A stretch of DNA of 64,000 nucleotides, taken from Streptomyces sp. TG1A-60. Its GTDB lineage: Bacteria > Actinomycetota > Actinomycetes > Streptomycetales > Streptomycetaceae. A program made the position numbers and the translations under genes. Below are positions 1 through 64,000 of the stretch, piece after piece (the first letter of the stretch is position 1; the number at the start of each line of letters is the position of its first letter). The stretch is taken from assembly GCF_037201975.1 (NCBI RefSeq), contig NZ_CP147520.1, positions 4,960,001 to 5,024,000 of the forward strand, read 5' to 3'. The notes beneath the pieces were generated by a model. It ran no database searches. It saw only the letters and a program-made list of their open reading frames with translations, and had not been told where the DNA came from.

Positions 1-68
1 ATCGGCGCCTCCGGACGAAAGGGAATGTAAGCCGGTCCTTCAGGTCACGTTGCCTGAGCGGCGGCCCG

Positions 69-99
69 TTGGCAACAGCCCGGCGCGGGCGCGTACTCT
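69..99 (+). promoter_or_regulatory. Candidate promoter for a leaderless transcript
   Basis: TTGGCA at 69-74 and TACTCT at 94-99 are separated by 19 bp, and only six bases lie between the -10-like hexamer and the GTG start at 106. No Shine-Dalgarno sequence precedes that GTG. This geometry is the usual one for leaderless transcripts in actinobacteria. It is inferred from sequence alone. Confidence 0.4.
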
Positions 100-105
100 C
101 GCGGC

Positions 106-417
106 GTGCTTGATACGACGCCGTTGACCCGTGCCGTGGACCATTTCGCCGACCGGTTGCGGGCCGCTCCGCAGAGCCGGCTGCAGCGGGGCGCCGCCGC
201 GGAGGCACTGGGGCTGGCCAGGGAGTTGGCACTGCGTGCCCAGCGGCTGGAGTCGCCCGGGGGACCCCTGCGTGAGATGCCGGACGCGGGGATGTTCGCG
301 GCGGCGGACCAGGTCATGGTGGCCGGCAATGATCTCGCGCTCGTTCTGGTGGACGAGAGCGAGCTGGCGCAAGCCGTGGCGCTGGTGGAGGAGGCGCAGC
401 GGCGGGCCGGGGTGTGA
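106..417 (+). CDS. Conserved small hypothetical protein
   Basis: This 103-residue protein begins at a GTG with no visible ribosome binding site, so it may be translated from a leaderless message. It is predicted to be soluble and mostly helical, rich in Ala, Arg, Leu and Glu, with no signal peptide, membrane segment, cysteine cluster or catalytic motif that I can recognise. The regular codon bias (G/C in third positions) argues that it is a real gene. It stands alone, convergent with the next gene on the minus strand. I do not recognise a family and propose no function; a small Streptomyces-specific protein is the most that can be said. Confidence 0.65.
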   Translation: MLDTTPLTRAVDHFADRLRAAPQSRLQRGAAAEALGLARELALRAQRLESPGGPLREMPDAGMFAAADQVMVAGNDLALVLVDESELAQAVALVEEAQRRAGV

Positions 418-460
418 GATCGCGCCCAGGTGCCGTAGGAGCGTGCTCCGGCTCGTGCGT

Positions 461-502
461 GCGGGTCGTCCGTGGTTGCCCGCGCGGGTTCCCGTGCCCC
501 TT
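461..502 (+). repeat. Dispersed intergenic repeat, copy A (degenerate)
   Basis: The segment resembles five other intergenic segments in this window (27891-27939, 29486-29534, 34676-34705, 52509-52561, 63330-63370). All share a core of the form GGTCGCGCGGTTCCCCGCG, or its complement. This copy is the most diverged. It lies between two convergent genes, as most copies lie at gene ends. Confidence 0.4.
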
Positions 503-514
503 GGGCGGCGCTCC

Positions 515-541
515 TGCGGCGACTGCGGCGACTGCGGCGAC
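515..541 (+). repeat. Three tandem copies of a 9-bp unit
   Basis: TGCGGCGAC is repeated exactly three times in 515-541. The array touches the stop codon of the minus-strand gene that ends at 541. It is a simple tandem array with no evident function. Confidence 0.7.
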
Positions 542-1332
542 TACAGAGCCGCGATGACGCGGTCCGCCAGGATGTAGACCATGTCCTCGCCGCACTGGAA
601 CGTGAGGGTGTAGGCGCCGGAGATGCCCGAGCCGCCCAGGAGGACGGGGGTGTCGCCGGTGTGGAGGGCGCCGGCGAGGCGTTCGGCGGTCTCACGGTGG
701 CCGGGGGTCATGCAGAGGGTGGTGCCGTCGGCGAAGACATAGACGTCGAGGGTGCCGAGGGGACCCGGACGGACATCGGCCAGCTCGGTGCGGGACGCGG
801 CGAGGTCCTCCAGGCAGGCGACCGTACGCTCGTGATCGTTGGTGACCGGGGACTGCACCGGCACGAAGTCGGGGTGCGAGGGGTGGCGGCGGCGGGCCGC
901 GGCAAGCTCCGCGGACTCCCCGGCGAACTCGTCGCCCTCCAGGCTCGGCTCGATCACCGGCTCCAGGTGCTCCAGACCCGCGAAATCGGACTGCCGGGGC
1001 AGGAACAGGTCACTGTCGGGCAGACCCAGCAGCGAGGGCGCGTCGGAGACGTCACGGGCCTCCTGGGCGGCCCAGAAAGCCCGCGCCTCGGCCAGCTCCC
1101 GCTCCCGCTCCTCGGCGAGCGCCTCCGCGACGGCGGCGCGTATCTCCTCCGTGTCGGCGGCCGGACGGGCGGCCGGCACCAGGGCGCGCGCGCCCGCCGT
1201 CCGGCTCTCGGCGAGCTCGGCGCGCAAGGCGGCGACCTGCCGGCGCAGACCCGTGAGGGTGCGCAGGACGGCCACGCCCACGGCGGCGGTGGCGGCCGTG
1301 GTGAGCAGCAAGGCGATCGGCATAGCGCTCAC
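541..1332 (-). CDS. Membrane-anchored hypothetical protein
   Basis: This 263-residue protein starts at GTG 1332, seven bases after a GGGAG ribosome binding site; an ATG nine bases further in is the alternative. A hydrophobic N-terminal segment of about 20 residues (MPIALLLTTAATAAVGVAVL) looks like a membrane anchor. It is followed by an Ala/Glu/Arg-rich stretch (about residues 30-95) with coiled-coil character, then a mixed domain. The C-terminal part (about 165-263) has alternating beta-like segments and ends near a YTLTFQCGED motif. No catalytic motif is recognised. It is transcribed alone. A cytoplasmic membrane-tethered protein of unknown role is the best description. Confidence 0.7.
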   Translation of the reverse strand: MSAMPIALLLTTAATAAVGVAVLRTLTGLRRQVAALRAELAESRTAGARALVPAARPAADTEEIRAAVAEALAEERERELAEARAFWAAQEARDVSDAPSLLGLPDSDLFLPRQSDFAGLEHLEPVIEPSLEGDEFAGESAELAAARRRHPSHPDFVPVQSPVTNDHERTVACLEDLAASRTELADVRPGPLGTLDVYVFADGTTLCMTPGHRETAERLAGALHTGDTPVLLGGSGISGAYTLTFQCGEDMVYILADRVIAAL

Positions 1333-1521
1333 TGACGTACTCCCGGTTCAAGGTCGACCCCGACTTCCTACATCAGCTTGAAGGGCGGACTAACCAGCTG
1401 TCAGTGCGTAACGTCACGAAACGGGCAGGATCCTACCCCCGGTGTTTGCTGGTGAAACGACTCTGACCTGCGCACATCCCTCTCCGGAGGGAGATAGGTC
1501 ACATCCTGGGGGAGATTGGAT

Positions 1522-1565
1522 CACAAAACGGCCCGGAGCCCCGTGGATTCCGGGGCTCCGGGCCG
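1522..1565 (-). terminator. Strong intrinsic terminator of the thiolase gene
   Basis: A perfect 15-bp stem (1529-1543 paired with 1551-1565) with a 7-base loop lies about 50 bp past the stop of the minus-strand thiolase. Read on the minus strand it is followed by TTTTGTG, giving the U-tract that is often missing from Streptomyces terminators. Confidence 0.9.
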
Positions 1566-1615
1566 CAGCATCACCGCGCGCTCGTATGGCTACGGACGCG
1601 TGCGGTGCGGACCGG

Positions 1616-2836
1616 TCAGCTGAGGCGCTCGATGACCATCGCCATGCCCTGGCCGCCGCCGACGCACATCGTCTCCAGCCCGAACTGCTTGTCGTGGAAC
1701 TGGAGGGAGTTGACGAGCGTGGCGGTGATCCGGGCGCCGGTCATGCCGAAGGGGTGACCGACGGCGATGGCGCCGCCGTTCACGTTCAGCTTGTCCAGCG
1801 GGATGTTCAGGTCGCGGTAGGAGGGGATCACCTGAGCGGCGAAGGCCTCGTTGATCTCGAACAGGTCGATGTCGTCGACGGTGAGGCCCGCGCGCGACAG
1901 GGCCTGCTTCGACGCCTCCACCGGGCCGTAGCCCATGATCTCGGGGGAGAGGCCGGAGACGCCCGTCGAGACGATCCGGGCGAGAGGTGTGAGGCCGAGC
2001 TCGCGCGCCTTGGTGTCCGACATGATCACCAGGGCCGCTGCGCCGTCGTTCAGCGGGCAGCAGTTGCCGGCGGTGACCAGGCCGTCCTCGCGGAAGACAG
2101 GCTTCAAGCCCTGTACGGCCTCCAGGGTGACGCCCGCGCGCGGACCGTCGTCCTTGGCGACGACCGTGCCGTCGGGCAGTGTCACCGGGGTGATCTCACG
2201 CTCCCAGAAGCCGTTCCCGACGGCCTCCTCGGCGAGGTTCTGCGAGCGGACGCCGAACTCGTCCATGTCCTGCCGGGTCACACCCCACTGGCGGGCCAGG
2301 TTCTCGGCGGTCTGCCCCATCGCGATGTACGGGTCGGGGAGCAGGCCGTCCTCGCGCGGGTCGTGCCAGGAGGTGCCGACCGACTTGGAGACGGCCTCCG
2401 TGCGGGCCTCCGCCTCGGCGAAGAGGGGGTTGTGGGTGTCGGGCAGGCCGTCGCTGGTCCCCTTCACGCTCCGGGACACCGTCTCGACACCGGCCGAGAT
2501 GAAGACGTCGCCCTCGCCCGCCTTGATGGCGTGCAGGGCCATGCGGGAGGTCTGGAGGGAGGAGGAGCAGTAACGGGTGATCGTGCAGCCCGGCAGGTGG
2601 TCCATGCCCAGCTGCACGGCGACGATCCGACCCAGGTTGTGTCCCGCCTCGCCGCCGGGGAGGCCGCAGCCCAGCATCAGGTCGTCGATGTCCTTCGGGT
2701 CCAGCTCCGGGACCTTCGCGAGGGCCGCCTCGATGATCGTGGCGGTCAGGTCGTCGGGGCGCAGGTCCTTCAGCGAGCCCTTGAAAGCGCGGCCGATGGG
2801 GGAGCGGGCGGCTGAGACGATCACGGCTTCGGGCAT
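1616..2836 (-). CDS. Acetyl-CoA acetyltransferase (thiolase)
   Basis: Thiolases condense two acyl-CoA units or cleave 3-ketoacyl-CoA, in the cytoplasm. This 406-residue protein has the usual family length and begins MPEAVIVSAARSPIG. The nucleophilic Cys lies in TRYCSSS (about residue 90), the general-base His in GHPFG (about 362), and the second catalytic Cys in MCVGGGQG (about 392), so all catalytic elements are present. ATG 2836 was chosen because GGAG lies five bases upstream; a GTG codon immediately before it (2839) is less well placed. The gene is monocistronic, with a strong terminator downstream. The exact chain-length preference (biosynthetic acetoacetyl-CoA thiolase or degradative FadA-type) cannot be read from sequence. 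Confidence 0.95.
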   Translation of the reverse strand: MPEAVIVSAARSPIGRAFKGSLKDLRPDDLTATIIEAALAKVPELDPKDIDDLMLGCGLPGGEAGHNLGRIVAVQLGMDHLPGCTITRYCSSSLQTSRMALHAIKAGEGDVFISAGVETVSRSVKGTSDGLPDTHNPLFAEAEARTEAVSKSVGTSWHDPREDGLLPDPYIAMGQTAENLARQWGVTRQDMDEFGVRSQNLAEEAVGNGFWEREITPVTLPDGTVVAKDDGPRAGVTLEAVQGLKPVFREDGLVTAGNCCPLNDGAAALVIMSDTKARELGLTPLARIVSTGVSGLSPEIMGYGPVEASKQALSRAGLTVDDIDLFEINEAFAAQVIPSYRDLNIPLDKLNVNGGAIAVGHPFGMTGARITATLVNSLQFHDKQFGLETMCVGGGQGMAMVIERLS

Positions 2837-3031
2837 CACGGCTCCATGTTCAAAAGGTGCGGCGCGCAGCGCCTCGTCTGTGGGGCGGTGGCGGGCGACG
2901 GGCAGGAGTACGGAAAGCGGGACTGCTGGGGAAGTTACCCGTACGTATGGGCCGGGTCACGGACCTGGGGGTGTGACTCCGGCCGCACTTTTCTAAGCGC
3001 TTGCTTTTTGGGTTGGCGGGTGCCCTGGAGC

Positions 3032-4125
3032 TCAGGCGCCCGGCTGCGCCTCCGCGGCGGCGTTCGGCGCGGGGTCCGACACCGGCACCCTCCGCCGCCG
3101 ACGCCGCTTCAGCAGAGCCCAGGGCCCACGCGGCCCCGTGGGCATCGCGGCCGTCACCTCGGTGCCGGCCTCGGACGCCGCCTCGGCGGCGGCACGTGCC
3201 ACCGGCAGGAACCCCTCGCGGCGGCTGACGTCCGGCCGCTCCTCCTCCGCCGGCCACAGCCCCAGCGCCGCGCAGACCGTCGGCAGGAGGGCCATCGCCG
3301 CGGTCGCGTACCCCTCGGCGGAGGGGTGGTAGTTGTCGGGGCCGAACAGTTCGCGGGGGTTCTGTTCGAACTCGGGTCCGAGAAGGTCGCCCAGGGAGAC
3401 CGTGCGGCCCCCCTGCTCGACGGCGCCGATCGTCTGGGCGGCCGCCAGCTGCCGTGAGGCCCGGCGGGCGAGCCAGCGCAACGGCTGCTGCACGGGCTCG
3501 ATGGTGCCGAGGTCGGGACAGGTGCCGACCACCACCTCCGCACCGGCGGTCCGCAGTCGCCGTACCGCCGCCGAGAGGTGGCGGACCGAGCGGGTCGGGG
3601 CATCCGGTGGGTCACGTCGTTCGCGCCGATCATGATCACGCAGACGTCGGGGACCTGCGCCGGGTCCTCCAGGACCAGCGCCACCTGCCGGTCCAGGTCG
3701 TCGGACTGGGCGCCCGGCAGCGCGACGTTGCGCAGCCGCACCGGGCGCTCGGCCACCGCCGCGAGCCCCGAGGCGAGGAGCGCCCCCGGCGTCTGCCGGG
3801 ACCGGTGCACACCCTGGCCGACGGCGGTGGAGTCGCCGAGCATGACGAGCCGGAGCGGGGGTTCGCCGGGGACGTCGTACGAACTGCCGTACGCGCCGTA
3901 GGAGCCGTACGTACGGCCGTAGCGGCTGCCGTACGCGTGGCCGTACAGGCCCTCCGCGCTCGGCGGGTGCGGGCTGTGCCCGTTGCCCACGTGGCGCTTG
4001 GCCATCCGCACCTCGGCCAGCAGCACACCCACGGCCGCCGCACCGACCAGCCCGATGCCGCCACCGCCAAACGCCGCGCCCGCCGCGATGCGCCGGGCCA
4101 CCCTCGCCCTAGACATGCTCGACAT
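3032..4125 (-). pseudogene. SGNH/GDSL-family hydrolase, split by a one-base frameshift
   Basis: SGNH hydrolases are serine esterases or lipases. The first frame (from about 4125) encodes a hydrophobic N-terminal segment, a Tyr/Gly-rich linker, block I LGDSTAVGQG and block III MIGANDVTHR. The second frame (to 3032) encodes the rest, with the Asp/His pair in DNYHPSAEGY and a basic tail. The two join seamlessly if one base is restored in the G-run at 3597-3600, where the coding strand reads ATG CCCC GACC. So all catalytic blocks exist but in different frames. The start is either of two nearby ATGs (4125, 4116) behind GAGGAGG at a rather long distance. Either this is a recent pseudogene or the assembly lost one base; the excellent preservation on both sides favours the latter. 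Confidence 0.8.
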
Positions 4126-4283
4126 GCGTCGCCGCCACCTCCTCGTACCGGTACAACCACTCATTGCCCCGTACCGGCCCCCGGCCAATCCCGACCGGTG
4201 AGGAACGGGGAGAGAAGAGTGAGGGCGGGGCTTAGGCTGGCGGGACATCACGGCCATCCCTTTTTGCAGCTCCGGAGACAACG

Positions 4284-5678
4284 GTGCAATTCCACGACTC
4301 GATGATCAGCCTCGTCGGCAACACCCCGCTGCTGAGGCTCAACAGCGTGACCGAGGGTATCCAGGCGACCGTCCTGGCCAAGGTCGAGTACTTCAATCCC
4401 GGCGGTTCCGTGAAGGACCGCATCGCGCTGCGCATGATCGAGGCGGCGGAGAAGAGCGGCCGGCTGCGGCCCGGCGGCACCATCGTCGAGCCGACCAGCG
4501 GAAACACGGGTGTGGGGCTCGCCATCGTCGCCCAGCAGAAGGGGTACAAGTGCATCTTCGTGTGCCCCGACAAGGTGAGCACCGACAAGATCAATGTGCT
4601 GCGGGCCTACGGGGCCGAGGTCGTCGTCTGCCCCACGGCCGTCGCTCCCGAGCACCCCGACTCGTACTACAACGTCTCGGACCGGCTGGTCCGTGAGACG
4701 CCCGGTGCCTGGAAGCCCGACCAGTACTCCAACCCCGACAACCCGCTCTCCCATTACCACTCGACCGGCCCTGAGCTGTGGGAGCAGACGGAGGGGAGGA
4801 TCACCCACTTCGTGGCGGGCGTGGGCACCGGCGGGACCATCTCCGGCACGGGCCGCTATCTGAAGGACGCCAGCGACGGCGGGGTCCAGGTCATCGGCGC
4901 CGACCCCGAGGGGTCCGTGTACTCGGGCGGGTCCGGACGGCCGTACCTCGTCGAGGGCGTCGGCGAGGACTTCTGGCCGACCGCGTACGACCGGACCGTC
5001 GCCGACGAGATCATCGCCGTGTCGGACAAGGACTCCTTCCAGATGACCCGGCGGCTGGCCAAGGAGGAGGGCCTGCTCGTGGGCGGCTCCTGCGGCATGG
5101 CCGTCGTCGCGGCGCTGAGGGTCGCCGAGCGGCTCGGCGAGGACGACGTGGTGGTCGTCCTGCTGCCCGACAGCGGACGCGGCTACCTGAGCAAGATCTT
5201 CAACGACGAGTGGATGGCCGACTACGGGTTCCTGGAGGACGAGGGGCCGAGCGCACGCGTCGGCGACGTCCTCAGCCACAAGGAGCACGGCGCCATCCCC
5301 TCCCTCGTCCACATGCACCCGGACGAGACGGTCGGCCAGGCGATCGAGGTGCTGCGCGAGTACGGCGTCTCGCAGATGCCGATCGTGAAGCCGGGCGCCG
5401 GTCACCCGGACGTCATGGCCGCCGAGGTGGTCGGGTCCGTCGTCGAGCGGGAGCTGCTCGACGCCCTGTTCACCCAGCGGGCCTCGCTCGGCGACCCGCT
5501 GGAGAAGCACATGTCCGCGCCCCTGCCGCAGGTCGGTTCCGGTGAGCCGGTCGGCGACCTGATGTCCGTGCTCGGCTCGGCGGACGCGGCGATCGTGCTG
5601 GTCGAGGGCAAGCCGACGGGTGTGGTCAGCCGGCAGGACCTGCTCACGTTCCTCGCCAAGGGCGGGGCGAAGCAGTAG
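4284..5678 (+). CDS. cbs: Cystathionine beta-synthase
   Basis: This PLP enzyme condenses serine (or O-acetylserine) with homocysteine to cystathionine in reverse transsulfuration, feeding the cysteine pool. In its 464 residues the Schiff-base Lys is K44 in PGGSVKDR, the PLP loop SGNTG is at 72-76, and GVGTGGTISGTG lies near 175-185. The C-terminal 130 residues hold two CBS modules, a possible regulatory (ligand-binding) pair. There is no N-terminal haem-binding extension like that of animal enzymes. The GTG start at 4284 follows CGGAGA. The gene is a single unit, divergent from the SGNH hydrolase. A plain cysteine synthase is less likely because the CBS pair and length match CBS proper. Confidence 0.93.
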   Translation: MQFHDSMISLVGNTPLLRLNSVTEGIQATVLAKVEYFNPGGSVKDRIALRMIEAAEKSGRLRPGGTIVEPTSGNTGVGLAIVAQQKGYKCIFVCPDKVSTDKINVLRAYGAEVVVCPTAVAPEHPDSYYNVSDRLVRETPGAWKPDQYSNPDNPLSHYHSTGPELWEQTEGRITHFVAGVGTGGTISGTGRYLKDASDGGVQVIGADPEGSVYSGGSGRPYLVEGVGEDFWPTAYDRTVADEIIAVSDKDSFQMTRRLAKEEGLLVGGSCGMAVVAALRVAERLGEDDVVVVLLPDSGRGYLSKIFNDEWMADYGFLEDEGPSARVGDVLSHKEHGAIPSLVHMHPDETVGQAIEVLREYGVSQMPIVKPGAGHPDVMAAEVVGSVVERELLDALFTQRASLGDPLEKHMSAPLPQVGSGEPVGDLMSVLGSADAAIVLVEGKPTGVVSRQDLLTFLAKGGAKQ

Positions 5679-6033
5679 GAAAACGGAAGGAACCACGTCA
5701 AGCGGCCCACCGAGTCGAAGATTTGTGCGTGTCGCGCGTCTGGCTTCGCAGAAGTGGTACCCCCGCGTCACGTCCGCGCAGCACCCGCTTAACACGGCTC
5801 CGGCACATTGGTGGCTGTCGGCAGGGCGGGAGCGGCTCCCCGCCCGGGCCGACGACGAAAACGGCGCCAAGGATCTCCGGAGCGGCTCCCGGGCCTCCCT
5901 GGACGCCATGGACGCGCAAGTCCGGCCCTGGCCGGCCCCCGCGTCCCTCGCGGGGACCGCCGTCGTCCCGCCCCCCGTCACACGGGGGTGCGGCGGTCCC
6001 CGCGCACCCCCGTCCCGCCGGACCCCGCCGGGA
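5679..6033. other. Gene-free interval between convergent genes
   Basis: These 355 bases carry no credible coding sequence. The only clear structure is the nested inverted repeat at 5952-6001. GC-rich hairpin potential (for example around 5826-5848) is otherwise ordinary. Confidence 0.6.
5952..6001. terminator. Nested inverted repeat, probable bidirectional terminator
   Basis: An outer 11-bp perfect stem (5952-5962 with 5991-6001) encloses a second 7-bp stem (CCCCCGT/ACGGGGG). It sits between the convergent cystathionine beta-synthase gene and the minus-strand membrane protein gene and could end transcription from both sides. No T-tract follows. Confidence 0.6.
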
Positions 6034-6480
6034 CTACTCCTCCCGGTCCGGGTCCCCGGCCCTGCCCCGGCGCCGGAGCGGGTTCGGTGCACCACGCAGG
6101 GCCCACGCCACGTTCACGGCCACGATGCCCGCCCAGGTGACGAAGAGTCCCGGGAGGTCGGCGACGCCGCCGCCGATGCCGGACAGGGGGATGGCGGCGA
6201 CGAGGGAGACGACGCCGAAGCCGTAGCGCTCGCCCCAGGTGTCGGTGGACCTGGGGGAGCTGGTGCCGCGGGCCACCACCATCTGCTGCTCGGCGACCTG
6301 CCGCCGGACCCGGCGTTCGACCGCGCCGTCGATGCGCTGGTCCACCTTCTCCAGGAACGACTCGACGAGCGCCGACTCGTAGTCGTCGCCCAGTTCTCTC
6401 CGGGCGTGCAGGGTGGCGGCGAGTTCCTTCTTCAGCTCGGCGTCCTTGAGCTGTGCGTCACGGGCGTCCATTCCGGTCAT
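6034..6480 (-). CDS. Small integral membrane protein, conserved in Streptomyces
   Basis: The protein is about 148 residues from ATG 6480; in-frame alternatives are GTG 6489 and ATG 6471, and no strong ribosome binding site decides between them. The N-terminal half (MTGMDARDAQ onward, to about residue 70) is highly charged and helical with coiled-coil character. The C-terminal half has two hydrophobic segments (around GVVSLVAAIPLSGIGGG and LFVTWAGIVAVNVAWAL), followed by a basic tail. The N-terminus overlaps the end of the upstream racemase remnant by about 20 bp on the same strand, suggesting former translational coupling. No enzymatic motif is seen; function unknown. Confidence 0.7.
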   Translation of the reverse strand: MTGMDARDAQLKDAELKKELAATLHARRELGDDYESALVESFLEKVDQRIDGAVERRVRRQVAEQQMVVARGTSSPRSTDTWGERYGFGVVSLVAAIPLSGIGGGVADLPGLFVTWAGIVAVNVAWALRGAPNPLRRRGRAGDPDREE

Positions 6481-7117
6481 GCTGTTCACGGTAGGGAGCC
6501 GGGGGGTGCCTGGCACTGGGGATAGCCCCCCTGTTCGCACGCCGGTGAGAGCGGCGGACGTACTGGCTGAACGCGGTGATCCAGCCACGTCCGCTGATCG
6601 TCGGCCGCACGGCTTCGTAGCGGCCGGTCCGGGTGGTGTCCAGGAGGGTGCCGGTAAAGGTGGTGCCGATGATCGACTCGTGGACGAACGGGGTGTAGAG
6701 CGCGAGTTCGCCCCGGGCGTGCAGCGCGGCCATACGGCCGCTGGTGCCGGTGCCGCACGGGGAGCGGTCCAGGGTGCCGGTCCAGGTCGCCGGGTCGGCG
6801 AGGTCCACCTCGCCGTTCGGCAGGACGACCGTGTTGCGGCCGGAGACGCCCGGCGTCGGGGAGGGGCCGTGGAGCATCGTCAGGGAGATCTGGTTGATGC
6901 CCGGACTGAGCGGGTGGCTGACCGGGAACTGCCGCTGGGCGGGGGCGCGCAGTACCGCTCCGGCGCGGGCGGTCTCCTTGGCGGCGCCGGTTTCCAGGCG
7001 GACGCCGAGGTCGGCGGCGCGTGCCTGGACGTAGAACTGCCCGCCGCAGACGATGTCGACCGGCACGGGCCCGTACTCGGGCAGGTCCAGGACGTGGTCG
7101 GGGGCGAGGGCGGTCAT
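6458..7117 (-). pseudogene. Truncated proline racemase-family gene (4-hydroxyproline epimerase-like)
   Basis: The family interconverts proline or hydroxyproline stereoisomers with two catalytic cysteines, usually in about 330 residues. Here only about 200 residues match. The second-Cys motif SPCGTGTSGR is intact, as are LSPGINQISLTM-like, FVHESIIGTTF-like and PTISGRGWITAFSQYV segments. The N-terminal 110-130 residues, which should carry the first catalytic Cys, are absent: nothing family-like is found in any minus-strand frame of 7118-7330. The final 15 or so residues are also replaced after SQYV. Without the first half the enzyme cannot be active. The divergent RpiR gene may have been its regulator. 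Confidence 0.7.
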
Positions 7118-7535
7118 CGAGATGATCGCCCAGCGAAAGCGCGGCGTGCAGGCGTCCGAGGCCTGAACGGTTCCGTTCCCTCTCCCACAGGGCGGACTTC
7201 CCCGGGAACACCCCGCAGGCGAAGCCCCACCAGGCCGGCGACCTCAGTCGGCGGAGACCTGTTCACGGTCCTTCACGCGCTCTGCTTTCCAGCGTCCGCT
7301 CTCGGCCGGCTTCTCCTGTCCGGCATCTCTCTTGCTCGGGCTGTATAACCTCATGCAGAGTTCTCGGTGGCTGAATAGTGTCGTGTCCGCCCGGGCCGAG
7401 GAGGCTGCGGGTGATGTCGTGCGGCTCGCCGACGGGCCCGCGCGGCCCGTGCCCGGCACGGCGGCCGTACTGCTCGACCGATTCACCGAGATCTGGACGG
7501 ACGTCCAGGCGGACCCGCTGAGGGGGGAACGCGTC
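7118..7535. other. Interval between racemase remnant and RpiR gene
   Basis: About 420 bases. The left part probably replaced the missing 5' half of the racemase gene; no frame resembles that family. The right part holds TATAAC (7344-7349) and the repeats described at 7342-7378. The frame of the RpiR gene stays open back to 7332, but the segment before 7536 does not look like regulator sequence. Confidence 0.5.
7342..7378 (+). promoter_or_regulatory. Possible operator/promoter region of the RpiR gene
   Basis: TATAAC (7344-7349) is a -10-like hexamer overlapped by an imperfect inverted repeat, TGTAT-N6-ATGCA (7342-7357). Downstream come TCATGCAGA (7351-7359) and TGAATAG (7372-7378), two short words also found in the hutU promoter. 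No convincing -35 is present. The function as an operator is inferred. Confidence 0.35.
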
Positions 7536-8396
7536 ATGAACCCGGACAAGGGCACGGGCGGGACGGACAGTCCCGCCGCGCGGCTGCAGGCGCTCTTCGA
7601 GGGGCACCGGCTGACGCCCACCCAGCGGCGTATCGCCCACAGCATGGTGCGGCGGGCGGCGGACGTGCCGTTCCTGTCGAGTGTGGAACTGGCGGAGCTG
7701 GCCGGGGTCAGCCAGCCGTCCGTGACACGCTTCGCGGTGGCGCTGGGCTTCGACGGCTACCCGGCGCTGCGCCGGCATCTGCGGGACGTCGCGCCCGCCG
7801 AGCCGGTCGCGGACACCACCGCGTACAACGAGTACCAGCAGGCCGTCCAGGCCGAGATCGAGAACCTGCGGCATCTGGCCGAGGTGCTCGCCGACCCGGC
7901 CCCGGTGACGCGGGCCGGGCGGCTGCTGGCCGCGTCCCGGCCGCTGCCGGTGCTCGGCCTGCGGGCCGCGGCCTCCCAGGCGTACGGCTTCGCGTACTTC
8001 GCCGCCAAGGTCCACCCCGACGTACGGCTGCTGCACGAGGGCGGCAGCATGCTCCACGACCGTGTCGACGCGGCGGTACGGGCGGGCGCGACGGCCCTGC
8101 TCTGCTTCGCGCTGCCCAGGCATCCGCGCGAGGCCGTCGACGCCCTGGCGTACGCGAAGGAGGCGGGGCTCTTCGTCGTCACGGTCGCCGACTCCGCCTT
8201 CGCGCCCGTCGCCAAGGTCTCCGACCTGCTCCTGCCCGCCGCCGTCGGCACCGGGCTCGCCTTCGACACCGCCTGCGCCCCGATGCTGCTGGGCCGCGTG
8301 CTCCTGGAGGCCATGTGCGACGACCTGCCGGAGGCGCAGGCCCGCCTGGAGGAGTTCGACGCGCGGGCCGCGACGCGGGGGCTGTTCGTGGAGTAG
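7536..8396 (+). CDS. MurR/RpiR-family transcriptional regulator
   Basis: RpiR regulators bind DNA through an N-terminal helix-turn-helix and sense sugar phosphates or related metabolites through a SIS domain. This 286-residue version starts at ATG 7536 behind AGGGGGG. The helix-turn-helix is at about residues 47-72 (SSVELAELAGVSQPSVTRF) and the SIS fold at about 115-255 (PVLGLRAAASQAYGFAYFAA, then LLCFALPRHPREAVDALAYA). The reading frame extends upstream to 7332, but the extension is compositionally unlike a regulator. It lies divergent from a racemase remnant, its probable former target; it may also regulate elsewhere, since two words in its upstream region recur at hutU. Confidence 0.88.
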   Translation: MNPDKGTGGTDSPAARLQALFEGHRLTPTQRRIAHSMVRRAADVPFLSSVELAELAGVSQPSVTRFAVALGFDGYPALRRHLRDVAPAEPVADTTAYNEYQQAVQAEIENLRHLAEVLADPAPVTRAGRLLAASRPLPVLGLRAAASQAYGFAYFAAKVHPDVRLLHEGGSMLHDRVDAAVRAGATALLCFALPRHPREAVDALAYAKEAGLFVVTVADSAFAPVAKVSDLLLPAAVGTGLAFDTACAPMLLGRVLLEAMCDDLPEAQARLEEFDARAATRGLFVE

Positions 8397-8504
8397 TGCG
8401 TCCGGCCGGGGGCGGGCCGGGTGATTCTCAGGCGCGTTTCACGTTCGCTGGCTATCGTGCCGGGCGACTGTCGTACGACCTTGGAATGACGGGAGGCGTG
8501 GAGC

Positions 8505-9071
8505 GTGGCGCGCGGAGGGCAGGGGCTGGCCCGGGTGGCCGTCGTGGTGCGGGCCGGGGCGGCGCCGTTGTGGTGGCTCGGAGCGATCGCGGCGGGGATC
8601 GGGGTGGTGCCGTCGGGGGTGACCGGGCGGCGGATCGGGGTGCTGGCCGGGGCCGTGCTGTTCGTCGTCGCCGCCGGTGCGGTGGCGTGGGCGCGGCGCG
8701 ACCGGTACCTCGCGTCGGCGCGCGGAGCCGCGCGAGCCGGCAAGCACGACGTCCTCCAGGATCGCGCCGTGACCCTCCGCGCCTGGCGCCGGGGCCACCG
8801 CTGGCGGCTCCTCCTCGCCTTCGCCGCAGCCCTCGGCTCCTCCTTCGCCGTCCCCGCGGCGGGCGGTCTCCTTCTCGCCGGCCTCGCCACCGGCCTCCAC
8901 CTCAAGGCCGCCTGGCTCGGCCGCCGTGAACTGGCCACCGGCCGGCTCTTCTGGGTCCGCGTCGACCGGCTCTCCGCCCGGGGAGGAAGCCCGGCGGGCA
9001 AACGCGTGGCCGGCTACCGGGTGACCGGCATCGGCGCGGGGGACGCGGGGCCCGGGGGTGGGCGGCGGTAG
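8505..9071 (+). CDS. Integral membrane hypothetical protein
   Basis: This 188-residue protein starts at GTG 8505 with a GGAG-type site just upstream. Hydrophobic segments at about residues 18-40, 43-62 and 98-135 (the last long enough for two spans) indicate three or four transmembrane helices. A basic loop (WARRDRYLASARGAARAGKHD) lies between the second and third. The C-terminus is Gly/Arg-rich. No transport or enzymatic signature is visible. It is about 110 bp behind the RpiR gene and could be cotranscribed with it. Function unknown. Confidence 0.7.
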   Translation: MARGGQGLARVAVVVRAGAAPLWWLGAIAAGIGVVPSGVTGRRIGVLAGAVLFVVAAGAVAWARRDRYLASARGAARAGKHDVLQDRAVTLRAWRRGHRWRLLLAFAAALGSSFAVPAAGGLLLAGLATGLHLKAAWLGRRELATGRLFWVRVDRLSARGGSPAGKRVAGYRVTGIGAGDAGPGGGRR

Positions 9072-9437
9072 GGGGCGTCGTTCCGGTCCGGTCCCGAGGT
9101 GTTGTCCCGGCCGTGGCGTCAGGACCCGCCGCGCGCCCGGAGGACCAGTTCGCTTCACCGGAGGTTCGGTGACACGGGCACGGGCACGGCTCGCGAGGCG
9201 CACATGGGGCGCGCCGGGCTCAGGCGGTGCGCAGGGTCCGCTTCGCGAGCTCGTACGCCGGGAGCGTCTCCTGGTGTCGGCCAGCAACGCCACCTGCGCC
9301 AGCACCGTCGTCCCCCGACCGCTCTTCCCACGGTCTCGCCCTCCCCTTCTCGGTCCAGGGCGGACACGCTAGCCCAGGCGCACGGCCGGGCGGCGCTCCC
9401 CGGGTGGGGTGCGCCGCCGTACGCGGGGCTCGCGGCG
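9072..9437. other. Gene-free interval with one terminator
   Basis: About 365 bases between a plus-strand gene end and the end of the roadblock operon. Apart from the stem-loop at 9389-9418 I see no gene or regulatory structure that can be supported. Confidence 0.6.
9389..9418 (-). terminator. Terminator of the roadblock operon
   Basis: GGCGGCGC (9389-9396) pairs with GCGCCGCC (9411-9418). The stem continues through a T.T mismatch into CCCC/GGGG around a 4-base loop. It lies 20 bp past the stop codon of the last operon gene (minus strand). Confidence 0.65.
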
Positions 9438-9812
9438 CTAGACCTCCAGCTCCGCCTCGATCCGCTTCAGTTGGTGCCTGGCCATGGCCAGGTTGGCCCG
9501 CTTGGAGTCGAGGACCAGGTAGAGGAAGAGGCCGTTGCCGCCGCGACCGGTGAGCAGGCGGATCAGGTGGTACGCGTCGGACAGGGTGATCAGGATGTCC
9601 TCGATCTCGCCCTTGAGCCCGAGGTGTTCCATGGTGCGCAGCTTGGCGCGGACGACATCGGTGTTGCCGGCGGCGGCCACGGTGAGGTCGAACCCCTTGC
9701 TGCCGCCGATCGTGCCGAGTGCCATGCCGCTGGTGTAGTCGACCAGGGCGGCGCCGGTCGCGCCCTCGATGGACGCGAGGGCCTCTTTCAATGCGGTCTC
9801 GGTGTTGGCCAT
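9438..9812 (-). CDS. Roadblock/LC7-domain protein
   Basis: Roadblock/LC7 (MglB-like) proteins are small dimeric regulators of Ras-like GTPases; Streptomyces carry many in conservon operons. This 124-residue protein is essentially one domain: helix 1 with ALKEALASIEGATGAALVDY, the central strand segment GMALGTIGGSKGFDLT, and the C-terminal strand/helix LYLVLDSKRANLAMARHQL. ATG 9812 follows AAGGA. It is the last gene of a minus-strand operon of two more roadblock proteins and a PATAN-like protein. No GTPase gene is present nearby, unlike a canonical conservon. Confidence 0.9.
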   Translation of the reverse strand: MANTETALKEALASIEGATGAALVDYTSGMALGTIGGSKGFDLTVAAAGNTDVVRAKLRTMEHLGLKGEIEDILITLSDAYHLIRLLTGRGGNGLFLYLVLDSKRANLAMARHQLKRIEAELEV

Positions 9813-9828
9813 GGTGTGCGGTGTCCTT

Positions 9829-10425
9829 TCAACTCTCACTGGTGGTAGGTGTGTTCGGAGTGGTTCGGGGGGTGGTGCGCGGGGCGGTGGGGCGGGGGGT
9901 CCGGCGGGGCATGGTCGACCTGACCGTGGCCTTGGCCGGTGTCTCGGACGAGGGCGTGATCGGGGCCGTGGTCGGGGCCGCGTCGGCGGTCTTCGCCACC
10001 GACCGGGCCGGGTTCCCGGGGGGCGCCTTGGCCGCGACCGCGTCGGTCGGCGGGGGCAGGGCGTCCACCAGTTCACCGATCCGGCCGCCGGTGCGGCGGC
10101 CCTCCAGGTGCAGCCGACCCACGTTGACCCGGTCCTGCGCCAGCAGCGTCAGCACGGCGGAGGAGCCGGCCGCGTATGTCGCCACATAGCCGTGGTCGCC
10201 GCGCAGCAGCAGTTCGCGGAGTTCACCCCGGCCGGCGGCGTCCGTCATCCGTACGGCGACGCCGAGCGCGGCGGCGGTGAGCGCGGCCAGGCCTTCCGGT
10301 TCCACGCCGGGGGTGTCGTGGGCGAGCACCAGCCCGTCCACGCTGGCCGCGAGCACGCCGGTCAGCTGGGGTACACGGGCCCTCAACCGGTGCAGTTCGT
10401 CGAGGACTTCGGCCTCCGCGGCCAT
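9829..10425 (-). CDS. Roadblock/LC7-domain protein with Pro/Thr-rich tail
   Basis: This 198-residue protein starts at ATG 10425 behind AGAGGAGA. Residues 1-130 form a roadblock/LC7 domain (LDELHRLRARVPQLTGVLAASVDG-type start, then a YVATYAAGSSAVLTLLAQ core strand region). From about residue 135 it continues as a low-complexity Pro/Ala/Thr/Arg tail that ends 17 bp before the next gene. Such tails are common in Streptomyces regulators and may be disordered linkers. It probably pairs with the neighbouring roadblock proteins as homo- or heterodimers. The natural partner, a GTPase or kinase, is not encoded here. Confidence 0.85.
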   Translation of the reverse strand: MAAEAEVLDELHRLRARVPQLTGVLAASVDGLVLAHDTPGVEPEGLAALTAAALGVAVRMTDAAGRGELRELLLRGDHGYVATYAAGSSAVLTLLAQDRVNVGRLHLEGRRTGGRIGELVDALPPPTDAVAAKAPPGNPARSVAKTADAAPTTAPITPSSETPAKATVRSTMPRRTPRPTAPRTTPRTTPNTPTTSES

Positions 10426-10462
10426 GAGCTGTCTCCTCTCGGCGGGACGTTCCCGCTGCCGC

Positions 10463-11458
10463 TCAAAGGGCCTCCAGCGCATCCCTGAGCCTTTGCAGTA
10501 GGGCGATCTCGGGGTCGTCTGTGACGGTGAGCGGCCAAAGCGGGGCGGGAGCGGGGGCCTGGCCGCCGCCTCCGCCTTCGCCTTCGACTGGGACGTGGCC
10601 CGGGCGGGCTGAGGACGGGATGTGAATCGGAGGGGCCGGGAACGGGGCGTGCGGAGGGGCCGAGGACAGGGCGTGGCCCCCTCGATGGGCGGTCGGTCTC
10701 CGCGGGTCACTCGCCGGGTCGTGCGGCGGGTCGCCCGCCGGGCCGTGCGGCGGGGCTGTGCGGACGAGGCCCGCCGCCGCCAGGCGCCGGACGTCGACCA
10801 GCGTGTGGAAGGCGGGGCGCCCCAGGGCCAGGGATATCTCGGCGGCCGTGCGGGCGCCGTCGACCTTGCCGAGTACGGCTCCCTGACGGGCCGGAACCGG
10901 TGGGCCGTAGAGGTCGGCCGTCCTGATCAGAGGGGCGTCGTCCGTCGCCGGGTCGGGCCAGATACGGTGCAGCAGGTCGCGGCGGCGCCGGGCCTCGCGC
11001 TCCACGACGGCCACCGGCACCGGGCGGATCGAACCCAGCCAGTGCGCGGCCCCGTGACGGAAGCTGGCCGGCGCACCGCTCGGGCCCAGGACGAAGTACG
11101 CCGCGTCGAAGAGCGCCCCGGCGTGGCACAGCTCCAGCGCGCCCCGCGCGACCCGGCCGCTGTCCACGAGAAACCGTCCGACCCGCAGCCCGGCCCCGGC
11201 CGTGTCGACCGCCTCCCGCCAGTCGGCGGTGTCCAGGATGCCGCCGGTGGTGAGCAGCACGTCCAGTCCCGGGGAGCGGGGGCTCTCGGCGTGCACGACC
11301 GCGCCCTCGGACAGATACAGCGCACCGCTCTCGCGCAGCAGTACACCGGTGGCCCGCTCGGCGGCGAGCCGGCTCAGCGCGGAGGAGACGGCCTGCCGGG
11401 TGGGCGCCTCGCGCACCGGCAGCGGGGGCGCGGGCGCCGGTGTGGTGATCACGCTCAT
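10463..11458 (-). CDS. PATAN/DUF4388-like protein with a possible winged-helix segment
   Basis: The 331-residue product starts at ATG 11458, which overlaps the stop of the upstream roadblock gene (ATGA), so the two are translationally coupled. Residues about 20-130 (SALSRLAAERATGVLLRESGA region, then YLSEGAVVHAESP and LLTTGGILD) resemble PATAN/DUF4388 domains, which pair with response-regulator and GTPase signalling proteins. Residues about 205-250 (VLGKVDGARTAAEISLAL and FHTLVDVRRLAAAGLV) look like a winged-helix module. A Pro/Gly-rich linker leads to a short conserved C-terminus. I infer a signalling adaptor working with the roadblock proteins; the output is unknown. Confidence 0.7.
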   Translation of the reverse strand: MSVITTPAPAPPLPVREAPTRQAVSSALSRLAAERATGVLLRESGALYLSEGAVVHAESPRSPGLDVLLTTGGILDTADWREAVDTAGAGLRVGRFLVDSGRVARGALELCHAGALFDAAYFVLGPSGAPASFRHGAAHWLGSIRPVPVAVVEREARRRRDLLHRIWPDPATDDAPLIRTADLYGPPVPARQGAVLGKVDGARTAAEISLALGRPAFHTLVDVRRLAAAGLVRTAPPHGPAGDPPHDPASDPRRPTAHRGGHALSSAPPHAPFPAPPIHIPSSARPGHVPVEGEGGGGGQAPAPAPLWPLTVTDDPEIALLQRLRDALEAL

Positions 11459-11853
11459 GCCAGCACCAGCCGTCCCGCCATCTCGCCGAGCCGGATCCGG
11501 GCCAGCGCGAGGTTGCCGTCCGTACGGGCCAGCCACAGGTGCAGGAACACACTGCTGTCGAACGTCGTCGGCACGAACCGCAGCACGTGGTATGTGTCCC
11601 GGCCGCTGACGATCAGGTCCTCGACCGGCAGATCCGCCCCGGACCAGTCCGAACCCGCCTCCGGCGCGAACGCCCGGTGCTCCGCCGCGAGCCGCGCCAG
11701 CTCCGCGGCCTCGGCCGCCGTCGTCTCGTGGTCACCGCCGGGCGCCTCCCCGACCGTGCCCAGCGCCAGCCCGCTGGTCCAGTCGACCACCGCGGCGCCC
11801 AAGGCACCGGGCAGCCTCATGGCCTCCACCAGACACTCGTCGATTCCGGGCAC
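11455..11853 (-). CDS. Roadblock/LC7-domain protein
   Basis: This 132-residue single-domain protein is the first gene of the roadblock operon. It begins MPGIDECLVEAMRLPGALG and follows the family pattern: AAVVDWTSGLALGTVG for the first strands, a central helix rich in Ala/Glu, DTYHVLRFVPTT, and LWLARTDGNLALARIRLGE at the end. A GGAG-type site precedes ATG 11853. The 4-bp overlap with the next gene indicates coupled synthesis. Regulation is unknown; no clear promoter hexamers were identified upstream. Confidence 0.88.
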   Translation of the reverse strand: MPGIDECLVEAMRLPGALGAAVVDWTSGLALGTVGEAPGGDHETTAAEAAELARLAAEHRAFAPEAGSDWSGADLPVEDLIVSGRDTYHVLRFVPTTFDSSVFLHLWLARTDGNLALARIRLGEMAGRLVLA

Positions 11854-12194
11854 CGTGGCTCCCCCTCCTGCCTGCGGTTCGGCTGAGTGACGCAGACGCT
11901 ACGCAACGTGTGCACGAGGAGTGAGGGATCCGGCATTTTCCAGCGGAACATGCGGACGGGCGACTAAGGTAGGTCAGCTTGCCCGGTTTTCACCGCTGTT
12001 GGGCGCCCGGACGCCAGCTGGCGCGCTGAGCTGGGGATATGTGAGCGCTCCGCACACCTGGCTCGGACGCCGAGGCCGGGCGTCATCCGTCCGGAGGGCT
12101 TGCGGGGCGCGCAAAGGGGGCAGTCGCCACTACCGGGCGCCCCCGGGGGCGCGGGGCGCTGCGCGATCAACCGCAGACAACCCCGGCCGCCGCA
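11854..12194. other. Intergenic region upstream of the roadblock operon
   Basis: About 340 bases lacking a credible gene. It contains a 12-bp perfect palindrome CGCCAGCTGGCG (12012-12023) and must hold the promoter of the minus-strand roadblock operon. No unambiguous -35/-10 pair was found. Confidence 0.5.
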
Positions 12195-12215
12195 CGACAG
12201 TTCACCGAACTGTCG
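12195..12215 (-). terminator. Stem-loop after the decarboxylase-like gene
   Basis: CGACAGTTC (12195-12203) and GAACTGTCG (12207-12215) form a perfect 9-bp stem with a 3-base loop. It starts seven bases after the stop codon of the minus-strand gene ending at 12222, and there is no T-run. Confidence 0.6.
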
Positions 12216-12221
12216 GGTGAC

Positions 12222-13679
12222 TCAAAGCCCCAGAAGGCCCGACCTCTCCACTCCCCCAGCCTCCGCCACGATCTCCTCCGCGCTCTGCGCCCTGCGCACG
12301 ACCGCGAACCGCGTCTCCCCCTCGCCGGGGGCGTATCCGTAGATCCCGGGCCGGGGCAGAGAGTTGTACCCATAGTGGTGCGCGAAGTAATACGCGCCGG
12401 TGTCCAGCACGGCCGCGTAGTCCCCCGGCTCGAACGGCGGCAGCGCCCGTCCCTCCGCGAGCAGATCCCCCGCGAAACAGGCCGGTCCGGCCACGTCCTG
12501 CAGCACCGCCGACCCCTCCTTCACGCGGCCCTCCCCGTCGTACGCCGCGATCCTGAGCGGCCAGGCCCCCGGCGCGTACACCGTCCGCGTCGCCACCTGC
12601 ACCCCCGCGTGGGTGACCGCGACGGCCCGCCCGCCCGCGCTCTTCGTGTACTCCACCCGCGCGAGAATCGTCCCGTGCTTCGCGAGCAGCGACCGTCCGA
12701 ACTCGGTGACCAGCCCGTACCGCCCGTCGAACAACCCCGGCACCGCCTCCGCCAGCAGCCGCGCGTACTGCTCGTACGTCGGTGTCGCCGCCTCCGACGC
12801 GAAGTTCACCGGCAGCCCGCCGCCGATGTCGATCGTGTCGATCTGCCGCCGTCCGATCCGCCGGTTGATCTCCTCGGCCAGCTCGTACGTCTCGGTGATC
12901 CCCCGTGTCATCAGCGACAGCGGCATGCCCTGCGACCCGGTGTGCGCGTGCAGCCGGCTCAGCCAGGGGCGGTCCAGATACGCCCGAACGACCCACTCCC
13001 GGGCGCCCTCGTCCCGCAGTGCCACCCCGAACTTCGACGTGGCCGTCGCCGTGGACAGCGCGTCGATCGTGCCGCCGCCGACCTGCGGGTTGACCCGGAT
13101 CCCGAGCGGGGAGCGGGTGGTGGCCGACCGTACGAGCGCGTCGACACGGTCCAGCTCCTGCGGATTGTCGGCGTTGACCGCGATGCCCAGGGCCAGCGCC
13201 TCCCGCAGCTCGGCCAGGGTCTTGGCGGGGGAGTCGAGCACGGTCCGCTGCGGCGGCACCCCGGCCGCCCGCGCCAGGGCCAGCTCGCCGGCGCTCGCCA
13301 CCTCCGCGCCGATGCCCGCCTCGCGCAACAGCCGCAGCACGGGCACGAGCGGCGTCGCCTTCACCGCGAACGCGTGCAGTACGGGTGTGCCGGGCGCCGT
13401 CACCGCGTCGAACGCCCTCCGCAGCGCTCCCGCCGAGGCCCGGATCCCGGTGACGTCGAGGAGCCCGACCACCGGGGTGCCGGAACCGAGCAGCCCCTGC
13501 TCCACCGCCGCCCGCACGGCCTCGTCCCGCCGGGCGGCCCGCTCGTCGTCCGTGTCGTACAGCCGCAGCGTGCGCTCGCCGTCCCCCACGTCCCGCCGTG
13601 CGGCGGGCCTCTCCCCACCGGCCCCGTCCGTCACGTCTCCCATCCGGTCCCCCGTTGTCGTGTCGTCGTCCGAACCCAT
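12222..13679 (-). CDS. PLP-dependent decarboxylase of the DAP/ornithine/arginine group (DAP decarboxylase-like)
   Basis: Group IV decarboxylases use PLP on a TIM barrel plus beta-domain. This 485-residue protein (ATG 13679 chosen; no strong ribosome binding site) has the PLP Lys in HAFAVKATPLV, the glycine loop DIGGGLP, an EFGRSL segment where EPGR is usual, and GAYYFAHHYGYNS near the end. The family CESxD active-site motif appears as ACFAGD, so the Cys and final Asp remain but the Glu-Ser pair is changed. It is therefore a paralogue rather than a standard LysA, and its substrate is uncertain. It is divergent from hutU and shares that gene's upstream region, so it may be co-regulated with histidine degradation. 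Confidence 0.8.
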   Translation of the reverse strand: MGSDDDTTTGDRMGDVTDGAGGERPAARRDVGDGERTLRLYDTDDERAARRDEAVRAAVEQGLLGSGTPVVGLLDVTGIRASAGALRRAFDAVTAPGTPVLHAFAVKATPLVPVLRLLREAGIGAEVASAGELALARAAGVPPQRTVLDSPAKTLAELREALALGIAVNADNPQELDRVDALVRSATTRSPLGIRVNPQVGGGTIDALSTATATSKFGVALRDEGAREWVVRAYLDRPWLSRLHAHTGSQGMPLSLMTRGITETYELAEEINRRIGRRQIDTIDIGGGLPVNFASEAATPTYEQYARLLAEAVPGLFDGRYGLVTEFGRSLLAKHGTILARVEYTKSAGGRAVAVTHAGVQVATRTVYAPGAWPLRIAAYDGEGRVKEGSAVLQDVAGPACFAGDLLAEGRALPPFEPGDYAAVLDTGAYYFAHHYGYNSLPRPGIYGYAPGEGETRFAVVRRAQSAEEIVAEAGGVERSGLLGL

Positions 13680-13737
13680 GCGGCCAGTGTGTCCAGCCAG
13701 ACACCCGCCGCACGCCGTCACTGGCCGTACGGCTGTA

Positions 13738-13774
13738 TTGACTAGCTCTATTCATGGAGACAGGATGTGAATAG
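13738..13774 (+). promoter_or_regulatory. hutU promoter with overlapping palindromic operator
   Basis: TTGACT (13738-13743) and CAGGAT (13761-13766), 17 bp apart, match the vegetative Streptomyces consensus TTGACN-TAGGAT closely. CTATTCA (13748-13754) and TGAATAG (13768-13774) form a perfect 7-bp inverted repeat exactly bracketing the -10, an arrangement expected for a repressor site. The predicted start point is about 13773, leaving a short leader with GAGGAGG at 13786-13792. Confidence 0.7.
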
Positions 13775-13800
13775 TTGCTGTAAAGCGAGGAGGCAGACCA

Positions 13801-15531
13801 GTGTCAGGACCCCGCCCGCCCGTCTCCCACCACCCTCAACCACAGCCCTACGGGCCGCCCCCTCGTCCTGTCCGAGCGCCGCGCGGTACGGAACTCAGCG
13901 CCCTGGGCTGGCAGCAGGAAGCCGCCCTGCGCATGCTCCAGAACAACCTCGACCCCGAGGTCGCCGAGCACCCCGACAAGCTCGTCGTCTACGGCGGCAC
14001 GGGCAAGGCCGCCCGCGACTGGCGCTCCTTCGACGCGATGGTCCGCACCCTGAGGACCCTCAAGCAGGACGAGACCATGCTCGTGCAGTCCGGCCGCCCC
14101 GTCGGCGTCATGCAGACCCACGAGTGGGCGCCCCGCGTCCTCATCGCCAACTCCAACCTCGTCGGCGACTGGGCGAACTGGGAGGAGTTCCGCCGTCTGG
14201 AGGCCCTCGGCCTCACCATGTACGGGCAGATGACCGCCGGCTCCTGGATCTACATCGGCACCCAGGGCATCCTCCAGGGCACCTACGAGACCTTCGCCGC
14301 CGTCGCCGCCAAGAAGTTCGACGGCACCCTCGCGGGGACCATCACCTTGACGTCCGGTCTCGGCGGCATGGGCGGCGCCCAACCGCTCGCCGTGACGATG
14401 AACGACGGTGTGGTGATCTGCGTCGACTGCGACCCCCGCGCGATCGAGCGCCGCATCGGGCACCGGTACCTGGACGTGAAGGCCGACTCGCTCGACCACG
14501 CCCTCCAACTGGCGGTGGAGGCCCGTGACGCCCGCCGTCCGCTCTCCATCGGCGTCCTCGGCAACGCCGCCGAACTCGTCCCCCGGCTTCTCGCGATGGG
14601 CGCCCCCATCGACATCGTCACGGACCAGACCTCGGCCCATGACCCGCTCGCGTATCTGCCGGTGGGCGTCGACTTCGACGACATGGCGTCGTACGCGGCG
14701 AAGGACCCGGCCGGGTTCACGGCCCGCGCGCGTGAGTCGATGGCCCGGCACGTCGAGGCCATGGTCGGCTTCCTGGACGCCGGTGCCGAGGTCTTCGACT
14801 ACGGCAACTCCATCCGTGGCGAGGCCCGACTCGCCGGGTACGAGCGGGCGTTCGCCTTCCCCGGGTTCGTCCCGGCCTACATCCGGCCGCTGTTCTGCGA
14901 GGGCAGGGGTCCCTTCCGGTGGGCGGCCCTCTCCGGCGACCCCGCCGACATCGCCAGGACCGACCGGGCGATCCTCGACCTCTTCCCCGAGGCCGAGTCG
15001 GCTCAGAACGCGTCCCTGCACCGCTGGATCAGGATGGCCGGCGAGCGGGTGCACTTCCAGGGCCTCCCGGCCCGCATCTGCTGGCTCGGCTACGGCGAGC
15101 GGGACAAGGCGGGCGAACGCTTCAACGACATGGTCGCCTCCGGTGAGCTGGCCGCGCCGCTCGCCATCGGCCGCGACCACCTCGACTGCGGTTCCGTCGC
15201 CTCCCCCTACCGCGAGACCGAAGCGATGCTCGACGGCTCCGACGCGATCGCCGACTGGCCGCTGCTGAACGCGATGGTCAACGTGGCGTCGGGGGCGTCC
15301 TGGGTCTCCCTGCACCACGGGGGCGGCGTCGGCATGGGCCGCTCCATCCACGCCGGCCAGGTGACCGTGGCCGACGGTACGAAGCTGGGCGGCGAGAAGA
15401 TCCGCCGCGTGCTGAGCAACGACCCCGGCATGGGCGTCATCCGGCACGTCGACGCGGGGTACGACATCGCGGAATCGGTCGCGGACGAGCGTGGTGTACG
15501 GGTGCCGATGCGCGAGGGCGGCGACACGTGA
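13801..15531 (+). CDS. hutU: Urocanate hydratase
   Basis: HutU converts urocanate to 4-imidazolone-5-propionate, the second step of histidine degradation, using tightly bound NAD+. The 576-residue protein has the family length. It carries the conserved [40 protein letters not shown] (NAD-binding) and [17 protein letters not shown] (active-site Cys) segments, and [18 protein letters not shown] near the end. GTG 13801 follows GAGGAGG at good spacing. Its stop overlaps a GTG of the next frame (GTGA), indicating an operon with the M20 hydrolase, hutF and hutI. hutH is not in this window. Regulation is probably through the palindrome over its -10. Confidence 0.97.
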
Positions 15532-15570
15532 CCCGGAACGGAGGGAGGCGCGGCGGGATTCCGTCGGCGG

Positions 15571-15588
15571 GCGCCGAGGCCTCGGCGC
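15571..15588. repeat. 18-bp perfect palindrome in the hutU-M20 junction
   Basis: GCGCCGAGGCCTCGGCGC at 15571-15588 is fully self-complementary. It lies in a low-complexity stretch (about 15535-15750) inserted between the end of hutU and the conserved start of the next protein. Confidence 0.75.
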
Positions 15589-15758
15589 CACCCACGGGCC
15601 GGGCCGCGCCCACCCGCTCCCCCCGGCGAAACGACAGCCCCCAGCCCGCAGCGGGGGCCGACGGGGCCCACCCCTCACAGCCCGGGCGGGGGACGGACCG
15701 GGCCGACGGCCCCCGGGCCGGGCGGGCGCCGCGCACCGGCGGGGCCTCCTTTCATGAG

Positions 15759-16964
15759 ATGTGGCGGGAGCTTCGGCCCATGGGGCGGCACCCGGAGTCC
15801 GGTGGATATCGGCGGTTCGCGTGGAGCGGGGCCGATGCCGAGTGCCGGGCCTGGTTCGAGGAGCAGGCGCGGGATCGCGGGCTGGACTACGAGGTCGACC
15901 GGAACGGGAACCAGTGGGCCTGGTGGGGGGACCCCGCTGCCGGGGACGCCGTGGTCACCGGGTCGCATCTCGACTCGGTTCCCGACGGCGGCGCCTTCGA
16001 CGGTCCCCTCGGGGTCGTGTCCTCCTTCGCCGCGCTGGACGAACTGCGGGCCCGGGGCGCCCGGTTCGACAAGCCGCTCGCCATCGTCAACTTCTGTGAC
16101 GAGGAAGGCGCCCGGTTCGGGCTGGCCTGCGTGGGCTCCCGGCTGGCGGCCGGGCAGCTGACCGTCGAGCAGGCGAGGCGGCTGACCGACGGGGACGGGA
16201 TCACGTTGCCGCAGGCGATGGAGGCCGCCGGGTACGACCCGGAGGCGATCGGACCCGATCCCGAGCGGCTCACGCGGATCGGAGCGTTCGTCGAACTGCA
16301 CGTCGAGCAGGGGCGGGCGCTGGACCTGTCCGGGGACGCCGTCGGGATCGCCAGCGCGATCTGGCCGCACGGGCGGTGGCGGTTCGACTTCCGGGGCGAG
16401 GCCAACCACGCCGGGACGACGCGGCTGGTGGACCGGCGGGACCCCATGGTGTCGTACGCGGGGACCGTGCTCGCGGCCCGGCGCGAGGCGCGTCTGGCCG
16501 GCGCCGTGGCCACGTTCGGCAAGATCTCCGTCGAGCCGAACGGGGTCAACGCCATCCCCTCCCTCGTACGCGGCTGGCTCGACTCCCGCGCCGAGGACCA
16601 GGCGACGCTGGACACGGTCGTCGGCGCGATCGAGGACGCCGCCCGCGACCAGGCCCAGGAGCACGGGATCGAACTCGAAGTCGTCCGGGAGTCCTTCACT
16701 CCCGTCGTCGAGTTCGCGCACGCGCTGCGGGACGAGATCGCCCGCATCCTGGGCCGGGACACGGCCGGCCTGAAGGTGCCGGTCCTCGGGACCGGGGCCG
16801 GACACGACGCCGGGATCCTCTCCGGGAGTGTCCCCACCGCCATGCTGTTCGTACGCAACCCGACGGGCGTCTCGCACTCCCCGGCCGAGCACGCCGCCGA
16901 GGACGACTGCCTGGCCGGGGTGACCGCGCTCGCCGACGTACTGGAAGGGCTGGTCCGCAGGTGA
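15759..16964 (+). CDS. M20-family amidohydrolase (allantoate amidohydrolase-like)
   Basis: M20 amidohydrolases cleave N-carbamoyl, ureido or N-acyl amino acids with two metal ions. Ligands are evident: [15 protein letters not shown] (His, Asp), CDEEGARFG (Glu pair), FVELHVEQG (His) and GTGAGHDA (His). ATG 15759 gives 401 residues and starts at the conserved [13 protein letters not shown] longer frame begins at GTG 15528, which overlaps the hutU stop and has a GAGGG site; it would add 77 low-complexity residues unlike the family. The gene lies inside the hut operon, so although it resembles allantoate amidohydrolase, it may act on N-formylglutamate made by HutF. That role is inferred from context. 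Confidence 0.85.
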
Positions 16965-18316
16965 CGGAGAGGACCTACTGGCTCGAACACGCCTGGCTCG
17001 GCACGCATGTCGAGCCGGGCGTGACCCTGACCGTGGCCGGGGAGGGCACCCCCGGAGCCGGCCGCGTCACCGCCGTGCGCACCACGGCGCCCACGCCGCC
17101 CCCGGGCGCCGTGGTCCTGCGCGGGCTCACCCTGCCCGGCCTCGCCAACGCCCACAGCCACGCCTTCCACCGGGCCCTGCGCGCCGCCGTGCAGGTCGGC
17201 TCGGGCACCTTCTGGACCTGGCGCGAGGTCATGTACCGGGTGGCGGACCGGCTGACTCCGGACACGTACCACGCCCTCGCACGGGCGGTGTACGCGGAGA
17301 TGGCCCTCGCCGGCATCACCGCCGTCGGCGAGTTCCACTACGTGCACCACGCCCCCGGCGGCACCCCGTACGCCGACCCCAACGCCATGGGGGAGGCGCT
17401 CGTCGAGGCAGCCGCCGAGGCGGGCGTCCGGATCACCCTCCTCGACACCGCCTACCTCTCCGCCGGTTTCGGGCAGGAGCCCGGCCACCACCAGCTCCGC
17501 TTCTCCGACGGCACGGCGGAGGCCTGGGCGGAACGCTGTTCAGTTCTCAAGGACCGGGATCACGCGCGGATCGGCGCGGCCGTCCACTCCGTACGGGCCG
17601 TGCCGGCCGCGCAGTTGGCGACGGTGGCGCGCTGGGCGGAGGAGCGGCGGGCCCCGCTGCACGTGCACCTGTCGGAGCAGACGGCGGAGAACGACGCCTG
17701 CCGCGAGGCGCATGGCTGCACCCCCGCCCGACTCCTCGCCGAACACGGGGTGCTGGGCCCCCGCACGACCGGCGTGCACAACACCCACCTCACCGACGAG
17801 GACATCGCGCTCCTCGGCGACAGTGGCACCGGGACGTGCATGTGCCCCACGACGGAACGCGACCTCGCGGACGGCATCGGACCGGCCGCCGCCCTGCAAC
17901 GGGCGGGCTCCCCGCTCTCCCTCGGCTCCGACAGCCACGCCGTCATCGATCTGCTCGAAGAGGCGCGCGCGATGGAGCTGAACGAGCGGCTGCGCACCCG
18001 TACGCGCGGTCACTGGACGGCGGCGGCCCTCCTGCGGGCGGCGTCGGCCGACGGCCACGCGGCGATCGGCTGGGACGACGCCGGTGTCCTGGAGGCGGGC
18101 GCGCTCGCCGACTTCACGACGATCGCGCTCGACTCGGTCAGGACGGCAGGGCCGCTTCCACGGCTCGGCGCGGAGACGGCCGTATTCGCCGCGTCGGCAG
18201 CAGACGTGTCGCATACGGTCGTGGGCGGCCGGCACGTCGTACGGGACGGGGCGCACGCGCTCGTACCGGATGTGCCGAGGGCCCTCGCGGACGCCGTCGA
18301 AGCGCTGCGCGGATGA
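16961..18316 (+). CDS. hutF: Formimidoylglutamate deiminase
   Basis: HutF removes ammonia from N-formimino-L-glutamate, giving N-formyl-L-glutamate. The 451-residue protein is an amidohydrolase-superfamily TIM barrel with metal ligands in [13 protein letters not shown] (HxH), a downstream His in [10 protein letters not shown], another in [10 protein letters not shown], and the Asp in [14 protein letters not shown]. The segment [13 protein letters not shown] is typical of this subgroup. It starts at GTG 16961, which overlaps the stop of the M20 gene (GTGA), and ends overlapping a possible upstream start of hutI. It acts in the cytoplasm. The pathway therefore runs through formylglutamate, not through HutG-type formimidoylglutamase. 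Confidence 0.92.
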
Positions 18317-18405
18317 CCCCGAACGGACCGCCCGAGCGGCCGGCCCCCCGGCCCGACTCCCCTCCCGAACCCGACCCCACCGCCGACCAGGCAACCAAGG
18401 ACGCC

Positions 18406-19629
18406 ATGAGCAGCCCGACGACCGTCAGCCCCGCCAACTCCGCGAGCACCGCCAGCACGCTCATCACCAACATCGCTGCCCTGGTCACCAACGACCCCTC
18501 CCTCGGCGACGGATCCCCCCTCGGACTGATCCAGGACGCGGCCGTCGTCATCGACGGTGAACGCATCGCGTGGACCGGTGACCAAAGCAAAGCACCCGCC
18601 ACTGACAACCGGGTCGACGCCGGTGGCCGGGCGGTGATCCCTGGCTTCGTGGACTCCCACTCCCACCTCGTCTTCGCGGGCGACCGGACCGCCGAGTTCA
18701 ACGCCCGTATGTCCGGCCGGGCCTACAGCGCCGGCGGCATCCGTACGACCGTCGCCGCCACCCGCGCCGCCACCGACGAGGAACTGGAGGCCAACCTCAC
18801 CCGCTACCTCCGCGAGGCCCTCCGCCAGGGCACGACCACCTTCGAGACCAAGTCCGGCTACGGCCTGACCGTCGAGGACGAGGCACGGGCGCTGCGCATC
18901 GCCGCCGCCCACACCGACGAGGTCACCTACCTCGGCGCCCACATCGTCCCGCCCGAACACGCCGAGGACCCCGCCGGTCCCGCGGAGTACGTCGCCCTCG
19001 TCACCGGCGAGATGCTCGACGCCTGCGCCCCGTACGCCCGTTGGGTCGACGTCTTCTGCGAGAGGGGCGCCTTCGACGCAGACCAGGCCCGGGCGGTCCT
19101 GACGGCCGGCAAAGGGAGGGGCCTGCACCCGCGCATCCACGCCAACCAGCTCTCCCACGGCCCGGGAGTCCAGCTCGCGGTCGAGGTGGACGCGGCGAGC
19201 GCGGACCACTGCACCCACCTCACCGACGCCGACGTGGACGCCCTCGCCCACAGCCGTACGGTCGCCACGCTCCTGCCCGGCGCCGAGTTCTCCACCCGCG
19301 CCGAGTGGCCGAACGCCCGCCGCCTCCTCGACGCGGGCGTCACCGTGGCCCTCTCGACGGACTGCAACCCGGGGTCGTCCTTCACCTCGTCCGTCCCGTT
19401 CTGTGTCGCGCTCGCCGTGCGGGACATGGGGATGACCCCGGACGAGGCGGTCTGGTCGGCCACGGCAGGGGGCGCGCGGGCGCTCCGCCGCGATGACATC
19501 GGCCGCCTCACGCCGGGCGCCTACGCCGATCTCGCGCTGCTGGACGCGCCCAGCCACGTCCATCTCGCCTACCGGCCGGGAGTGCCCCTGGTCACGGGGG
19601 TGTGGCGCAGGGGCGTACGCGTGGCCTGA
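18406..19629 (+). CDS. hutI: Imidazolonepropionase
   Basis: HutI hydrolyses 4-imidazolone-5-propionate to N-formimino-L-glutamate. The 407-residue protein has the metal-binding [14 protein letters not shown] near the start, [29 protein letters not shown] and [11 protein letters not shown], all family hallmarks. ATG 18406 is preferred because AAGGA lies five bases upstream and the length fits. An ATG at 18313 overlapping the hutF stop would add a Pro-rich 31-residue leader. It is the last gene of the operon and ends 34 bp from a convergent gene. The metabolic order is HutU, HutI, HutF, although the gene order differs. Confidence 0.95.
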
Positions 19630-19663
19630 CCGGTTTCAGAGCCGCTCGGGTGACCTCCGGTTG

Positions 19664-21577
19664 TCAGGCGTGGACGGGGCCGGCTCCCGCCCGCCACCGC
19701 TGGCCGTCGCGCCCCGTCGCCTCGGCGAAGGCGACGGAGCCGAGCGCGTCCGGGGTCACGGCGTGCCCCGGCGCGATCGCCGGGCGGATCACTCCCCGGG
19801 AGTCGACCGCGAACCTCAGGTTCTCGCCGTGGTCGCCGTCGAGCGAGTCGCACTCCCGGACGCCCACACCGTCGTCGGTCGCCCCACGGCTGTCGAGGCA
19901 CAGATCGGGGTCGGCGTAGGACTGGAGGGCGTCCCGGTGGGAATCGAGGCGCCAGCGCTGGGTGTCGCGTGCGGAGCAGGTGGCCGTGACGACGTCGGTG
20001 CCGTTCTCCAACTCGCCCCGGATGTCCAGGCACAGGCCCGAGGCGAGGTTCACGACCTGGGCGTAGGCGCCGTTCAGCGGCGGTCCGTACGGCAGCGAGG
20101 GCGACGGGCGGCCCGTCTTCGACGGGCTCGGACTCGGGCTCCTCGTCGGCTCGGGGGACTTCGGGGGCTTCGACGGCCGCTCGCTGCCCGAAGCGGTCGG
20201 GGACGGTGTCGGGCTCGCCGGGGTGACCGGCGGCACGGGCCCCGGCGGCGGGACGCCGGGCGTACCGACGGCATCCGCCGCGCCGCCCTGAGACGGCGAG
20301 TCGCCCGGCCCCGAGAGCAGCAGGAACGCCAGCAGCGGCGCCAACGCCACCCCCAGCGCCACCGAGCTCAGCACGAACCGACGTGACGGCGGCCACAGGG
20401 CCGCCCGAGCCCCGGTCCCGCCTGCCTCGGCCCTCGCCCCGGCCACCACGCCGCCCCTGTCGGCGGCACCAGGCCCGTCACCGGCTTCGCCACCGGGTCC
20501 TTCCCAGGCCTCGGCCCCGGCTTCCGCTCCGACTCCGGTCCCGGCCCTCGCCCCTGGTCCGGCCACCGCACCGGCACCGACTTCGCCACCGGGTCCTTCC
20601 CAGGCCTCGGCCCCTGTCGGCAAACCCGTCCCGGCCGCGGCCCAGGTCCCGGTCCCCGGTTCCGCGAAGTCCGCCGCCGCTCCCGCCGCTCCCGCCGCTC
20701 CCGCCCTCGCGCCCGAACGGCCGCCGTCACCCTCGTCGTCACGCCGGCCGTCAGGCCTGTCCGTCTCCTCGACCGCCTCACCGCCCGCGTACGCCGTGCC
20801 GCCCCATGGCAGGAGCCCCTCCGCCAGCGTCACGCGCGGATGGTCGCGCAGGGCGCTGAGTTCGCCGTACGCGGTCGTGCAGTGCGCGCAGTGCGCCATG
20901 TGGCTGTGCAGGTCGGGGCTGTGCCGGGGAGTGTCCGGGCGTACGGACTCCTCGATCAGACGGCGGAAGTCCTGACAGCGCGGGTCCTCGGAGGCCTGGA
21001 GACGGACCCTCAGGCAGGCCTGGCGCAGGGCGTGGAGCGCGGACTCCTGCCGGTACGTCACGTCGTCGGGGGCGAGACCGAGGAGCACGGCCGTACTGTC
21101 GTCGGGTTCGCGCTCCACGACGCCGTACCAGATGAGGCCCTGGGCGCGGGGCGGCAGCGACTTGAACGCGGCGAGCAGGGGCGGTACGGGGCCCTCGGGG
21201 CCCGCCGTGTCCAGTCGGTGGATCAGGGCGCGGTCGAGGCCGGTCGCGTGCTCGTCCGCGGCCCAGTCGGCGGCCACCCGGGCGGTCAGCAGAAGCAGGT
21301 GGTGGCGCCAGGGGACGGCGGGTTCGCTGCCGCGCGCGGTCTCCCGGGTGGCGACGGTGAACACCTGGGTCGCCAGTTGCCGTGCCGCGGACTCGCTCGC
21401 GGCGCACAGCCGGGCGTAGGCGAGGACCGACGGGTGGTGGCGTTCGCGCAACTCGCGCAGTGCCCGGTACGCGGTGGGGGAGTCGGCGCGCAACAACGCG
21501 GTGAGCCGCGCGTCGGACGTCTCCGCGTACCGCTCCTCGGACGCGTCGTCGGGGTGCTCGTCCCGAGCCCGAGCCAT
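19664..21577 (-). CDS. Membrane protein with sigma-like N-terminus, zinc-binding motif and ricin-type lectin domain
   Basis: This 637-residue protein starts at ATG 21577 behind GAGGAGG. Residues about 20-200 resemble ECF sigma factor regions 2 and 4 (LTALLRADSPTAYRALRELR, then LKSLPPRAQGLIWYGVVE-like). Next comes an H226-x3-C230-x2-C233 motif like that of zinc-binding anti-sigma proteins. A long Gly/Ala-rich segment leads to one transmembrane helix at about 401-421, then a Pro/Ser/Thr-rich spacer and a C-terminal ricin-type beta-trefoil (about 510-637; GLCLDIRGELENGTDV, QRWRL, LCLDSRG). The layout implies a cytoplasmic regulatory part and an extracellular carbohydrate-binding part. Which carbohydrate is sensed, or whether the sigma-like part binds DNA, is unknown. 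Confidence 0.75.
   Translation of the reverse strand: MARARDEHPDDASEERYAETSDARLTALLRADSPTAYRALRELRERHHPSVLAYARLCAASESAARQLATQVFTVATRETARGSEPAVPWRHHLLLLTARVAADWAADEHATGLDRALIHRLDTAGPEGPVPPLLAAFKSLPPRAQGLIWYGVVEREPDDSTAVLLGLAPDDVTYRQESALHALRQACLRVRLQASEDPRCQDFRRLIEESVRPDTPRHSPDLHSHMAHCAHCTTAYGELSALRDHPRVTLAEGLLPWGGTAYAGGEAVEETDRPDGRRDDEGDGGRSGARAGAAGAAGAAADFAEPGTGTWAAAGTGLPTGAEAWEGPGGEVGAGAVAGPGARAGTGVGAEAGAEAWEGPGGEAGDGPGAADRGGVVAGARAEAGGTGARAALWPPSRRFVLSSVALGVALAPLLAFLLLSGPGDSPSQGGAADAVGTPGVPPPGPVPPVTPASPTPSPTASGSERPSKPPKSPEPTRSPSPSPSKTGRPSPSLPYGPPLNGAYAQVVNLASGLCLDIRGELENGTDVVTATCSARDTQRWRLDSHRDALQSYADPDLCLDSRGATDDGVGVRECDSLDGDHGENLRFAVDSRGVIRPAIAPGHAVTPDALGSVAFAEATGRDGQRWRAGAGPVHA
20485..20614. 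repeat. 34-bp direct repeat inside the ricin-protein gene
   Basis: The same 34 bases occur at 20485-20518 and 20581-20614, 96 bp apart and in frame. They encode two copies of GAEAWEGPGGE in the Gly/Ala-rich linker. The array could expand or contract by 32 codons. Confidence 0.85.
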
Positions 21578-21719
21578 CCTCGTGCCTCCTCGCACCCCCG
21601 TGTCCGCCCGTCGGCTTCTGGCATACCCGACAGTCAGGCGGGTGTCCATAGTGACGGACGGAGACCCACGGGGAAGGTGTTTCCCGCGGGAATCGGGGCG
21701 CCGCAGGCATGAGCCGGGA

Positions 21720-21774
21720 ACAGTTCGGCCGGGTACGGCAGGAGTGTAACCCCTGCCGTACCCGGCCGAACTGT
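21720..21774 (-). terminator. Very strong stem-loop after the sigma factor gene
   Basis: A perfect 23-bp inverted repeat (21720-21742 with 21752-21774) has a 9-base loop. It lies 34 bp past the stop codon of the minus-strand sigma factor gene and upstream of the ricin-protein gene on the same strand, separating the two units. No T-run follows. Confidence 0.85.
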
Positions 21775-21807
21775 GTCAGGTGCCGTCGGTGTCACCCCGG
21801 GGCGCGT

Positions 21808-22710
21808 TCACTCTTCGAGTGTCAGTCCCTTGCGCAGTCGTACCAGCGTGCGGGACAGCAGCCGGGAGACGTGCATCTGGGAGATGCCCAGTTCGTCCCC
21901 GATCTCGGACTGTGTCATGTTGGCGACGAACCGCAGCGAGAGGATCTTCCGGTCGCGCGGCGGCAGTTCGGCGATCAGCGGCTTCAGGGACTCGACGTAC
22001 TCGATGCCTTCGAGCCCGTTGTCCTCGTAGCCGATCCGGTCCGCCAGCGCGCCCTCGGAGTCGTCCTCCTCGGGCTGGGCGTCCAGGGACGAGGCGGTGT
22101 ACGCGTTCGACGCCGCCATGCCCTCGACGACCTCGTCGTTCGTCAGACCGAGGCGCTCCGCCAACTCTCCCACCGTCGGAGCGCGATCGAGCTGCTGGGC
22201 GAGCTCGTCGCCGGCCTTGGCCAGGTCGAGACGGAGCTCCTGAAGCCTGCGCGGCACGCGCACGGACCAGCTCGTGTCGCGGAAGAAACGCTTGATCTCG
22301 CCGACGATGGTCGGCATCGCGAAGGTGGGGAACTCGACTCCCCGGCTCAGTTCGAAGCGGTCGATCGCCTTGATCAGGCCGACCGTGCCGACCTGGATGA
22401 TGTCCTCCATCGGTTCGCTGCGTGAGCGGAAGCGGGAGGCGGCGAACTTCACCAGAGCCAGGTTGAGTTCGACCAGGGTGTTGCGGACGTACGAGTATTC
22501 GTACGTGCCTTCTTCGAGGGACTCCAGCCGCTCGAAGAGGGTCTTGGACAGGGCCCGTGCGTCCACCGGCCCCACCTCGTCGTACGGGGGGATCTCCGGA
22601 AGGTCGGCGAGCGCGTCGCCCGGGTCATGGGCGAGGTCGTCCCGGATTTCTTCCGGAGAGGGTGCCGACGTCGCCCTCTGGGTATGCGATTCGTCGAGCC
22701 GGGGTGACAT
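21808..22710 (-). CDS. sigI: SigB/SigF-family RNA polymerase sigma factor
   Basis: This alternative sigma factor of the stress/development family would direct RNA polymerase to GNNT-N14/16-GGGTAY promoters. The 300-residue protein starts at ATG 22710 with GGAGG seven bases upstream; in-frame ATGs further up are less well placed. Region 2 (MEDIIQVGTVGLIKAIDRFELSRG and FPTFAMPTIVGEIKRFFRD), region 3 (SVRVPRRLQELRLDL) and region 4 (LPPRDRKILSLRFVANMTQSEIG with SQMHVSRLLSRTL) are complete. It is divergent from a STAS protein gene and close to an RsbW-like ATPase, the partner-switch pair that probably controls it. The symbol follows the S. coelicolor sigI/arsI/prsI arrangement as I recall it. Confidence 0.9.
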   Translation of the reverse strand: MSPRLDESHTQRATSAPSPEEIRDDLAHDPGDALADLPEIPPYDEVGPVDARALSKTLFERLESLEEGTYEYSYVRNTLVELNLALVKFAASRFRSRSEPMEDIIQVGTVGLIKAIDRFELSRGVEFPTFAMPTIVGEIKRFFRDTSWSVRVPRRLQELRLDLAKAGDELAQQLDRAPTVGELAERLGLTNDEVVEGMAASNAYTASSLDAQPEEDDSEGALADRIGYEDNGLEGIEYVESLKPLIAELPPRDRKILSLRFVANMTQSEIGDELGISQMHVSRLLSRTLVRLRKGLTLEE

Positions 22711-22864
22711 GATGTCCTCCATCGTTCTCGGCATATGGCCGCCGATGCCTATACGTGCACTGCGGTGTGCGGCGCCTCCAAAGCCGGCCGTGTCGATTTG
22801 TGTCTCCACTAGCCCTACCCGGTTTCGTGACGTCGCCGCAAGTGCGTCCTGCGGCGAAATGTCC

Positions 22865-22888
22865 GTTTGCGGGCGATTGTTCGGGTGT
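22865..22888 (+). promoter_or_regulatory. Candidate SigB-type promoter upstream of the STAS gene
   Basis: GTTT (22865-22868) and GGGTGT (22883-22888) are 14 bp apart, matching the SigB-family consensus GNNT-N14/16-GGGTAY except for one base. It lies 70 bp before the STAS start codon. A feedback loop, in which the sigma factor activates its own regulators, would be typical but is inferred. Confidence 0.4.
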
Positions 22889-22957
22889 CGAGGAGTGTGG
22901 AGAAGGCGTAGTGTTCGGGGGCGAGTCAGCAGTCACGACGGTCGGGAGAGAGACGGC

Positions 22958-23329
22958 ATGGACCGTGGGACGGTCGGCAGCGCACAGTCGGGCGGCCGAC
23001 TACGGGTCGAGGTGCGGGAAGAGGGCCCCAGCGCCGTCGTGACCCCGGCGGGTGAGCTCGATCACCACACCGCCGATCTGTTGCGTGAGCCACTTGAGAG
23101 CTGCCTGGACAAAGGGTTCGTCCGCCTGGTGGTGGACTGCTCGTTGCTGGAGTTCTGCGACTCCACCGGGCTCAACGTCCTGTTGGGCGTCCGGCTCAGG
23201 GCGGAGTCCGCGGGCGGCGGCGTCCACCTGGCGGGGATGCTCCCGGCGGTGGCGCGGGTCTTCGAGATCACCGGGGCGGACGCGGTGTTCACCGTCCACG
23301 ACACCCTTGAGGCGGCGTTGGCCGACTAG
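22958..23329 (+). CDS. STAS-domain anti-sigma factor antagonist
   Basis: STAS anti-anti-sigma proteins release a sigma factor by binding its RsbW-like anti-sigma kinase when unphosphorylated. This 123-residue protein is a single STAS domain (EGPSAVVTPAGELDHHTADLL), with the phosphorylatable Ser in LEFCDSTGLNVLL. ATG 22958 follows GGGAGAG. It is divergent from the SigB-family sigma factor and followed, after a terminator-like hairpin and about 430 bp, by the ATPase gene. It corresponds in position to ArsI of S. coelicolor. Confidence 0.9.
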   Translation: MDRGTVGSAQSGGRLRVEVREEGPSAVVTPAGELDHHTADLLREPLESCLDKGFVRLVVDCSLLEFCDSTGLNVLLGVRLRAESAGGGVHLAGMLPAVARVFEITGADAVFTVHDTLEAALAD

Positions 23330-23344
23330 GCGCGGCCGGCCCGG

Positions 23345-23362
23345 CCGGGGCCTCCGCCCCGG
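23345..23362 (+). terminator. Hairpin after the STAS gene
   Basis: CCGGGGC (23345-23351) pairs with GCCCCGG (23356-23362) across a 4-base loop, 15 bp after the STAS stop codon. It is short and lacks a T-run. Confidence 0.45.
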
Positions 23363-23371
23363 GGTGCCGGT

Positions 23372-23412
23372 GGACCGGTCGGCCGGACCGGTCGGGCTCG
23401 TCGGACCGGTCG
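23372..23412 (+). repeat. Three spaced copies of GGACCGGTCG
   Basis: GGACCGGTCG occurs at 23372-23381, 23385-23394 and 23403-23412. Each contains the palindrome GACCGGTC. The function, if any, is unknown; irregular spacing argues against simple slippage. Confidence 0.6.
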
Positions 23413-23764
23413 CCCCGCCGTCGGGGCCGCACCCCAGGTGTCCCCCCGGACCGGCGGGTTGTGCGCGTCACAAGTTCTGTGCCGAAAACATGGGTGTTCT
23501 GACGGTTCGCTCGGGCAGGAGACATCCTGAACGTGTCGGTGCAGGGGCCGGGAAACGGTTCGGTTACGGCGCGCGTACGAGCGGCGGCGTGGGCGGTGGA
23601 GGTTCGGCGGTGGCCTGGTGGCAACCCGGCAGAGGCTTGAAAAGTACGGAAGCTCGGATGGCATTACGGATGACAGCAGAAAACGGCACGTGCCGCGGGT
23701 CTTCGTCCCGCACCCTTGATGAGTCCTGAATCGTGAACTGGTGAATCGGTGAGGTGAAGCGCTG

Positions 23765-24286
23765 ATGAGCACCACCCGGCCTTTCTCGCCGGGCGACCGC
23801 GGCCCGGAACCGGGTGCCGGCGGCGCTTCCGGGGTGCCCGGCGATGATCCGCCGCCCGTGGCACCACCCGCCGCGGGGCGCCACTTTCGTCGGCTGAGCT
23901 TCGACGGCGAGAGCGGTGTGGTGCCGCTCGCCCGTGACTTCACCCGCCAGGCGCTGTACGAGTGGGGGTGGCTGCCCGCCGCGACCGCGGATCATCGGGC
24001 GGCGGCGGAGGACGTGCTGCTGGTGGTGTCCGAGTTGGTCACCAACGCGTGTCTCCATGCGGAGGGCCCGGCCGAGTTGCGGATCGGCTGCGACAACAAG
24101 GTGCTGCGGATCGAGGTGTCCGACCGGGGGACGGGAACCCCGGCGCCACGGACGCCGCACCGGGCCGGGCGGCCCGGTGGGCACGGGATGTTCATCGTGC
24201 AGCGGCTCTGTCTGGACTGGGGGGTCGTACGGACTCCCGGGTCGGCCGGGAAGACGGTGTGGGCGGAGCTGGGAGCACCCGCGTAG
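23765..24286 (+). CDS. RsbW-like ATP-binding regulator (anti-sigma factor kinase family)
   Basis: RsbW-type GHKL ATPases bind SigB-family sigma factors and phosphorylate STAS antagonists. The 173-residue protein has a disordered N-terminus (about 40 residues, Pro/Gly-rich) and a HATPase_c_2 domain with the N-box ELVTNACLHA, G1 box SDRGTGTP and G2 box GGHGMFIVQRL. It starts at ATG 23765. It lies downstream of the STAS gene and near the divergent sigma factor, matching PrsI of S. coelicolor in position. Residues needed for kinase activity cannot be judged reliably without a structure alignment. Confidence 0.88.
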   Translation: MSTTRPFSPGDRGPEPGAGGASGVPGDDPPPVAPPAAGRHFRRLSFDGESGVVPLARDFTRQALYEWGWLPAATADHRAAAEDVLLVVSELVTNACLHAEGPAELRIGCDNKVLRIEVSDRGTGTPAPRTPHRAGRPGGHGMFIVQRLCLDWGVVRTPGSAGKTVWAELGAPA

Positions 24287-24520
24287 GGGTTCCACTGCGT
24301 AGGCCGGGTGCCGCCGCGGTGCAGTTCGCCCTGTTTGGGCTGCGGGTCGTCTGTAGTTGACCGCGCCCACGCGGTGGAGCCGCCTGTCGACACGGCCCCG
24401 CGTCCCTTGTGTTTCCGGGCGTGCCCATCGGCGAAGGGCCGGGCCCGGTTCATCGACACACATCCGACACCTGCGTGTGTCTTCCTTCTGCAGGAGTCCC
24501 GGCGTACCTTGAGCGGCCGA

Positions 24521-24537
24521 TCTGATGTTCCGTCAGA
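24521..24537 (+). promoter_or_regulatory. Palindromic element upstream of the LPRTG protein gene
   Basis: TCTGATG-TTC-CGTCAGA (24521-24537) is an inverted repeat with a single mismatch. It ends exactly at ATG 24538 and lies 15 bp before GTG 24553. It looks like a regulator binding site; its position also suggests that the GTG is the true start. Confidence 0.45.
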
Positions 24538-24552
24538 ATGTGGGGTGCCGAG

Positions 24553-25281
24553 GTGTCGTACCGGACGTACCAGCAACGAACCGCCGCGCTCGCGTCCCTC
24601 GTGGCCCTGGCCGGCTCGGTGGTGCTGATGGCCGCCCCGGTGGCCCATGCCGAGGTCGTGGACGTCGAGTACAACTGCGAGACGCCGATCGGGGACAAGT
24701 CCGCGGTGTCGCCCATCGACATCAAGGGCGTCGAGAGCGGCGACGGCTACGAGATCACGATGTCCTGGCAGAGGGGCGTCTCGTCCAGCCCGGTCGAGCT
24801 GGGCAAGGGGGCGGTGACCCCGAGCGCCACGATCCAGCTGGGCGGGGCCGACAGCGGCACGCTCACGGTGACCGGGCCCGCCAACCAGGAGGCGATTCCG
24901 GCCAACACGCCCATCAAGATCAATGACCTGAGCGGCACGTACACCCCGAAGAACACCGGCAAGGTCGACTTCACCGCGGGCGTGCTCACCATCAAGGCCC
25001 TCGGGACGGTGACGACCTGCACGCCCGGGAACGACCCCGGCCCGTCGTTGACACTCGACGTCACGGCTGCGGGCGGCAGCGCGTCGGGCGGTACGGGTGA
25101 TACGGGCGGCACGGGCGGCGGTTCCGACACAGGCGGCTCGGGCGGCTCGGAGGCCGAGCTTCCGCGAACCGGCCCCCTGGACTCGGCGGTCGCGCTCGGC
25201 ACGCTCGGCGGCACGGTGCTGCTCGCGGGGACGGCGGGGGCGCTGTGGGTGACGCGCCGGAACCGGGCGGTACCTCGCTGA
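24553..25281 (+). CDS. Secreted DUF6801-like protein with LPRTG sorting signal
   Basis: The product (242 residues from GTG 24553; ATG 24538 is an alternative without a ribosome binding site) starts with a basic N-terminus and a signal peptide ending around APVAHA. The mature domain (YNCETPIGDKSAVSP onward, to about residue 165) is beta-rich and resembles DUF6801-type extracellular domains. A Gly/Ser/Thr-rich linker precedes LPRTG, a hydrophobic segment and a basic tail, the layout of a sortase substrate. So it is probably attached to peptidoglycan or retained at the membrane. The next gene, 13 bp downstream, encodes another surface protein and is likely in the same operon. Confidence 0.8.
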   Translation: MSYRTYQQRTAALASLVALAGSVVLMAAPVAHAEVVDVEYNCETPIGDKSAVSPIDIKGVESGDGYEITMSWQRGVSSSPVELGKGAVTPSATIQLGGADSGTLTVTGPANQEAIPANTPIKINDLSGTYTPKNTGKVDFTAGVLTIKALGTVTTCTPGNDPGPSLTLDVTAAGGSASGGTGDTGGTGGGSDTGGSGGSEAELPRTGPLDSAVALGTLGGTVLLAGTAGALWVTRRNRAVPR

Positions 25282-25294
25282 CGGGAGCCGGAAC

Positions 25295-26407
25295 GTGATC
25301 AGAAGGCGGCGAACCCCGACATCGGCCCCGCCCCTGCCTCCACCTCCGCCGACCCTGCTCGCCTTCGTGCTCGGTCTCGTCATCGTGCTCGTGGCGTCCC
25401 CCGGGGGCGGGGTCGCCCAGGCTGTGGAGGGGCCGAGCGTTCGGGTGTCCAAGGGGCAGGCGGGTGTCGGTGGTTCGGTGATCGTGACCGGTGGTGGGTG
25501 GCGGCCGGAGGCGATCCTGATGGTGCTGATCTGTGGTCGGTCCGTACCGTCGCGGGATGTGCCCGGCGGCACCGACTCCTGTGCCAACGCCGAGGGGCGG
25601 GCCGTGACCGCCGACGGCAAGGGCCGGTTCCGCCGGGAGTTGCCGGTGGCCGAGCCGCCCGTGCCGTGCCCGTGCGTCGTGCACGTCTCCACCATCACGG
25701 GGCCGAAGGCCGAGGCCGCCGCGGCTTTTCAGGTCGCCGGGCACTCGGTCGAGCCGTTGCCCCGGGAGGCGGCCGGTGGACGCCTCTCACTACTGACGGA
25801 AGGCCGACTACGGGGCTCCAGCGGGCTGTTGACCTGGTTCGGGGCACCGCCCACCCGTGAACTGGTCTTCACCGTGGGCAATGTCGGCACCTCCCCGGTG
25901 AAGAACCCCGTCTTCCAGGTCGGCACCTCCCACGGTGTGTTCGCGCCCCGGTGGGAGGAACAGCAGTGGCGCGGCACGATCCGGCCGGGCGCGGAGGCCC
26001 GCGTCACCCTGCCTGTGGACCTCGCGGCGGGGGCCCACGGCGACTACACCGTCTCCCTCAAGCACGGCGGCAAGGTCCTCGCCGAAGAGCCGTGGGGCGT
26101 GGGCCGCCCCTGGGGCGTCACCCTCTTCTGGCTGATGCTCTGCCTCGTCGTCCCGGCCGTGCTGTTCCGGATCGGGATGGCGCTGGTGGACCGGGTGCGA
26201 CCGGGCCGGACCACGGCAGAGCGGCGGCGGACGCCCCGACTGCCCCGGTGGGTGCCCACGCCGGGCCCCTCGACCGCCGCGCACGCTCAGCCCCGTCGGC
26301 CGTCCCGGTCGCGTACGGCCTCGGCCCTGCCGTGGTTCACGCCGGACACCGATGCGGGGGCGGCGCGGGCAGGGCGGCTCTCCGCACGGCAGGAGGACCA
26401 CTCCTGA
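25295..26407 (+). CDS. Membrane-anchored neocarzinostatin-like surface protein
   Basis: The 370-residue protein begins with a basic, Pro-rich segment and a signal/anchor helix (LLAFVLGLVIVLVASPGGG). Residues about 48-150 (VRVSKGQAGVGGSVIVTGGGW, then CGRSVP, CANAEGRAVTADGKGRF and CPCVVHVST) match the Ig-like neocarzinostatin apoprotein fold, with paired cysteines. A second beta domain follows. A transmembrane helix (WGVTLFWLMLCLVVPAVLFRIGMAL) and a basic cytoplasmic tail close the protein. GTG 25295 follows GGAG. Members of this family are not necessarily chromophore carriers; here a structural or binding role at the cell surface with the LPRTG protein is more likely. Confidence 0.8.
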   Translation: MIRRRRTPTSAPPLPPPPPTLLAFVLGLVIVLVASPGGGVAQAVEGPSVRVSKGQAGVGGSVIVTGGGWRPEAILMVLICGRSVPSRDVPGGTDSCANAEGRAVTADGKGRFRRELPVAEPPVPCPCVVHVSTITGPKAEAAAAFQVAGHSVEPLPREAAGGRLSLLTEGRLRGSSGLLTWFGAPPTRELVFTVGNVGTSPVKNPVFQVGTSHGVFAPRWEEQQWRGTIRPGAEARVTLPVDLAAGAHGDYTVSLKHGGKVLAEEPWGVGRPWGVTLFWLMLCLVVPAVLFRIGMALVDRVRPGRTTAERRRTPRLPRWVPTPGPSTAAHAQPRRPSRSRTASALPWFTPDTDAGAARAGRLSARQEDHS

Positions 26408-26408
26408 G

Positions 26409-26454
26409 CGCGGGACGGGGCGCCGCACCCGGAGGTGCGGCGCCCCGTCCCGCG
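26409..26454 (+). terminator. Strong stem-loop after the surface protein operon
   Basis: A perfect 21-bp stem (26409-26429 with 26434-26454) with a CGGA loop starts two bases after the stop codon of the neocarzinostatin-like gene. It also lies just beyond the end of the minus-strand transporter remnant, so it could act in both directions. Confidence 0.9.
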
Positions 26455-26476
26455 TCGCATCATGCGGACGCCGGTC

Positions 26477-26740
26477 TCAGCCGACGTCGCCCGTGAGGGC
26501 CCGGACCTTCCTGCGGTACATGTGGATCGCGAAGCCGGCGAGGACGGCGAGGGTTGCCTCGACGGCGACCATCCCGGTGCCGCTGAGGTCGAAGCCGCCG
26601 ACGGCGGGGTTGGAGAGCAGTCCCGTGACGGAGTCGCCCGCGGTGACCGCGAGGAACCACACGCCCATCATCTGGCTGGCGTACTTCGCAGGGCCATCTT
26701 CGTCCAGGCCGGCACCGGGCGGCCGGGACGTCCCGCACAC
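26477..26740 (-). pseudogene. C-terminal remnant of a POT/PTR peptide transporter
   Basis: About 70 residues match the end of proton-dependent oligopeptide transporters: KYASQMMGVWFLAVTAGDS, a GTGMVAVEATLAVLAGFAIHMY transmembrane helix and the RRKVRALTGDV tail. Intact members have about 450-500 residues and 12-14 helices; here everything before the last two helices is missing. The first 15 or so codons (from GTG 26740) are unrelated. No other transporter-like sequence is found in 26741-27156. This is an internal deletion, not a frameshift, and the product cannot be functional. Confidence 0.75.
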
Positions 26741-27156
26741 AGAAGAGACCTTCAGCGCGGATATGCCGTCAAAGTCCCCTGTGTGTCATTACAGGCGTTC
26801 CGTCACCATACGGCAGGAGGCTACGGGAGACGGAAGGGCTTGAACGGTGAATTACAGGTAAGAAGACAACTGTGATCGCGCATTCCAAGGTCATCTCGAG
26901 GGTAATGGCTCATGAATGCAAGGCAAGGTCGTGGCGGGCGCGATGCCGCCACCTGACGGACGCGGAGTCGGCGCGCGACCCCCACCGGATCCGGACGCCA
27001 TCTCCACGCACGCCACCGGACCTTCACCGGGGCGGGACGAAACGCCCGCCGGAGTCGATCATGCCCGGTGGAGGTAAGAGAACCGTTGGACCAAGGTGTG
27101 AATCACGCTTGTCGATCCCCCTCCACCTGCGGTTCTCGTCGGACTACCATCACCCC
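26741..27156. other. Interval upstream of the response regulator gene
   Basis: About 415 bases without a credible intact gene. It probably contains the former promoter region of the deleted peptide transporter (minus strand) and the promoter of the response regulator. CACACAG and CTGTGTG form inverted arms at about 26736-26742 and 26779-26785. A short minus-strand frame starting MSHYPRDDLGMRDHSCLLT exists around 26825-26913, but there is no support for its translation. Confidence 0.45.
27145..27150 (+). promoter_or_regulatory. -10-like hexamer placing the start codon at +1
   Basis: TACCAT at 27145-27150 lies six bases before the ATG of the response regulator gene, and there is no ribosome binding site. 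A leaderless transcript is the simplest reading. No good -35 is visible. Confidence 0.4.
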
Positions 27157-27834
27157 ATGACCCGTGTACTGCTCGCCGAGGACGACGCGTCCATCTCGGA
27201 GCCGCTGGCTCGCGCACTGCGCCGGGAGGGGTACGAGGTGGAGGTCCGCGAGGACGGACCCACAGCGCTGGACGCCGGAATGCAGGGTGGCGTCGACCTG
27301 GTCGTACTGGACCTGGGGCTGCCCGGCATGGACGGCCTGGAGGTGGCCCGCCGACTGCGCGCCGAGGGCCACACCATCCCGATCCTCATCCTGACCGCGC
27401 GCGCCGACGAGGTGGACACCGTCGTCGGCCTGGACGCGGGCGCCGACGACTACGTCACCAAGCCCTTCCGCCTCGCCGAACTGCTCGCCCGCGTCCGGGC
27501 CCTGCTCCGGCGCGGTGCCGCCGAGCCCCAGCAGCCGCCCGCCACGCACGGTGTGCGCATCGACGTCGAGTCCCACCGGGCCTGGATGGGCGACGAGGAG
27601 CTGCAGCTCACGGCGAAGGAGTTCGACCTGCTGCGGGTGCTCGTGCGCGACGCCGGGCGGGTCGTCACCCGTGACCAGCTGATGCGCGAGGTCTGGGACA
27701 CGACCTGGTGGTCCTCGACCAAGACCCTCGACATGCACATCTCCTGGCTCCGCAAGAAGCTCGGCGACGACGCGGCGAACCCGCGCTACATCGCGACGGT
27801 ACGTGGGGTCGGCTTCCGGTTCGAGAAGAACTGA
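27157..27834 (+). CDS. OmpR-family two-component response regulator
   Basis: The 225-residue protein has a receiver domain (residues 1-115) with acidic pocket AEDD at 7-10, phospho-acceptor D52 in LVVLDLGLPGMDG, the Thr in ILTARAD and Lys in YVTKPF. A C-terminal winged helix (about 130-225) carries LTAKEFDLLRVLVRDAGRVVTRDQL and the recognition segment TLDMHISWLRKKLGD. It binds DNA as a dimer when phosphorylated, presumably by the histidine kinase 330 bp downstream. ATG 27157 has no ribosome binding site and is probably leaderless. The regulon is unknown; the nearby surface-protein genes and transporter remnant are possible historical targets. Confidence 0.93.
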   Translation: MTRVLLAEDDASISEPLARALRREGYEVEVREDGPTALDAGMQGGVDLVVLDLGLPGMDGLEVARRLRAEGHTIPILILTARADEVDTVVGLDAGADDYVTKPFRLAELLARVRALLRRGAAEPQQPPATHGVRIDVESHRAWMGDEELQLTAKEFDLLRVLVRDAGRVVTRDQLMREVWDTTWWSSTKTLDMHISWLRKKLGDDAANPRYIATVRGVGFRFEKN

Positions 27835-27890
27835 GCCCTGCCAAGGGCCGAGCCGGGCGCCTCATGGCTCGGTGGCCGCGCGGTACGGCG

Positions 27891-27939
27891 GCGGACTGTG
27901 TGTGGCTGGTCGCGCGGTTCCCCGCATCCTCAGGGCCCT
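27891..27939 (+). repeat. Dispersed intergenic repeat, copy B
   Basis: Contains the core GGCTGGTCGCGCGGTTCCCC shared, with small changes, by copies at 29486-29534 and 52509-52561 (same orientation) and 34676-34705 and 63330-63370 (opposite orientation). It sits between the response regulator and kinase genes. Confidence 0.7.
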
Positions 27940-27980
27940 TCTGACGGATCTCCGTGGCATCGAGACGCCCGGCACTCACG

Positions 27981-28034
27981 CTCGCCGCACCGGGCACGCT
28001 CGCCGCACCGGGCACGCTCGCCGTACCGGGCACA
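27981..28034 (+). repeat. Three tandem copies of an 18-bp unit
   Basis: CTCGCCGCACCGGGCACG is present at 27981-27998 and 27999-28016, with a two-base variant at 28017-28034. It is intergenic and probably arose by slippage. Confidence 0.85.
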
Positions 28035-28164
28035 GACCCCGGTACGTCCATGCCGGACCGGCCCCGACGGGGCGCGGCGGGCGCTTCTTACCCCCGCCCA
28101 CGGCAGCCGTCCGGTGCCGCACAATCAGAGGTCCCAGAACACTCGCCCCGCCCGGAGGGCCGCC

Positions 28165-29433
28165 GTGCGCCGCCGTCTCATCCAGTCCACCCTCGCCGTC
28201 GTCCTCGTGGTCATCGCGGTCTTCGGCGTCTCCCTCGTCATCGTCGAGACCCGCACGATCAGCAACAGCGCCCAGGAACGCGTGGAGTCCGAGGCGGTGC
28301 AGCTGACGAGCATCGTGGACAGCCGGATCATCGGCGACGAAAGGATCACCGCGGAGGTCCTCCGGAACCAGGTCGGCGACGAGCGCTACGCCCGTATCGA
28401 GATCCCCGGCCAGCCCACGATCGAGATCGGCGAGAAGCCCGCCGGGGACGTCATCCGCCACCGGGCCAAGGGCGAGAAGGACGAGATCGTCACGGTCGAG
28501 GAGTCCCGCTCGGCGGTCAGCCGGGAGGTCGGCCGTACGCTGCTGATCATCGCGGCGGTCGCCCTGCTCGCCGTCATCGCCGCCGTCGTCCTCGCCGTAC
28601 GCCAGGCCAACCGCCTCGCCTCACCGCTCACCGACCTCGCCGAGACAGCCGAACGGCTCGGCTCCGGCGACCCGCGCCCCCGCCACAAGAGGTACGGCGT
28701 GCCGGAGCTGGACCGGGTCGCGGACGTGCTGGACTCCTCCGCCGAGCGCATCGGCCGCATGCTGACCGCCGAGCGCCGCCTCGCCGCCGACGCCTCCCAT
28801 CAGCTGCGTACGCCGCTGACCGCGCTGTCCATGCGGCTGGAGGAGATCGGCCTCACCGACGATCCCGCCACGGTGAAGGAGGAGGCGCACATCGCGCTCA
28901 CCCAGGTCGAGCGCCTCACGGACGTCGTGGAACGGCTCCTCACCAACTCCCGCGACCCCCGCAACGGCTCCGCCGTCTCCTTCGAGCTCGACGAGGTCAT
29001 CAAGCAGCAGCTGGAGGAGTGGCGGCCGGCCTACCGCAGCGCCGGGCGCGCCGTGGTCAGCTCGGGCAAGCGGCATCTTCAGGCCGTGGGTACGCCGGGC
29101 GCGGTCGCGCAGGTGCTGGCCGCGCTGATCGAGAACTCGCTCATGCACGGCGGCGGCACGGTGGCGTTGCGCACCCGCGTCACCGGCAACCAGGCGGTGA
29201 TCGAGGTCACCGACGAGGGGCCCGGCGTGCCCGCCGACCTCGGGGCGCGGATCTTCGAGCGGGCGATCAGCGGGCGCAACTCGACGGGGATCGGGCTGGC
29301 CGTGGCGCGGGACCTCGCGGAGGCCGACGGGGGACGGCTGGAGATGCTTCAGGCGCAGCCGCCGGTGTTCGGGTTGTTCCTGTCGCGTACGCCGGTACGG
29401 ACACCGTCGGGCGACGACCGGCCTGTCCGCTAG
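28165..29433 (+). CDS. Membrane sensor histidine kinase
   Basis: The 422-residue kinase starts at GTG 28165 behind GGAGG. Transmembrane helices at about 5-27 and 125-145 flank a roughly 95-residue extracellular sensor region. A HAMP linker (about 146-200) leads to the HisKA box ADASHQLRTPLTAL with phospho-acceptor H212. The ATPase domain has ENSLMHGG (N box), TDEGPGVP (G1) and GIGLAVARDLAEADGG (G2). It should phosphorylate the OmpR-type regulator encoded upstream on the same strand. The signal is unknown; the small extracellular domain has no recognisable ligand-binding fold. Confidence 0.92.
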   Translation: MRRRLIQSTLAVVLVVIAVFGVSLVIVETRTISNSAQERVESEAVQLTSIVDSRIIGDERITAEVLRNQVGDERYARIEIPGQPTIEIGEKPAGDVIRHRAKGEKDEIVTVEESRSAVSREVGRTLLIIAAVALLAVIAAVVLAVRQANRLASPLTDLAETAERLGSGDPRPRHKRYGVPELDRVADVLDSSAERIGRMLTAERRLAADASHQLRTPLTALSMRLEEIGLTDDPATVKEEAHIALTQVERLTDVVERLLTNSRDPRNGSAVSFELDEVIKQQLEEWRPAYRSAGRAVVSSGKRHLQAVGTPGAVAQVLAALIENSLMHGGGTVALRTRVTGNQAVIEVTDEGPGVPADLGARIFERAISGRNSTGIGLAVARDLAEADGGRLEMLQAQPPVFGLFLSRTPVRTPSGDDRPVR

Positions 29434-29485
29434 GCGGTCGGGTTCCGCGGATGTCCCGTGGCCTCGCGGCGCGACGCGGCGACCG

Positions 29486-29534
29486 CGGGTCGTCCGTGGC
29501 CGCTCGCGCGGTTCCCCGCGCCCCGTCCGGGGCG
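29486..29534 (+). repeat. Dispersed intergenic repeat, copy C, ending in a hairpin
   Basis: Shares GGTCGTCCGTGG and CTCGCGCGGTTCCCCGCG-type segments with copies A, B and E. Its right end forms CGCCCC-GTCC-GGGGCG, a short hairpin that could end transcription of the kinase gene. It lies between convergent genes. Confidence 0.65.
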
Positions 29535-29551
29535 CTGCCCGCGCCCGTAGG

Positions 29552-30115
29552 CTACGGCCGGCCGTTCGACCGCTTCCCCGCGCCCCCGGTGAGCGCGGGC
29601 GGGTGGGCGGTCCCCGCTTCGAGGAACGATTCCGCGCCGGCCGTCGCCTCGCGGCCCGGGAGGGCCCGGAACACCCAGGTGCGGTACGACCAGAACCGGA
29701 AGAGCGTCGCGATGCCGATGCCGAGGAACTTGAAGATGTTGGACTGCAGTGGACTGTCCCAGCCGAAGCCGTACGTGGCCGTGTAGAGGACGCCGTTCTC
29801 GATGACGAGGCCGACCACGCTGAACAGCAGGAAGAGCGACATCTCCCGCGTACGGCCGCCCTTGTCGCGGTCCCGGTACGTGAAGTGGCGGAAGCCGACG
29901 TAGTTGAAGGCGATGGCGACGACCGTGGCGATGACACTGGCCCGGACGACCTGGAGGTCGGTGGTGTGCCGCACGAGGTTGAAGACCGCGAGATTCACCA
30001 GCAGCCCCGCACCGCCCACCGCGCCGAACTTGGCGACCTCCCGCAGGAGCAGGTCGATCCGGCGGCGCAGGGCGCCGCGGGGCTTCGCATCAGGCCCCGA
30101 GGTGGTACTTCCCAT
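29552..30115 (-). CDS. GtrA-family membrane protein
   Basis: GtrA proteins are small four-helix membrane proteins thought to move polyprenyl-linked sugars or help glycosyl transfer in the envelope. This 187-residue member has four hydrophobic segments: FGAVGGAGLLVNLAVFNLV, VIATVVAIAFNYVGF, LFLLFSVVGLVIENGVLY and FKFLGIGIATLFRFWSYRTWVF. It also has the typical RHFTYRDRDKGG loop and RTWVF ending. The N-terminus is basic and the C-terminus is a low-complexity tail. It is divergent from purK. The partner glycosyltransferase is not adjacent; the envelope genes further right are possible partners. Confidence 0.88.
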   Translation of the reverse strand: MGSTTSGPDAKPRGALRRRIDLLLREVAKFGAVGGAGLLVNLAVFNLVRHTTDLQVVRASVIATVVAIAFNYVGFRHFTYRDRDKGGRTREMSLFLLFSVVGLVIENGVLYTATYGFGWDSPLQSNIFKFLGIGIATLFRFWSYRTWVFRALPGREATAGAESFLEAGTAHPPALTGGAGKRSNGRP

Positions 30116-30332
30116 GGTGTGCGGCCCCGTCGCTCGGTCCGGTCGGTGAGGTACCGGTGGTCAGCCGGTTGCTGTTCCGTCCGAAATGAGTTGGTCCTCG
30201 GTCGAAACCCACTGCTTCAGCCATGCTAACCAGCGCTCCTGGGCAATGCCTGTGCAGAAGCTCACAGGGGCGGCCCGGCCCGGGAAAGGGCGGGGAGGAC
30301 GGTCGGCGGGGGGTGGCCGATTCCGTGGCCGA

Positions 30333-30338
30333 TACTCT
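30333..30338 (+). promoter_or_regulatory. -10-like hexamer before purK
   Basis: TACTCT (30333-30338) is followed after six bases by GTG 30345, the expected start of full-length PurK. The geometry is the same as at 94-106 and implies a leaderless purK message. Confidence 0.35.
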
Positions 30339-30391
30339 GGGGGTGTGACGTTCCCGGTAGTCGGCATGGTCGGCGGGGGCAGCTCGCTCGT

Positions 30392-31483
30392 ATGACACAC
30401 GAGGCGGGCATCCCGCTCGGCATCAGGTTCAAGCTCCTCAGTGACACCCCTCAGGATTCCGCGGCGCAGGTCGTCGGCGATGTCGTCATCGGCGACTACC
30501 GCGACCTCGACACGCTGCGTGCGTTCGCGCGGGGCTGCGACGTGGTCACCTTCGATCACGAACACGTACCCACCGAGCATCTACGGGCCCTGGAGGCGGA
30601 CGGCATCCCCGTGCGCCCGGGTCCGGACGCGCTCCAGCACGCCCAGGACAAGGGTGTGATGCGGGCGAGGCTCGACGCGATCGGCGTGCCGTGTCCCCGG
30701 CACCGCATCGTCGCGGACCCCGATGACGTGGCCGCCTTCGCCGCGGAGGGCGACGGCTTTCCGGTCATCCTCAAGACCGTCCGGGGCGGCTACGACGGCA
30801 AGGGCGTGTGGGTCGTCCGGTCGGTCGAGGACGCCGCCGAGCCCTTCCGCGCCGGCGTCCCGGTCCTCGCCGAGGAGAAGGTCGACTTCGTACGGGAGCT
30901 GGCCGCGTGCGTCGTACGGTCGCCGCACGGCCAGGCCGTCGCGTACCCGGTCGTGGAGTCGCGGCAGGTGAACGGCGTCTGCGACACCGTCATCGCGCCG
31001 GCCCCCGACCTCGATCCCGCCCTCGCCCTGAAGGCCGAGGAGCTCGCCCTGACCCTCGCCGGGGAACTGGACGTGGTCGGCCATCTGGCCGTCGAGCTGT
31101 TCCAGACCCGCGACGGGCGCATCCTCGTGAACGAGCTGGCCATGCGCCCCCACAACTCCGGCCACTGGAGCCAGGACGGCGCGATCACCAGCCAGTTCGC
31201 CAACCACGTACGGGCGGTGCTCGACCTGCCGCTCGGCGACCCCCGCCCGCGTGCGGAGTGGACCGTCATGGTCAACGTCCTCGGCGGCGACTACCCGGAC
31301 ATGTACTACGCGTATCTGCACTGCATGGCCCGCGACCCCCAGCTCAAGATCCACATGTACGGCAAGGACGTGAAGCCCGGCCGCAAGGTCGGTCACGTCA
31401 ACACCTACGGCGACGACCTCGACGACGTGCTGGAGCGCGCCCGTCACGCCGCCGGATACCTGAGAGGCACGATCACCGAATGA
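30392..31483 (+). CDS. purK: N5-carboxyaminoimidazole ribonucleotide synthase, N-terminus frameshifted
   Basis: PurK uses ATP and bicarbonate to carboxylate AIR in purine biosynthesis. The open frame from ATG 30392 gives 363 residues covering the ATP-grasp fold ([46 protein letters not shown]). The family start is encoded just upstream in another frame: GTG 30345 reads VTFPVVGMVGGG and then shifts. Restoring one C after the G-run at 30375-30380 gives the conserved [13 protein letters not shown] and joins both parts. So either one base is missing from the sequence, or translation begins at 30392 without the first nucleotide-binding loop. It overlaps purE by ATGA. Confidence 0.9.
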
Positions 31484-32004
31484 GCCCGGTCGTAGGCATC
31501 GTCATGGGGTCGGACTCCGACTGGCCCGTCATGGAGGCCGCCGCACAGGCCCTCGACGAGTTCGAGATCGAGTACGAGGTCGACGTGGTCTCCGCGCACC
31601 GGATGCCGCGCGAGATGATCGCGTACGGCGAGGAGGCCGCCGAGCGGGGGATCAAGGTGATCATCGCGGGCGCGGGCGGCGCCGCCCATCTGCCGGGCAT
31701 GCTCGCGTCCGTGACCCCGCTGCCCGTCATCGGCGTCCCCGTGCCGCTGAAGTACCTCGACGGGATGGACTCCCTGCTGTCGATCGTGCAGATGCCGGCC
31801 GGTGTGCCCGTCGCGACCGTCTCCGTCGCCGGGGCCCGCAACGCCGGTCTGCTGGCCGCGCGCATCCTGGCCACGCGGGACGAGGAACTTCTCGGCCGGA
31901 TGCGGGAGTTCCAGCAGGAGCTGAACGACCAGGCCACCGAGAAGGGCAAGCGGCTGCGTACCAAGGTCGAGGGAGCCGGCAACGGCTTCGGCTTCGGGAA
32001 GTAA
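31480..32004 (+). CDS. purE: N5-carboxyaminoimidazole ribonucleotide mutase
   Basis: PurE moves the carboxylate of N5-CAIR to C4, giving CAIR in purine biosynthesis. The 174-residue protein shows the class I signature: [13 protein letters not shown] at the N-terminus, [11 protein letters not shown] with the catalytic His, [14 protein letters not shown], and [20 protein letters not shown]. Its ATG overlaps the purK stop (ATGA), so the pair is coupled. The C-terminus ends in a Gly/Phe-rich tail. It probably forms the usual octamer. Confidence 0.96.
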
Positions 32005-32039
32005 GTGACGCGATGACGGGGATCACGGGGGAGACAGGC

Positions 32040-33218
32040 ATGACATCGCTGGCCAAGGCGCGGGAGCTGCTGCGGGAGTTCCCGGTCGCGGACGGGCACA
32101 ACGACCTGCCCTGGGCGCTGCGTGAGCAGGTCCGCTACGACCTGGACGCGCGGGACATCGCCACCGACCAGAGCGCCTGTCTGCACACCGACCTGGCGCG
32201 GCTGCGCGCGGGCTGCGTCGGGGCGCAGTTCTGGTCGGTTTACGTACCCTCGGACCGGCCGGGGGCCGTCCCGGGCACGCTCGAACAGATCGACTGCGTA
32301 CGGCAGTTGATCGACCGTTACCCGGCCGAGCTGCGGGCCGCGCTGACCGCCGCCGACATGGAGGCGGCCCGCGCCGAGGGCCGCGTCGCCTCGCTGATGG
32401 GCGCCGAGGGCGGCCATTCCATCGACAACTCCCTCGCCACCCTGCGGGCGCTGTACGCGCTCGGTGTCCGCTACCTGACGCTCACCCACAACCACAACAT
32501 CGCCTGGGCGGACTCCGCGACCGACGACCCGGCGGTCGGCGGCCTCACGGCCTTCGGCCGGGCGGTCGTGCGGGAGATGAACCGCGAGGGCATGCTCGTC
32601 GACCTCTCGCACGTGGCCGCGACGACGATGCGCGACGCGCTCGACACCTCGGCCGCCCCGGTGATCTTCTCCCACTCGTCGTCACGGGCCGTCTGCGACC
32701 ACCCCCGCAACATCCCGGACGACGTCCTGGAGCGGTTGCCGGCCAACGGGGGCGTGGCCATGGTGACGTTCGTGCCGAAGTTCGTGCTCCAGGCCGCCGT
32801 CGACTGGACGGCCGCCGCCGACGAGAACATGCGCGCGCACGGCCTCCACCACCTCGACACCACCCCCGAGGGGATGGCCGTCCACCGCGCCTTCGAGGAA
32901 CGGAACCCCCGCCCGGTAGCCACGGTGTCCACGGTCGCCGACCACCTCGACCACATGCGCGAGGTCGCCGGCATCGACCACCTCGGCATCGGCGGCGACT
33001 ACGACGGCACCGCCTTCACCCCGGACGGCCTGGACGACGTCTCCGGCTACCCGAACCTGATCGCCGAGCTCCTCGACCGCGGCTGGTCCGGGACCGACCT
33101 GGCCAAGCTGACCTGGCAGAACACGGTCCGGGTGCTGGGCGCGGCCGAGGACGTGGCCCGGGATCTTGGGACCCGCACGGGCCCCTCGAACGCCACGTTG
33201 GAGCAGCTGGACGGGTGA
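32040..33218 (+). CDS. Membrane dipeptidase-family (M19) metallopeptidase
   Basis: M19 enzymes hydrolyse dipeptides, including those with a C-terminal D-residue, using two zinc ions. The 392-residue protein (ATG 32040 behind GGGGGAG; ATG 32013 is an alternative) has all ligands: H20 and D22 in [10 protein letters not shown], the bridging Glu in MGAEGGHSI, His residues in [13 protein letters not shown] and [10 protein letters not shown], and the catalytic Asp in IGGDYDG. No signal peptide is seen, so it is probably cytoplasmic despite the family name. It follows purE closely (about 35 bp) and may be cotranscribed. The next gene is a paralogue lacking these residues. Confidence 0.9.
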
Positions 33219-33248
33219 CACCCGGGGCGCCGGGGGTCACCCGGACGG

Positions 33249-33276
33249 CGTACGGCGGCCTCGCCGCCGCCGTACG
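33249..33276 (+). terminator. Stem-loop between the two M19-family genes
   Basis: CGTACGGCGGC (33249-33259) pairs perfectly with GCCGCCGTACG (33266-33276) across a 6-base loop, 30 bp after the dipeptidase stop codon. The next gene starts 90 bp later. Confidence 0.7.
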
Positions 33277-33365
33277 ACCCGAACGCCCCACCCACCAGGA
33301 AGGCGGGCGGCTCCCGTGCCACGGTGACCAGTACTGCGATCACCCAACGGCTACGGAGGACCGCC

Positions 33366-34589
33366 ATGGCAGATCTGCAGGACGAACTCCAAGCGGCCGG
33401 CGAGGCCGGCGAGCTCGACACGCCGCCCGCCACCCGTACGAAGCGGAACCCGAAACGGGGCCACCGTCCGGCGGCGGAACCCATGACCTCCGACGCCCGT
33501 GGCCCCGACGGCGGGCCTCCCCGCGCCGCAACCTCCGATGCCGCCGCGACCGGGACCGTCCCCGCCGAGGCCACCGAGCCCTCCGCGGAGCTGGCGAAGG
33601 CACATGCCTTCCTCGCCGTACACCCCGTCGCCGACGGCTACAGCGGGCTGCCGAGAGTGCTGCGCCAACTGCCCCGGTACGACCTGGAGCTGAGCGAGGG
33701 CAGGGTGGACACCGACGTGCCCCGGATGCGCAAGGGCCGTATCGGCGCGCTGTTCTGGGCGCTGCACCTGCCGGAGGGCGTGACGGGCGACCGGGCCGTC
33801 GGCGTCACCCTGGAGCAGCTGGATTTGGTCCAGAGGGTCGTCCACGCGAACCCCGAGGGGCTGCGGCTCGTGCAGGGCGCGGGGGAGATCACCGACGCCC
33901 GCAACCGCGGCCGGGTCGCCGTCCTGCTCGGACCCGCCGGCGCCCCGGCGATCGGCGACTCCCTCGGCATCCTGCGCGCCCTGCACGTACTCGGCCTCAA
34001 GGCCCTCACCCTCGCCGGCGCGTCCTGGGCGGGCGAGAGCGGACTGAGCGGGTTCGGCGAGGAGGTGGTCCGCGAGATGAACCGCATCGGCGTCGTCGCC
34101 GACCTCTCCGGCGCCTCCGAGCCGACCGTCCGCCGGGCCCTCGCGCTCTCCCGCGCCCCGGTCCTGTGCACCCGCTCGGCCGCCGCCGCCCTGGTGCCCC
34201 ATCCGGCCAACCTCTCCGACGACCTCCTCGCCGAACTGGGCGAGGCCCACGGACTGTGCATGGTGCCGCTCACCGCCGAGCAGACCGGCCCGTCGGTCCG
34301 CGCGGTCGCCGACCACCTCGACCACGTCCGCGCTCTCGCCGGCCCCGAGTGCGTCGGCCTCTCCGGTGCCTACGACTCCGGTGCCGCCCACCCCCAGGAC
34401 CTCACCGACGTCTCCTGTTACCCCCGCCTGGTGGTCGAACTCATGCGTAGAGGCTGGTCCGAGACCGACCTCGCCCTCCTCACCTGGGGCAACGTCCAAC
34501 GAGTCCTGCGCACCGCCGACTTCACGGCGAGAGCGGCAAGGGACCGCCGAGAGGCCTCGTCGGCGAAGATCGCCGACCTGGACGGCTGA
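33366..34589 (+). CDS. Catalytically degenerate M19 dipeptidase-like protein
   Basis: The 407-residue protein starts at ATG 33366 behind GGAGG. After a charged, low-complexity N-terminus of about 75 residues it follows the dipeptidase fold of the preceding gene, and several segments align clearly (VVREMNR, SCYPRLVVELMRRGWSETDLALLTWGNVQRVL). The metal and catalytic positions have changed: [10 protein letters not shown] is [18 protein letters not shown] is [16 protein letters not shown] is LSGASEPT, FSHSSS is CTRSAA, and IGGDYDG is LSGAYDS. It is therefore very probably not a zinc peptidase. A regulatory or binding role, perhaps in a complex with the active paralogue, is possible but unproven. 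Confidence 0.85.
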   Translation: MADLQDELQAAGEAGELDTPPATRTKRNPKRGHRPAAEPMTSDARGPDGGPPRAATSDAAATGTVPAEATEPSAELAKAHAFLAVHPVADGYSGLPRVLRQLPRYDLELSEGRVDTDVPRMRKGRIGALFWALHLPEGVTGDRAVGVTLEQLDLVQRVVHANPEGLRLVQGAGEITDARNRGRVAVLLGPAGAPAIGDSLGILRALHVLGLKALTLAGASWAGESGLSGFGEEVVREMNRIGVVADLSGASEPTVRRALALSRAPVLCTRSAAAALVPHPANLSDDLLAELGEAHGLCMVPLTAEQTGPSVRAVADHLDHVRALAGPECVGLSGAYDSGAAHPQDLTDVSCYPRLVVELMRRGWSETDLALLTWGNVQRVLRTADFTARAARDRREASSAKIADLDG

Positions 34590-34675
34590 CCGCCGACCGC
34601 GCCCGCGTGTCCCGAAGGGGTCCTCGCGGACCACGCGACCTCATCGGACGCTCGGGGTGCGAGGACCCCCGACCG

Positions 34676-34705
34676 AGGGGCGCGGGGAACCGCGCGACCA
34701 GCCAC
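34676..34705 (-). repeat. Dispersed intergenic repeat, copy D
   Basis: Reads as the complement of copies B, C and E, with a GGGGCGCGGGGAACCGCGCG core followed by ACCAGCCAC. It lies between convergent genes (degenerate dipeptidase and VOC protein). Confidence 0.7.
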
Positions 34706-34761
34706 GCTCGGCGCGCGGCCGTCGACCGCCCCGCGGCCCCCTACCGCCCCCTATCGCGCAC

Positions 34762-35124
34762 TCAGCTCCGGCACAGACAGAACGGATGCCCAGCCGGGTC
34801 CGCGTACACCCGGAACCCACGCTCACGGTCCGCCACATCCAACGGCTTCGCCCCGAGCGCCAGCACCTCCTTCTCCGCCGCGTCCATGTCCTCCACGGTC
34901 AGGTCCAGATGGAACTGCTGCGACCGCTCCGGCGAGGGCCACTCGGGCGCCACGAACCCGGGCGCCGCCTGGAACGCCAGCGACGCGCCCCCGCCCGGCA
35001 CCTCCAGGTCCACCCAGTCCCCCTCCCCGCTGACCTTCCCGCCGACCACCTCGGCGTAGAACCCGGCGAGCGCGGCCGGATCGGGACAGTCCAGGACGAT
35101 GACATCCAGCTTGGCGATGGCCAT
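34762..35124 (-). CDS. VOC-family (glyoxalase/bleomycin-resistance fold) protein
   Basis: This 120-residue single-domain protein shows the paired beta-alpha-beta-beta-beta units of the vicinal oxygen chelate fold. The first begins KLDVIVLDCPDPAALAGFYAEV; the second contains QQFHLDLTVEDMDAAEKEVLALG and RVYADPAGHPFCLC. A typical N-terminal metal-binding His is not evident, although His and Glu candidates remain in the second unit, so metal use is uncertain. ATG 35124 follows GAGCAAGGAGAAGG. It is divergent from a CGNR regulator, which probably controls it through the GGTAAC sites between them. Substrate unknown; a detoxification role is a common guess for the family, not evidence. Confidence 0.85.
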   Translation of the reverse strand: MAIAKLDVIVLDCPDPAALAGFYAEVVGGKVSGEGDWVDLEVPGGGASLAFQAAPGFVAPEWPSPERSQQFHLDLTVEDMDAAEKEVLALGAKPLDVADRERGFRVYADPAGHPFCLCRS

Positions 35125-35161
35125 GGCCTTCTCCTTGCTCTCGCGGGGTCGGTCACCTGTC

Positions 35162-35222
35162 GGTTACCTGTAGAGCAGGATAACCGGTAACGGTTACCGC
35201 ATGCATCCCTATAAGCGGTAAC
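35162..35222. promoter_or_regulatory. GGTAAC palindrome cluster in the VOC-CGNR divergent promoter
   Basis: A 15-bp perfect palindrome CGGTAACGGTTACCG (35185-35199) is flanked by further half-sites GGTTACC (35162-35168) and CGGTAACG (35216-35223). TATAAG (35210-35215) is a -10-like hexamer for the CGNR gene, so the palindrome overlaps its -35 zone. The arrangement suggests autoregulation and control of both genes. Confidence 0.6.
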
Positions 35223-35231
35223 GTCACAGGC

Positions 35232-35738
35232 ATGAGCGAGAGAGCGTCCGCCCCCGGCGGGCTGGCCCTCGTCGAGAGCCTGGTGAACACGCTGGACATC
35301 GAGACGGGCGCCGACGCCCTGGACACCCCGCAGGGCCGCGCCCGCCTGGACCTCACACCCGGGGAGGACATCGCGGCCGTACGCGAACTGCGGGAGTCCC
35401 TCCGGGCGGCCCTGCTGGCCCACGCCGGCCACGCAGCGCACCGCCCGGTGACCCCGCTCGGCGAACTCCTGGCCGCCGCGCCGCTCGTCGTCGCGGTCTC
35501 CGCCGAGGACGGCTCCGCGGCCCTGCGCCCCGCCGCACACCCGGCCCGCCTCGCCTGCCGCGTGGCCGCGGCCGTCGCCGAGGCACTCACGGCCGGTACC
35601 TGGCAGCGCCTCAAGGCCTGTGAGGCCCCCGACTGCCACTGGGCGTACTACGACCGCAGCCCGGCCGGGCGGGGCCGCTGGTGCACGATGCAGGTGTGCG
35701 GCGCCCGCGCGAAGATGCGCCGCTACCGCGCGAAGTAG
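35232..35738 (+). CDS. CGNR zinc-finger/ABATE-domain regulator
   Basis: The 168-residue protein combines an N-terminal ABATE-type (putative stress-induced transcription regulator) domain with a C-terminal CGNR zinc finger. The domain begins GLALVESLVNTLDIETG; the finger reads LKACEAPDCHWAYYDRS-type, then RWCTMQVCGARAKMRRYR, with four cysteines (CGAR instead of CGNR). Such proteins are presumed DNA-binding regulators. ATG 35232 lies about 110 bp from the divergent VOC gene, with the GGTAAC palindromes between them. The effector is unknown. Confidence 0.85.
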   Translation: MSERASAPGGLALVESLVNTLDIETGADALDTPQGRARLDLTPGEDIAAVRELRESLRAALLAHAGHAAHRPVTPLGELLAAAPLVVAVSAEDGSAALRPAAHPARLACRVAAAVAEALTAGTWQRLKACEAPDCHWAYYDRSPAGRGRWCTMQVCGARAKMRRYRAK

Positions 35739-35943
35739 GCGCTTCGCCACCGCCCGCCACGTGAGCGGGCCCTGGTGCGTGCGATCGCAAGGCGCCGGAG
35801 CGTCCTCACGGCGGAGTTATGAGGGCGTTTCGGCAACGCGGCGAGCGTACGTGCCAGGGTTCGGGCGCCAGACAGGAGAGGTCACCCGGCAGGCTCTGAG
35901 CCTCGGCCGGAACGCCGTCACCTTCCTGCCGCGTGGCTCGGCC

Positions 35944-37287
35944 CTACGCGGTCGGCCGGCCCATCGCCCGGTACGTCCAGCCCGCCCGGCGCCACAGCTC
36001 CGGGTCCAGCGCGTTGCGGCCGTCGAGGAGGACCCGCTCGGCCGCGACCTCGCCCAGCGCCGCCGGGTCCAGCTCGCGGAACTCCCGCCACTCGGTCAGG
36101 TGCAGCACGATGTCGGCGCCCCGTACGGCGTCGAGCGCGGAGCCGGCGTACCCGAGCGTCGGGAAGAGCCGCCGGGCGTTGTCCATGCCCTTGGGGTCGT
36201 AGACGGTGACCTGGCCGCCCTGGAGATGGATCTGCCCGGCCACGTTGAGGGCGGGGGAGTCGCGTACGTCGTCGGAGTCCGGCTTGAAGGAGGCGCCCAG
36301 TACGGCCACCCGCTTGCCCAGGAAGGGCCCGCCGCCCAGGGCCTGCCGCGCCAGCTCCACCATCTGCCCGCGCTGCCGCATGTTGATGGAGTCGATCTCC
36401 CGCAGGAAGGTCAGAGCCTGGTCGGCCCCCAGCTCACCGGCGCGGGCCATGAAAGCGCGGATGTCCTTCGGCAGACAGCCGCCGCCGAAGCCGATCCCCG
36501 CCCGCAGGAACTTCTTGCCGATCCGGTCGTCGTGCCCGATGGCCTCCGCCAGCTTGGCGACATCACCCCCGGCGGCCTCGCACACCTCGGCCATGGCGTT
36601 GATGAAGGAGATCTTGGTGGCGAGGAAGGAGTTCGCGGAGGTCTTCACCAGCTCGGCGGTCGGGAAGTCGGTGACGACGAACGGGGACCCCTCGGCCACC
36701 GGCGTCGCGTACACCTCCCGCAGCAGCTTCTCGGCCTTCTCGCTCCGCACACCCACCACGATCCGGTCGGGGTGCAGCGTGTCGTTCACGGCGAAGCCCT
36801 CGCGCAGGAACTCCGGGTTCCAGGCCAGCTCGGCGTCCTCCCCGGCGGGCGCGTGCTCGGCGAGATAGGCGGCCAGCCGGTCGGCGGACCCCACCGGCAC
36901 GGTCGACTTGCCGACGACGAGGGCCGGGCCCGTCAGATGCGGGGCGAGCGAGGCGAAGGCGGCGTCGACGTAGGACATGTCGCAGGCGTACTCGCTGTGC
37001 CGCTGTGGGGTGTTCACGCAGACGAAGTGGATGTCGCCGAAGGCCGCGACCTCGGCGTAGTCGGTCGTGAAGCGCAGCCGCCCGCTGGACCCCTCGATCC
37101 CGGCGACATGCCCCCGCAGCAGCTCCTCGAGACCCGGCTCGTACATCGGGACCTCGCCCCGCCGGAGCATCTCGACCTTCGCTTCGACGACGTCGAGCCC
37201 CAGTACCTCGAACCCCATCTCGGCCATGGCCGCGGCGTGGGTCGCGCCGAGATAGCCGGTGCCGATCACGGTGATCTTGAGGGCCAT
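35944..37287 (-). CDS. UDP-glucose/GDP-mannose dehydrogenase family protein (UDP-glucose 6-dehydrogenase)
   Basis: The enzyme oxidises the C6 hydroxyl of a nucleotide sugar to a uronic acid with two NAD+. The 447-residue protein has an N-terminal Rossmann fold (ITVIGTGYLGATHAAAMAEMG), VNTPQ, a STVPVGSAD linker segment and the catalytic Cys271 in IGFGGGCLPKD. The C-terminal UDP-binding domain includes VLGASFKPDSDDVRDSP. ATG 37287 follows AGGAG. UDP-glucose is the most likely substrate from overall pattern. It is a single-gene unit divergent from the acyl-CoA dehydrogenase; its product could supply glucuronate for surface polymers built by the envelope genes downstream. Confidence 0.92.
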   Translation of the reverse strand: MALKITVIGTGYLGATHAAAMAEMGFEVLGLDVVEAKVEMLRRGEVPMYEPGLEELLRGHVAGIEGSSGRLRFTTDYAEVAAFGDIHFVCVNTPQRHSEYACDMSYVDAAFASLAPHLTGPALVVGKSTVPVGSADRLAAYLAEHAPAGEDAELAWNPEFLREGFAVNDTLHPDRIVVGVRSEKAEKLLREVYATPVAEGSPFVVTDFPTAELVKTSANSFLATKISFINAMAEVCEAAGGDVAKLAEAIGHDDRIGKKFLRAGIGFGGGCLPKDIRAFMARAGELGADQALTFLREIDSINMRQRGQMVELARQALGGGPFLGKRVAVLGASFKPDSDDVRDSPALNVAGQIHLQGGQVTVYDPKGMDNARRLFPTLGYAGSALDAVRGADIVLHLTEWREFRELDPAALGEVAAERVLLDGRNALDPELWRRAGWTYRAMGRPTA

Positions 37288-37473
37288 GGGTGCTCCTGGG
37301 GTGTCCGGCCGTGGGGTGCGCTGCGAGTGCACGACAAGTGCGCTGCCTGAGCATAGTCGGGGCGTGTCAGGGCCCTTCACCGGGCAGATTCCCCGAGTGT
37401 CGCGGCCTGTGGCGTGGCCTGTCGTCAAGCTCACGTATCACTCGCGTGGGCAGGCCTCTAAAATTCGGGTTAC

Positions 37474-37487
37474 TTAACGGTAGTTAG
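37474..37487. promoter_or_regulatory. Possible operator upstream of the acyl-CoA dehydrogenase gene
   Basis: TTAACGGTAGTTAG contains TAAC and GTTA arms around GGTA. It lies 20 bp before the start codon in an AT-richer patch, where a TetR-type fatty-acid regulator might bind. Weak evidence. Confidence 0.3.
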
Positions 37488-37507
37488 CATCAGGAGCGTG
37501 AGAGACC

Positions 37508-38665
37508 TTGGCCGGATCGGCTGATTTCGACCTGTACCGCCCGTCCGAGGAGCACGAAATGCTCCGTGACGCGATCCGGTCCCTCGCCGAGGCGAAGATC
37601 GCGCCCCACGCCGCCGCCGTGGACGAGGAGGCCCGCTTCCCGCAGGAGGCGCTCGACGCTCTGGTGGCCAACGACCTGCACGCCGTGCACGTCCCCGAGG
37701 AGTACGGCGGCGCAGGCGCCGACGCGCTCGCCACGGTCATCGTGATCGAGGAGGTGGCCCGCGCCTGCGTCTCCTCCTCCCTCATCCCGGCCGTCAACAA
37801 GCTCGGCTCGCTGCCCGTGATCCTCTCCGGCTCCGAGGAACTGAAGAAGAAGTACCTGGGCCCGCTCGCCAAGGGCGACGCGATGTTCTCGTACTGCCTC
37901 TCCGAGCCGGACGCCGGCTCCGACGCGGCCGGCATGAAGACCCGCGCGGTCCGCGACGGCGACCACTACATCCTCAACGGCGTGAAGCGCTGGATCACCA
38001 ACGCGGGCGTCTCCGACTACTACACGGTCATGGCGGTCACCGACCCGGAGAAGCGCTCGAAGGGCATCTCCGCCTTCGTCGTCGAGAAGACCGACGAGGG
38101 CGTCTCCTTCGGCGCCCCGGAGAAGAAGCTCGGCATCAAGGGCTCCCCGACCCGCGAGGTCTACCTCGACAACGTCCGCATCCCCGCCGACCGCATGATC
38201 GGCGAGGAGGGCACCGGCTTCGCCACGGCGATGAAGACCCTGGACCACACCCGCATCACCATCGCCGCCCAGGCCCTCGGCGTCGCCCAGGGCGCCCTCG
38301 ACTACGCCAAGGGCTATGTCCAGGAGCGCAAGCAGTTCGGCAAGCCGATCGCCGACTTCCAGGGCGTCCAGTTCATGCTCGCCGACATGGCCATGAAGAT
38401 CGAGGCCGCCCGCGCCCTGACCTACCAGGCCGCCGCCAAGTCCGAGCGCGGCGACAAGGACCTCACCTTCCAGGGCGCCGCCGCCAAGTGCTTCGCCTCC
38501 GACGTGGCCATGGAGGTCACCACGGACGCCGTCCAGCTGCTGGGAGGCTACGGCTACACGCGGGACTACCCGGTGGAGCGCATGATGCGCGACGCGAAGA
38601 TCACACAAATATACGAAGGCACCAACCAGGTTCAGCGCATCGTCATGGCCCGCAACCTGCCGTGA
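37508..38665 (+). CDS. Acyl-CoA dehydrogenase
   Basis: The enzyme introduces the alpha-beta double bond into acyl-CoA with FAD and passes electrons to ETF. The 385-residue protein has FSYCLSEPDAGSD (FAD/substrate loop), ITNAGVSDYYTVMA, QFGKPIADFQGVQFMLADM and the C-terminal catalytic Glu in IYEGTNQVQRIV, all typical of the short-chain/branched-chain group. The best frame starts at TTG 37508, preceded by AGGAG and GAGAG; no ATG or GTG is suitably placed. It has a strong terminator and appears monocistronic. It is divergent from the nucleotide-sugar dehydrogenase. Confidence 0.94.
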   Translation: MAGSADFDLYRPSEEHEMLRDAIRSLAEAKIAPHAAAVDEEARFPQEALDALVANDLHAVHVPEEYGGAGADALATVIVIEEVARACVSSSLIPAVNKLGSLPVILSGSEELKKKYLGPLAKGDAMFSYCLSEPDAGSDAAGMKTRAVRDGDHYILNGVKRWITNAGVSDYYTVMAVTDPEKRSKGISAFVVEKTDEGVSFGAPEKKLGIKGSPTREVYLDNVRIPADRMIGEEGTGFATAMKTLDHTRITIAAQALGVAQGALDYAKGYVQERKQFGKPIADFQGVQFMLADMAMKIEAARALTYQAAAKSERGDKDLTFQGAAAKCFASDVAMEVTTDAVQLLGGYGYTRDYPVERMMRDAKITQIYEGTNQVQRIVMARNLP

Positions 38666-38686
38666 CCCCTTCGGCGCGACCCGTAC

Positions 38687-38715
38687 ACGGCCTCCGGCGC
38701 TCCGCCGGAGGCCGT
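38687..38715 (+). terminator. Terminator of the acyl-CoA dehydrogenase gene
   Basis: A perfect 13-bp stem (38687-38699 with 38703-38715) with a 3-base loop begins about 20 bp after the stop codon. Confidence 0.85.
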
Positions 38716-38840
38716 CGTCATGCGGGGCGGTGGGGCGGACCGTCCGCGTCCGTCCGATGGCGGGCGGGGGCGGGGAGGCGTAGGACGGAAGTGAGCGGGG
38801 CCCGCCCCGGACCCCGCTCCCACCACCCCCAGGAGGAGTC

Positions 38841-39206
38841 ATGCAGCAGCAGACCGGAGCCATGAACGCGATGAGCAAGGAGATGCAGGACTGCGTCGAC
38901 GCGTGCATGACGTGCCACAGCGTGTGCGAGGAGACCATGAGCTCCTGCATGCAGGCCGGCGGCCAGGCCCAGATGCAGATCATGCGCGCGCTGATGGACT
39001 GCGCCGAGCTGACCCGCATGTGCGCGGACATGATGATGCGCCGCTCGCCGCTGTCCGCCGAGATGTGCGCGATGTGCGCCCGCGCCTGTGACATGTGCGC
39101 CGAGGCGTGTATGTCCATGCCGGACGATCAGCAGATGATGCGCTGTGCCGAGGCGTGTCGCCGCTGCTCCGAGACGTGCCGGACGATGGCGGGCGCGACC
39201 GCCTGA
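38841..39206 (+). CDS. Cys/Met-rich four-helix-bundle copper-binding protein (DUF326/Csp-like)
   Basis: This 121-residue protein contains 16 cysteines and 22 methionines. The cysteines are spaced as CxxxC pairs along predicted helices (for example at 18/22, 25/29, 79/83, 86/90, 102/106 and 109/113), as in cytosolic copper storage proteins (Csp3-like), where they line the core of a four-helix bundle and bind many Cu(I) ions. There is no signal peptide, so it should be cytosolic. ATG 38841 follows AGGAGG. It is a single gene between two terminators. Copper storage or buffering is the likely role; metal specificity is inferred from the family. Confidence 0.9.
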   Translation: MQQQTGAMNAMSKEMQDCVDACMTCHSVCEETMSSCMQAGGQAQMQIMRALMDCAELTRMCADMMMRRSPLSAEMCAMCARACDMCAEACMSMPDDQQMMRCAEACRRCSETCRTMAGATA

Positions 39207-39218
39207 CCGTCCCGGCGG

Positions 39219-39251
39219 CCGAGGGGCACCCCGTCACGGGGCGCCCCTCGG
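39219..39251. terminator. Bidirectional terminator between copper protein and LCP genes
   Basis: CCGAGGGGC-A-CCCCG (39219-39233) pairs with CGGGG-C-GCCCCTCGG (39237-39251) with one internal mismatch and a TCA loop. It lies 13-15 bp from the stop codons of the two convergent genes. Confidence 0.85.
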
Positions 39252-39265
39252 TCACCCGGCCCGGG

Positions 39266-40555
39266 TCAGTTGCCCGACACCGTCACCGTCTCGTCGTTCT
39301 TCAGCTGCTCCACCAGCTGCTTCACCTTGGCGGTGTCCCACTGGAGGTTGCCGTTGTCCGAGTCGCCGGAGATCGGCATGTTCATCGACTTGCCGTCGCC
39401 GCCCGTCACACCCTTCATCGCCCAGAACATGTCGGCCAGGTCGAACAGGCCCATGTCCTTGTCGACGATCAGGGTGTCCAGGCCCGCGCTCATCGTCGGG
39501 TACAGCTTGAACGGGTTGAGCACCGTGCTCGGCGTCGCCGTCTGGCTTGCCAGGGCAGCGAGGAACTTCTGCTGGTTCTTCGTACGGTCCAGGTCGCTGC
39601 CCTCGAGGGCGTAGCGGGTGCGGACGAAGGCGAGGGACTGCTCACCGTTCAGTGTCTGCTTGCCCGCCTCGAAGTCGGCACCGGACTTGGTGTCCTTCAT
39701 GCCGCCCTTGGGGATATCGATCTCAACGCCGCCGACCGCGTCGACGATGTTCGCGAAGCCCGCGAAGCCGATCTCCACGTAGTGGTCGATGTGCAGTCCC
39801 GTGTTGGCCTCGACGGTGCGGACCAGCAGTTCCGGGCCGTCCTCCGCGTACGCCGCGTTCAGCTTCACCTGGCGGCCGGTGCCCGGGAAGGTCTTGCCGG
39901 ACTCGGAGCCGCGGAACGTCGGTATCTCGACGTTCGAGTCGCGGGGGAGCGAGATCAGCGTCGGCCCGTTCGAACCGGTGTGCAGGATCATCATCGAGTC
40001 CGTGCGCTTGCCCTCGGCGGACCCGGTGTGGAGTTCCTTCTTCTGCTCGTCGGTCAGGCCCGCACGGCTGTCGGAGCCGACGATCAGGTAGTTGGTGCCC
40101 TCGCCCGCCTCCGGCCGTTCGATGACCTTCGACAGGTCGACCTCGCGGTTCAGCTTGGAATCGGCCCAGAAGTACGTGCCGATCGTCGTCGCGAGCAGCA
40201 CCACGGTGGTGGTGATCGCGGTCACCTTGATACGGCGGCGCCAGTCCGGCGCGGGCCGCTCGCCCCGGCCGCCGCCCCGGCCGCCGGGCCCGCCCGGACC
40301 GCCGGCGCCGTACACCTGGCCGGTGTTGTAGTCGTTGCGCCGGCCGTCGGCGTACGGGTCGGGGCCGTTGCCGTAGCCGTCACCGTACGGCTCGCCGTAC
40401 GTGGGCTGCTGGGGCACACCGCCCTGAGGGGGTGCCGACGGGCCGCGACGGACCTGGCGCATCACACGCGCCCCGTCGGGCTGTGCGCTCGCGCTTCCGT
40501 GTCCGTACCCGCCGCCGCGGTTGTCGCCGGACCATCCCTCGGGCCAATCGTTCAT
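39266..40555 (-). CDS. LCP (LytR-CpsA-Psr) family protein
   Basis: LCP proteins transfer lipid-linked glycopolymers (teichoic acids and other wall polymers) onto peptidoglycan outside the membrane. This 429-residue member has a cytoplasmic Tyr/Gly/Pro-rich N-terminus (about 105 residues), one transmembrane helix (VTAITTTVVLLATTIGTYFW) and the LCP domain. Its phosphate- and lipid-binding residues lie in IVGSDSRAG, KRTDSMMILH, LISLPRDS, KLNAAYAEDGPELLVRTVE and FVRTRYALEGSDLDRTKNQQ. There is no LytR_C domain. It is the first of five LCP genes on this strand between 39 and 48.6 kb, each apparently with its own promoter. Which polymer it handles is unknown. Confidence 0.9.
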   Translation of the reverse strand: MNDWPEGWSGDNRGGGYGHGSASAQPDGARVMRQVRRGPSAPPQGGVPQQPTYGEPYGDGYGNGPDPYADGRRNDYNTGQVYGAGGPGGPGGRGGGRGERPAPDWRRRIKVTAITTTVVLLATTIGTYFWADSKLNREVDLSKVIERPEAGEGTNYLIVGSDSRAGLTDEQKKELHTGSAEGKRTDSMMILHTGSNGPTLISLPRDSNVEIPTFRGSESGKTFPGTGRQVKLNAAYAEDGPELLVRTVEANTGLHIDHYVEIGFAGFANIVDAVGGVEIDIPKGGMKDTKSGADFEAGKQTLNGEQSLAFVRTRYALEGSDLDRTKNQQKFLAALASQTATPSTVLNPFKLYPTMSAGLDTLIVDKDMGLFDLADMFWAMKGVTGGDGKSMNMPISGDSDNGNLQWDTAKVKQLVEQLKNDETVTVSGN

Positions 40556-40670
40556 GCGCCCAAGTGTGCAGTGTCAGGCTGTGCCCTTTACAAGAGTCCG
40601 AGGAAAACGGAGGCAGGGCTGTTGCGAAGCTGACACAAATCGCACGTGTGTAAGAAGGATCGGGGAGCTT

Positions 40671-42113
40671 CTACGGGGCGCACGCCACCTGGTCGCCCGT
40701 CACCACGCCGGACTCGCCCTGCTGGGGGTCCTCGGCGCGTACCTTGCGGACCTTCCCGAAGTCCGTGCCGGCGATGACCCTCAGGGTGGGGCCCTGGGCG
40801 CGTACCGGGCGTAGTTCGGAGCCGGGGAGGGCGGCGGCGAGGGACTCGGCGGAGCGGTCCCAGCGGGGGTCGTGGACGACGAGGGTCCGCTGGACGTTTC
40901 GCTGCGGGGAGTTGACCGGGGTCTTCGTGGTGCGGAACCCGGTGGCGGCCAGCTGGCGGTCGATCTTCCTGCCGAGGCCGGGGACGGTCGTGCCGTTCTC
41001 GACCTGGACGCGGATCTGCTGGGGGGCGACGTCGACGCGGGCGTACGCACCGCGGGGCTTGTAGGGAGCGAGGGGGCGGTCGTCGCGGAGTGCCTTGAAG
41101 AGGCGGGCGGACTTGGTCTCGTCCCACTTGAGGGTCGACCCGACGCCCTCCACGGCGTACTCCATGTGTCCGATGGGGACGGTGGTGAACTCGGAGGAGG
41201 CGGGGGCGAGGTTCCGCATCGCCCGGCCCAGGTCGATCAGCTCGCCGGTGCCGAACTCCTTGTCGGCGCGGACGGAGCCGAGGACGGCCTGGGTGATGTC
41301 GCGGAACTTCATCGGGTTGAGCAGGACGCCGGAGGAGGTGGCCTGGGACATCAGGGACGCCATGAAGCGCTGCTGGCGCTTCATGCGGCCGAGGTCGGAG
41401 GAGCCGTCGGTGTGCCGGGAGCGGACGTACTGGAGGGCCCGGCCGCCGTCCAGCTCATGGGTGCCGGAGGCGAGGTCGAGTCCGGTGTAGGCGTCCTTGA
41501 GGGGGCGGGCTGTGCAGATTCTGACGCCGCCGAGGACGTCGACGGTGCGCATGAAGCTGGTGAAGTCGACCTCGACGTAGTGGTCGATCTTCACCTTGGT
41601 CATGTGCTCGACCGTGCGCACGGTGAGCTGTGGGCCGCCCTCCGCGTAGGCCGCGTTCAGCTTGATCGGGTGGGCCCGGTGGGTCTTCCCGGTGGTGTGG
41701 TCGGTGTGCTCGGGCGTCTCGGCGTAGGAGTCGCGCGGCAGGCTCACGATGCTCGCGCGCTCCCGGTCCTCCGAGATGTGCACGATCATCATGGTGTCCG
41801 TGCAGTGGCAGGGGGCGCCGCCCAGGCGGTAGCGCTGCCGCTCCTCCTCGGTGATCCGGTCGCGGCCGTCGGTGCCGACCAGCAGGACGTTCATGCCGTG
41901 GCCCGCCTCGGGACGGTTCTTCATGTCCTTGAAGGCGTCGACGCGGGCGATCTCGTCGTCCAGACGCGTCACCACCGCGTGCCCGATGCCGCCGGCGGCC
42001 AGCACCACCACCGACAACGTGGTCACCGCCCGCGTGGCCCAGCTCAGCCGCCGGGGGCGTACGGGCGGCCGGGGCTGCTGCGGCAGGGCGGGGCGACGGG
42101 GCGGTGTGGACAC
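40671..42113 (-). CDS. LCP family protein with LytR_C domain
   Basis: The 480-residue protein probably starts at GTG 42113, nine bases downstream of another GTG (42122), because GGAGG is then correctly spaced. A transmembrane helix (AVTTLSVVVLAAGGIGHAVV) follows a short Pro/Arg-rich cytoplasmic tail. The LCP domain has LVGTDGRDR, CTDTMMIVH, IVSLPRDS, KLNAAYAEGGPQLTVRTVEHM and VRSRHTDGSSDLGRMKRQQRF. It also carries a CHC motif in APCHCTD that is unusual among these paralogues. The C-terminal LytR_C domain (about 375-480; IRVQVENGTTVPGLG) is thought to contribute to wall binding. It is divergent from a GT2 gene. Confidence 0.9.
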   Translation of the reverse strand: MSTPPRRPALPQQPRPPVRPRRLSWATRAVTTLSVVVLAAGGIGHAVVTRLDDEIARVDAFKDMKNRPEAGHGMNVLLVGTDGRDRITEEERQRYRLGGAPCHCTDTMMIVHISEDRERASIVSLPRDSYAETPEHTDHTTGKTHRAHPIKLNAAYAEGGPQLTVRTVEHMTKVKIDHYVEVDFTSFMRTVDVLGGVRICTARPLKDAYTGLDLASGTHELDGGRALQYVRSRHTDGSSDLGRMKRQQRFMASLMSQATSSGVLLNPMKFRDITQAVLGSVRADKEFGTGELIDLGRAMRNLAPASSEFTTVPIGHMEYAVEGVGSTLKWDETKSARLFKALRDDRPLAPYKPRGAYARVDVAPQQIRVQVENGTTVPGLGRKIDRQLAATGFRTTKTPVNSPQRNVQRTLVVHDPRWDRSAESLAAALPGSELRPVRAQGPTLRVIAGTDFGKVRKVRAEDPQQGESGVVTGDQVACAP

Positions 42114-42248
42114 GGGGGACACCTCCGCGAGACCGGTCAGGGGGAGTCAGGGATCCGTGAGCACCGTAGGCCCATACGATCTGCGGCCCGTCCCGGCGAC
42201 CGGGCGGCGCGCGTCGGTGTCCCCCGTTCGCGGTAACGTGAGCCCCCT

Positions 42249-43277
42249 ATGAACGCCAAGCCCGACGTGCAGCTCCCCGCCGTGTCTGTGATCATGCCCG
42301 TCCTCAACGAGGAGCGACATCTGCGCGGAGCCGTCCAAGCGATCCTCGCGCAGGAGTACGGCGGCGAGATGGAGGTCGTGATCGCCCTCGGTCCGTCCAC
42401 GGACCGCACGGACGAGATCGCCGCCGAGCTCGTACGCGAAGACCCGCGCGTCCATACGGTCCCGAACCCGACCGGGCGTACGCCCGCCGCGCTCAACGCC
42501 GCGATCAAGGCCTCCCGCCATCCGATCGTGGTCCGCGTCGACGGCCACGGCATCCTCTCGCCGAACTACATCGCCACCGCCGTACGGCTGCTGGAGGAGA
42601 CCGGCGCGCAGAACGTCGGCGGCATCATGCACGCCGAGGGCGAGAACGACTGGGAGCGCGCGGTCGCCGCCGCCATGACCTCGAAGATCGGCGTCGGCAA
42701 CGCCGCCTTCCACACGGGCGGGCAGGCCGGTCCGGCCGAGACGGTGTACCTGGGCGTCTTCCGCCGCGAGGCGCTGGAGCGGCAGGACGGCTACAACGTG
42801 GAGTTCGTCCGCGCCCAGGACTGGGAGCTGAACTTCCGCATACGGGAGGCGGGCGGCCTCATCTGGTTCTCGCCCGAGCTGAAGGTGTCGTACCGGCCGC
42901 GCCCCAGCGTGAAGGCGCTGGCCAGGCAGTACAAGGACTACGGGCGCTGGCGGCATGTCGTCGCCCGCTACCACGAGGGCTCCATCAACCTGCGCTACCT
43001 CGCCCCGCCGACCGCCGTGTGCGCGATCGTGGCCGGTGTCCTGGTGGGCGGCCTGCTGACCCCGCTGGGGTACATCATCCCCGGCGGTTACCTCGCGGCG
43101 ATCGTCGCGGGCTCGGTTCCGGCGGGCAGGGGGCTGCCGCTCAGGGCCCGCCTGCAGATCCCTCTCGCCCTCGCCACGATGCACATGTCCTGGGGCTTCG
43201 GCTTCCTGACCAGTCCCAGGTCCCTGGCGAAGAGGGTCATCGCGTCCCGCCGCCCGGCGGTGCTGACCGAGAGCTGA
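42249..43277 (+). CDS. GT2-family membrane-associated glycosyltransferase
   Basis: The 342-residue protein has an inverting GT-A fold at residues about 10-230: VSVIMPVLNEERHLRGAVQAIL (nucleotide-sugar start), VVRVDGHGILSPNYI (metal/donor region with DGH in place of DxD), and FVRAQDWELNFRIREAGG (acceptor site). Two C-terminal hydrophobic segments (VCAIVAGVLVGGLLTPLGYII, GYLAAIVAGS) anchor it to the membrane. It lies inside the LCP cluster but on the opposite strand, so it plausibly makes or elongates a polymer attached by the LCP proteins. Donor and acceptor are unknown. The start at ATG 42249 lacks a clear ribosome binding site. Confidence 0.88.
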   Translation: MNAKPDVQLPAVSVIMPVLNEERHLRGAVQAILAQEYGGEMEVVIALGPSTDRTDEIAAELVREDPRVHTVPNPTGRTPAALNAAIKASRHPIVVRVDGHGILSPNYIATAVRLLEETGAQNVGGIMHAEGENDWERAVAAAMTSKIGVGNAAFHTGGQAGPAETVYLGVFRREALERQDGYNVEFVRAQDWELNFRIREAGGLIWFSPELKVSYRPRPSVKALARQYKDYGRWRHVVARYHEGSINLRYLAPPTAVCAIVAGVLVGGLLTPLGYIIPGGYLAAIVAGSVPAGRGLPLRARLQIPLALATMHMSWGFGFLTSPRSLAKRVIASRRPAVLTES

Positions 43278-43294
43278 GCATCCGGATGCGCATG

Positions 43295-43324
43295 CGGGCC
43301 CCTCTCACGATCGAGAGGGGCCCG
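43295..43324. terminator. Bidirectional terminator between GT2 and LCP genes
   Basis: CGGGCCCCTCTC (43295-43306) and GAGAGGGGCCCG (43313-43324) form a perfect 12-bp stem with a 6-base loop, placed between two convergent genes. Confidence 0.85.
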
Positions 43325-43352
43325 ACTCACGTACCGTCGACCCCTTCGGCGG

Positions 43353-45047
43353 TCACCAGGTGAATGCCGGGTTGACCTTCATACAGGCCTCCTCGTTCGC
43401 CCCGTTCAGGGCGTCCGCCGACTCCGGAGTCGTGTCGTCGCCCTTCTCTGCGTCCGCGGCCTCGTACGTCCCGCCCTCCCGCCAGTCGGCGCCGACGACG
43501 AGGGTGACGCCGCTGACGTTCGTGGACCTCTCCACCTGGCCGAGCGGGATGCCGAGGGCCTTGGCGAGTTCCTGGGCGTCGCCCTCCAGTTCGGCGCTCG
43601 GGAAGCGCACGACCGTCCTGTCCTCGGTCAACGTGCTGGTCGTGTCGGCCGAGGCCTTGGCGAAGCCCTCCTCGACCAGCAGCCCGGACACCGTGCTCGC
43701 CCGGCCGGCGACCGGGCCGAGCGTGGAGGTCCGGGTGCCGTTCTGCACCAGCACACCGATCTCGTCCTTCTCGGCCGCCGGATCGTCGGAGGTCTCCTCC
43801 TCGGTGGTGGCCTTCTTCGCGTCCTTGCCGTCCAGCGCGATGTCCTCGCGCACCAGTCGGAACAGCTTCTCCGCGTCGCCCTCCTTGGGCACCACGCGCG
43901 AGCCGACGTACGTGTACGGCATCGTCGTCATCGTGATCCGGGCCGGCTCGACCTTGCGCAGTTCCTTGCTGAGGTCGTAGAGCTTCGCGACCCTGCCGAG
44001 GCCCTCGTCGACGGTGAGCGCGTCCGTGGCCTCCTCGGCGAGCCTGCGCAGCTTGATCGGGTTGGTGATCGTGGCGTTCTCGCGCAGCTCACGGACCATC
44101 GCGTTCATGTACATGTGCTGCGCCTTGGCGCGCGCGATGTCGCTGCCGTCCTCGAAGCCGTACCGGGTGCGCAGCCACTGCAGGGCCTGCCTGCCCTTGA
44201 TGTACGTGGTGCCCTTCTCCAGCTTCAGCCCGGAGCCGTGGCCCTGGCTGTCCCTCGACTCGATGTTGTCGGTCACGCACACCGGGACACCGCCGATCGC
44301 GTCGGCCATGGACACGACCCCCGCGAAGTCGACCATCATGAAGTGGTCGATGTGGATACCGGTCAGCTCCTGCCAGGTGGCGACCGTGCAGCCGGGGCCG
44401 CCGCGGCCCAGCGACTGGTTGGTCATCCTCGGCAGGGTGGTCGCCTCGTACACCTTGCCGTCGTCGGGGTCGGTGCACTTGGGGAGGGTGAGCAGGGTGT
44501 CGCGGGGCATGCTGATCACCGACATGTTGGTGCGGTCGGCGGACAGGTGCAGGAGCATCTGGACGTCGGCGAGCGGGGTGGAGCCGAAGGTCTCCCTGGC
44601 GCCGCCGAGTTTCTGGTTCTCCTCGGTGTCCCGTGCGTCGGAGCCGATGAGCAGGATGTTCAGCGGGGTCTGGCCGGCCGCGTTCGGGGTCGGCTCGGCG
44701 ATCTTCGTCTCGCCGAGGTTGAGCTTCTCTTTCCTGATGTTGTCGTCGAGGTGCTGGTAGTAGAGACAGCCGGCACCCGCGGTGCCGAGTATCACGACCG
44801 CCAGGACCGACGCCGACCAGCGCAGCGCCCGTCTGCGCCGGGGCCGTTCGGGCGCGCTCACCCGTTCGCTCCCGCCGGCGCCGCCGCCGTGCCGGCGACC
44901 GCCCCGCCCGCGCTGCTCGGGGACTCTCGCGTCCTTGTCCCCGTCCTCGCCGGACGCGCACTCCCTCCGGTCCGGGCCCCCGTCCCGCTCGCCGGGCTTG
45001 TCCACACGCGGTCGCCCCCCGTCCCCGCGCACGTCGCTCCGTACCAT
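43353..45047 (-). CDS. LCP family protein with LytR_C domain
   Basis: ATG 45047 (564 residues) is preferred because GGAGGGGCAGGGAG lies just upstream; the frame continues to ATG 45134 with no ribosome binding site. A charged cytoplasmic region of about 75 residues precedes the transmembrane helix (SASVLAVVILGTAGAGCLYY). The LCP domain shows LLIGSDARDTEENQ, ADVQMLLHLS, VISMPRDTLLT, GGPGCTVATWQELTGIHIDHF and LRTRYGFEDGSDIARAKAQH. A variable acidic segment (about 440-470) leads to the LytR_C domain (IGVLVQNGTRTSTLG) and an acidic C-terminus with one Cys. It acts outside the membrane on lipid-linked polymers. Confidence 0.88.
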   Translation of the reverse strand: MVRSDVRGDGGRPRVDKPGERDGGPDRRECASGEDGDKDARVPEQRGRGGRRHGGGAGGSERVSAPERPRRRRALRWSASVLAVVILGTAGAGCLYYQHLDDNIRKEKLNLGETKIAEPTPNAAGQTPLNILLIGSDARDTEENQKLGGARETFGSTPLADVQMLLHLSADRTNMSVISMPRDTLLTLPKCTDPDDGKVYEATTLPRMTNQSLGRGGPGCTVATWQELTGIHIDHFMMVDFAGVVSMADAIGGVPVCVTDNIESRDSQGHGSGLKLEKGTTYIKGRQALQWLRTRYGFEDGSDIARAKAQHMYMNAMVRELRENATITNPIKLRRLAEEATDALTVDEGLGRVAKLYDLSKELRKVEPARITMTTMPYTYVGSRVVPKEGDAEKLFRLVREDIALDGKDAKKATTEEETSDDPAAEKDEIGVLVQNGTRTSTLGPVAGRASTVSGLLVEEGFAKASADTTSTLTEDRTVVRFPSAELEGDAQELAKALGIPLGQVERSTNVSGVTLVVGADWREGGTYEAADAEKGDDTTPESADALNGANEEACMKVNPAFTW

Positions 45048-45363
45048 CTCCCTGCCCCTCCCCACCCTGCCGTGCCGACGGGGCCGTCCCCGCCTTCTGT
45101 TGGACCTTCGAGACCCCGACCGGGATGTACTCATGCTCTGTTGAACGCGTCATACGTTCCGCCGGGTGACATCGGCGCGCCCCCGGGCCGGGGCCGCGCG
45201 CGTACGGCCGGTCGGACGCGGTACGCGGTCGCGGACGCAGGCCGCCGCGGCGGCACCGCCCGCCCGGTTCTTCGGATCCGGCCGACGGGGCATGTCCTCG
45301 CGCCCCGCCCGGCCCGCACCCGCACTCACGTCAGGTCACACGCGCCACGACCCCGTCAGGTCG

Positions 45364-47109
45364 TCAACTGGCGCACTTCTCCTTGTCCGCGGTGTTCTTC
45401 TCGACGTCCAGATCCGCCGCGGACGGCGCGCTCAGCGACACCCCGGCGCCCTGGAAGTCCTTGCCCAGGGTCAGCACCATCGCGGGCAGCCCCTGGGCGT
45501 TGGTCTCGCTGCCGCCCTCGCCGGGCTTCAGTGCCGACGCGGACAGGCCCATCAGGTCGGCCAGCTTGCGGGCCTGGTCGGCCTGGTCGGGGTCGTACGC
45601 GAGGGTGGTCTTCGACAGCGTCTTGTCGGCGTTGCCGAGCTGGCTCGACCTGGTCACGCCCACATCGTTCTGCAGCCAGTTGAGCGTGGCCTGTGCGCTG
45701 CCGGCCTTGGCACCGCCGTTGTAGACGTTGACCCGGACCTCGGAGGCCTCGGCGCGCGTACCCTTGAGCTTCGCGGCCTCCTTCTGCTTGGCCTGCTTCT
45801 TCACCTCGCTGAGCGAGACGTCCTCCCTGATCGTCGCGAACAGCTCCTCGGCCTTCTGCGGTGTGGGCAGCACGGTCGCGCCGTCGGTGTTGTCGACGAC
45901 CGGCACGGTGGTGAAGGTGATGTTCTTCGTCTTGACCTTGCCGACCTCCTGGCCGAGCGAGGCCAGCTTCTTGATGTCGGTGATCTGGGAGTCGACGGAC
46001 AGGGCGTCGGTGGCTGCCTCCGCCAGCGACAGCACCTTCGTCGGGTCGGTGAGCGTGTCCTCGGACTTCATCTGGCGGATCATCGAGCTGAGGAACTGCT
46101 GCTGCAGCGCGATCCGGCTCAGGTCGCTGCCGAGGCCCACGCTGTAGCGGGTGCGCAGGAACGCCAGCGCCTGCTCGCCCGCGATGACGTGCTTGCCCGC
46201 GGTGAGGTCCAGCTTGGACTTCGTGTCCCTGATGTCCTTCTCCAGGCACACCTCGACACCGCCGATGGCCGTGGAGAGCGTCTTCACCGCGTTGAAGTCG
46301 GCCACCATGAAGTGGTCGGGCTTGATCCCGGTCAGCTCCTCCACGGTCCGCATCGTGCAGCTCGGGGTGCGGCCGTCCTGGCCGAGGCTCGTGTTGAACC
46401 GGACGCCGGGCGTTCCCGGGATGGTCTTCTGGGAGCCGTCCTCCTGCGTGGTCGGGCAGTCCGGGACGTCCACGATCATGTCGCGGGGGATGCTCATCGC
46501 GGTCGCGTTCGTACGGTCCTTGGAGACGTGCAGCAGGATCGTGGTGTCCGCGTGGCCGACGCTGCCCGGGTCGCCGTACTTCTCGTTGCCCTCGCCGGTC
46601 CGCTTGTCCGTGCCGATCACCACCAGGTTGATCGCCCGGTCCTTGCTGAAGCCGCCGGTGCCCGCCCCGTCGTCCGCGATCTTGTCGATGTTGTTGTTGA
46701 GGTGCTGGAGGTAGAGGTAGCCCGCGGCGCTCACCCCGACCAGCAGGAAGGCCAGCGAGCCGCCCGTCCACACCAGGATCCGCTTGCCCGTGGACTTCTT
46801 GGGCCTCGTTCTGCCCCGGCTGCCGCGCCGGCCCGGCAGCGGGTCCTCCTCGGGCGTGCCCCGCCGACGGCGCGGGCCCGGCACGGTGTCCGGGATCTCC
46901 CGGGTCTTCGGAGCCGCCGTCGCGGACCGCGCGGGCGTGGCGGCCGACCTGGTCCCCGCCGTGGCGGGGGCGGCCCGGCGCGGACGCGGCACCGCCGACT
47001 GCGGTGCGGAAGGGGTCAGTCGCAGTTCGTATTCACCGGTGCTCGGGTTGAGTACCCACTGGTCTGCGGGGTCGATGTCATCCGCCCGCCCACGGCCTTG
47101 CGCGTCCAC
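45364..47109 (-). CDS. LCP family protein with LytR_C domain
   Basis: The 581-residue product starts at GTG 47109, supported by AGG six bases upstream and by the conserved-looking VDAQGRGRADDIDPADQWVL start. An N-terminal cytoplasmic stretch of about 110 residues precedes a transmembrane helix (ILVWTGGSLAFLLVGVSAAGYLYL). The LCP domain has LVVIGTDKRTGEGN, HADTTILLHVS, MSIPRDMIVDVP, SLGQDGRTPSCTMRTVEELTG and FLRTRYSVGLGSDLSRIALQQ. Disulfide-forming cysteines (VPDCP, PSCT, EVCLE, EKCAS) fit an extracellular location. The LytR_C domain follows (about 465-555; VRVNVYNGGAKAG). It is the longest of the five cluster LCPs. Confidence 0.9.
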   Translation of the reverse strand: MDAQGRGRADDIDPADQWVLNPSTGEYELRLTPSAPQSAVPRPRRAAPATAGTRSAATPARSATAAPKTREIPDTVPGPRRRRGTPEEDPLPGRRGSRGRTRPKKSTGKRILVWTGGSLAFLLVGVSAAGYLYLQHLNNNIDKIADDGAGTGGFSKDRAINLVVIGTDKRTGEGNEKYGDPGSVGHADTTILLHVSKDRTNATAMSIPRDMIVDVPDCPTTQEDGSQKTIPGTPGVRFNTSLGQDGRTPSCTMRTVEELTGIKPDHFMVADFNAVKTLSTAIGGVEVCLEKDIRDTKSKLDLTAGKHVIAGEQALAFLRTRYSVGLGSDLSRIALQQQFLSSMIRQMKSEDTLTDPTKVLSLAEAATDALSVDSQITDIKKLASLGQEVGKVKTKNITFTTVPVVDNTDGATVLPTPQKAEELFATIREDVSLSEVKKQAKQKEAAKLKGTRAEASEVRVNVYNGGAKAGSAQATLNWLQNDVGVTRSSQLGNADKTLSKTTLAYDPDQADQARKLADLMGLSASALKPGEGGSETNAQGLPAMVLTLGKDFQGAGVSLSAPSAADLDVEKNTADKEKCAS

Positions 47110-47220
47110 GGTTGCCTGATTCCTCCGTCGGGGCCACGCGGCGTCTTCCCCCCTCAAAAGACGCTCGGGTCTCGCTGCAAGTGGTGCGTGACCGGGAAGG
47201 CCTGACACACCGGATCGCTC

Positions 47221-47246
47221 ACACTAGCCGCACGATCAGGCGTCAA
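47221..47246 (-). promoter_or_regulatory. Possible promoter of the fourth LCP gene
   Basis: On the minus strand TTGACG (47246-47241) is followed after 14 bp by TAGTGT (47226-47221). The spacing is short for a standard promoter. It would leave a leader of about 105 bases before GTG 47109. Confidence 0.3.
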
Positions 47247-47355
47247 GCGACGGCGGTGACAAATTGCACGTCCCTACACCTGGGCAATCTGCCCATTTCC
47301 CGGAGCATTTGTTCCTTATGTTGACGTGCGCTTTACCCGCGAAGCCCCGCCGAGA

Positions 47356-48546
47356 TCATTCACAGGCCTCGTCGGCGGCCGTACTGCCGCGGAAAGTGGG
47401 CGTTGGGCCAGGGGTCCGGGAGGCTCCCGAAAGCCCTTCCGCATGCCCTTCCCTCGCGCCCTCCGGCAGTTCCCGCGCGACCGCCACAGGCGCGTCGGAA
47501 CGCAGCCGCGCGAAAAGCCTTCGCGCAGCCGGCTCGATGAGTTCGTCACGATTGGCGTCGTACGCATACGACTTCCGGGGAACGGTGAGGAACTGCACCT
47601 TTTCCATGGGGATCGTGCGCAGACCGCGCACCAGGTCGTAGAGCCCGCGCAGACTCGCCAGCCCGGGATCCGTGGTGAGCGACGATGTCGCCGCGTCCAG
47701 TACGGGATAAAGCTTCACGGGATTCAGCAGGACGCCATTGCCGCGCACCTTCGCGGCCAGCGCCGCCAGGAACCGCTGCTGCCGGTCCATCCGCTCGGTG
47801 TCACTGCCGTCCCCCAGCGATTTACGGGCCCGCACATAGCCCAGCGCCTGCTCGCCGTTGAGCTCCACCTTCCCGGCGGGCAGCCGAAGCCTGGCCTGTT
47901 TGTCGCGAATGGGTGCGGCGAGACACACCTCGACCCCGTCGACGGCGTCGACCATCTCCTTGAAGCCGCGGAAGTCCACGACGACGTGGTGGTCGATTCG
48001 AATATCCGTCATCCGCTCGACCGTCCGAATGGTGCAGGCCGAACCCCCGTTCTGGAACGCGTAGTTGAACATCGCGAACACCGGTTCGGTGCGACTGCCG
48101 TCCGCTCGCCGGCAACTCGGCACATTCACCATCAGGTCCCGAGGCAGTGACACCGCGGTCGCACTCCGCCGGTTCGCCGCGAGATGCAACAGGATCGTCG
48201 TGTCCGACCGCTCGGTGCCCGTGTTCCGCCCGTACTGGCCGTTCTGGTGCCCCGACCGTGAGTCCGACCCGATGACGAGAATGTTCTGCGCGCCCCGCAC
48301 CAGGGCCGTGGGCCGTTCCTCGTCGAACCGGGCCAACTCGTCCGCCGCCGTCGTGTCCGACGTGATGTTCCCGTTCAGCTTCCGGTACGCCGCCCACCCC
48401 ACCGCCACGGCCCCGACGACCGCCAGCACCGCCCCGCCGGCCACCCACCGCACCCAGCGCCGACGCCGGCGTATGAGCCCGAGCCCGGTGGGCGAACCGC
48501 CCGCACCCGGCCCCAGACCACGCGCCCTGCCTCCGGCGTCGTCCAC
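47356..48546 (-). CDS. LCP family protein without LytR_C domain
   Basis: The 396-residue protein starts at GTG 48546 behind GGGGGG. A Gly/Arg-rich cytoplasmic tail precedes the transmembrane helix (WVAGGAVLAVVGAVAVGWAAY). The LCP domain has ILVIGSDSRSGHQNGQ, RSDTTILLHLA, VSLPRDLMVNVP, FNYAFQNGGSACTIRTVERM and YVRARKSLGDGSDTERMDRQQ. Where other cluster members read KLNAAYAEGG this one reads FAMFNYAFQNGG, a variant of the substrate-pocket segment. The C-terminus has no LytR_C domain, only a short tail. It ends about 150 bp before the upstream region of the preceding LCP gene. Confidence 0.88.
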   Translation of the reverse strand: MDDAGGRARGLGPGAGGSPTGLGLIRRRRRWVRWVAGGAVLAVVGAVAVGWAAYRKLNGNITSDTTAADELARFDEERPTALVRGAQNILVIGSDSRSGHQNGQYGRNTGTERSDTTILLHLAANRRSATAVSLPRDLMVNVPSCRRADGSRTEPVFAMFNYAFQNGGSACTIRTVERMTDIRIDHHVVVDFRGFKEMVDAVDGVEVCLAAPIRDKQARLRLPAGKVELNGEQALGYVRARKSLGDGSDTERMDRQQRFLAALAAKVRGNGVLLNPVKLYPVLDAATSSLTTDPGLASLRGLYDLVRGLRTIPMEKVQFLTVPRKSYAYDANRDELIEPAARRLFARLRSDAPVAVARELPEGAREGHAEGLSGASRTPGPTPTFRGSTAADEACE

Positions 48547-48773
48547 TTCCGGCCCCCCTCACGGCGTACGAGCGAGTCGTTGCTCTTACGACGATGGCCC
48601 GAGAGGGGGGCGGGGGCGGCCGGGGCTGGGCCGAACGGGGGGCAGGAGACACAGGGGACGGGGAGAGGGGGTGCTGTCCGGACGGGGTGCTGTCTCACGC
48701 GGCCGAGGAGGCGGGGAATGGCGCGGGCAGCACGACGAGCAGGCAGTCGCCCTGCGACCCCGCCGTCACGGCG

Positions 48774-49529
48774 CTATCGCGCGACAGCCGAGACCCGCTC
48801 GGCCTCGATCCGCTTCGCCAGCGCGTCCTCACCCAACCGCTCCAGGTGCCGGCACAGCACCACGGACCCCCCGGTGGCGAGCGGCCCGTACAACCCGGCG
48901 GCCAGCCCCTGCCAGGTGTCGTACCCCAGCCCCGACAGCAACCGTGACCCCGGCCCGGTCAGCCCGAGGTCGCCCGCCTCCGCCCCCGCCCGCTCGACGA
49001 CCTCCGCCCCGCTGAACTCCCGCCCGGCCACGATCAGCGCGGGCTCCTCCGGATCCACCGGCGCGTACGCCGCGAACCGGTCCCCCTGCGACGGCACCTC
49101 GACGGCGTAGTCGGCGAAGCCCGCCGGCGGCTGCGGGAACCGCCCCCCGAGTGGCCGCAACGCGAGAGCGATCCGCTCCCCGGAGCACGCGCGGGCCGCG
49201 TCCAGCGTGTCCGGCCCGCTCACCACGATGTCGGCCGCGCCCGGGTCTCCGGCGACATCGGCGAGGGCCCCCACCGAGGAACACGCCAGCAGCCACACCG
49301 CCGTCTGCCAGTGCGCCGGCAGCAGCAGCGCGACCCGGTCGCCCGGCTCCGCGGACAGCTCGCCCTGGAGGAGGTTGGAGGTCTTGGCCACCCAATTGGC
49401 GAAGGTGGCCACGGACAATTCGACCCGCTCACCCGTGGCGTCGTCGTAGAAGGTCACCAGGGGGCGCGCGGGATCCGCGGCGAGCGCGGATCGCAGCAGG
49501 TCGGCAGGGGTGCGGTCGGTGGCGTTCAC
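48774..49529 (-). CDS. TIGR03089-like protein (truncated acyl-adenylating-enzyme fold)
   Basis: The 251-residue protein resembles only the N-terminal part of AMP-forming acyl/aryl ligases: PLVTFYDDATGERVELSVATFANWVAKTSNLL, then DRVALLLPAHWQTAVWLLACSSVGAL. It lacks the Ser/Thr/Gly-rich ATP-binding P-loop and the C-terminal lid, so classical adenylation is unlikely. Actinobacterial proteins of this type are annotated TIGR03089, function unknown. GTG 49529 has no strong ribosome binding site, and a CCCGCGT/ACGCGGG hairpin sits right at the start. It is divergent from the amidase gene and lies beside LCP and nucleotidyltransferase genes, so an envelope role is plausible. Confidence 0.75.
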   Translation of the reverse strand: MNATDRTPADLLRSALAADPARPLVTFYDDATGERVELSVATFANWVAKTSNLLQGELSAEPGDRVALLLPAHWQTAVWLLACSSVGALADVAGDPGAADIVVSGPDTLDAARACSGERIALALRPLGGRFPQPPAGFADYAVEVPSQGDRFAAYAPVDPEEPALIVAGREFSGAEVVERAGAEAGDLGLTGPGSRLLSGLGYDTWQGLAAGLYGPLATGGSVVLCRHLERLGEDALAKRIEAERVSAVAR

Positions 49530-49643
49530 CCGCGTAAGCGTACGCGGGGACAAGCCCGGTGCGGGCCCCGGACGGACCGGAAGGGCCACCGGTTCGGCGG
49601 AGCGCAGCCGACGGTCCGTCAATTCCGCGATGGACAGATATGT

Positions 49644-51103
49644 ATGACTATGTCCAAGATCATGCGTATGCGTAGCTTTCGATTCCTCGCGTCTTCGATC
49701 GGCGTCACCTGCGCGACGGCCCTGGCCGTTCCGGCGGCACTGCCGACGGCGGCCTCCGCGGCGACGCCGGTGGCCTCGACCTCCACGGCAGCCACGGCGC
49801 CCGCGCGGACCCGGGCCCACGTGAACCCGGTCGCACCCGCGCCCGGCAGCACCCAGTCGCTTCCTCTCGCCCTCCGTGGAACGGACCGAGGCATCGGTCC
49901 GTCCACCGTCGAGCAAGGCCTCGGAAAGCGGGACGTACGGTCGTTCTCGCTGGTCGGCGTCGTCTGGGACGACCCGGACGCCGAACTTCGGGGCAGCGTC
50001 CAGGTCCGCACGCGGGCGAAGGGCGCCGCCGGCTGGTCCGGCTGGCAGGACGTGGAGACGCACAACCACGCGCACGCGGCCGACCCGGACACCGCCGAGC
50101 GCGCCATGGGCCGGGTCCGCGGTTCCACGGCCCCGCTGTGGGTCGGCGAGTCGGACGGCGTCGAGGTGCGCGTACGCGCCGAGACCCGGGGCCGTACGGC
50201 CGCCCCGGGCGTCCAGACGCTCCCGGACGGCCTGCGCCTGGAACTGGTCGACCCCGGCTCCGGCGTCCCGGAGGGTGCGGCGCGTCCGGGAGCCGTGAGA
50301 GGAGTGCGGGCAGCGGCCGAACCCCCGCCCGTCGGCACCCCGGTGGACGCCCCCGGGCTGGGCGCGCTGACCGTGGAGTCGGCCGCCGCCTCCGCCGTCA
50401 ACGCCGATCTCGCGCCGCTCGGCGCCACCACGATCCCGGCGCTGTCGCGAAAGGAGACGGAGGAGCGGCTGGCCAACCTGGAGCCGGGGGTGAAGCCGTA
50501 CATCGGCCCGCGTCCGCGTATCGTCACGCGGCGCGGCTGGGGCGCCGACGAGAAGCTGCGCGAGCGCGACTTCCTCTACACCAAGCGGGTCGGGGTGGCC
50601 TTCGTGCACCACACGGCGTCGGGCAACAACTACAGCTGCGCGCAGGCGCCTTCCGTCATCCGCGGTATCTACCGCTACCACGTGGTGAGCAGCGGCTGGC
50701 GTGACATCGGCTACAACTTCCTCGTCGACAAGTGCGGAAACCTCTACGAGGGCCGCGCGGGTGGCGTCGCGAAGCCCGTCATGGGCGCCCACACCCTCGG
50801 TTTCAACACCAACAGCATGGGCATCGCGGTCCTCGGCAGCTTCACCGCCGCCAAGCCGGCCGGGGTGGCGGTCAAGGCGATCGCGCAACTCACCGCCTGG
50901 AAACTCGGTCTTTACGGAGCGAACCCGAAGGGCAAGACATATCTCACCTCGGGTGGTGGCAATCTCTACCAAAAAGGCAAGAAGGTACGACTGAACGTGA
51001 TCTCCGGCCACCGGGACGGGTTCGCGACCGAGTGCCCGGGGGGCGCCTTTACGGAAAGCTCGGCGCGGCACGATCGGAGGCCGCCCGCTATCAAGGCCGA
51101 TAG
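49644..51103 (+). pseudogene. Secreted PGRP-type N-acetylmuramoyl-L-alanine amidase, 3' end frameshifted
   Basis: Amidase_2/PGRP enzymes cut the bond between muramic acid and the stem peptide. From ATG 49644 (or 49650) the protein has a signal peptide (ends ASA), a long beta-rich region (about 40-260), and a C-terminal amidase domain. Zinc ligands lie in FVHHTASGNN, GAHTLGFNT and ISGHRDGFATECPG. Just after that Cys the frame breaks: one more G in the run 51038-51043 would give the expected RLYGKLGAARSEAARYQGR ending at TAG 51101-51103. As written, translation runs into a different tail and stops at 51119. Catalytic residues are upstream of the shift, so activity might survive; a lost base in the assembly is equally likely. 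Confidence 0.82.
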
Positions 51104-51368
51104 CGCGGCGACAGGGTGAGGGGGAGCCGGGGTCCGAGCACCCCGGCCAGAGACCAGTGACCGGCCGGAGGCCACCGCCAAACCCGCGGCACGGGCCGAG
51201 GGCACGCCCGCCGTGCCCTCGCCGTGCCCTCGCCGGGCCGCACGCCGACGTGTCTGTTCGCGCGTCGGCGGAGAACCGCACGGCCACGAAGGCGCCATGG
51301 AACGGTCTGCATACACTGGCCGGTCGAATGACAGTTCGGCCGGTCCCGGCAGGAAGCAGAGACGACAG

Positions 51369-52451
51369 GTGACAGAAGCGATCCTCCTGGTCGGCGGCAG
51401 AGGCACCCGGCTGCGCCCGCTCACGGTGCACACTCCCAAGCCCATGGTCCCGGCGGCCGGAGTCCCCTTCCTCACACACCAGCTGGCGAGAGCCAAGGCG
51501 GCCGGAGTGGACCACATAGTCCTCGCCACCTCCTATCTCGCGGAGGTCTTCGAACCCCACTTCGGCGACGGCTCGGCCCTCGGCCTCCACCTGGAGTACG
51601 TGACGGAGGAGGAGCCCCTCGGCACGGGCGGCGCGATCCGTAACGCCGCCTCACATCTCCACTCCGGCCCCGAGGAGCCGGTCCTCGTCTTCAACGGCGA
51701 CATCCTCACGGGCCTCGACATCCGCCGCCTGGTCGCCACGCACGGGACAACGGGCGCGGACATCTCACTGCACCTGACCCAGGTGACCGACCCACGCGCC
51801 TACGGCCTCGTCCCCACCGACGGGACGGGCCGCGTCCTGGCCTTCCTGGAGAAGCCCCAGACCCCCGAGGAGATCGTCACCGACCAGATCAACGCCGGCG
51901 CCTACGTCTTCCGCCGCTCGGTCATCGACACGATCCCCGCCGGCCGCCCGGTCTCGGTGGAACGCGAGACGTTCCCGGACCTGCTGGCAGCGGGCGCGCA
52001 CCTCCAGGGCATGGTCGACTCGACCTACTGGCTGGACCTCGGCACCCCGGCCGCCTTCGTCCGTGGCTCCGCGGACCTGGTCCTGGGCCGCGCCCCGTCC
52101 CCCGCCGTCCCCGGCCGCTGCGGCGACCGCCTCGTCCTTCCCACCGCCCGGGTCGCGGGCGACGCCAAGCTGACCGGCGGCACGGTGGTGGGGGAGGGCG
52201 CGTTCGTGGGTGAGGGCGCGCGGGTCTCCGGCAGCACGGTCCTGGCCGGCGCGGTCGTCGAACCCGGCGCCGTCATCACCGACTCCCTCATCGGCGCCCG
52301 TGCCCGCATCGGCCGGCGCTGCATCCTCACCGGCACCGTCGTCGGCGACGGCGCCGTCGTCGGCGCCGACAACGAACTCCGCACCGGCGTCCGCGTCTGG
52401 TGCGACGCCCGGATCCCCACGGGGGCGCTCCGCTTCTCGTCGGACCAGTAG
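51369..52451 (+). CDS. Sugar-nucleotide pyrophosphorylase (mannose-1-phosphate guanylyltransferase-like) with acyltransferase-type beta-helix
   Basis: The 360-residue protein has a nucleotidyltransferase Rossmann-like domain (ILLVGGRGTRLRPLTVHTPKPM; LEYVTEEEPLGTGGAI; VFNGDILTG; FLEKP; INAGAYVF; YWLDLGTP). A C-terminal left-handed beta-helix (about 260-345) of hexapeptide repeats follows (VVGEGAFVGEGARVSGSTVLAGAVVEPGAVI-type). The layout matches GDP-mannose pyrophosphorylases of actinobacteria, making GDP-mannose for glycans, although other NDP-sugars cannot be excluded. GTG 51369 has a GCAGAGACGACAG upstream region. Near the LCP and glycosyltransferase genes it would supply activated sugar. 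Confidence 0.88.
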   Translation: MTEAILLVGGRGTRLRPLTVHTPKPMVPAAGVPFLTHQLARAKAAGVDHIVLATSYLAEVFEPHFGDGSALGLHLEYVTEEEPLGTGGAIRNAASHLHSGPEEPVLVFNGDILTGLDIRRLVATHGTTGADISLHLTQVTDPRAYGLVPTDGTGRVLAFLEKPQTPEEIVTDQINAGAYVFRRSVIDTIPAGRPVSVERETFPDLLAAGAHLQGMVDSTYWLDLGTPAAFVRGSADLVLGRAPSPAVPGRCGDRLVLPTARVAGDAKLTGGTVVGEGAFVGEGARVSGSTVLAGAVVEPGAVITDSLIGARARIGRRCILTGTVVGDGAVVGADNELRTGVRVWCDARIPTGALRFSSDQ

Positions 52452-52508
52452 CGAAGGCCGCGCCCCCGTCCCGCCTTCGAGCTCGGATGGGTGGGGCCGT
52501 CCGGAGGG

Positions 52509-52561
52509 TGCGGGCGGGTTGTGGTCGCTCGCGCAGCTCCCCGCACCCCTTTCAGGGGGCA
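52509..52561 (+). repeat. Dispersed intergenic repeat, copy E
   Basis: Shares the core GTGGTCGCTCGCGCAGCTCC with copies B and C. Its right end CCCCT-TTC-AGGGG is a hairpin. It lies 60 bp downstream of the nucleotidyltransferase gene. Confidence 0.7.
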
Positions 52562-52699
52562 GCCCCTGCTCGTAGGGCTTGCAGAGAATTGACTTACTGG
52601 TCCTGAACTTGACTTCGCAGGCCAGTGCGCTACTCGCCCGCATGTTGTTCCTCTGCAGGCCCTTGAGGGGACGCCGTTGGCGGGGGTGGCGGGGGCGAC

Positions 52700-53698
52700 C
52701 TACAGCTTCCCGATGTCCCCACGCGTCATCCGGGGCGCCCGCCGGGCCGGCACCCGCCCCGACAACAGAATCAACCGAGCCGCCCGATGCCGCTGCCCCT
52801 CATACGGCTCCAGCAACGACAACATCGCCGCGTCGTCCGCGTCCCGGTTCCTCGCCAACGCGAACCCCACGATCCCCGGCAGATGCAGATCCCCCACGGT
52901 CACCGCATCCGCCGCCCCATGACTCCGCTGCACGGTCTCCGCCGACGTCCACGGCCCGATCCCCGACACCAACTCCAACCGAGCCCGCGCATCGGCCGGC
53001 GACATCGCCACGGCCTCCTCCAGCCGCCCGGTCACCCGCACCGCCCGCAGAATCGTCGACGCCCGCTTGTCGTCGACCCCGGCCCGATGCCACTCCCAGG
53101 ACGGAATCAGCGCCCACTCCCGCGCCGTCGGCATCACACACATCCGCCCCGGAGCGGGCCCCGGCGCCGACTCCCCGAACTTCCGTACGAGCAACCGCCA
53201 CGCCCGGTACGCCTCGTCCGTCGTGACCTTCTGCTCCAGCACTGACGGGATCAACGACTCCAGTACCAGCCCGGTCCGTGTCAGCCGCAGCCCCGGCCGC
53301 CGCCGCCAGGCCATCGCCACGACGCGATGCCGGGGTACGAACAGTCCAGGCTGGTCCAGGGCCCCGAGCATCGAGGGCAACCGATCGAGCAGCCACTCAC
53401 CCCCAGGCCCCCACGACTGAGCCTCGACGACCCCATCGCGCATCGCGACCCGAAGAGTCCCGGCACCCGCCGGCGTACGACTGGCCCGCCACACGGACCC
53501 GTCCGGCATGGCCCGGAACGTCGGATCCCCGGGCCCCCGCCGAAGCGGCCCCAGCACGAGCCCCAGATCGAGCGGCCCCTCCGGCGTCCAGGCCCGCCGG
53601 CCGGCCGCACCCACCTGCCGAGGCACCCCACCGGGCACGACGACCTGCCCACCTCGCACAGTCGTACGAGTGGGCCGCTGAACAAATCGTCCGGCCAC
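52700..53698 (-). CDS. DNA-3-methyladenine glycosylase, AlkA/HhH-GPD type
   Basis: AlkA-type glycosylases remove alkylated bases from DNA. The 332-residue protein has an N-terminal beta-rich region (about 1-145) and a helical HhH-GPD core. SVLEQKVTTDEAYRAWRLLV begins the core; the helix-hairpin-helix is LELVSGIGPWTSAETV; and the catalytic Asp follows in AVTVGDLHLPG. It lacks the iron-sulfur cysteines of Nth/MutY. ATG 53698 starts MAGRFVQRPTRTT. Downstream lies repeat copy E. It is a single-gene unit and no damage-response site was seen upstream. Confidence 0.88.
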   Translation of the reverse strand: MAGRFVQRPTRTTVRGGQVVVPGGVPRQVGAAGRRAWTPEGPLDLGLVLGPLRRGPGDPTFRAMPDGSVWRASRTPAGAGTLRVAMRDGVVEAQSWGPGGEWLLDRLPSMLGALDQPGLFVPRHRVVAMAWRRRPGLRLTRTGLVLESLIPSVLEQKVTTDEAYRAWRLLVRKFGESAPGPAPGRMCVMPTAREWALIPSWEWHRAGVDDKRASTILRAVRVTGRLEEAVAMSPADARARLELVSGIGPWTSAETVQRSHGAADAVTVGDLHLPGIVGFALARNRDADDAAMLSLLEPYEGQRHRAARLILLSGRVPARRAPRMTRGDIGKL

Positions 53699-53999
53699 GA
53701 TGAGGTCCTGGGGATCGATACGGTGCCCGTGAGAGCGGCGCTTGTGTGAGGGGTGCCCTGGTGAGGACGGTGCCTCATGAGCCTAGTGCCGCGGCGGGTG
53801 ACGTCTGCCCGTGAAGGAGCGGCGTCCGGTGCGTGTTCTCGGTGGGCCGGCCGGAAGGCGTCATCCGCCCGAAGGGCCTGGGCGTACTCGGGCTTTCGGC
53901 CGGTGCGGCGAGCGGGCGTGCCGGGCGTCGCGTCGGGGCGAACGTCGCCTGTCGCGGCACCAGGTGCCCCGGCAGGAGGCGTACGAGCCCCACATCACG
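53699..53999. other. Gene-free interval upstream of the glycosylase gene
   Basis: 300 bases between the divergent end of fbiB and the glycosylase start. I see no gene, strong terminator or operator; only a small palindrome GGCACC-A-GGTGCC at about 53954-53966. Confidence 0.55.
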
Positions 54000-55457
54000 T
54001 CACCGGACCTCGATGAACGCCCCGGCCTCTCGCGCCGCCCTGTCCGGAGGCGCCACCGCCGCGTGCCCCACCGCCACCGCCCCCATCGGATCCCACTCCT
54101 CCGGCAGCCCCAGCACCCCTCGTACGACATCCCGGCAGAACATCGTCGACGACACCCACGCCGATCCCAGCCGCTCCCCGGCCAGTGCGACGAGGAAGTT
54201 CTGCACCCCGGCCCCGGCGGCGACGACGAACATCTCCCGCTCGGCGGCATCCCGCCGAGCGTCCCCGTAGAAGTGCGCCCCGTCCATCACCAGACACGGC
54301 ACGACCAGATACGGCGCGTTGCGCAACACGTCGCCGCGTCGCACTCGCTTCGCGACGGACTCCTCGCTCTTGCCGTCCCGCCGCAGGTCCGCGATCCACG
54401 CGTCCCGCATGGCGTCGAGCAGCCGTACCCGCGACTCCTCCGACTCCAGCAGCACGAACCGCCACGGCGTCGTGTGATGCGGCGCCGGCGCGGTCACGGC
54501 GGCGGCCACGGCCCGCCGTACCGCCCCGGGGTCGACCGGCTCGTCCGTGAACGCCCGTACGGTACGCCGCTGGGTCACCGCCAGCCGGACGGCCTCGGAG
54601 GTGCCGAGCCGGAACATGTCGTCCCGCGCGCCCCGGACCAGGGCCCGCGTCCCCTCGCCGTCGTCCTCGGCCACGACATGCCCGAGCCCGCGTACGACGG
54701 CGACGGGCAGCCCGGCGGCCTTGCCCTTCACCAGGTCACCGGCGGCGGCCAACTCGTCGGCGGTGGCGACGACGGTCGCGCTGAGCGGGTTGCCGTGCGC
54801 GTCGGTGCCGCCCCGCAGGTCGTCGAGGACCCGCACCCCGGCCGCCCCGACGGCGACGTCCGTCAGCCCGCTGCGCCAGGGCCGCCCGAACGTGTCGGTG
54901 ACGACGACCCCGACCTCGACCCCGAGCGCGTCCCTGATGCCGTCCCGGATCGCGCGCGCGGAGGCGTCGGGGTCCTCGGGCAGCAACAGCACGGTTCCGG
55001 AGGGGGTGTTGGAGGCGTCGACGCCGGCGGCGGCCATCACGAGCCCCTGCCGGTTCTCGACGATCCGCAGCGCTCCGCGCCGGGCCACGACCCGCACGGT
55101 CTCGGCGTCGATCGCGGCCTCCCGGTCGACGGCCTCGACGGCCCGCCCCTCCGCCTTGGACACGATCTTGGAGGTGACGAGCAACACGTCCCCGTCGATC
55201 AGCCCCGGCTCGGCCGCGGCGACGAGCTTCGCGAGGTCGTCACCCTCCCGCACCTCGGGAATGCCGGCCGGCGCCCAGACCCGATAGCCGGGGCCGGGCT
55301 CGCCACCCGGCCCCGACCCGGCGGCAGCCGACGCGCCCTCGCGGGCGTCCCGTGTGCCGGCGAGGCCGTCGACCGTGCTCCCCCGCTCCTCGGCAGCCCC
55401 GCCCGCCGCACCCCCCGTACCGACGGCCCCGGCCGCTCCGGAGAACTCCCCGCTCAA
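54000..55457 (-). CDS. fbiB: Bifunctional F420-0:gamma-glutamyl ligase / dehydro-F420-0 reductase
   Basis: FbiB completes coenzyme F420: the N-terminal domain adds glutamates to F420-0 and the C-terminal FMN domain reduces dehydro-F420-0. The 485-residue protein starts at TTG 55457, overlapping the fbiA stop (TTGA) and preceded by GGGGAG. After a low-complexity leader of about 50 residues, the ligase domain shows [28 protein letters not shown] and [15 protein letters not shown]. From about residue 320 the nitroreductase domain begins ([20 protein letters not shown]) and ends with [13 protein letters not shown]. Both domains are complete. Translation is coupled to fbiA. Confidence 0.93.
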
Positions 55458-56413
55458 GCTCCCCGCACCTCCTCCGCCAGCGCCAGCGCCTCGTGGGCCA
55501 TCGCGGTCGTCGCGTCCAGGCCGGTCATCATCAGCGGCACGGCCCGGCACCGGATGCCCGCGGTCTCGACGCGCTCGACGGTGCCCGCGTCGACGGTGTC
55601 GACGAGCCAGCCGTCGAGGAGCCCGGAACCGTAGTGCTCGGCGACGGCCGCCGCCGTGGACTCGACGCCGACGGCGGCGAGGACCTTGTCGGCCATACCG
55701 CGCACGGGCGCGTCGCCGACGATGGGGGAGAGGCCGACGACCGGCACCCCGGCCTCGGCGATGGCCTCCCGGATGCCGGGCACGGCGAGGATGGTGCCGA
55801 CGGAGACGACGGGGTTGGACGGCGGGAAGAGGATCACATCCGCCTCGGCGATGGCCTCCAGGACCCCGGGCGCCGGCTTCGCCTGCTCGGCGCCGACCGG
55901 CACGATCGCCTCGGCCGGTACGGAAGCCCGCAGCCGCACCCAGTACTCCTGGAAGTGGATCGCCCTGCGCTGACCGTCCTGCTCCACGGCGACATGCGTC
56001 TCGACGCGGTCGTCGGTCATGGGAATCAGGCGTACCCCCGGCTTCCACCGGTCGCACAGCGCCTCGGTGACCGCGCTCAGCGGATACCCGGCGCCGGTCA
56101 TCTGGGTCCGCACGATGTGCGTGGCGAAGTCCCGGTCGCCGAGCCCGAACCACTCGGGCCCGACGCCGTACGCCGCGAGCTCCTCCTTGAGATGGAAGGT
56201 CTCGTCGGCCCGGCCCCAGCCCTGCTCCTCGTCGATGCCGCCGCCGAGCGTGTACATCACCGTGTCGAGGTCCGGGCAGACCTTCAGCCCGAAGAGGTGG
56301 ATGTCGTCCCCGGTGTTGCCGATGACCGTGATGTCCGCGTCCGGCACGGCCCGCTTCAGACCGCGCAGGAACCGGGCACCACCGATGCCGCCTGCCAGAA
56401 CCACAATGCGCAT
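55454..56413 (-). CDS. fbiA: 2-phospho-L-lactate/phosphoenolpyruvate transferase of F420 biosynthesis
   Basis: FbiA (CofD) joins the phospho-lactyl or phospho-enolpyruvyl group from the activated GPP donor to Fo, giving (dehydro-)F420-0. The 319-residue protein has the family start [19 protein letters not shown], the substrate loop [31 protein letters not shown] and [13 protein letters not shown], with the overall length expected. ATG 56413 is the natural start. The stop overlaps the fbiB TTG. It is about 95 bp downstream of the cysteine dioxygenase gene on the same strand, so read-through is possible, but no functional link is evident. Confidence 0.95.
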
Positions 56414-56507
56414 GGAAACAGTGTGTCAGCCGTCAGGCTGACTCGTTGAGGGGTGGTGGTCGGGTGACGGGTGGGACAGTCCCGCAGGCGGGTACGACAA
56501 CGGGTCG

Positions 56508-57005
56508 TCAGGCCGTGACGGCCGCCGCCCCCGTGGCGCAGGCCTTCGTGTGCATCGGCATGTCCGTCAGACCGGGGTAGTAGACGTGCAGGCTGACGGC
56601 CGGCTCCAGGGTGTCGTTGACGACCTCGTGCGCGTAGCCCGGCGCGAACACCCGCTGAGCGCCGGCGCCGAGGACCCGCGTGCCCCGGTCGGTGCGCTCG
56701 GTCAGCGTGCCGTCCAGCACGGTGAGCACGCCGGAGGAGCCCCCGTGGTCGTGCGGCCCGGTGCCCTGGCCCGGCACCCAGGACAACAGCCACACCTCGT
56801 AGCCGGGGCCGGTCCGCAGCCGGTGGTACCAGCGGGTCGTCGCGTCGTACTCGACGAGGTGCTCCCACTGGGAGCGGTCCTCGGCGACGGCACGGGCCAG
56901 CCCGGCGAACTCGGCCACGGTGAGCGGGTGTTGGCGCGGCGCCTGGAGGAGGTGGGGTACTTCGAGAAGGTCGCCGGCGATCTGGAGGTCGCTGTCGCTG
57001 TTCAT
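56508..57005 (-). CDS. Cysteine dioxygenase (cupin)
   Basis: The iron enzyme oxidises L-cysteine to cysteine sulfinate, removing excess cysteine. The 165-residue protein has the cupin ligands H85 and H87 in GTGPHDHGGSSG and H126 in YAHEVVND, and a Trp/Tyr-rich core (WYHRLRTGPGYEVWLLSW) typical of bacterial type I thiol dioxygenases. 3-Mercaptopropionate dioxygenase is an alternative substrate assignment. ATG 57005 lies behind GAGGA at long spacing. About 157 bp upstream on the same strand ends a short reading frame rich in Cys codons, so expression is probably tuned to cysteine supply, which would also support cysteine as substrate. Confidence 0.9.
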   Translation of the reverse strand: MNSDSDLQIAGDLLEVPHLLQAPRQHPLTVAEFAGLARAVAEDRSQWEHLVEYDATTRWYHRLRTGPGYEVWLLSWVPGQGTGPHDHGGSSGVLTVLDGTLTERTDRGTRVLGAGAQRVFAPGYAHEVVNDTLEPAVSLHVYYPGLTDMPMHTKACATGAAAVTA

Positions 57006-57161
57006 GAAGGGGGTGGTCCTCGACGGAGAGTGCGTGCGGGATGGCCGGATGTCGCGAGCCGGCCGCCCGGATCAACGGACGGAACGGGTGCCCGGTTGCG
57101 GGCGGAAGGGGAACGGCAGCCGAGCCGGGACGGGCTCAGTGGCAGCCGGAGCGCGCGTGGC

Positions 57162-57254
57162 TCAACAGCTGGAACAGCAACAGCGACAGCTACAGCGAGC
57201 AGCACCGAGGGACCCGGCGGAGCGGGCCGAGGCGAGTGCCAAGTTCGCGAGCAT
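57162..57254 (-). CDS. Putative cysteine-rich leader peptide (30 codons)
   Basis: On the minus strand ATG 57254 opens a 30-codon frame, MLANLALASARS..., whose last ten codons read CSCRCCCSSC before TGA: six Cys codons, five of them TGT, which is rare in this GC-rich genome. It ends 157 bp before cysteine dioxygenase. TTGACA lies at 57290-57285 and a -10-like TGTCCT at 57267-57262, so the ATG falls at the expected transcription start and the message would be leaderless. An in-frame GTG at 57260 is possible. Short polycysteine leaders that respond to cysteine are established in mycobacteria. Stalling at the Cys tract when charged Cys-tRNA is scarce would signal to the downstream gene; the mechanism here is inferred. 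Confidence 0.72.
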   Translation of the reverse strand: MLANLALASARSAGSLGAARCSCRCCCSSC

Positions 57255-57261
57255 GCCCACA

Positions 57262-57290
57262 AGGACACCGGCTCACACCTCCGCTGTCAA
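57262..57290 (-). promoter_or_regulatory. Promoter of the leader peptide and cysteine dioxygenase
   Basis: A consensus -35 TTGACA (57290-57285), a 17-bp spacer and TGTCCT (57267-57262) lie on the minus strand, with seven bases to ATG 57254. The -10 matches the TANNNT consensus poorly at its second base, but the spacing is ideal. Confidence 0.55.
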
Positions 57291-57620
57291 CTTCACGTCC
57301 GGTATGTGGATGCCGTTTCACCTCTTCCGGTGCATCCGCGTGATGAAAGGTTTGTGCCGGGGGTGTCCGGGAGACATGGCGCACAACCGGGCACACCACC
57401 GGCTCGCGTCGATGGAGGGCCGTCGGCTCCCCGGAGCGAGTCGGCTCGAACGAGCCGGAACGAGATCGAACTCCTGGGCGTCCTTTGTCGTAGGGAAGGG
57501 AGCACCCACCCGGAACCCCCGTCGGCCGCCGGGCCGCTGTCAGGTTTATGCCGATTTGAACACTTTCCGCATAGCCTTGGTTCCGCAGAGTGAATAAGGG
57601 GCTCAATAGCAGATCTCGGC
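57291..57620. other. Divergent interval between cysteine dioxygenase and whiB
   Basis: About 330 bases with no gene I can support. The right part is AT-richer (57540-57620) and may hold an additional whiB promoter; the left part has minus-strand open frames without codon bias. Confidence 0.5.
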
Positions 57621-57650
57621 TTGACTCGCCCGTAGCAGCACACTTGTAAT
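57621..57650 (+). promoter_or_regulatory. whiB promoter
   Basis: TTGACT (57621-57626) and TGTAAT (57645-57650) are separated by 18 bp, a near-consensus vegetative promoter. The start point would be near 57657, leaving a leader of about 65 bases. A GTGTC word at 57658-57662 (complement GACAC, the core bound by WhiA) overlaps the start point. Confidence 0.6.
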
Positions 57651-57723
57651 TTCACTCGTGTCGTTCAGCCGAAATCGGTAACGGCCGCACGACGGGGACG
57701 CGAAAGACGGACGAGGGGCGCAG

Positions 57724-57987
57724 ATGACCGAGCTCGTGCAGCAACTGCTGGTCGACGACGCGGACGAGGAACTCGGCTGGCAGGAGCGCGCACTGTGCGC
57801 CCAGACCGATCCCGAGTCCTTCTTCCCCGAGAAGGGCGGCTCGACCCGCGAGGCCAAGAAGGTCTGCCTCGCCTGCGAGGTCCGCTCCGAATGCCTTGAG
57901 TACGCCCTCGCCAACGACGAGCGGTTCGGTATCTGGGGCGGTCTGTCGGAGCGCGAGCGCCGCCGCCTCAAGAAGGCGGCGGTCTGA
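57724..57987 (+). CDS. whiB: Iron-sulfur sporulation regulator WhiB
   Basis: WhiB binds a [4Fe-4S] cluster through four cysteines and works with WhiA to switch sporulating hyphae from growth to septation. The 87-residue protein has C25, C48, C51 and C57 (RALCAQTD, KKVCLACEVRSECLEY), the GIWGG turn in RFGIWGGLSERERRRLKK and a basic C-terminus; as far as I recall it matches S. coelicolor WhiB throughout. ATG 57724 follows GAGGGGCGCAG. It stands alone with its own promoter at 57621-57650 and no terminator of note downstream. Confidence 0.97.
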   Translation: MTELVQQLLVDDADEELGWQERALCAQTDPESFFPEKGGSTREAKKVCLACEVRSECLEYALANDERFGIWGGLSERERRRLKKAAV

Positions 57988-58047
57988 CCCCCCGTCGCGG
58001 AACAGTCGAACTGGGCAACCGGACGCGTACGGCCCGTCGCAACCGGG

Positions 58048-58082
58048 TTATCCACAGGCGGCGGGCTGTGATCTTGTCCAGC
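58048..58082 (+). promoter_or_regulatory. DnaA-box-like pair between whiB and the glycosyltransferase gene
   Basis: TTATCCACA (58048-58056) is an exact match to the bacterial DnaA-box consensus. TTGTCCAGC (58074-58082) matches the Streptomyces form TTGTCCACA at seven of nine bases. Only two boxes are present, so this is not an origin; they could contribute to regulation or be chance. Confidence 0.3.
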
Positions 58083-58172
58083 CGTTAGTGTGGGGCTCCG
58101 TCCGAGACGTCCCGATGCCCTCAGCGGGCGCGGACGTCCACCGCAGTCCATCGAACCGGGGCCCGTACCTCG

Positions 58173-61100
58173 ATGTCCGTGCACAGCCACACCGCAGCCC
58201 ACCACGACGCTGCCACGCCTGAGTTCCCACGCCATGTGGTGACCGCGGTCCTCGTCGCCCACGACGGTGCCCGCTGGCTGCCCGACGCGCTCGCCGGGCT
58301 GCTCGGCCAGGAGCGCCCCGCCCAGAGCGCCATGGCGGCCGACACCGGCAGCGCGGACGACTCCGCCCGGCTCCTCTCCGACGCCCTCGGCGCGGACCGC
58401 GTCCTGCACCTCGCCCGACGGACCGGTTTCGGCCAGGCCGTCGAGGAGGCCAACCGCACCGCGGGCGTCCTCACCCAGGACGACCTCTCCTACCTCCGGC
58501 GCCCCAGCGGCTGGGACCCCGTCACCCGCACCTGGCGCGACGACGCCTACGACATGCCGGAGCTCCCCCACGGGGAGCCGGTCCAGTGGCTGTGGCTACT
58601 GCACGACGACTGCGCCCCCGAACCCGACGCCCTCGCGCAACTGCTGCGGGTCGTGGAGAACGAACGCGAGCTGGGCCGTGACGACGTGGCCGTCGTCGGC
58701 CCCAAACTGCGCGGCTGGTACGACCGCCGTCAGCTCCTCGAGGTCGGCGTCACCATCGCCGACTCCGGCCGCCGCTGGACCGGCCTGGACCGCCGTGAGC
58801 AGGACCAGGGCCAGCACGACCACGTCAAGCCCAGCCTCGCGGTGTCCACCGCCGGCATGCTGATCCGCCGAGACGTCTTCGAGGAACTGGGCGGCTTCGA
58901 CCGGCGCCTGCCCCTGATGCGCGACGACGTCGACCTGTGCTGGCGCGCCACGGCCGCCGGGCACCGCGTCCTCGTCGCCCCCGAGGCCGTCGTACGGCAC
59001 GCCGAGGCCTCCTCGCGCGAGCGCCGCACCGTCGACTGCGTGGGCCGCAGCGCCGCCTCCCCGCACATGGTCGACAAGGCGGGCGCGATCTACACCCTCC
59101 TCGTCAACACCGGCACGGCACAGCTGCCCTGGGTGCTGCTGCGGATCGTCCTCGGTACCCTCCTCAGGACCGTCGCCTATCTCGTCGGCAAGGTCCCCGG
59201 ACAGGCCGTCGACGAGATCCGCGGTCTGCTGAGCGTGCTGCTGCGGCCCGAGCGGATCATCGCCGGGCGGCGCAGGAGAGGCAGCCCGCAGCTGGACAGG
59301 GGCGAACTGCGCCCGCTGTTCCCGCCACCCGGCGCCACCGTCCGAGCCACCGTCGAACAGGTCGCGGGCGATCTGTTCGGCCGCTCCGACACCGACGCCT
59401 CCCCGGCCGGACGCCACGGCGGCGCGGTCGAGTCGGGACCCGGCGACGACGACGCCGACTTCCTGCAGGTCGAGCAGTTCGCCCGGCTCAAGCGCATCGC
59501 GCGCAGGCCCGGCCCCGTGCTCTTCGCGCTCCTGCTGCTCGCCTCGCTCGCCGCCTGCCGCGCCCTGCTCGCCGACGGCGCCCTCGCCGGCGGCGCCCTG
59601 CTGCCCGCACCCGCCGACTCCGCCGAACTGTGGGCGCGTTACCTGGATGCCTGGCACCCGGTCGGCGCGGGCGGCACCGAGGCCGCGCCCCCGTATCTGG
59701 CGCTCGTGGCCATGCTCGCCTCCCTGCTGTTCGGCTCCACCGGACTCGCGGTCACCGTGCTCCTCGTGGCCTCCGTGCCCCTGGCCGGCTTCACCGCGTA
59801 CTTCGCCTCCCGGCCGCTGGTCGAGTCCCGGCTGCTGCGCGCCTGGGCGGCCGTCGTGTACGCCTTCCTGCCCGCCGTCACCGGCGCACTCGCGGGCGGC
59901 CGCATCGGCACCGCCGTCCTCGCGATCCTGCTGCCCCTCATCGCCCGCGCGGGCGCCGCGGCCGCCGGGCTCACGAGCAGCACGGGGGCGCGCGGCAGTT
60001 GGCGCGCCACCTGGGCGTACGCGCTACTGCTGACGATCACCACCGCGTTCACGCCGATCGTGTGGCCGATCGCGCTGCTCCTCGGCCTCGGGCTCCTGGT
60101 CGTCCGCCGCCGGGAGATCACCGCCTACGGTCTGCGTTTCCTCGCCCAGTCGGGCACCCCGCTGCTGATCCTCGCCCCCTGGTCGCTGACGCTGCTGCCG
60201 TCCGGCTTCTTCCAGGAGGCCGGTCTGCGGTACGGCGCGAGCGCGGCCTCCGCGACGGACCTGCTCGGCATCAGCCCCGGTGGGCCCGGCACGGTCGGCG
60301 GGCTGACCCTCATCGGCGTCGTCCTGGCCGCGCTGGCCGCCCTGCTGCGCTCGGAACGGCAGTTGGGAATCCGGACCGCCTGGACGGCCGCCCTGGTGGC
60401 CCTCGTCTTCGCGGTCCTGTCCAACGGCTCCGCCTGGGCCGGCCCCGCGACCCTCGTCTACGGCCTCGCCCTCCTCGCCGCCGCCACGCTGGGCGCCGAC
60501 GGGGCACGCGCGCGCGTGGCCGAACAGAGCTTCGGCTGGCGCCAGCCGGTGGCCGTGCTCATCGCGCTCGCCGCCGCCGTCGGCCCGCTGCTGGCCGCCG
60601 CGGGATGGGTGATCGGCGGCGCCGACGGCCCCCTGGAGCGCCGCGACCCCGTCCAGGTGCCCGCGTTCGTCGCCGAGGAGAGCGGCACCCGCGACCAGGC
60701 CCGCACCCTGGTCCTCGACAGCGAATCCACCTCCAGGGTCGGCTACATCCTGGTCCGCGGCTCCGGCGTCCGCCTCGGCGACGCCGAACTCACCGCCGCA
60801 GGCGAGAACGAGCAGCTCGACAAGGTCGTCGCCAACCTGGTCGCGGGCTCCGGCGCCGACCAGACCGACGAACTCGGCGGCTTCGCCGTGCGGTACGTCC
60901 TCGTCCGCCCGGGCGCGCCCCGCGAGGTCGGCCGCGTCCTGGACGCCACGCCCGGCCTGAGCCGGCTCAGCCAGCAGGACGGCAGCGCCCTGTGGCGGGT
61001 GAACCGGCAGGTCGCCCGCGTCACCATCGAGGTCTCCTCCGGCGACCCGAAGGCCGTCGCCGCCGGCCCCGTCGACGTGCACACCACCATCCCGGCCGGC

Positions 61101-61802
61101 GGCTCGGGCCGCGTCCTGCGCCTCGCCGACACCGCCGACGAGTCCTGGACCGCCACCCTCGACGGCAAGCCGCTCACCCCGACCACGGTCGACGGCTGGG
61201 CCCAGGGCTTCCAACTGCCCACCGGCGGCGGCGAGCTGGACGTCACCTTCGACGCCCCGGTGAGCCACACCGGCTGGCTGTGGGCCCAGGGCGCGCTCGC
61301 CGTCGTCCTCGTCGTCCTCGCCCTGCCGGGCCGCCGCCGGGACGTCGACGACGATCTCCCGGACGAGCCCGTCGCCGTGCCCGCACAGGACATCACCGGC
61401 GACGGCCGCCGCGCCCGCCGCCTGCGCGCCCAGGCGGAGGCCGAGGCCGAACAGTCCGCCGCCGGGGACCCGCCCGCTCCCACGGAGGAGGCCCCGGTCG
61501 CCGCCCCCGTCCCGCAGCAGCCCGCGTACGGCGCGTGGGAGACCCCGCACTCCGTGGGCGCGGGCGCCGAGTACGGCCAGTACGAACAGGCCTACCAGGG
61601 CGGTCAGCAGTACCCGGCGGGCACGTACGACCAGCAGCACTACCAGGCGGACCCTTACCAGGACGGCCAGTACGACCCGTACGCCTACGGCGGCGGCACG
61701 GCGCCCTACGGCCAGACGTACACCCAGGGCTACGACGCGACGTACGACCCGTCGCACGGCACCGGCGCCGACAGTGAGCGCCCCGACGGGAGCCAGCAGT
61801 GA
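58173..61802 (+). CDS. Giant membrane glycosyltransferase (GT2 domain plus multi-helix region)
   Basis: This 1209-residue protein has an N-terminal GT2 domain (about 20-290): VTAVLVAHDGARWLPDALAGLL, WLLHDDCAPEPDAL (DD metal site) and MRDDVDLCWRATAAGHRV. It is followed by about 13 hydrophobic segments from about 310 to 850, an extracellular domain (about 855-1040) and a further helix (WLWAQGALAVVLVVLAL). The C-terminal 140 residues are a Gln/Tyr/Pro-rich cytoplasmic tail (repeats like YGQYEQAYQGGQQY). It probably transfers sugar to a lipid or cell-wall acceptor. ATG 58173 has no strong ribosome binding site. Its stop overlaps the start of the next gene (GTGA), and the two products likely act together. 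Confidence 0.88.
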   Translation: MSVHSHTAAHHDAATPEFPRHVVTAVLVAHDGARWLPDALAGLLGQERPAQSAMAADTGSADDSARLLSDALGADRVLHLARRTGFGQAVEEANRTAGVLTQDDLSYLRRPSGWDPVTRTWRDDAYDMPELPHGEPVQWLWLLHDDCAPEPDALAQLLRVVENERELGRDDVAVVGPKLRGWYDRRQLLEVGVTIADSGRRWTGLDRREQDQGQHDHVKPSLAVSTAGMLIRRDVFEELGGFDRRLPLMRDDVDLCWRATAAGHRVLVAPEAVVRHAEASSRERRTVDCVGRSAASPHMVDKAGAIYTLLVNTGTAQLPWVLLRIVLGTLLRTVAYLVGKVPGQAVDEIRGLLSVLLRPERIIAGRRRRGSPQLDRGELRPLFPPPGATVRATVEQVAGDLFGRSDTDASPAGRHGGAVESGPGDDDADFLQVEQFARLKRIARRPGPVLFALLLLASLAACRALLADGALAGGALLPAPADSAELWARYLDAWHPVGAGGTEAAPPYLALVAMLASLLFGSTGLAVTVLLVASVPLAGFTAYFASRPLVESRLLRAWAAVVYAFLPAVTGALAGGRIGTAVLAILLPLIARAGAAAAGLTSSTGARGSWRATWAYALLLTITTAFTPIVWPIALLLGLGLLVVRRREITAYGLRFLAQSGTPLLILAPWSLTLLPSGFFQEAGLRYGASAASATDLLGISPGGPGTVGGLTLIGVVLAALAALLRSERQLGIRTAWTAALVALVFAVLSNGSAWAGPATLVYGLALLAAATLGADGARARVAEQSFGWRQPVAVLIALAAAVGPLLAAAGWVIGGADGPLERRDPVQVPAFVAEESGTRDQARTLVLDSESTSRVGYILVRGSGVRLGDAELTAAGENEQLDKVVANLVAGSGADQTDELGGFAVRYVLVRPGAPREVGRVLDATPGLSRLSQQDGSALWRVNRQVARVTIEVSSGDPKAVAAGPVDVHTTIPAGGSGRVLRLADTADESWTATLDGKPLTPTTVDGWAQGFQLPTGGGELDVTFDAPVSHTGWLWAQGALAVVLVVLALPGRRRDVDDDLPDEPVAVPAQDITGDGRRARRLRAQAEAEAEQSAAGDPPAPTEEAPVAAPVPQQPAYGAWETPHSVGAGAEYGQYEQAYQGGQQYPAGTYDQQHYQADPYQDGQYDPYAYGGGTAPYGQTYTQGYDATYDPSHGTGADSERPDGSQQ

Positions 61803-63286
61803 ACCGCACGACCCTGTCCCTGATCGCCGGCACGACCGCCCTCGCCGCCGTCACCGGCTTCGCCGCGCTGAGCGCGCCCGACGCCTCCGGCGGCGACACC
61901 ACCGCGCGGGTGGCCGCCCAACTGCCCGTGCAGCGCACGAGTCTGCTCTGCCCCCAGCCGAGCACCTCGGACCTCGCGGAGACCGCGTACACGTCCTTCA
62001 CCCCCGTCACCGAGGGCACGGGGAGCGACGGAAGCGCCGAACTCATGGTGGCGGGCAAGGAGTCGACGGGCAAGACCGGCAAGAACAAGTCCGGCAAGCC
62101 CGTTGTCGCGCCCAAGAAGCCCGGCAAGCCCGTCACCGGCAGCACCGACGGCGGTGACGCACCCGCGCTGATCGGCACCGCCGAGGGCAGGTTCGCGCCC
62201 GGCTGGACCGTCCAGGAGACCACCGAGGTCGCCGCCGGCACAGGCCGAGGACTGCTGGGTGTCAACTGCACCGCCCCGGACACGCAGTTCTGGTTCCCGG
62301 GCGCCAGCACGGCCACGGGCCGCACCGACTACGTCCACCTCACCAACCCGGACGACTCGGCGGCCGTCGTCGACATCGAGCTCTACGGCAAGGACGGGGC
62401 CCTGAAGTCGACGGTGGGAGAGGGCATCACAGTCCAGCCGCGCTCCAGCGAACCGGTCCTGCTGTCGACGCTCGCCACGGCGAAGGAGACCGACCTCACG
62501 GTGAACGTCAGCGTCCGCAGCGGCCGGGTCGCCGCCGCGGTCCAGGCCCTCGACGACAAGCTGGGCGGGGACTGGCTCGCCGCAGCGGCCGACCCGGCCG
62601 GCAGTGTGGTCCTGCCCGGCATCCCGGAGGACGCCACCTCCGTACGCCTCGTCGTCTTCGCCCCCGGCGACACCGACGCCGACCTGAAGCTCCGCCTCGC
62701 CTCGCCCAACGGTCCGATCACTCCGGCGGGCAACGAGACGCTGCACGTCAAGGCGGGCATGACCGCCTCCGCCGACCTCGGCGACATCACCCGGGGCGAG
62801 GCCGGCTCCCTGCTCCTGACCCCGACCGGCCAGTCGACCCCCGTGGTGGCCGCCCTCCGCGTCGTCCGCGGCAAGGGTGACAACCAGGAGACGGCGTTCA
62901 TCCAGGCCACCCGCCCGGTGGGTACGCGCGCGACGGTCGCCGACAACCGCGCCAAGGGCACCACCCTCGCCCTCACCGCCCCCACCCGCACGGCGAAGGT
63001 CAAGGTCACCGCCTCCGCCGGCAGCGGGTCCGGCGGGGCCACGGCCAAAACGTTCACGATCAAGGCCGGCACCACCCAGAACGTCGACATGCCCGCCCCG
63101 ACCGGCCTCAAGGGCACCTACGCCCTCACCGTCGAACCGGCCGCCGGTGCCCCCGTCTACGCCTCCCGCACCCTGGAATCCAGGTTCGACACCGTCCCGG
63201 CTTTCACCATCCAGACCCTCCCGGACGACCGAGGCACGGTTGCGGTACCGGAGGCGGAACAGGATCTGTCGGTACTGCAGAAGTAG
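61799..63286 (+). CDS. Secreted/membrane-anchored DUF5719-like protein
   Basis: The 495-residue protein starts at GTG 61799, overlapping the glycosyltransferase stop, so the genes are coupled. It has an N-terminal signal anchor (LSLIAGTTALAAVTGFAALSAP), a Lys/Gly-rich loop (about 80-125) and a large beta-rich extracellular region (about 130-495). That region has repeated strand motifs such as YVHLTNPDDSAAVVDIELYG and VRLVVFAPGDTDADLKLRL. Conserved cysteines (LLCPQPS and GVNCTAPD) probably form one disulfide. The pairing with the giant glycosyltransferase is conserved as far as I recall, suggesting a partner or export role; the biochemical function is unknown. Confidence 0.85.
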   Translation: MNRTTLSLIAGTTALAAVTGFAALSAPDASGGDTTARVAAQLPVQRTSLLCPQPSTSDLAETAYTSFTPVTEGTGSDGSAELMVAGKESTGKTGKNKSGKPVVAPKKPGKPVTGSTDGGDAPALIGTAEGRFAPGWTVQETTEVAAGTGRGLLGVNCTAPDTQFWFPGASTATGRTDYVHLTNPDDSAAVVDIELYGKDGALKSTVGEGITVQPRSSEPVLLSTLATAKETDLTVNVSVRSGRVAAAVQALDDKLGGDWLAAAADPAGSVVLPGIPEDATSVRLVVFAPGDTDADLKLRLASPNGPITPAGNETLHVKAGMTASADLGDITRGEAGSLLLTPTGQSTPVVAALRVVRGKGDNQETAFIQATRPVGTRATVADNRAKGTTLALTAPTRTAKVKVTASAGSGSGGATAKTFTIKAGTTQNVDMPAPTGLKGTYALTVEPAAGAPVYASRTLESRFDTVPAFTIQTLPDDRGTVAVPEAEQDLSVLQK

Positions 63287-63329
63287 GGCCTGCCGCGTCC
63301 CTGAGAAGCGGGGCGCGGCCTCTGCTCCG

Positions 63330-63370
63330 GGGGCGCGGGGAACTGCGCGACAAGCCCCCGCCGACCCGCA
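63330..63370 (-). repeat. Dispersed intergenic repeat, copy F
   Basis: Reads GGGGGCGCGGGGAACTGCGC followed by GACAAGCCCC and a GACCCGCA end; this is the complement orientation of copies B, C and E. It lies between convergent genes. Confidence 0.75.
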
Positions 63371-63489
63371 GACAACGAACGCACCCGAGCGGGGCCGAAG
63401 AGGCGGCAGCCCCGGGCGAGGGGGCGGCCCCCGGTGACGGGACGGGACAGTCAGGGGCGAAACCCAGGCCAAGCGCACCCCGCCGGGTG

Positions 63490-63948
63490 TCAGTCCTCCC
63501 CGTACCGAGGGTCCACCGTCTCCGGATTCAGCCCCAGCAACTCGGCCACCTGCTCGACCACGACCTCGTGCACCAGCGCGGCCCGCTCGTCCCGCCCCTT
63601 GGTACGGATCTCCACCGGGCGCCGATACACCACGACCCGAGCAGGCCGGCCCTCCCGCGCGGCGACGGTCCCGCCCAACGGCACCGCCTCGTCGTTCCAC
63701 GCCCCGTCCCCGGCCCGGTCCAGCCGCGGCACCTCAAGCACGAGGAAGTCGATGTCCGCGAGCTGCGGCCACCGCCGCTCCAGCCGCTCCACGGAGTCCT
63801 GCACGAGATCCGCGAACATCTCGGCACGACTCGCCGCGAGTGGTACCTGGGGCGGCGCGATGGGGCCGCGCATCCCCCTGCCGTGCCGATCTCGGCGGCG
63901 GGGCCCGGGTGCGGAGGCGGTGCGGGGCGGTACGAGGTTGTCCATCAC
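63490..63948 (-). CDS. Metallopeptidase-family (zincin-like) protein, motif altered
   Basis: The protein is 152 residues from GTG 63948 (ATG 63945 is equally possible). It belongs to the small bacterial zincin-like family (DUF1025-type). Most members carry HExxH; here the segment is LVHEVVVEQVAELLGLNPETVDPRYGED, so the second His is replaced (HEVVVEQ) although the following Glu and the DPRYGED ending are kept. Zinc binding and peptidase activity are therefore doubtful. TACGCT (63960-63955) lies six bases before the GTG with no ribosome binding site, again suggesting a leaderless message. It is convergent with the DUF5719-like gene. The function is unknown. Confidence 0.82.
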   Translation of the reverse strand: MMDNLVPPRTASAPGPRRRDRHGRGMRGPIAPPQVPLAASRAEMFADLVQDSVERLERRWPQLADIDFLVLEVPRLDRAGDGAWNDEAVPLGGTVAAREGRPARVVVYRRPVEIRTKGRDERAALVHEVVVEQVAELLGLNPETVDPRYGED

Positions 63949-64000
63949 CTACGAAGCGTAGTCCCCACGAGATCCACGCGCCCGGCTCCCCACTCCGGGC

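Follow-up and report, generated by a model that had tools for sequence, protein, structure and literature searches.

Why should a gene for the breakdown of cysteine be preceded by a short reading frame that ends in a run of cysteine codons, and what could such a frame do for the expression of the gene? The question arises in Streptomyces sp. TG1A-60, within a window of 64,000 nucleotides (NZ_CP147520.1, positions 4,960,001 to 5,024,000; coordinates given below are those of this window). A first-pass annotation had proposed here a cysteine-rich, apparently leaderless leader peptide upstream of cysteine dioxygenase (CDO), and had expected that completion of leader translation would favor CDO expression. 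Our own reading, to which we assign a probability of about three in four, is that of a leaderless polycysteine translational attenuator of CDO, in which the sensor codons would double as the blocking strand. Conservation, geometry, complementarity and codon phase were obtained by comparison of loci, and the opening energies were modelled.

The leader and its surroundings

The leader ORF (57162..57254, minus strand) runs over 30 codons from an ATG at 57254 to a TGA at 57162 and encodes the peptide MLANLALASARSAGSLGAARCSCRCCCSSC, with CSCRCCCSSC as its C-terminus. Re-reading of the sequence confirmed six Cys among the last ten codons, five of them TGT and one TGC, as had been claimed. These codons form a tract (TGT AGC TGT CGC TGT TGC TGT TCC AGC TGT, 57165..57194, minus strand) with a TGT-TGC-TGT phase at codons −6 to −4. 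Comparison of the leader peptide with NCBIfam and Pfam yielded no family, and an Rfam search gave one match only, far under its gathering score and inside CDO.

The presumed regulated gene encodes a type I CDO of 165 aa (56508..57005, minus strand; PF05995, E 1.8e-18), with its ATG at 57005. The assignment as cysteine dioxygenase held, and the distance of 157 bp given with it had to be corrected to 156 nt. This intergenic stretch (57006..57161, minus strand) is C-rich and G-poor (75 C, 42 G) and contains the likely Shine-Dalgarno (SD) sequence of CDO, GAGGA, at 57017-57021 of the minus strand. On the other side of the leader, a −35-like TTGACA (57285..57290, minus strand) stands 30 nt from the start codon, a distance of 30 or 31 nt in relatives. 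It is followed after 17 nt by TGTCCT (57262..57267, minus strand), a weak −10-like element, and after another 7 nt by the leader ATG; the arrangement TTGACA-N17-TGTCCT directly before the ATG, as described earlier, agrees with these coordinates.

Across the CDO promoter region from the leader lies a divergent frame of 87 residues (57724-57987, plus strand), which we take to resemble a WhiB-family Fe-S regulator. Two cysteine-linked genes would then share one intergenic region.

Conservation of the leader

A search with a leader profile, in which 40 candidates per genome were scored, gave matches at E ≤ 0.1 in 144 of 199 genomes. Since many of the weak matches did not lie beside CDO, the CDO loci were read directly instead. 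They were collected with CDO and not the leader as query, and 30 loci that had been fetched with the leader (L031-L060) were excluded. All 30 best CDO loci of the same genus had the frame. A further 60 CDO loci were chosen from genomes with an absent or weak leader-profile match (E 2.4e-7 or worse); 59 of them had a Cys-ending frame, whose N-terminus was in many cases unrelated (for instance MPATSAP..RGFRSAVQARCCCCCSSC).

A TTGACA followed at 30 or 31 nt by an ATG (GTG in one locus), opening a frame with at least three Cys among its last 14 residues, was found in 148 of 156 loci. These comprised 113/115 loci of the same genus (two repeat a locus), 35/39 loci of other genera of the family, where the matches L190 and L200 are long and doubtful, and 0/2 loci outside the family. 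Among the four misses in other genera are an 88-base fragment (L202), a locus with only two Cys (L191) and one with TTGACT for TTGACA (L196), the latter two explanations resting on our reading of the printed sequence. Two other-genus genomes have a second CDO copy (L207, L208), and neither copy was preceded by such a frame. In a second sample, made up of the 80 best named Streptomyces genomes, 67 of them absent from the first set, frame and geometry were present in 80/80.

Chance occurrence was assessed on the upstream regions of the family. A Cys-ending frame starting with ATG or GTG was present in 147/153 real regions, as compared to 127/3060 simulated regions, which were first-order chains built from the same regions, and to 0/153 on the opposite strand. 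The TTGACA geometry was present in 144/153 real and 0/3060 simulated regions. The first-pass annotation had staked its proposal, among other things, on a frame conserved together with its Cys codons in related genomes, and the proposal passed this test. Comparison across loci supports a real, conserved leader ORF with Cys codons upstream of CDO, which is probably leaderless.

Outside the family, 5/20 CDO loci had some Cys-ending frame within 660 nt, and only in L187 and L188 did it lie less than 200 nt from the end of the stretch. We judged only that of L187 (G437), a CDO locus of another family, to be plausible; its upstream frame ends in CRALCLCR and is a possible independent case. A separate observation concerned L145 (G370:C1:5166498-5167022, minus strand), where a Cys leader is present and the CDO match came in two pieces. 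Since both pieces share one open frame of 186 residues, they point to an insertion and not to a break.

Proposed start of the transcript

The base immediately before the leader start codon was C in 145/148 loci, and this preceding C, together with the fixed distance from TTGACA, is as expected for a start codon at +1. The −10-like element of relatives had T at position 1 in 117/148 and at position 6 in 139/148 loci. TGTCCT itself is a poor −10, without A at position 2, and a consensus promoter scan of 56400-57750 gave no site, neither at TGTCCT nor elsewhere. In view of this weak −10, the leaderless start is kept here as an inference: judged from the conserved geometry, the leader is probably leaderless, with a transcript that would begin at its start codon.

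The same geometry was found at an ilvL-like leader of Streptomyces sp. TG1A-60 (L296, G000:C1:2390144-2390183, minus strand). Its leader MRTRILVLGKRVG lies 31 nt after TTGACA and is identical to the IlvL peptide of S. lividans, which the accessible part of PMC8079986 reports as a leaderless transcript. L296 is a useful positive control for the leaderless geometry. At another site of this genome (L290, G000:C1:247647-247685, minus strand), a frame with four Cys, MWCSRGCCPRFVSGVRWLACSAVRP, was noticed after TTGACA-N30-ATG.

Predicted pairing of the cysteine codons with the CDO start

A segment of 16 nt within the Cys tract of this genome (57172..57187, minus strand), the candidate blocking strand, is complementary to a target strand that comprises the final base of the CDO start codon and codons 2 to 6 (56988..57003, minus strand). 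The helix has 16 contiguous pairs, one of them G-U, and a predicted energy of −28.5 kcal/mol. Folding of the transcript also paired the Cys tract to the CDO start.

For the relatives, the last 33 nt of the leader were scanned against sliding 20-nt windows along the transcript, such short windows being chosen because the best sites were scattered when no loop limit was set in the duplex program. In two leader groups of 44 loci each, the duplex energy had an isolated minimum at the CDO start, with −22.3 and −24.8 kcal/mol, compared to roughly −5 to −15 kcal/mol at offsets at least 9 nt away. The minimum fell within −6 to +6 of the CDO start in 40/44 and 39/44 loci of the two groups. In 67 further genomes, scanned over offsets of −60 to +30, it fell within −3 to +6 in 64/67. 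The first 33 nt of the leader, put through the same scan, showed no minimum at the CDO start. The longest uninterrupted helix, G-U pairs allowed, was at least 11 bp at the CDO start in 64/80 named genomes, versus 0/640 control windows inside CDO. Loci of the same genus that have no ATG at the aligned start had their minimum at the start in only 9/21 cases, and in a mixed group of other loci it was found at the CDO start in only 7/37. When the two partners were swapped between species, duplex energy changed from −26.1 to −25.5, the own partner being better in 60/88 loci. Swapping thus costs little, and co-variation inside Streptomyces is weak.

We also considered sequestration of the SD sequence by the leader and rejected it as a general feature. 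Where an SD-like motif was present (107 loci), it paired mostly within the intergenic stretch (0.55), with values of 0.011 for the leader before the Cys codons and 0.04 for the Cys tract, and the position of the leader ribosome hardly altered SD pairing in 102 loci; exceptions in the genera g120 and g116 appeared only in the helix search. The AGC codons 3 and 5 of CDO had likewise been a candidate proof of an RNA constraint. We do not use them as such, since at other conserved Ser sites of CDO the codon class is nearly as invariant.

In other genera of the family the Cys-rich end of the leader is kept, and the target can move to the SD region. The tract of genus g120 (eight loci) pairs with the SD through CAGGGACA and TGTCCCTG in four loci and through AGGAACG and [C/T]GTTCCT, a matched change, in two, in one of these as second-best helix. 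Of the remaining loci of this genus, one pairs in the manner of Streptomyces and one has no such helix among its best two. Genus g116 pairs GCTGTGTTGT[C/T] with GACGACACAGC in 4/7 loci, in an 11-bp helix that begins at the SD and stops one base short of the start. Over all 35 other-genus loci, most had no helix at an assignable start among the best two, and several had no assignable start. Leaders of the type ..LRRAASALC.. in these genera may be akin to other actinobacterial sulfur leaders; a search for such a peptide in the genome of Streptomyces sp. TG1A-60 gave a single weak match (E 1.83) inside an open frame of 549 residues.

Codon phase and the role of cysteine

Cys codons were numbered from the leader C-terminus, and a first count was limited to loci that passed an end-pattern filter. 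In these, the Cys codon was TGT in 78/81 at −6, TGC in 59/64 at −5, and TGT in 98/101 at −4 and in 100/102 at −1. The 80 named genomes, counted unfiltered, gave the same pattern, with TGT in 76/79 at −6, TGC in 62/63 at −5, TGT in 69/70 at −4 and TGT in 79/79 at −1. The first-pass annotation had pointed to the excess of TGT. It is real when set against the 24 coding-like ORFs of the window, which use TGC 74 times and TGT 11 times, but it turned out to be position-specific and not a general richness in TGT. Beyond positions −6 to −4 and −1 the phase was indistinct. Upstream positions of the second leader group were mixed (TGT 18 and TGC 21 at −8; TGC 17 and TGT 22 at −7), and an unfiltered count at −5 of this group gave TGC 32 and TGT 7.

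Such position-specificity suggests RNA pairing, and not rare-codon use alone. The alternation of TGT and TGC is what pairing with AAC AGC GAC AGC GAC demands, and in 73/88 loci the real duplex was stronger than the mean of its Cys-codon permutations. One might then regard the frame as a by-product, with bases that matter only as antisense to the CDO start and an incidental cysteine, the TGT/TGC repeats complementing AGCGAC. The phase at −6 to −4 does track pairing. At position −5, however, Cys TGC, which forms a U-G pair, was found in 62/80 genomes and Arg CGC, which would pair better, in 12/80. Retention of Cys TGC in spite of this better-pairing codon suggests that Cys itself is selected. 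The Cys-rich end furthermore persists in other genera with a different tract and target, or with no pairing at all. We therefore hold the by-product reading to be quite improbable; both the bases and the amino acid of the Cys tract look selected.

Another way to account for the cysteines would be a nascent Cys-rich peptide that is itself sensed, through metal, thiol or redox state, and stalls the ribosome. In the leader variants found, the Cys run indeed forms the C-terminus or lies close to it. The N-terminal two thirds, however, vary between groups (MLAN.., MPAT.., MSEQ..), unlike in known arrest peptides, and we give this proposal very little credence.

Hairpins and transcription attenuation

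A hairpin, P1 (57211..57228, minus strand), was predicted within the leader ORF, ahead of the Cys codons. Among 47 different sequences, taken from 108/110 loci, 252/282 cells were paired, versus 231.3 ± 2.9 in shuffles, with a maximum of 246 in 1000; the best-pairing position was taken where a locus offered several. Pairing of P1 was preserved through compensating changes. In the MLAN group alone it amounted to 79/96, which is not above shuffles. A possible second hairpin, P2 (57143..57172, minus strand), would form over the leader stop codon from CAGCTG..GAGC and GCTCCGGCTG. It was predicted in many relatives, with a mean z of −0.90 over 147 loci (one locus counted twice) and a mean pairing of 0.66 and 0.46 in two Streptomyces groups; it was absent from the minimum-energy folds of this genome's own leader (L001). 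As the leaders vary in length, RNAalifold was uninformative on alignments of whole leaders.

These structures raise the question whether control might be exerted on transcription: the stop-codon hairpin, or Rho acting on the C-rich intergenic stretch, could end transcription before CDO, with the position of the leader ribosome in control. Windows around the stop codon were more stable than shuffles in all three groups, and the intergenic RNA, with 48% C and 24.5% G over 147 loci, has a bias like that of Rho-loading sites. Rho has also been proposed for mycobacterial cys leaders, as set out in the accessible part of PMC1262725. However, no terminator-like site was found in 56400-57750, a T-rich stretch (5 of 7) occurred in only 38/147 and 25/80 intergenic regions, and P2 is missing from the predicted fold of the very leader under study. 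By both the terminator scan and the T-run counts, an intrinsic terminator with a T run between leader and CDO, as in trp-type attenuation, is not found here. Termination would, moreover, leave the pairing between Cys tract and CDO start unexplained. We consider transcription attenuation clearly unlikely.

Proposed mechanism and direction of control

We propose translational attenuation along the following lines. Transcription would begin with the leader ATG, give or take one or two bases, and ribosomes would translate the leader, the Cys codons acting as sensor. When free of ribosomes, the nucleotides of the Cys codons would pair with the CDO start region, between the last part of the start codon and codons 6-7, and prevent initiation. 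Once a ribosome dwells on the Cys codons, the blocking strand would be removed and CDO could be translated. Repression by pairing and the response to Cys-tRNA are, like the leaderless start, elements that we infer.

The modelled cost of opening the CDO start, averaged over 87 loci, was 14.6 kcal/mol with no ribosome and 12.2-15.1 kcal/mol with a ribosome upstream of the Cys codons. It fell to 7.9, 6.5 and 8.2 kcal/mol with the ribosome on the first, second and last Cys codon, respectively, and was 9.9 kcal/mol with the ribosome on the stop codon. As the cost falls with a ribosome on the Cys codons, the block is lifted in the model. For this genome the corresponding values were 18.6 kcal/mol without ribosome, 13.0, 7.4 and 11.3 kcal/mol on the first, second and last Cys codon, and 10.4 kcal/mol at the stop. 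The order of states is less clear here, since opening costs more with the ribosome on the first Cys codon than on the stop codon.

These energies did not support the idea that a completed leader favors CDO expression. Because the conserved pairing sets the Cys tract on the CDO start, the best-opening modelled state is a ribosome on the Cys codons, although ribosome traffic at high cysteine could still open the start, if less strongly. The modelled anatomy favors an ON state when ribosomes dwell on the Cys codons, opposite to the earlier logic. In the simplest direction, a stall at low charged Cys-tRNA would turn CDO on; the alternative is that ribosome traffic at high cysteine does so. The simplest direction is paradoxical for an enzyme that consumes cysteine, and hard to justify when Cys-tRNA is short: the anatomy predicts opening at slow reading of the Cys codons, the physiology expression when cysteine is plentiful. 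The more specific reading, in which sensed Cys codons are antisense to the first codons of CDO in Streptomyces, or to the SD in some other genera, and stalling turns on a cysteine-degrading gene, is one we advance tentatively, at somewhat short of an even chance.

The same pairing could also be used in the alternative direction. At high cysteine, frequent leader traffic and slow termination would keep the CDO start open, and at low cysteine it would be closed, which keeps the physiological logic of the first-pass annotation. A ribosome on the stop codon indeed lowers the mean opening cost from 14.6 to 9.9 kcal/mol, by more than 0.5 in 84/87 loci, and in this genome the stop state (10.4) opens the start more than the first-Cys state (13.0). 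Over the 87 loci, however, the CDO start is easier to open when the ribosome stands on the first or second Cys codon than when it has reached the stop codon (7.9 and 6.5 versus 9.9), the first-Cys state being below the stop state by more than 0.5 kcal/mol in 55/87 loci and the reverse holding in 23. Stalling should presumably also outlast passage.

Expression data on a relative have been reported: in the accessible part of PMC7181669, Streptomyces SCUT-3 on feather medium showed cdo1 up 50.2-fold and cdo2 up 8.3-fold. Induction on this cystine-rich medium speaks for opening by traffic, but it could fit either direction, and the correspondence of the gene copies is not given in that part of the paper. 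All in all, we regard opening by traffic at high cysteine as rather unlikely.

Comparison with known systems

The blocking strand of erm-type translational attenuators is not known to be built of the sensed codons. What they have in common with the CDO leader is that stalling of a leader ribosome decides whether the downstream start is usable; their signal is a macrolide (both after the accessible part of PMC11264731). Leaderless amino-acid leaders have been described in Streptomyces itself, namely in S. lividans TK24 (PMC8079986, in part), and the present genome encodes an IlvL peptide identical to the one listed there. The portion of that paper available to us names eight leaders (Leu, Trp, Ala, Ile, Met, Thr), none of them for cysteine or CDO. 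The S. lividans MetL peptide given there, MSTTSDRTPATEATTTPGARCMCRRMCAF, carries three Cys toward its C-terminus; cysteine, not methionine, might be what it senses.

Mycobacteria, P. acnes and B. longum have known or predicted Cys leaders (PMC1262725 and PMC4633059, both in part). In particular, Cys leader peptides were predicted before the cys operons of Mycobacterium and P. acnes and before cbs of B. longum (Seliverstov et al. 2005, PMC1262725, accessible text). They share with the CDO leader runs of Cys codons near the stop and the lack of a terminator. They differ in that Rho was proposed and no pairing; in its accessible passages on cysteine that paper names no Streptomyces case, and the words cysteine dioxygenase do not occur in its main text. 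In our literature search, in which subscription journals were thinly covered, no report of a Cys leader of CDO was among the matches listed.

The closest counterpart are the polycysteine leaderless short ORFs of mycobacteria (Canestrari et al. 2020, PMC8764745, via PMC9031893, PMC13236596, PMC9094748 and PMC4633059, each in part). For the cases in M. smegmatis, the accessible part of PMC13236596 names translation attenuation as the mechanism, with base pairing of the uORF hiding the downstream SD. Both in mycobacteria, as far as these sources go, and here, a short, apparently leaderless ORF that ends in Cys stands at the 5′ end of a cysteine-metabolism transcript. In the family studied here, the Cys codons are clustered before the stop and the place ahead of a cysteine/sulfur gene is conserved, the gene being a catabolic one. 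Pairing of the uORF with the downstream SD or start was found in silico in most Streptomyces loci and in some loci of two other genera, most other-genus loci being without it. CDO expression turned on by slow reading of Cys codons would parallel the translation attenuation described, in the accessible part of PMC13236596, for mycobacterial cysteine genes. The CDO leader would thus work like a polycysteine translational attenuator; its membership in this class is provisional, since two defining features, the leaderless start and the cysteine response, are at present predicted.

Two differences stand out. The mycobacterial short ORFs precede cysteine biosynthetic or sulfur genes in the sources available, whereas the leader of the Streptomycetaceae precedes a cysteine-degrading gene. 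In the latter, moreover, it is the Cys codons that show complementarity to the target start; the mycobacterial short ORFs were compared here by their partial descriptions. It is this predicted complementarity between Cys tract and CDO start that appears to be new. If our reading is correct, cysteine-responsive translational attenuation, known from the biosynthetic genes of mycobacteria, would also act on a catabolic gene throughout the Streptomycetaceae, and one and the same stretch of codons would serve as both sensor and repressor strand.
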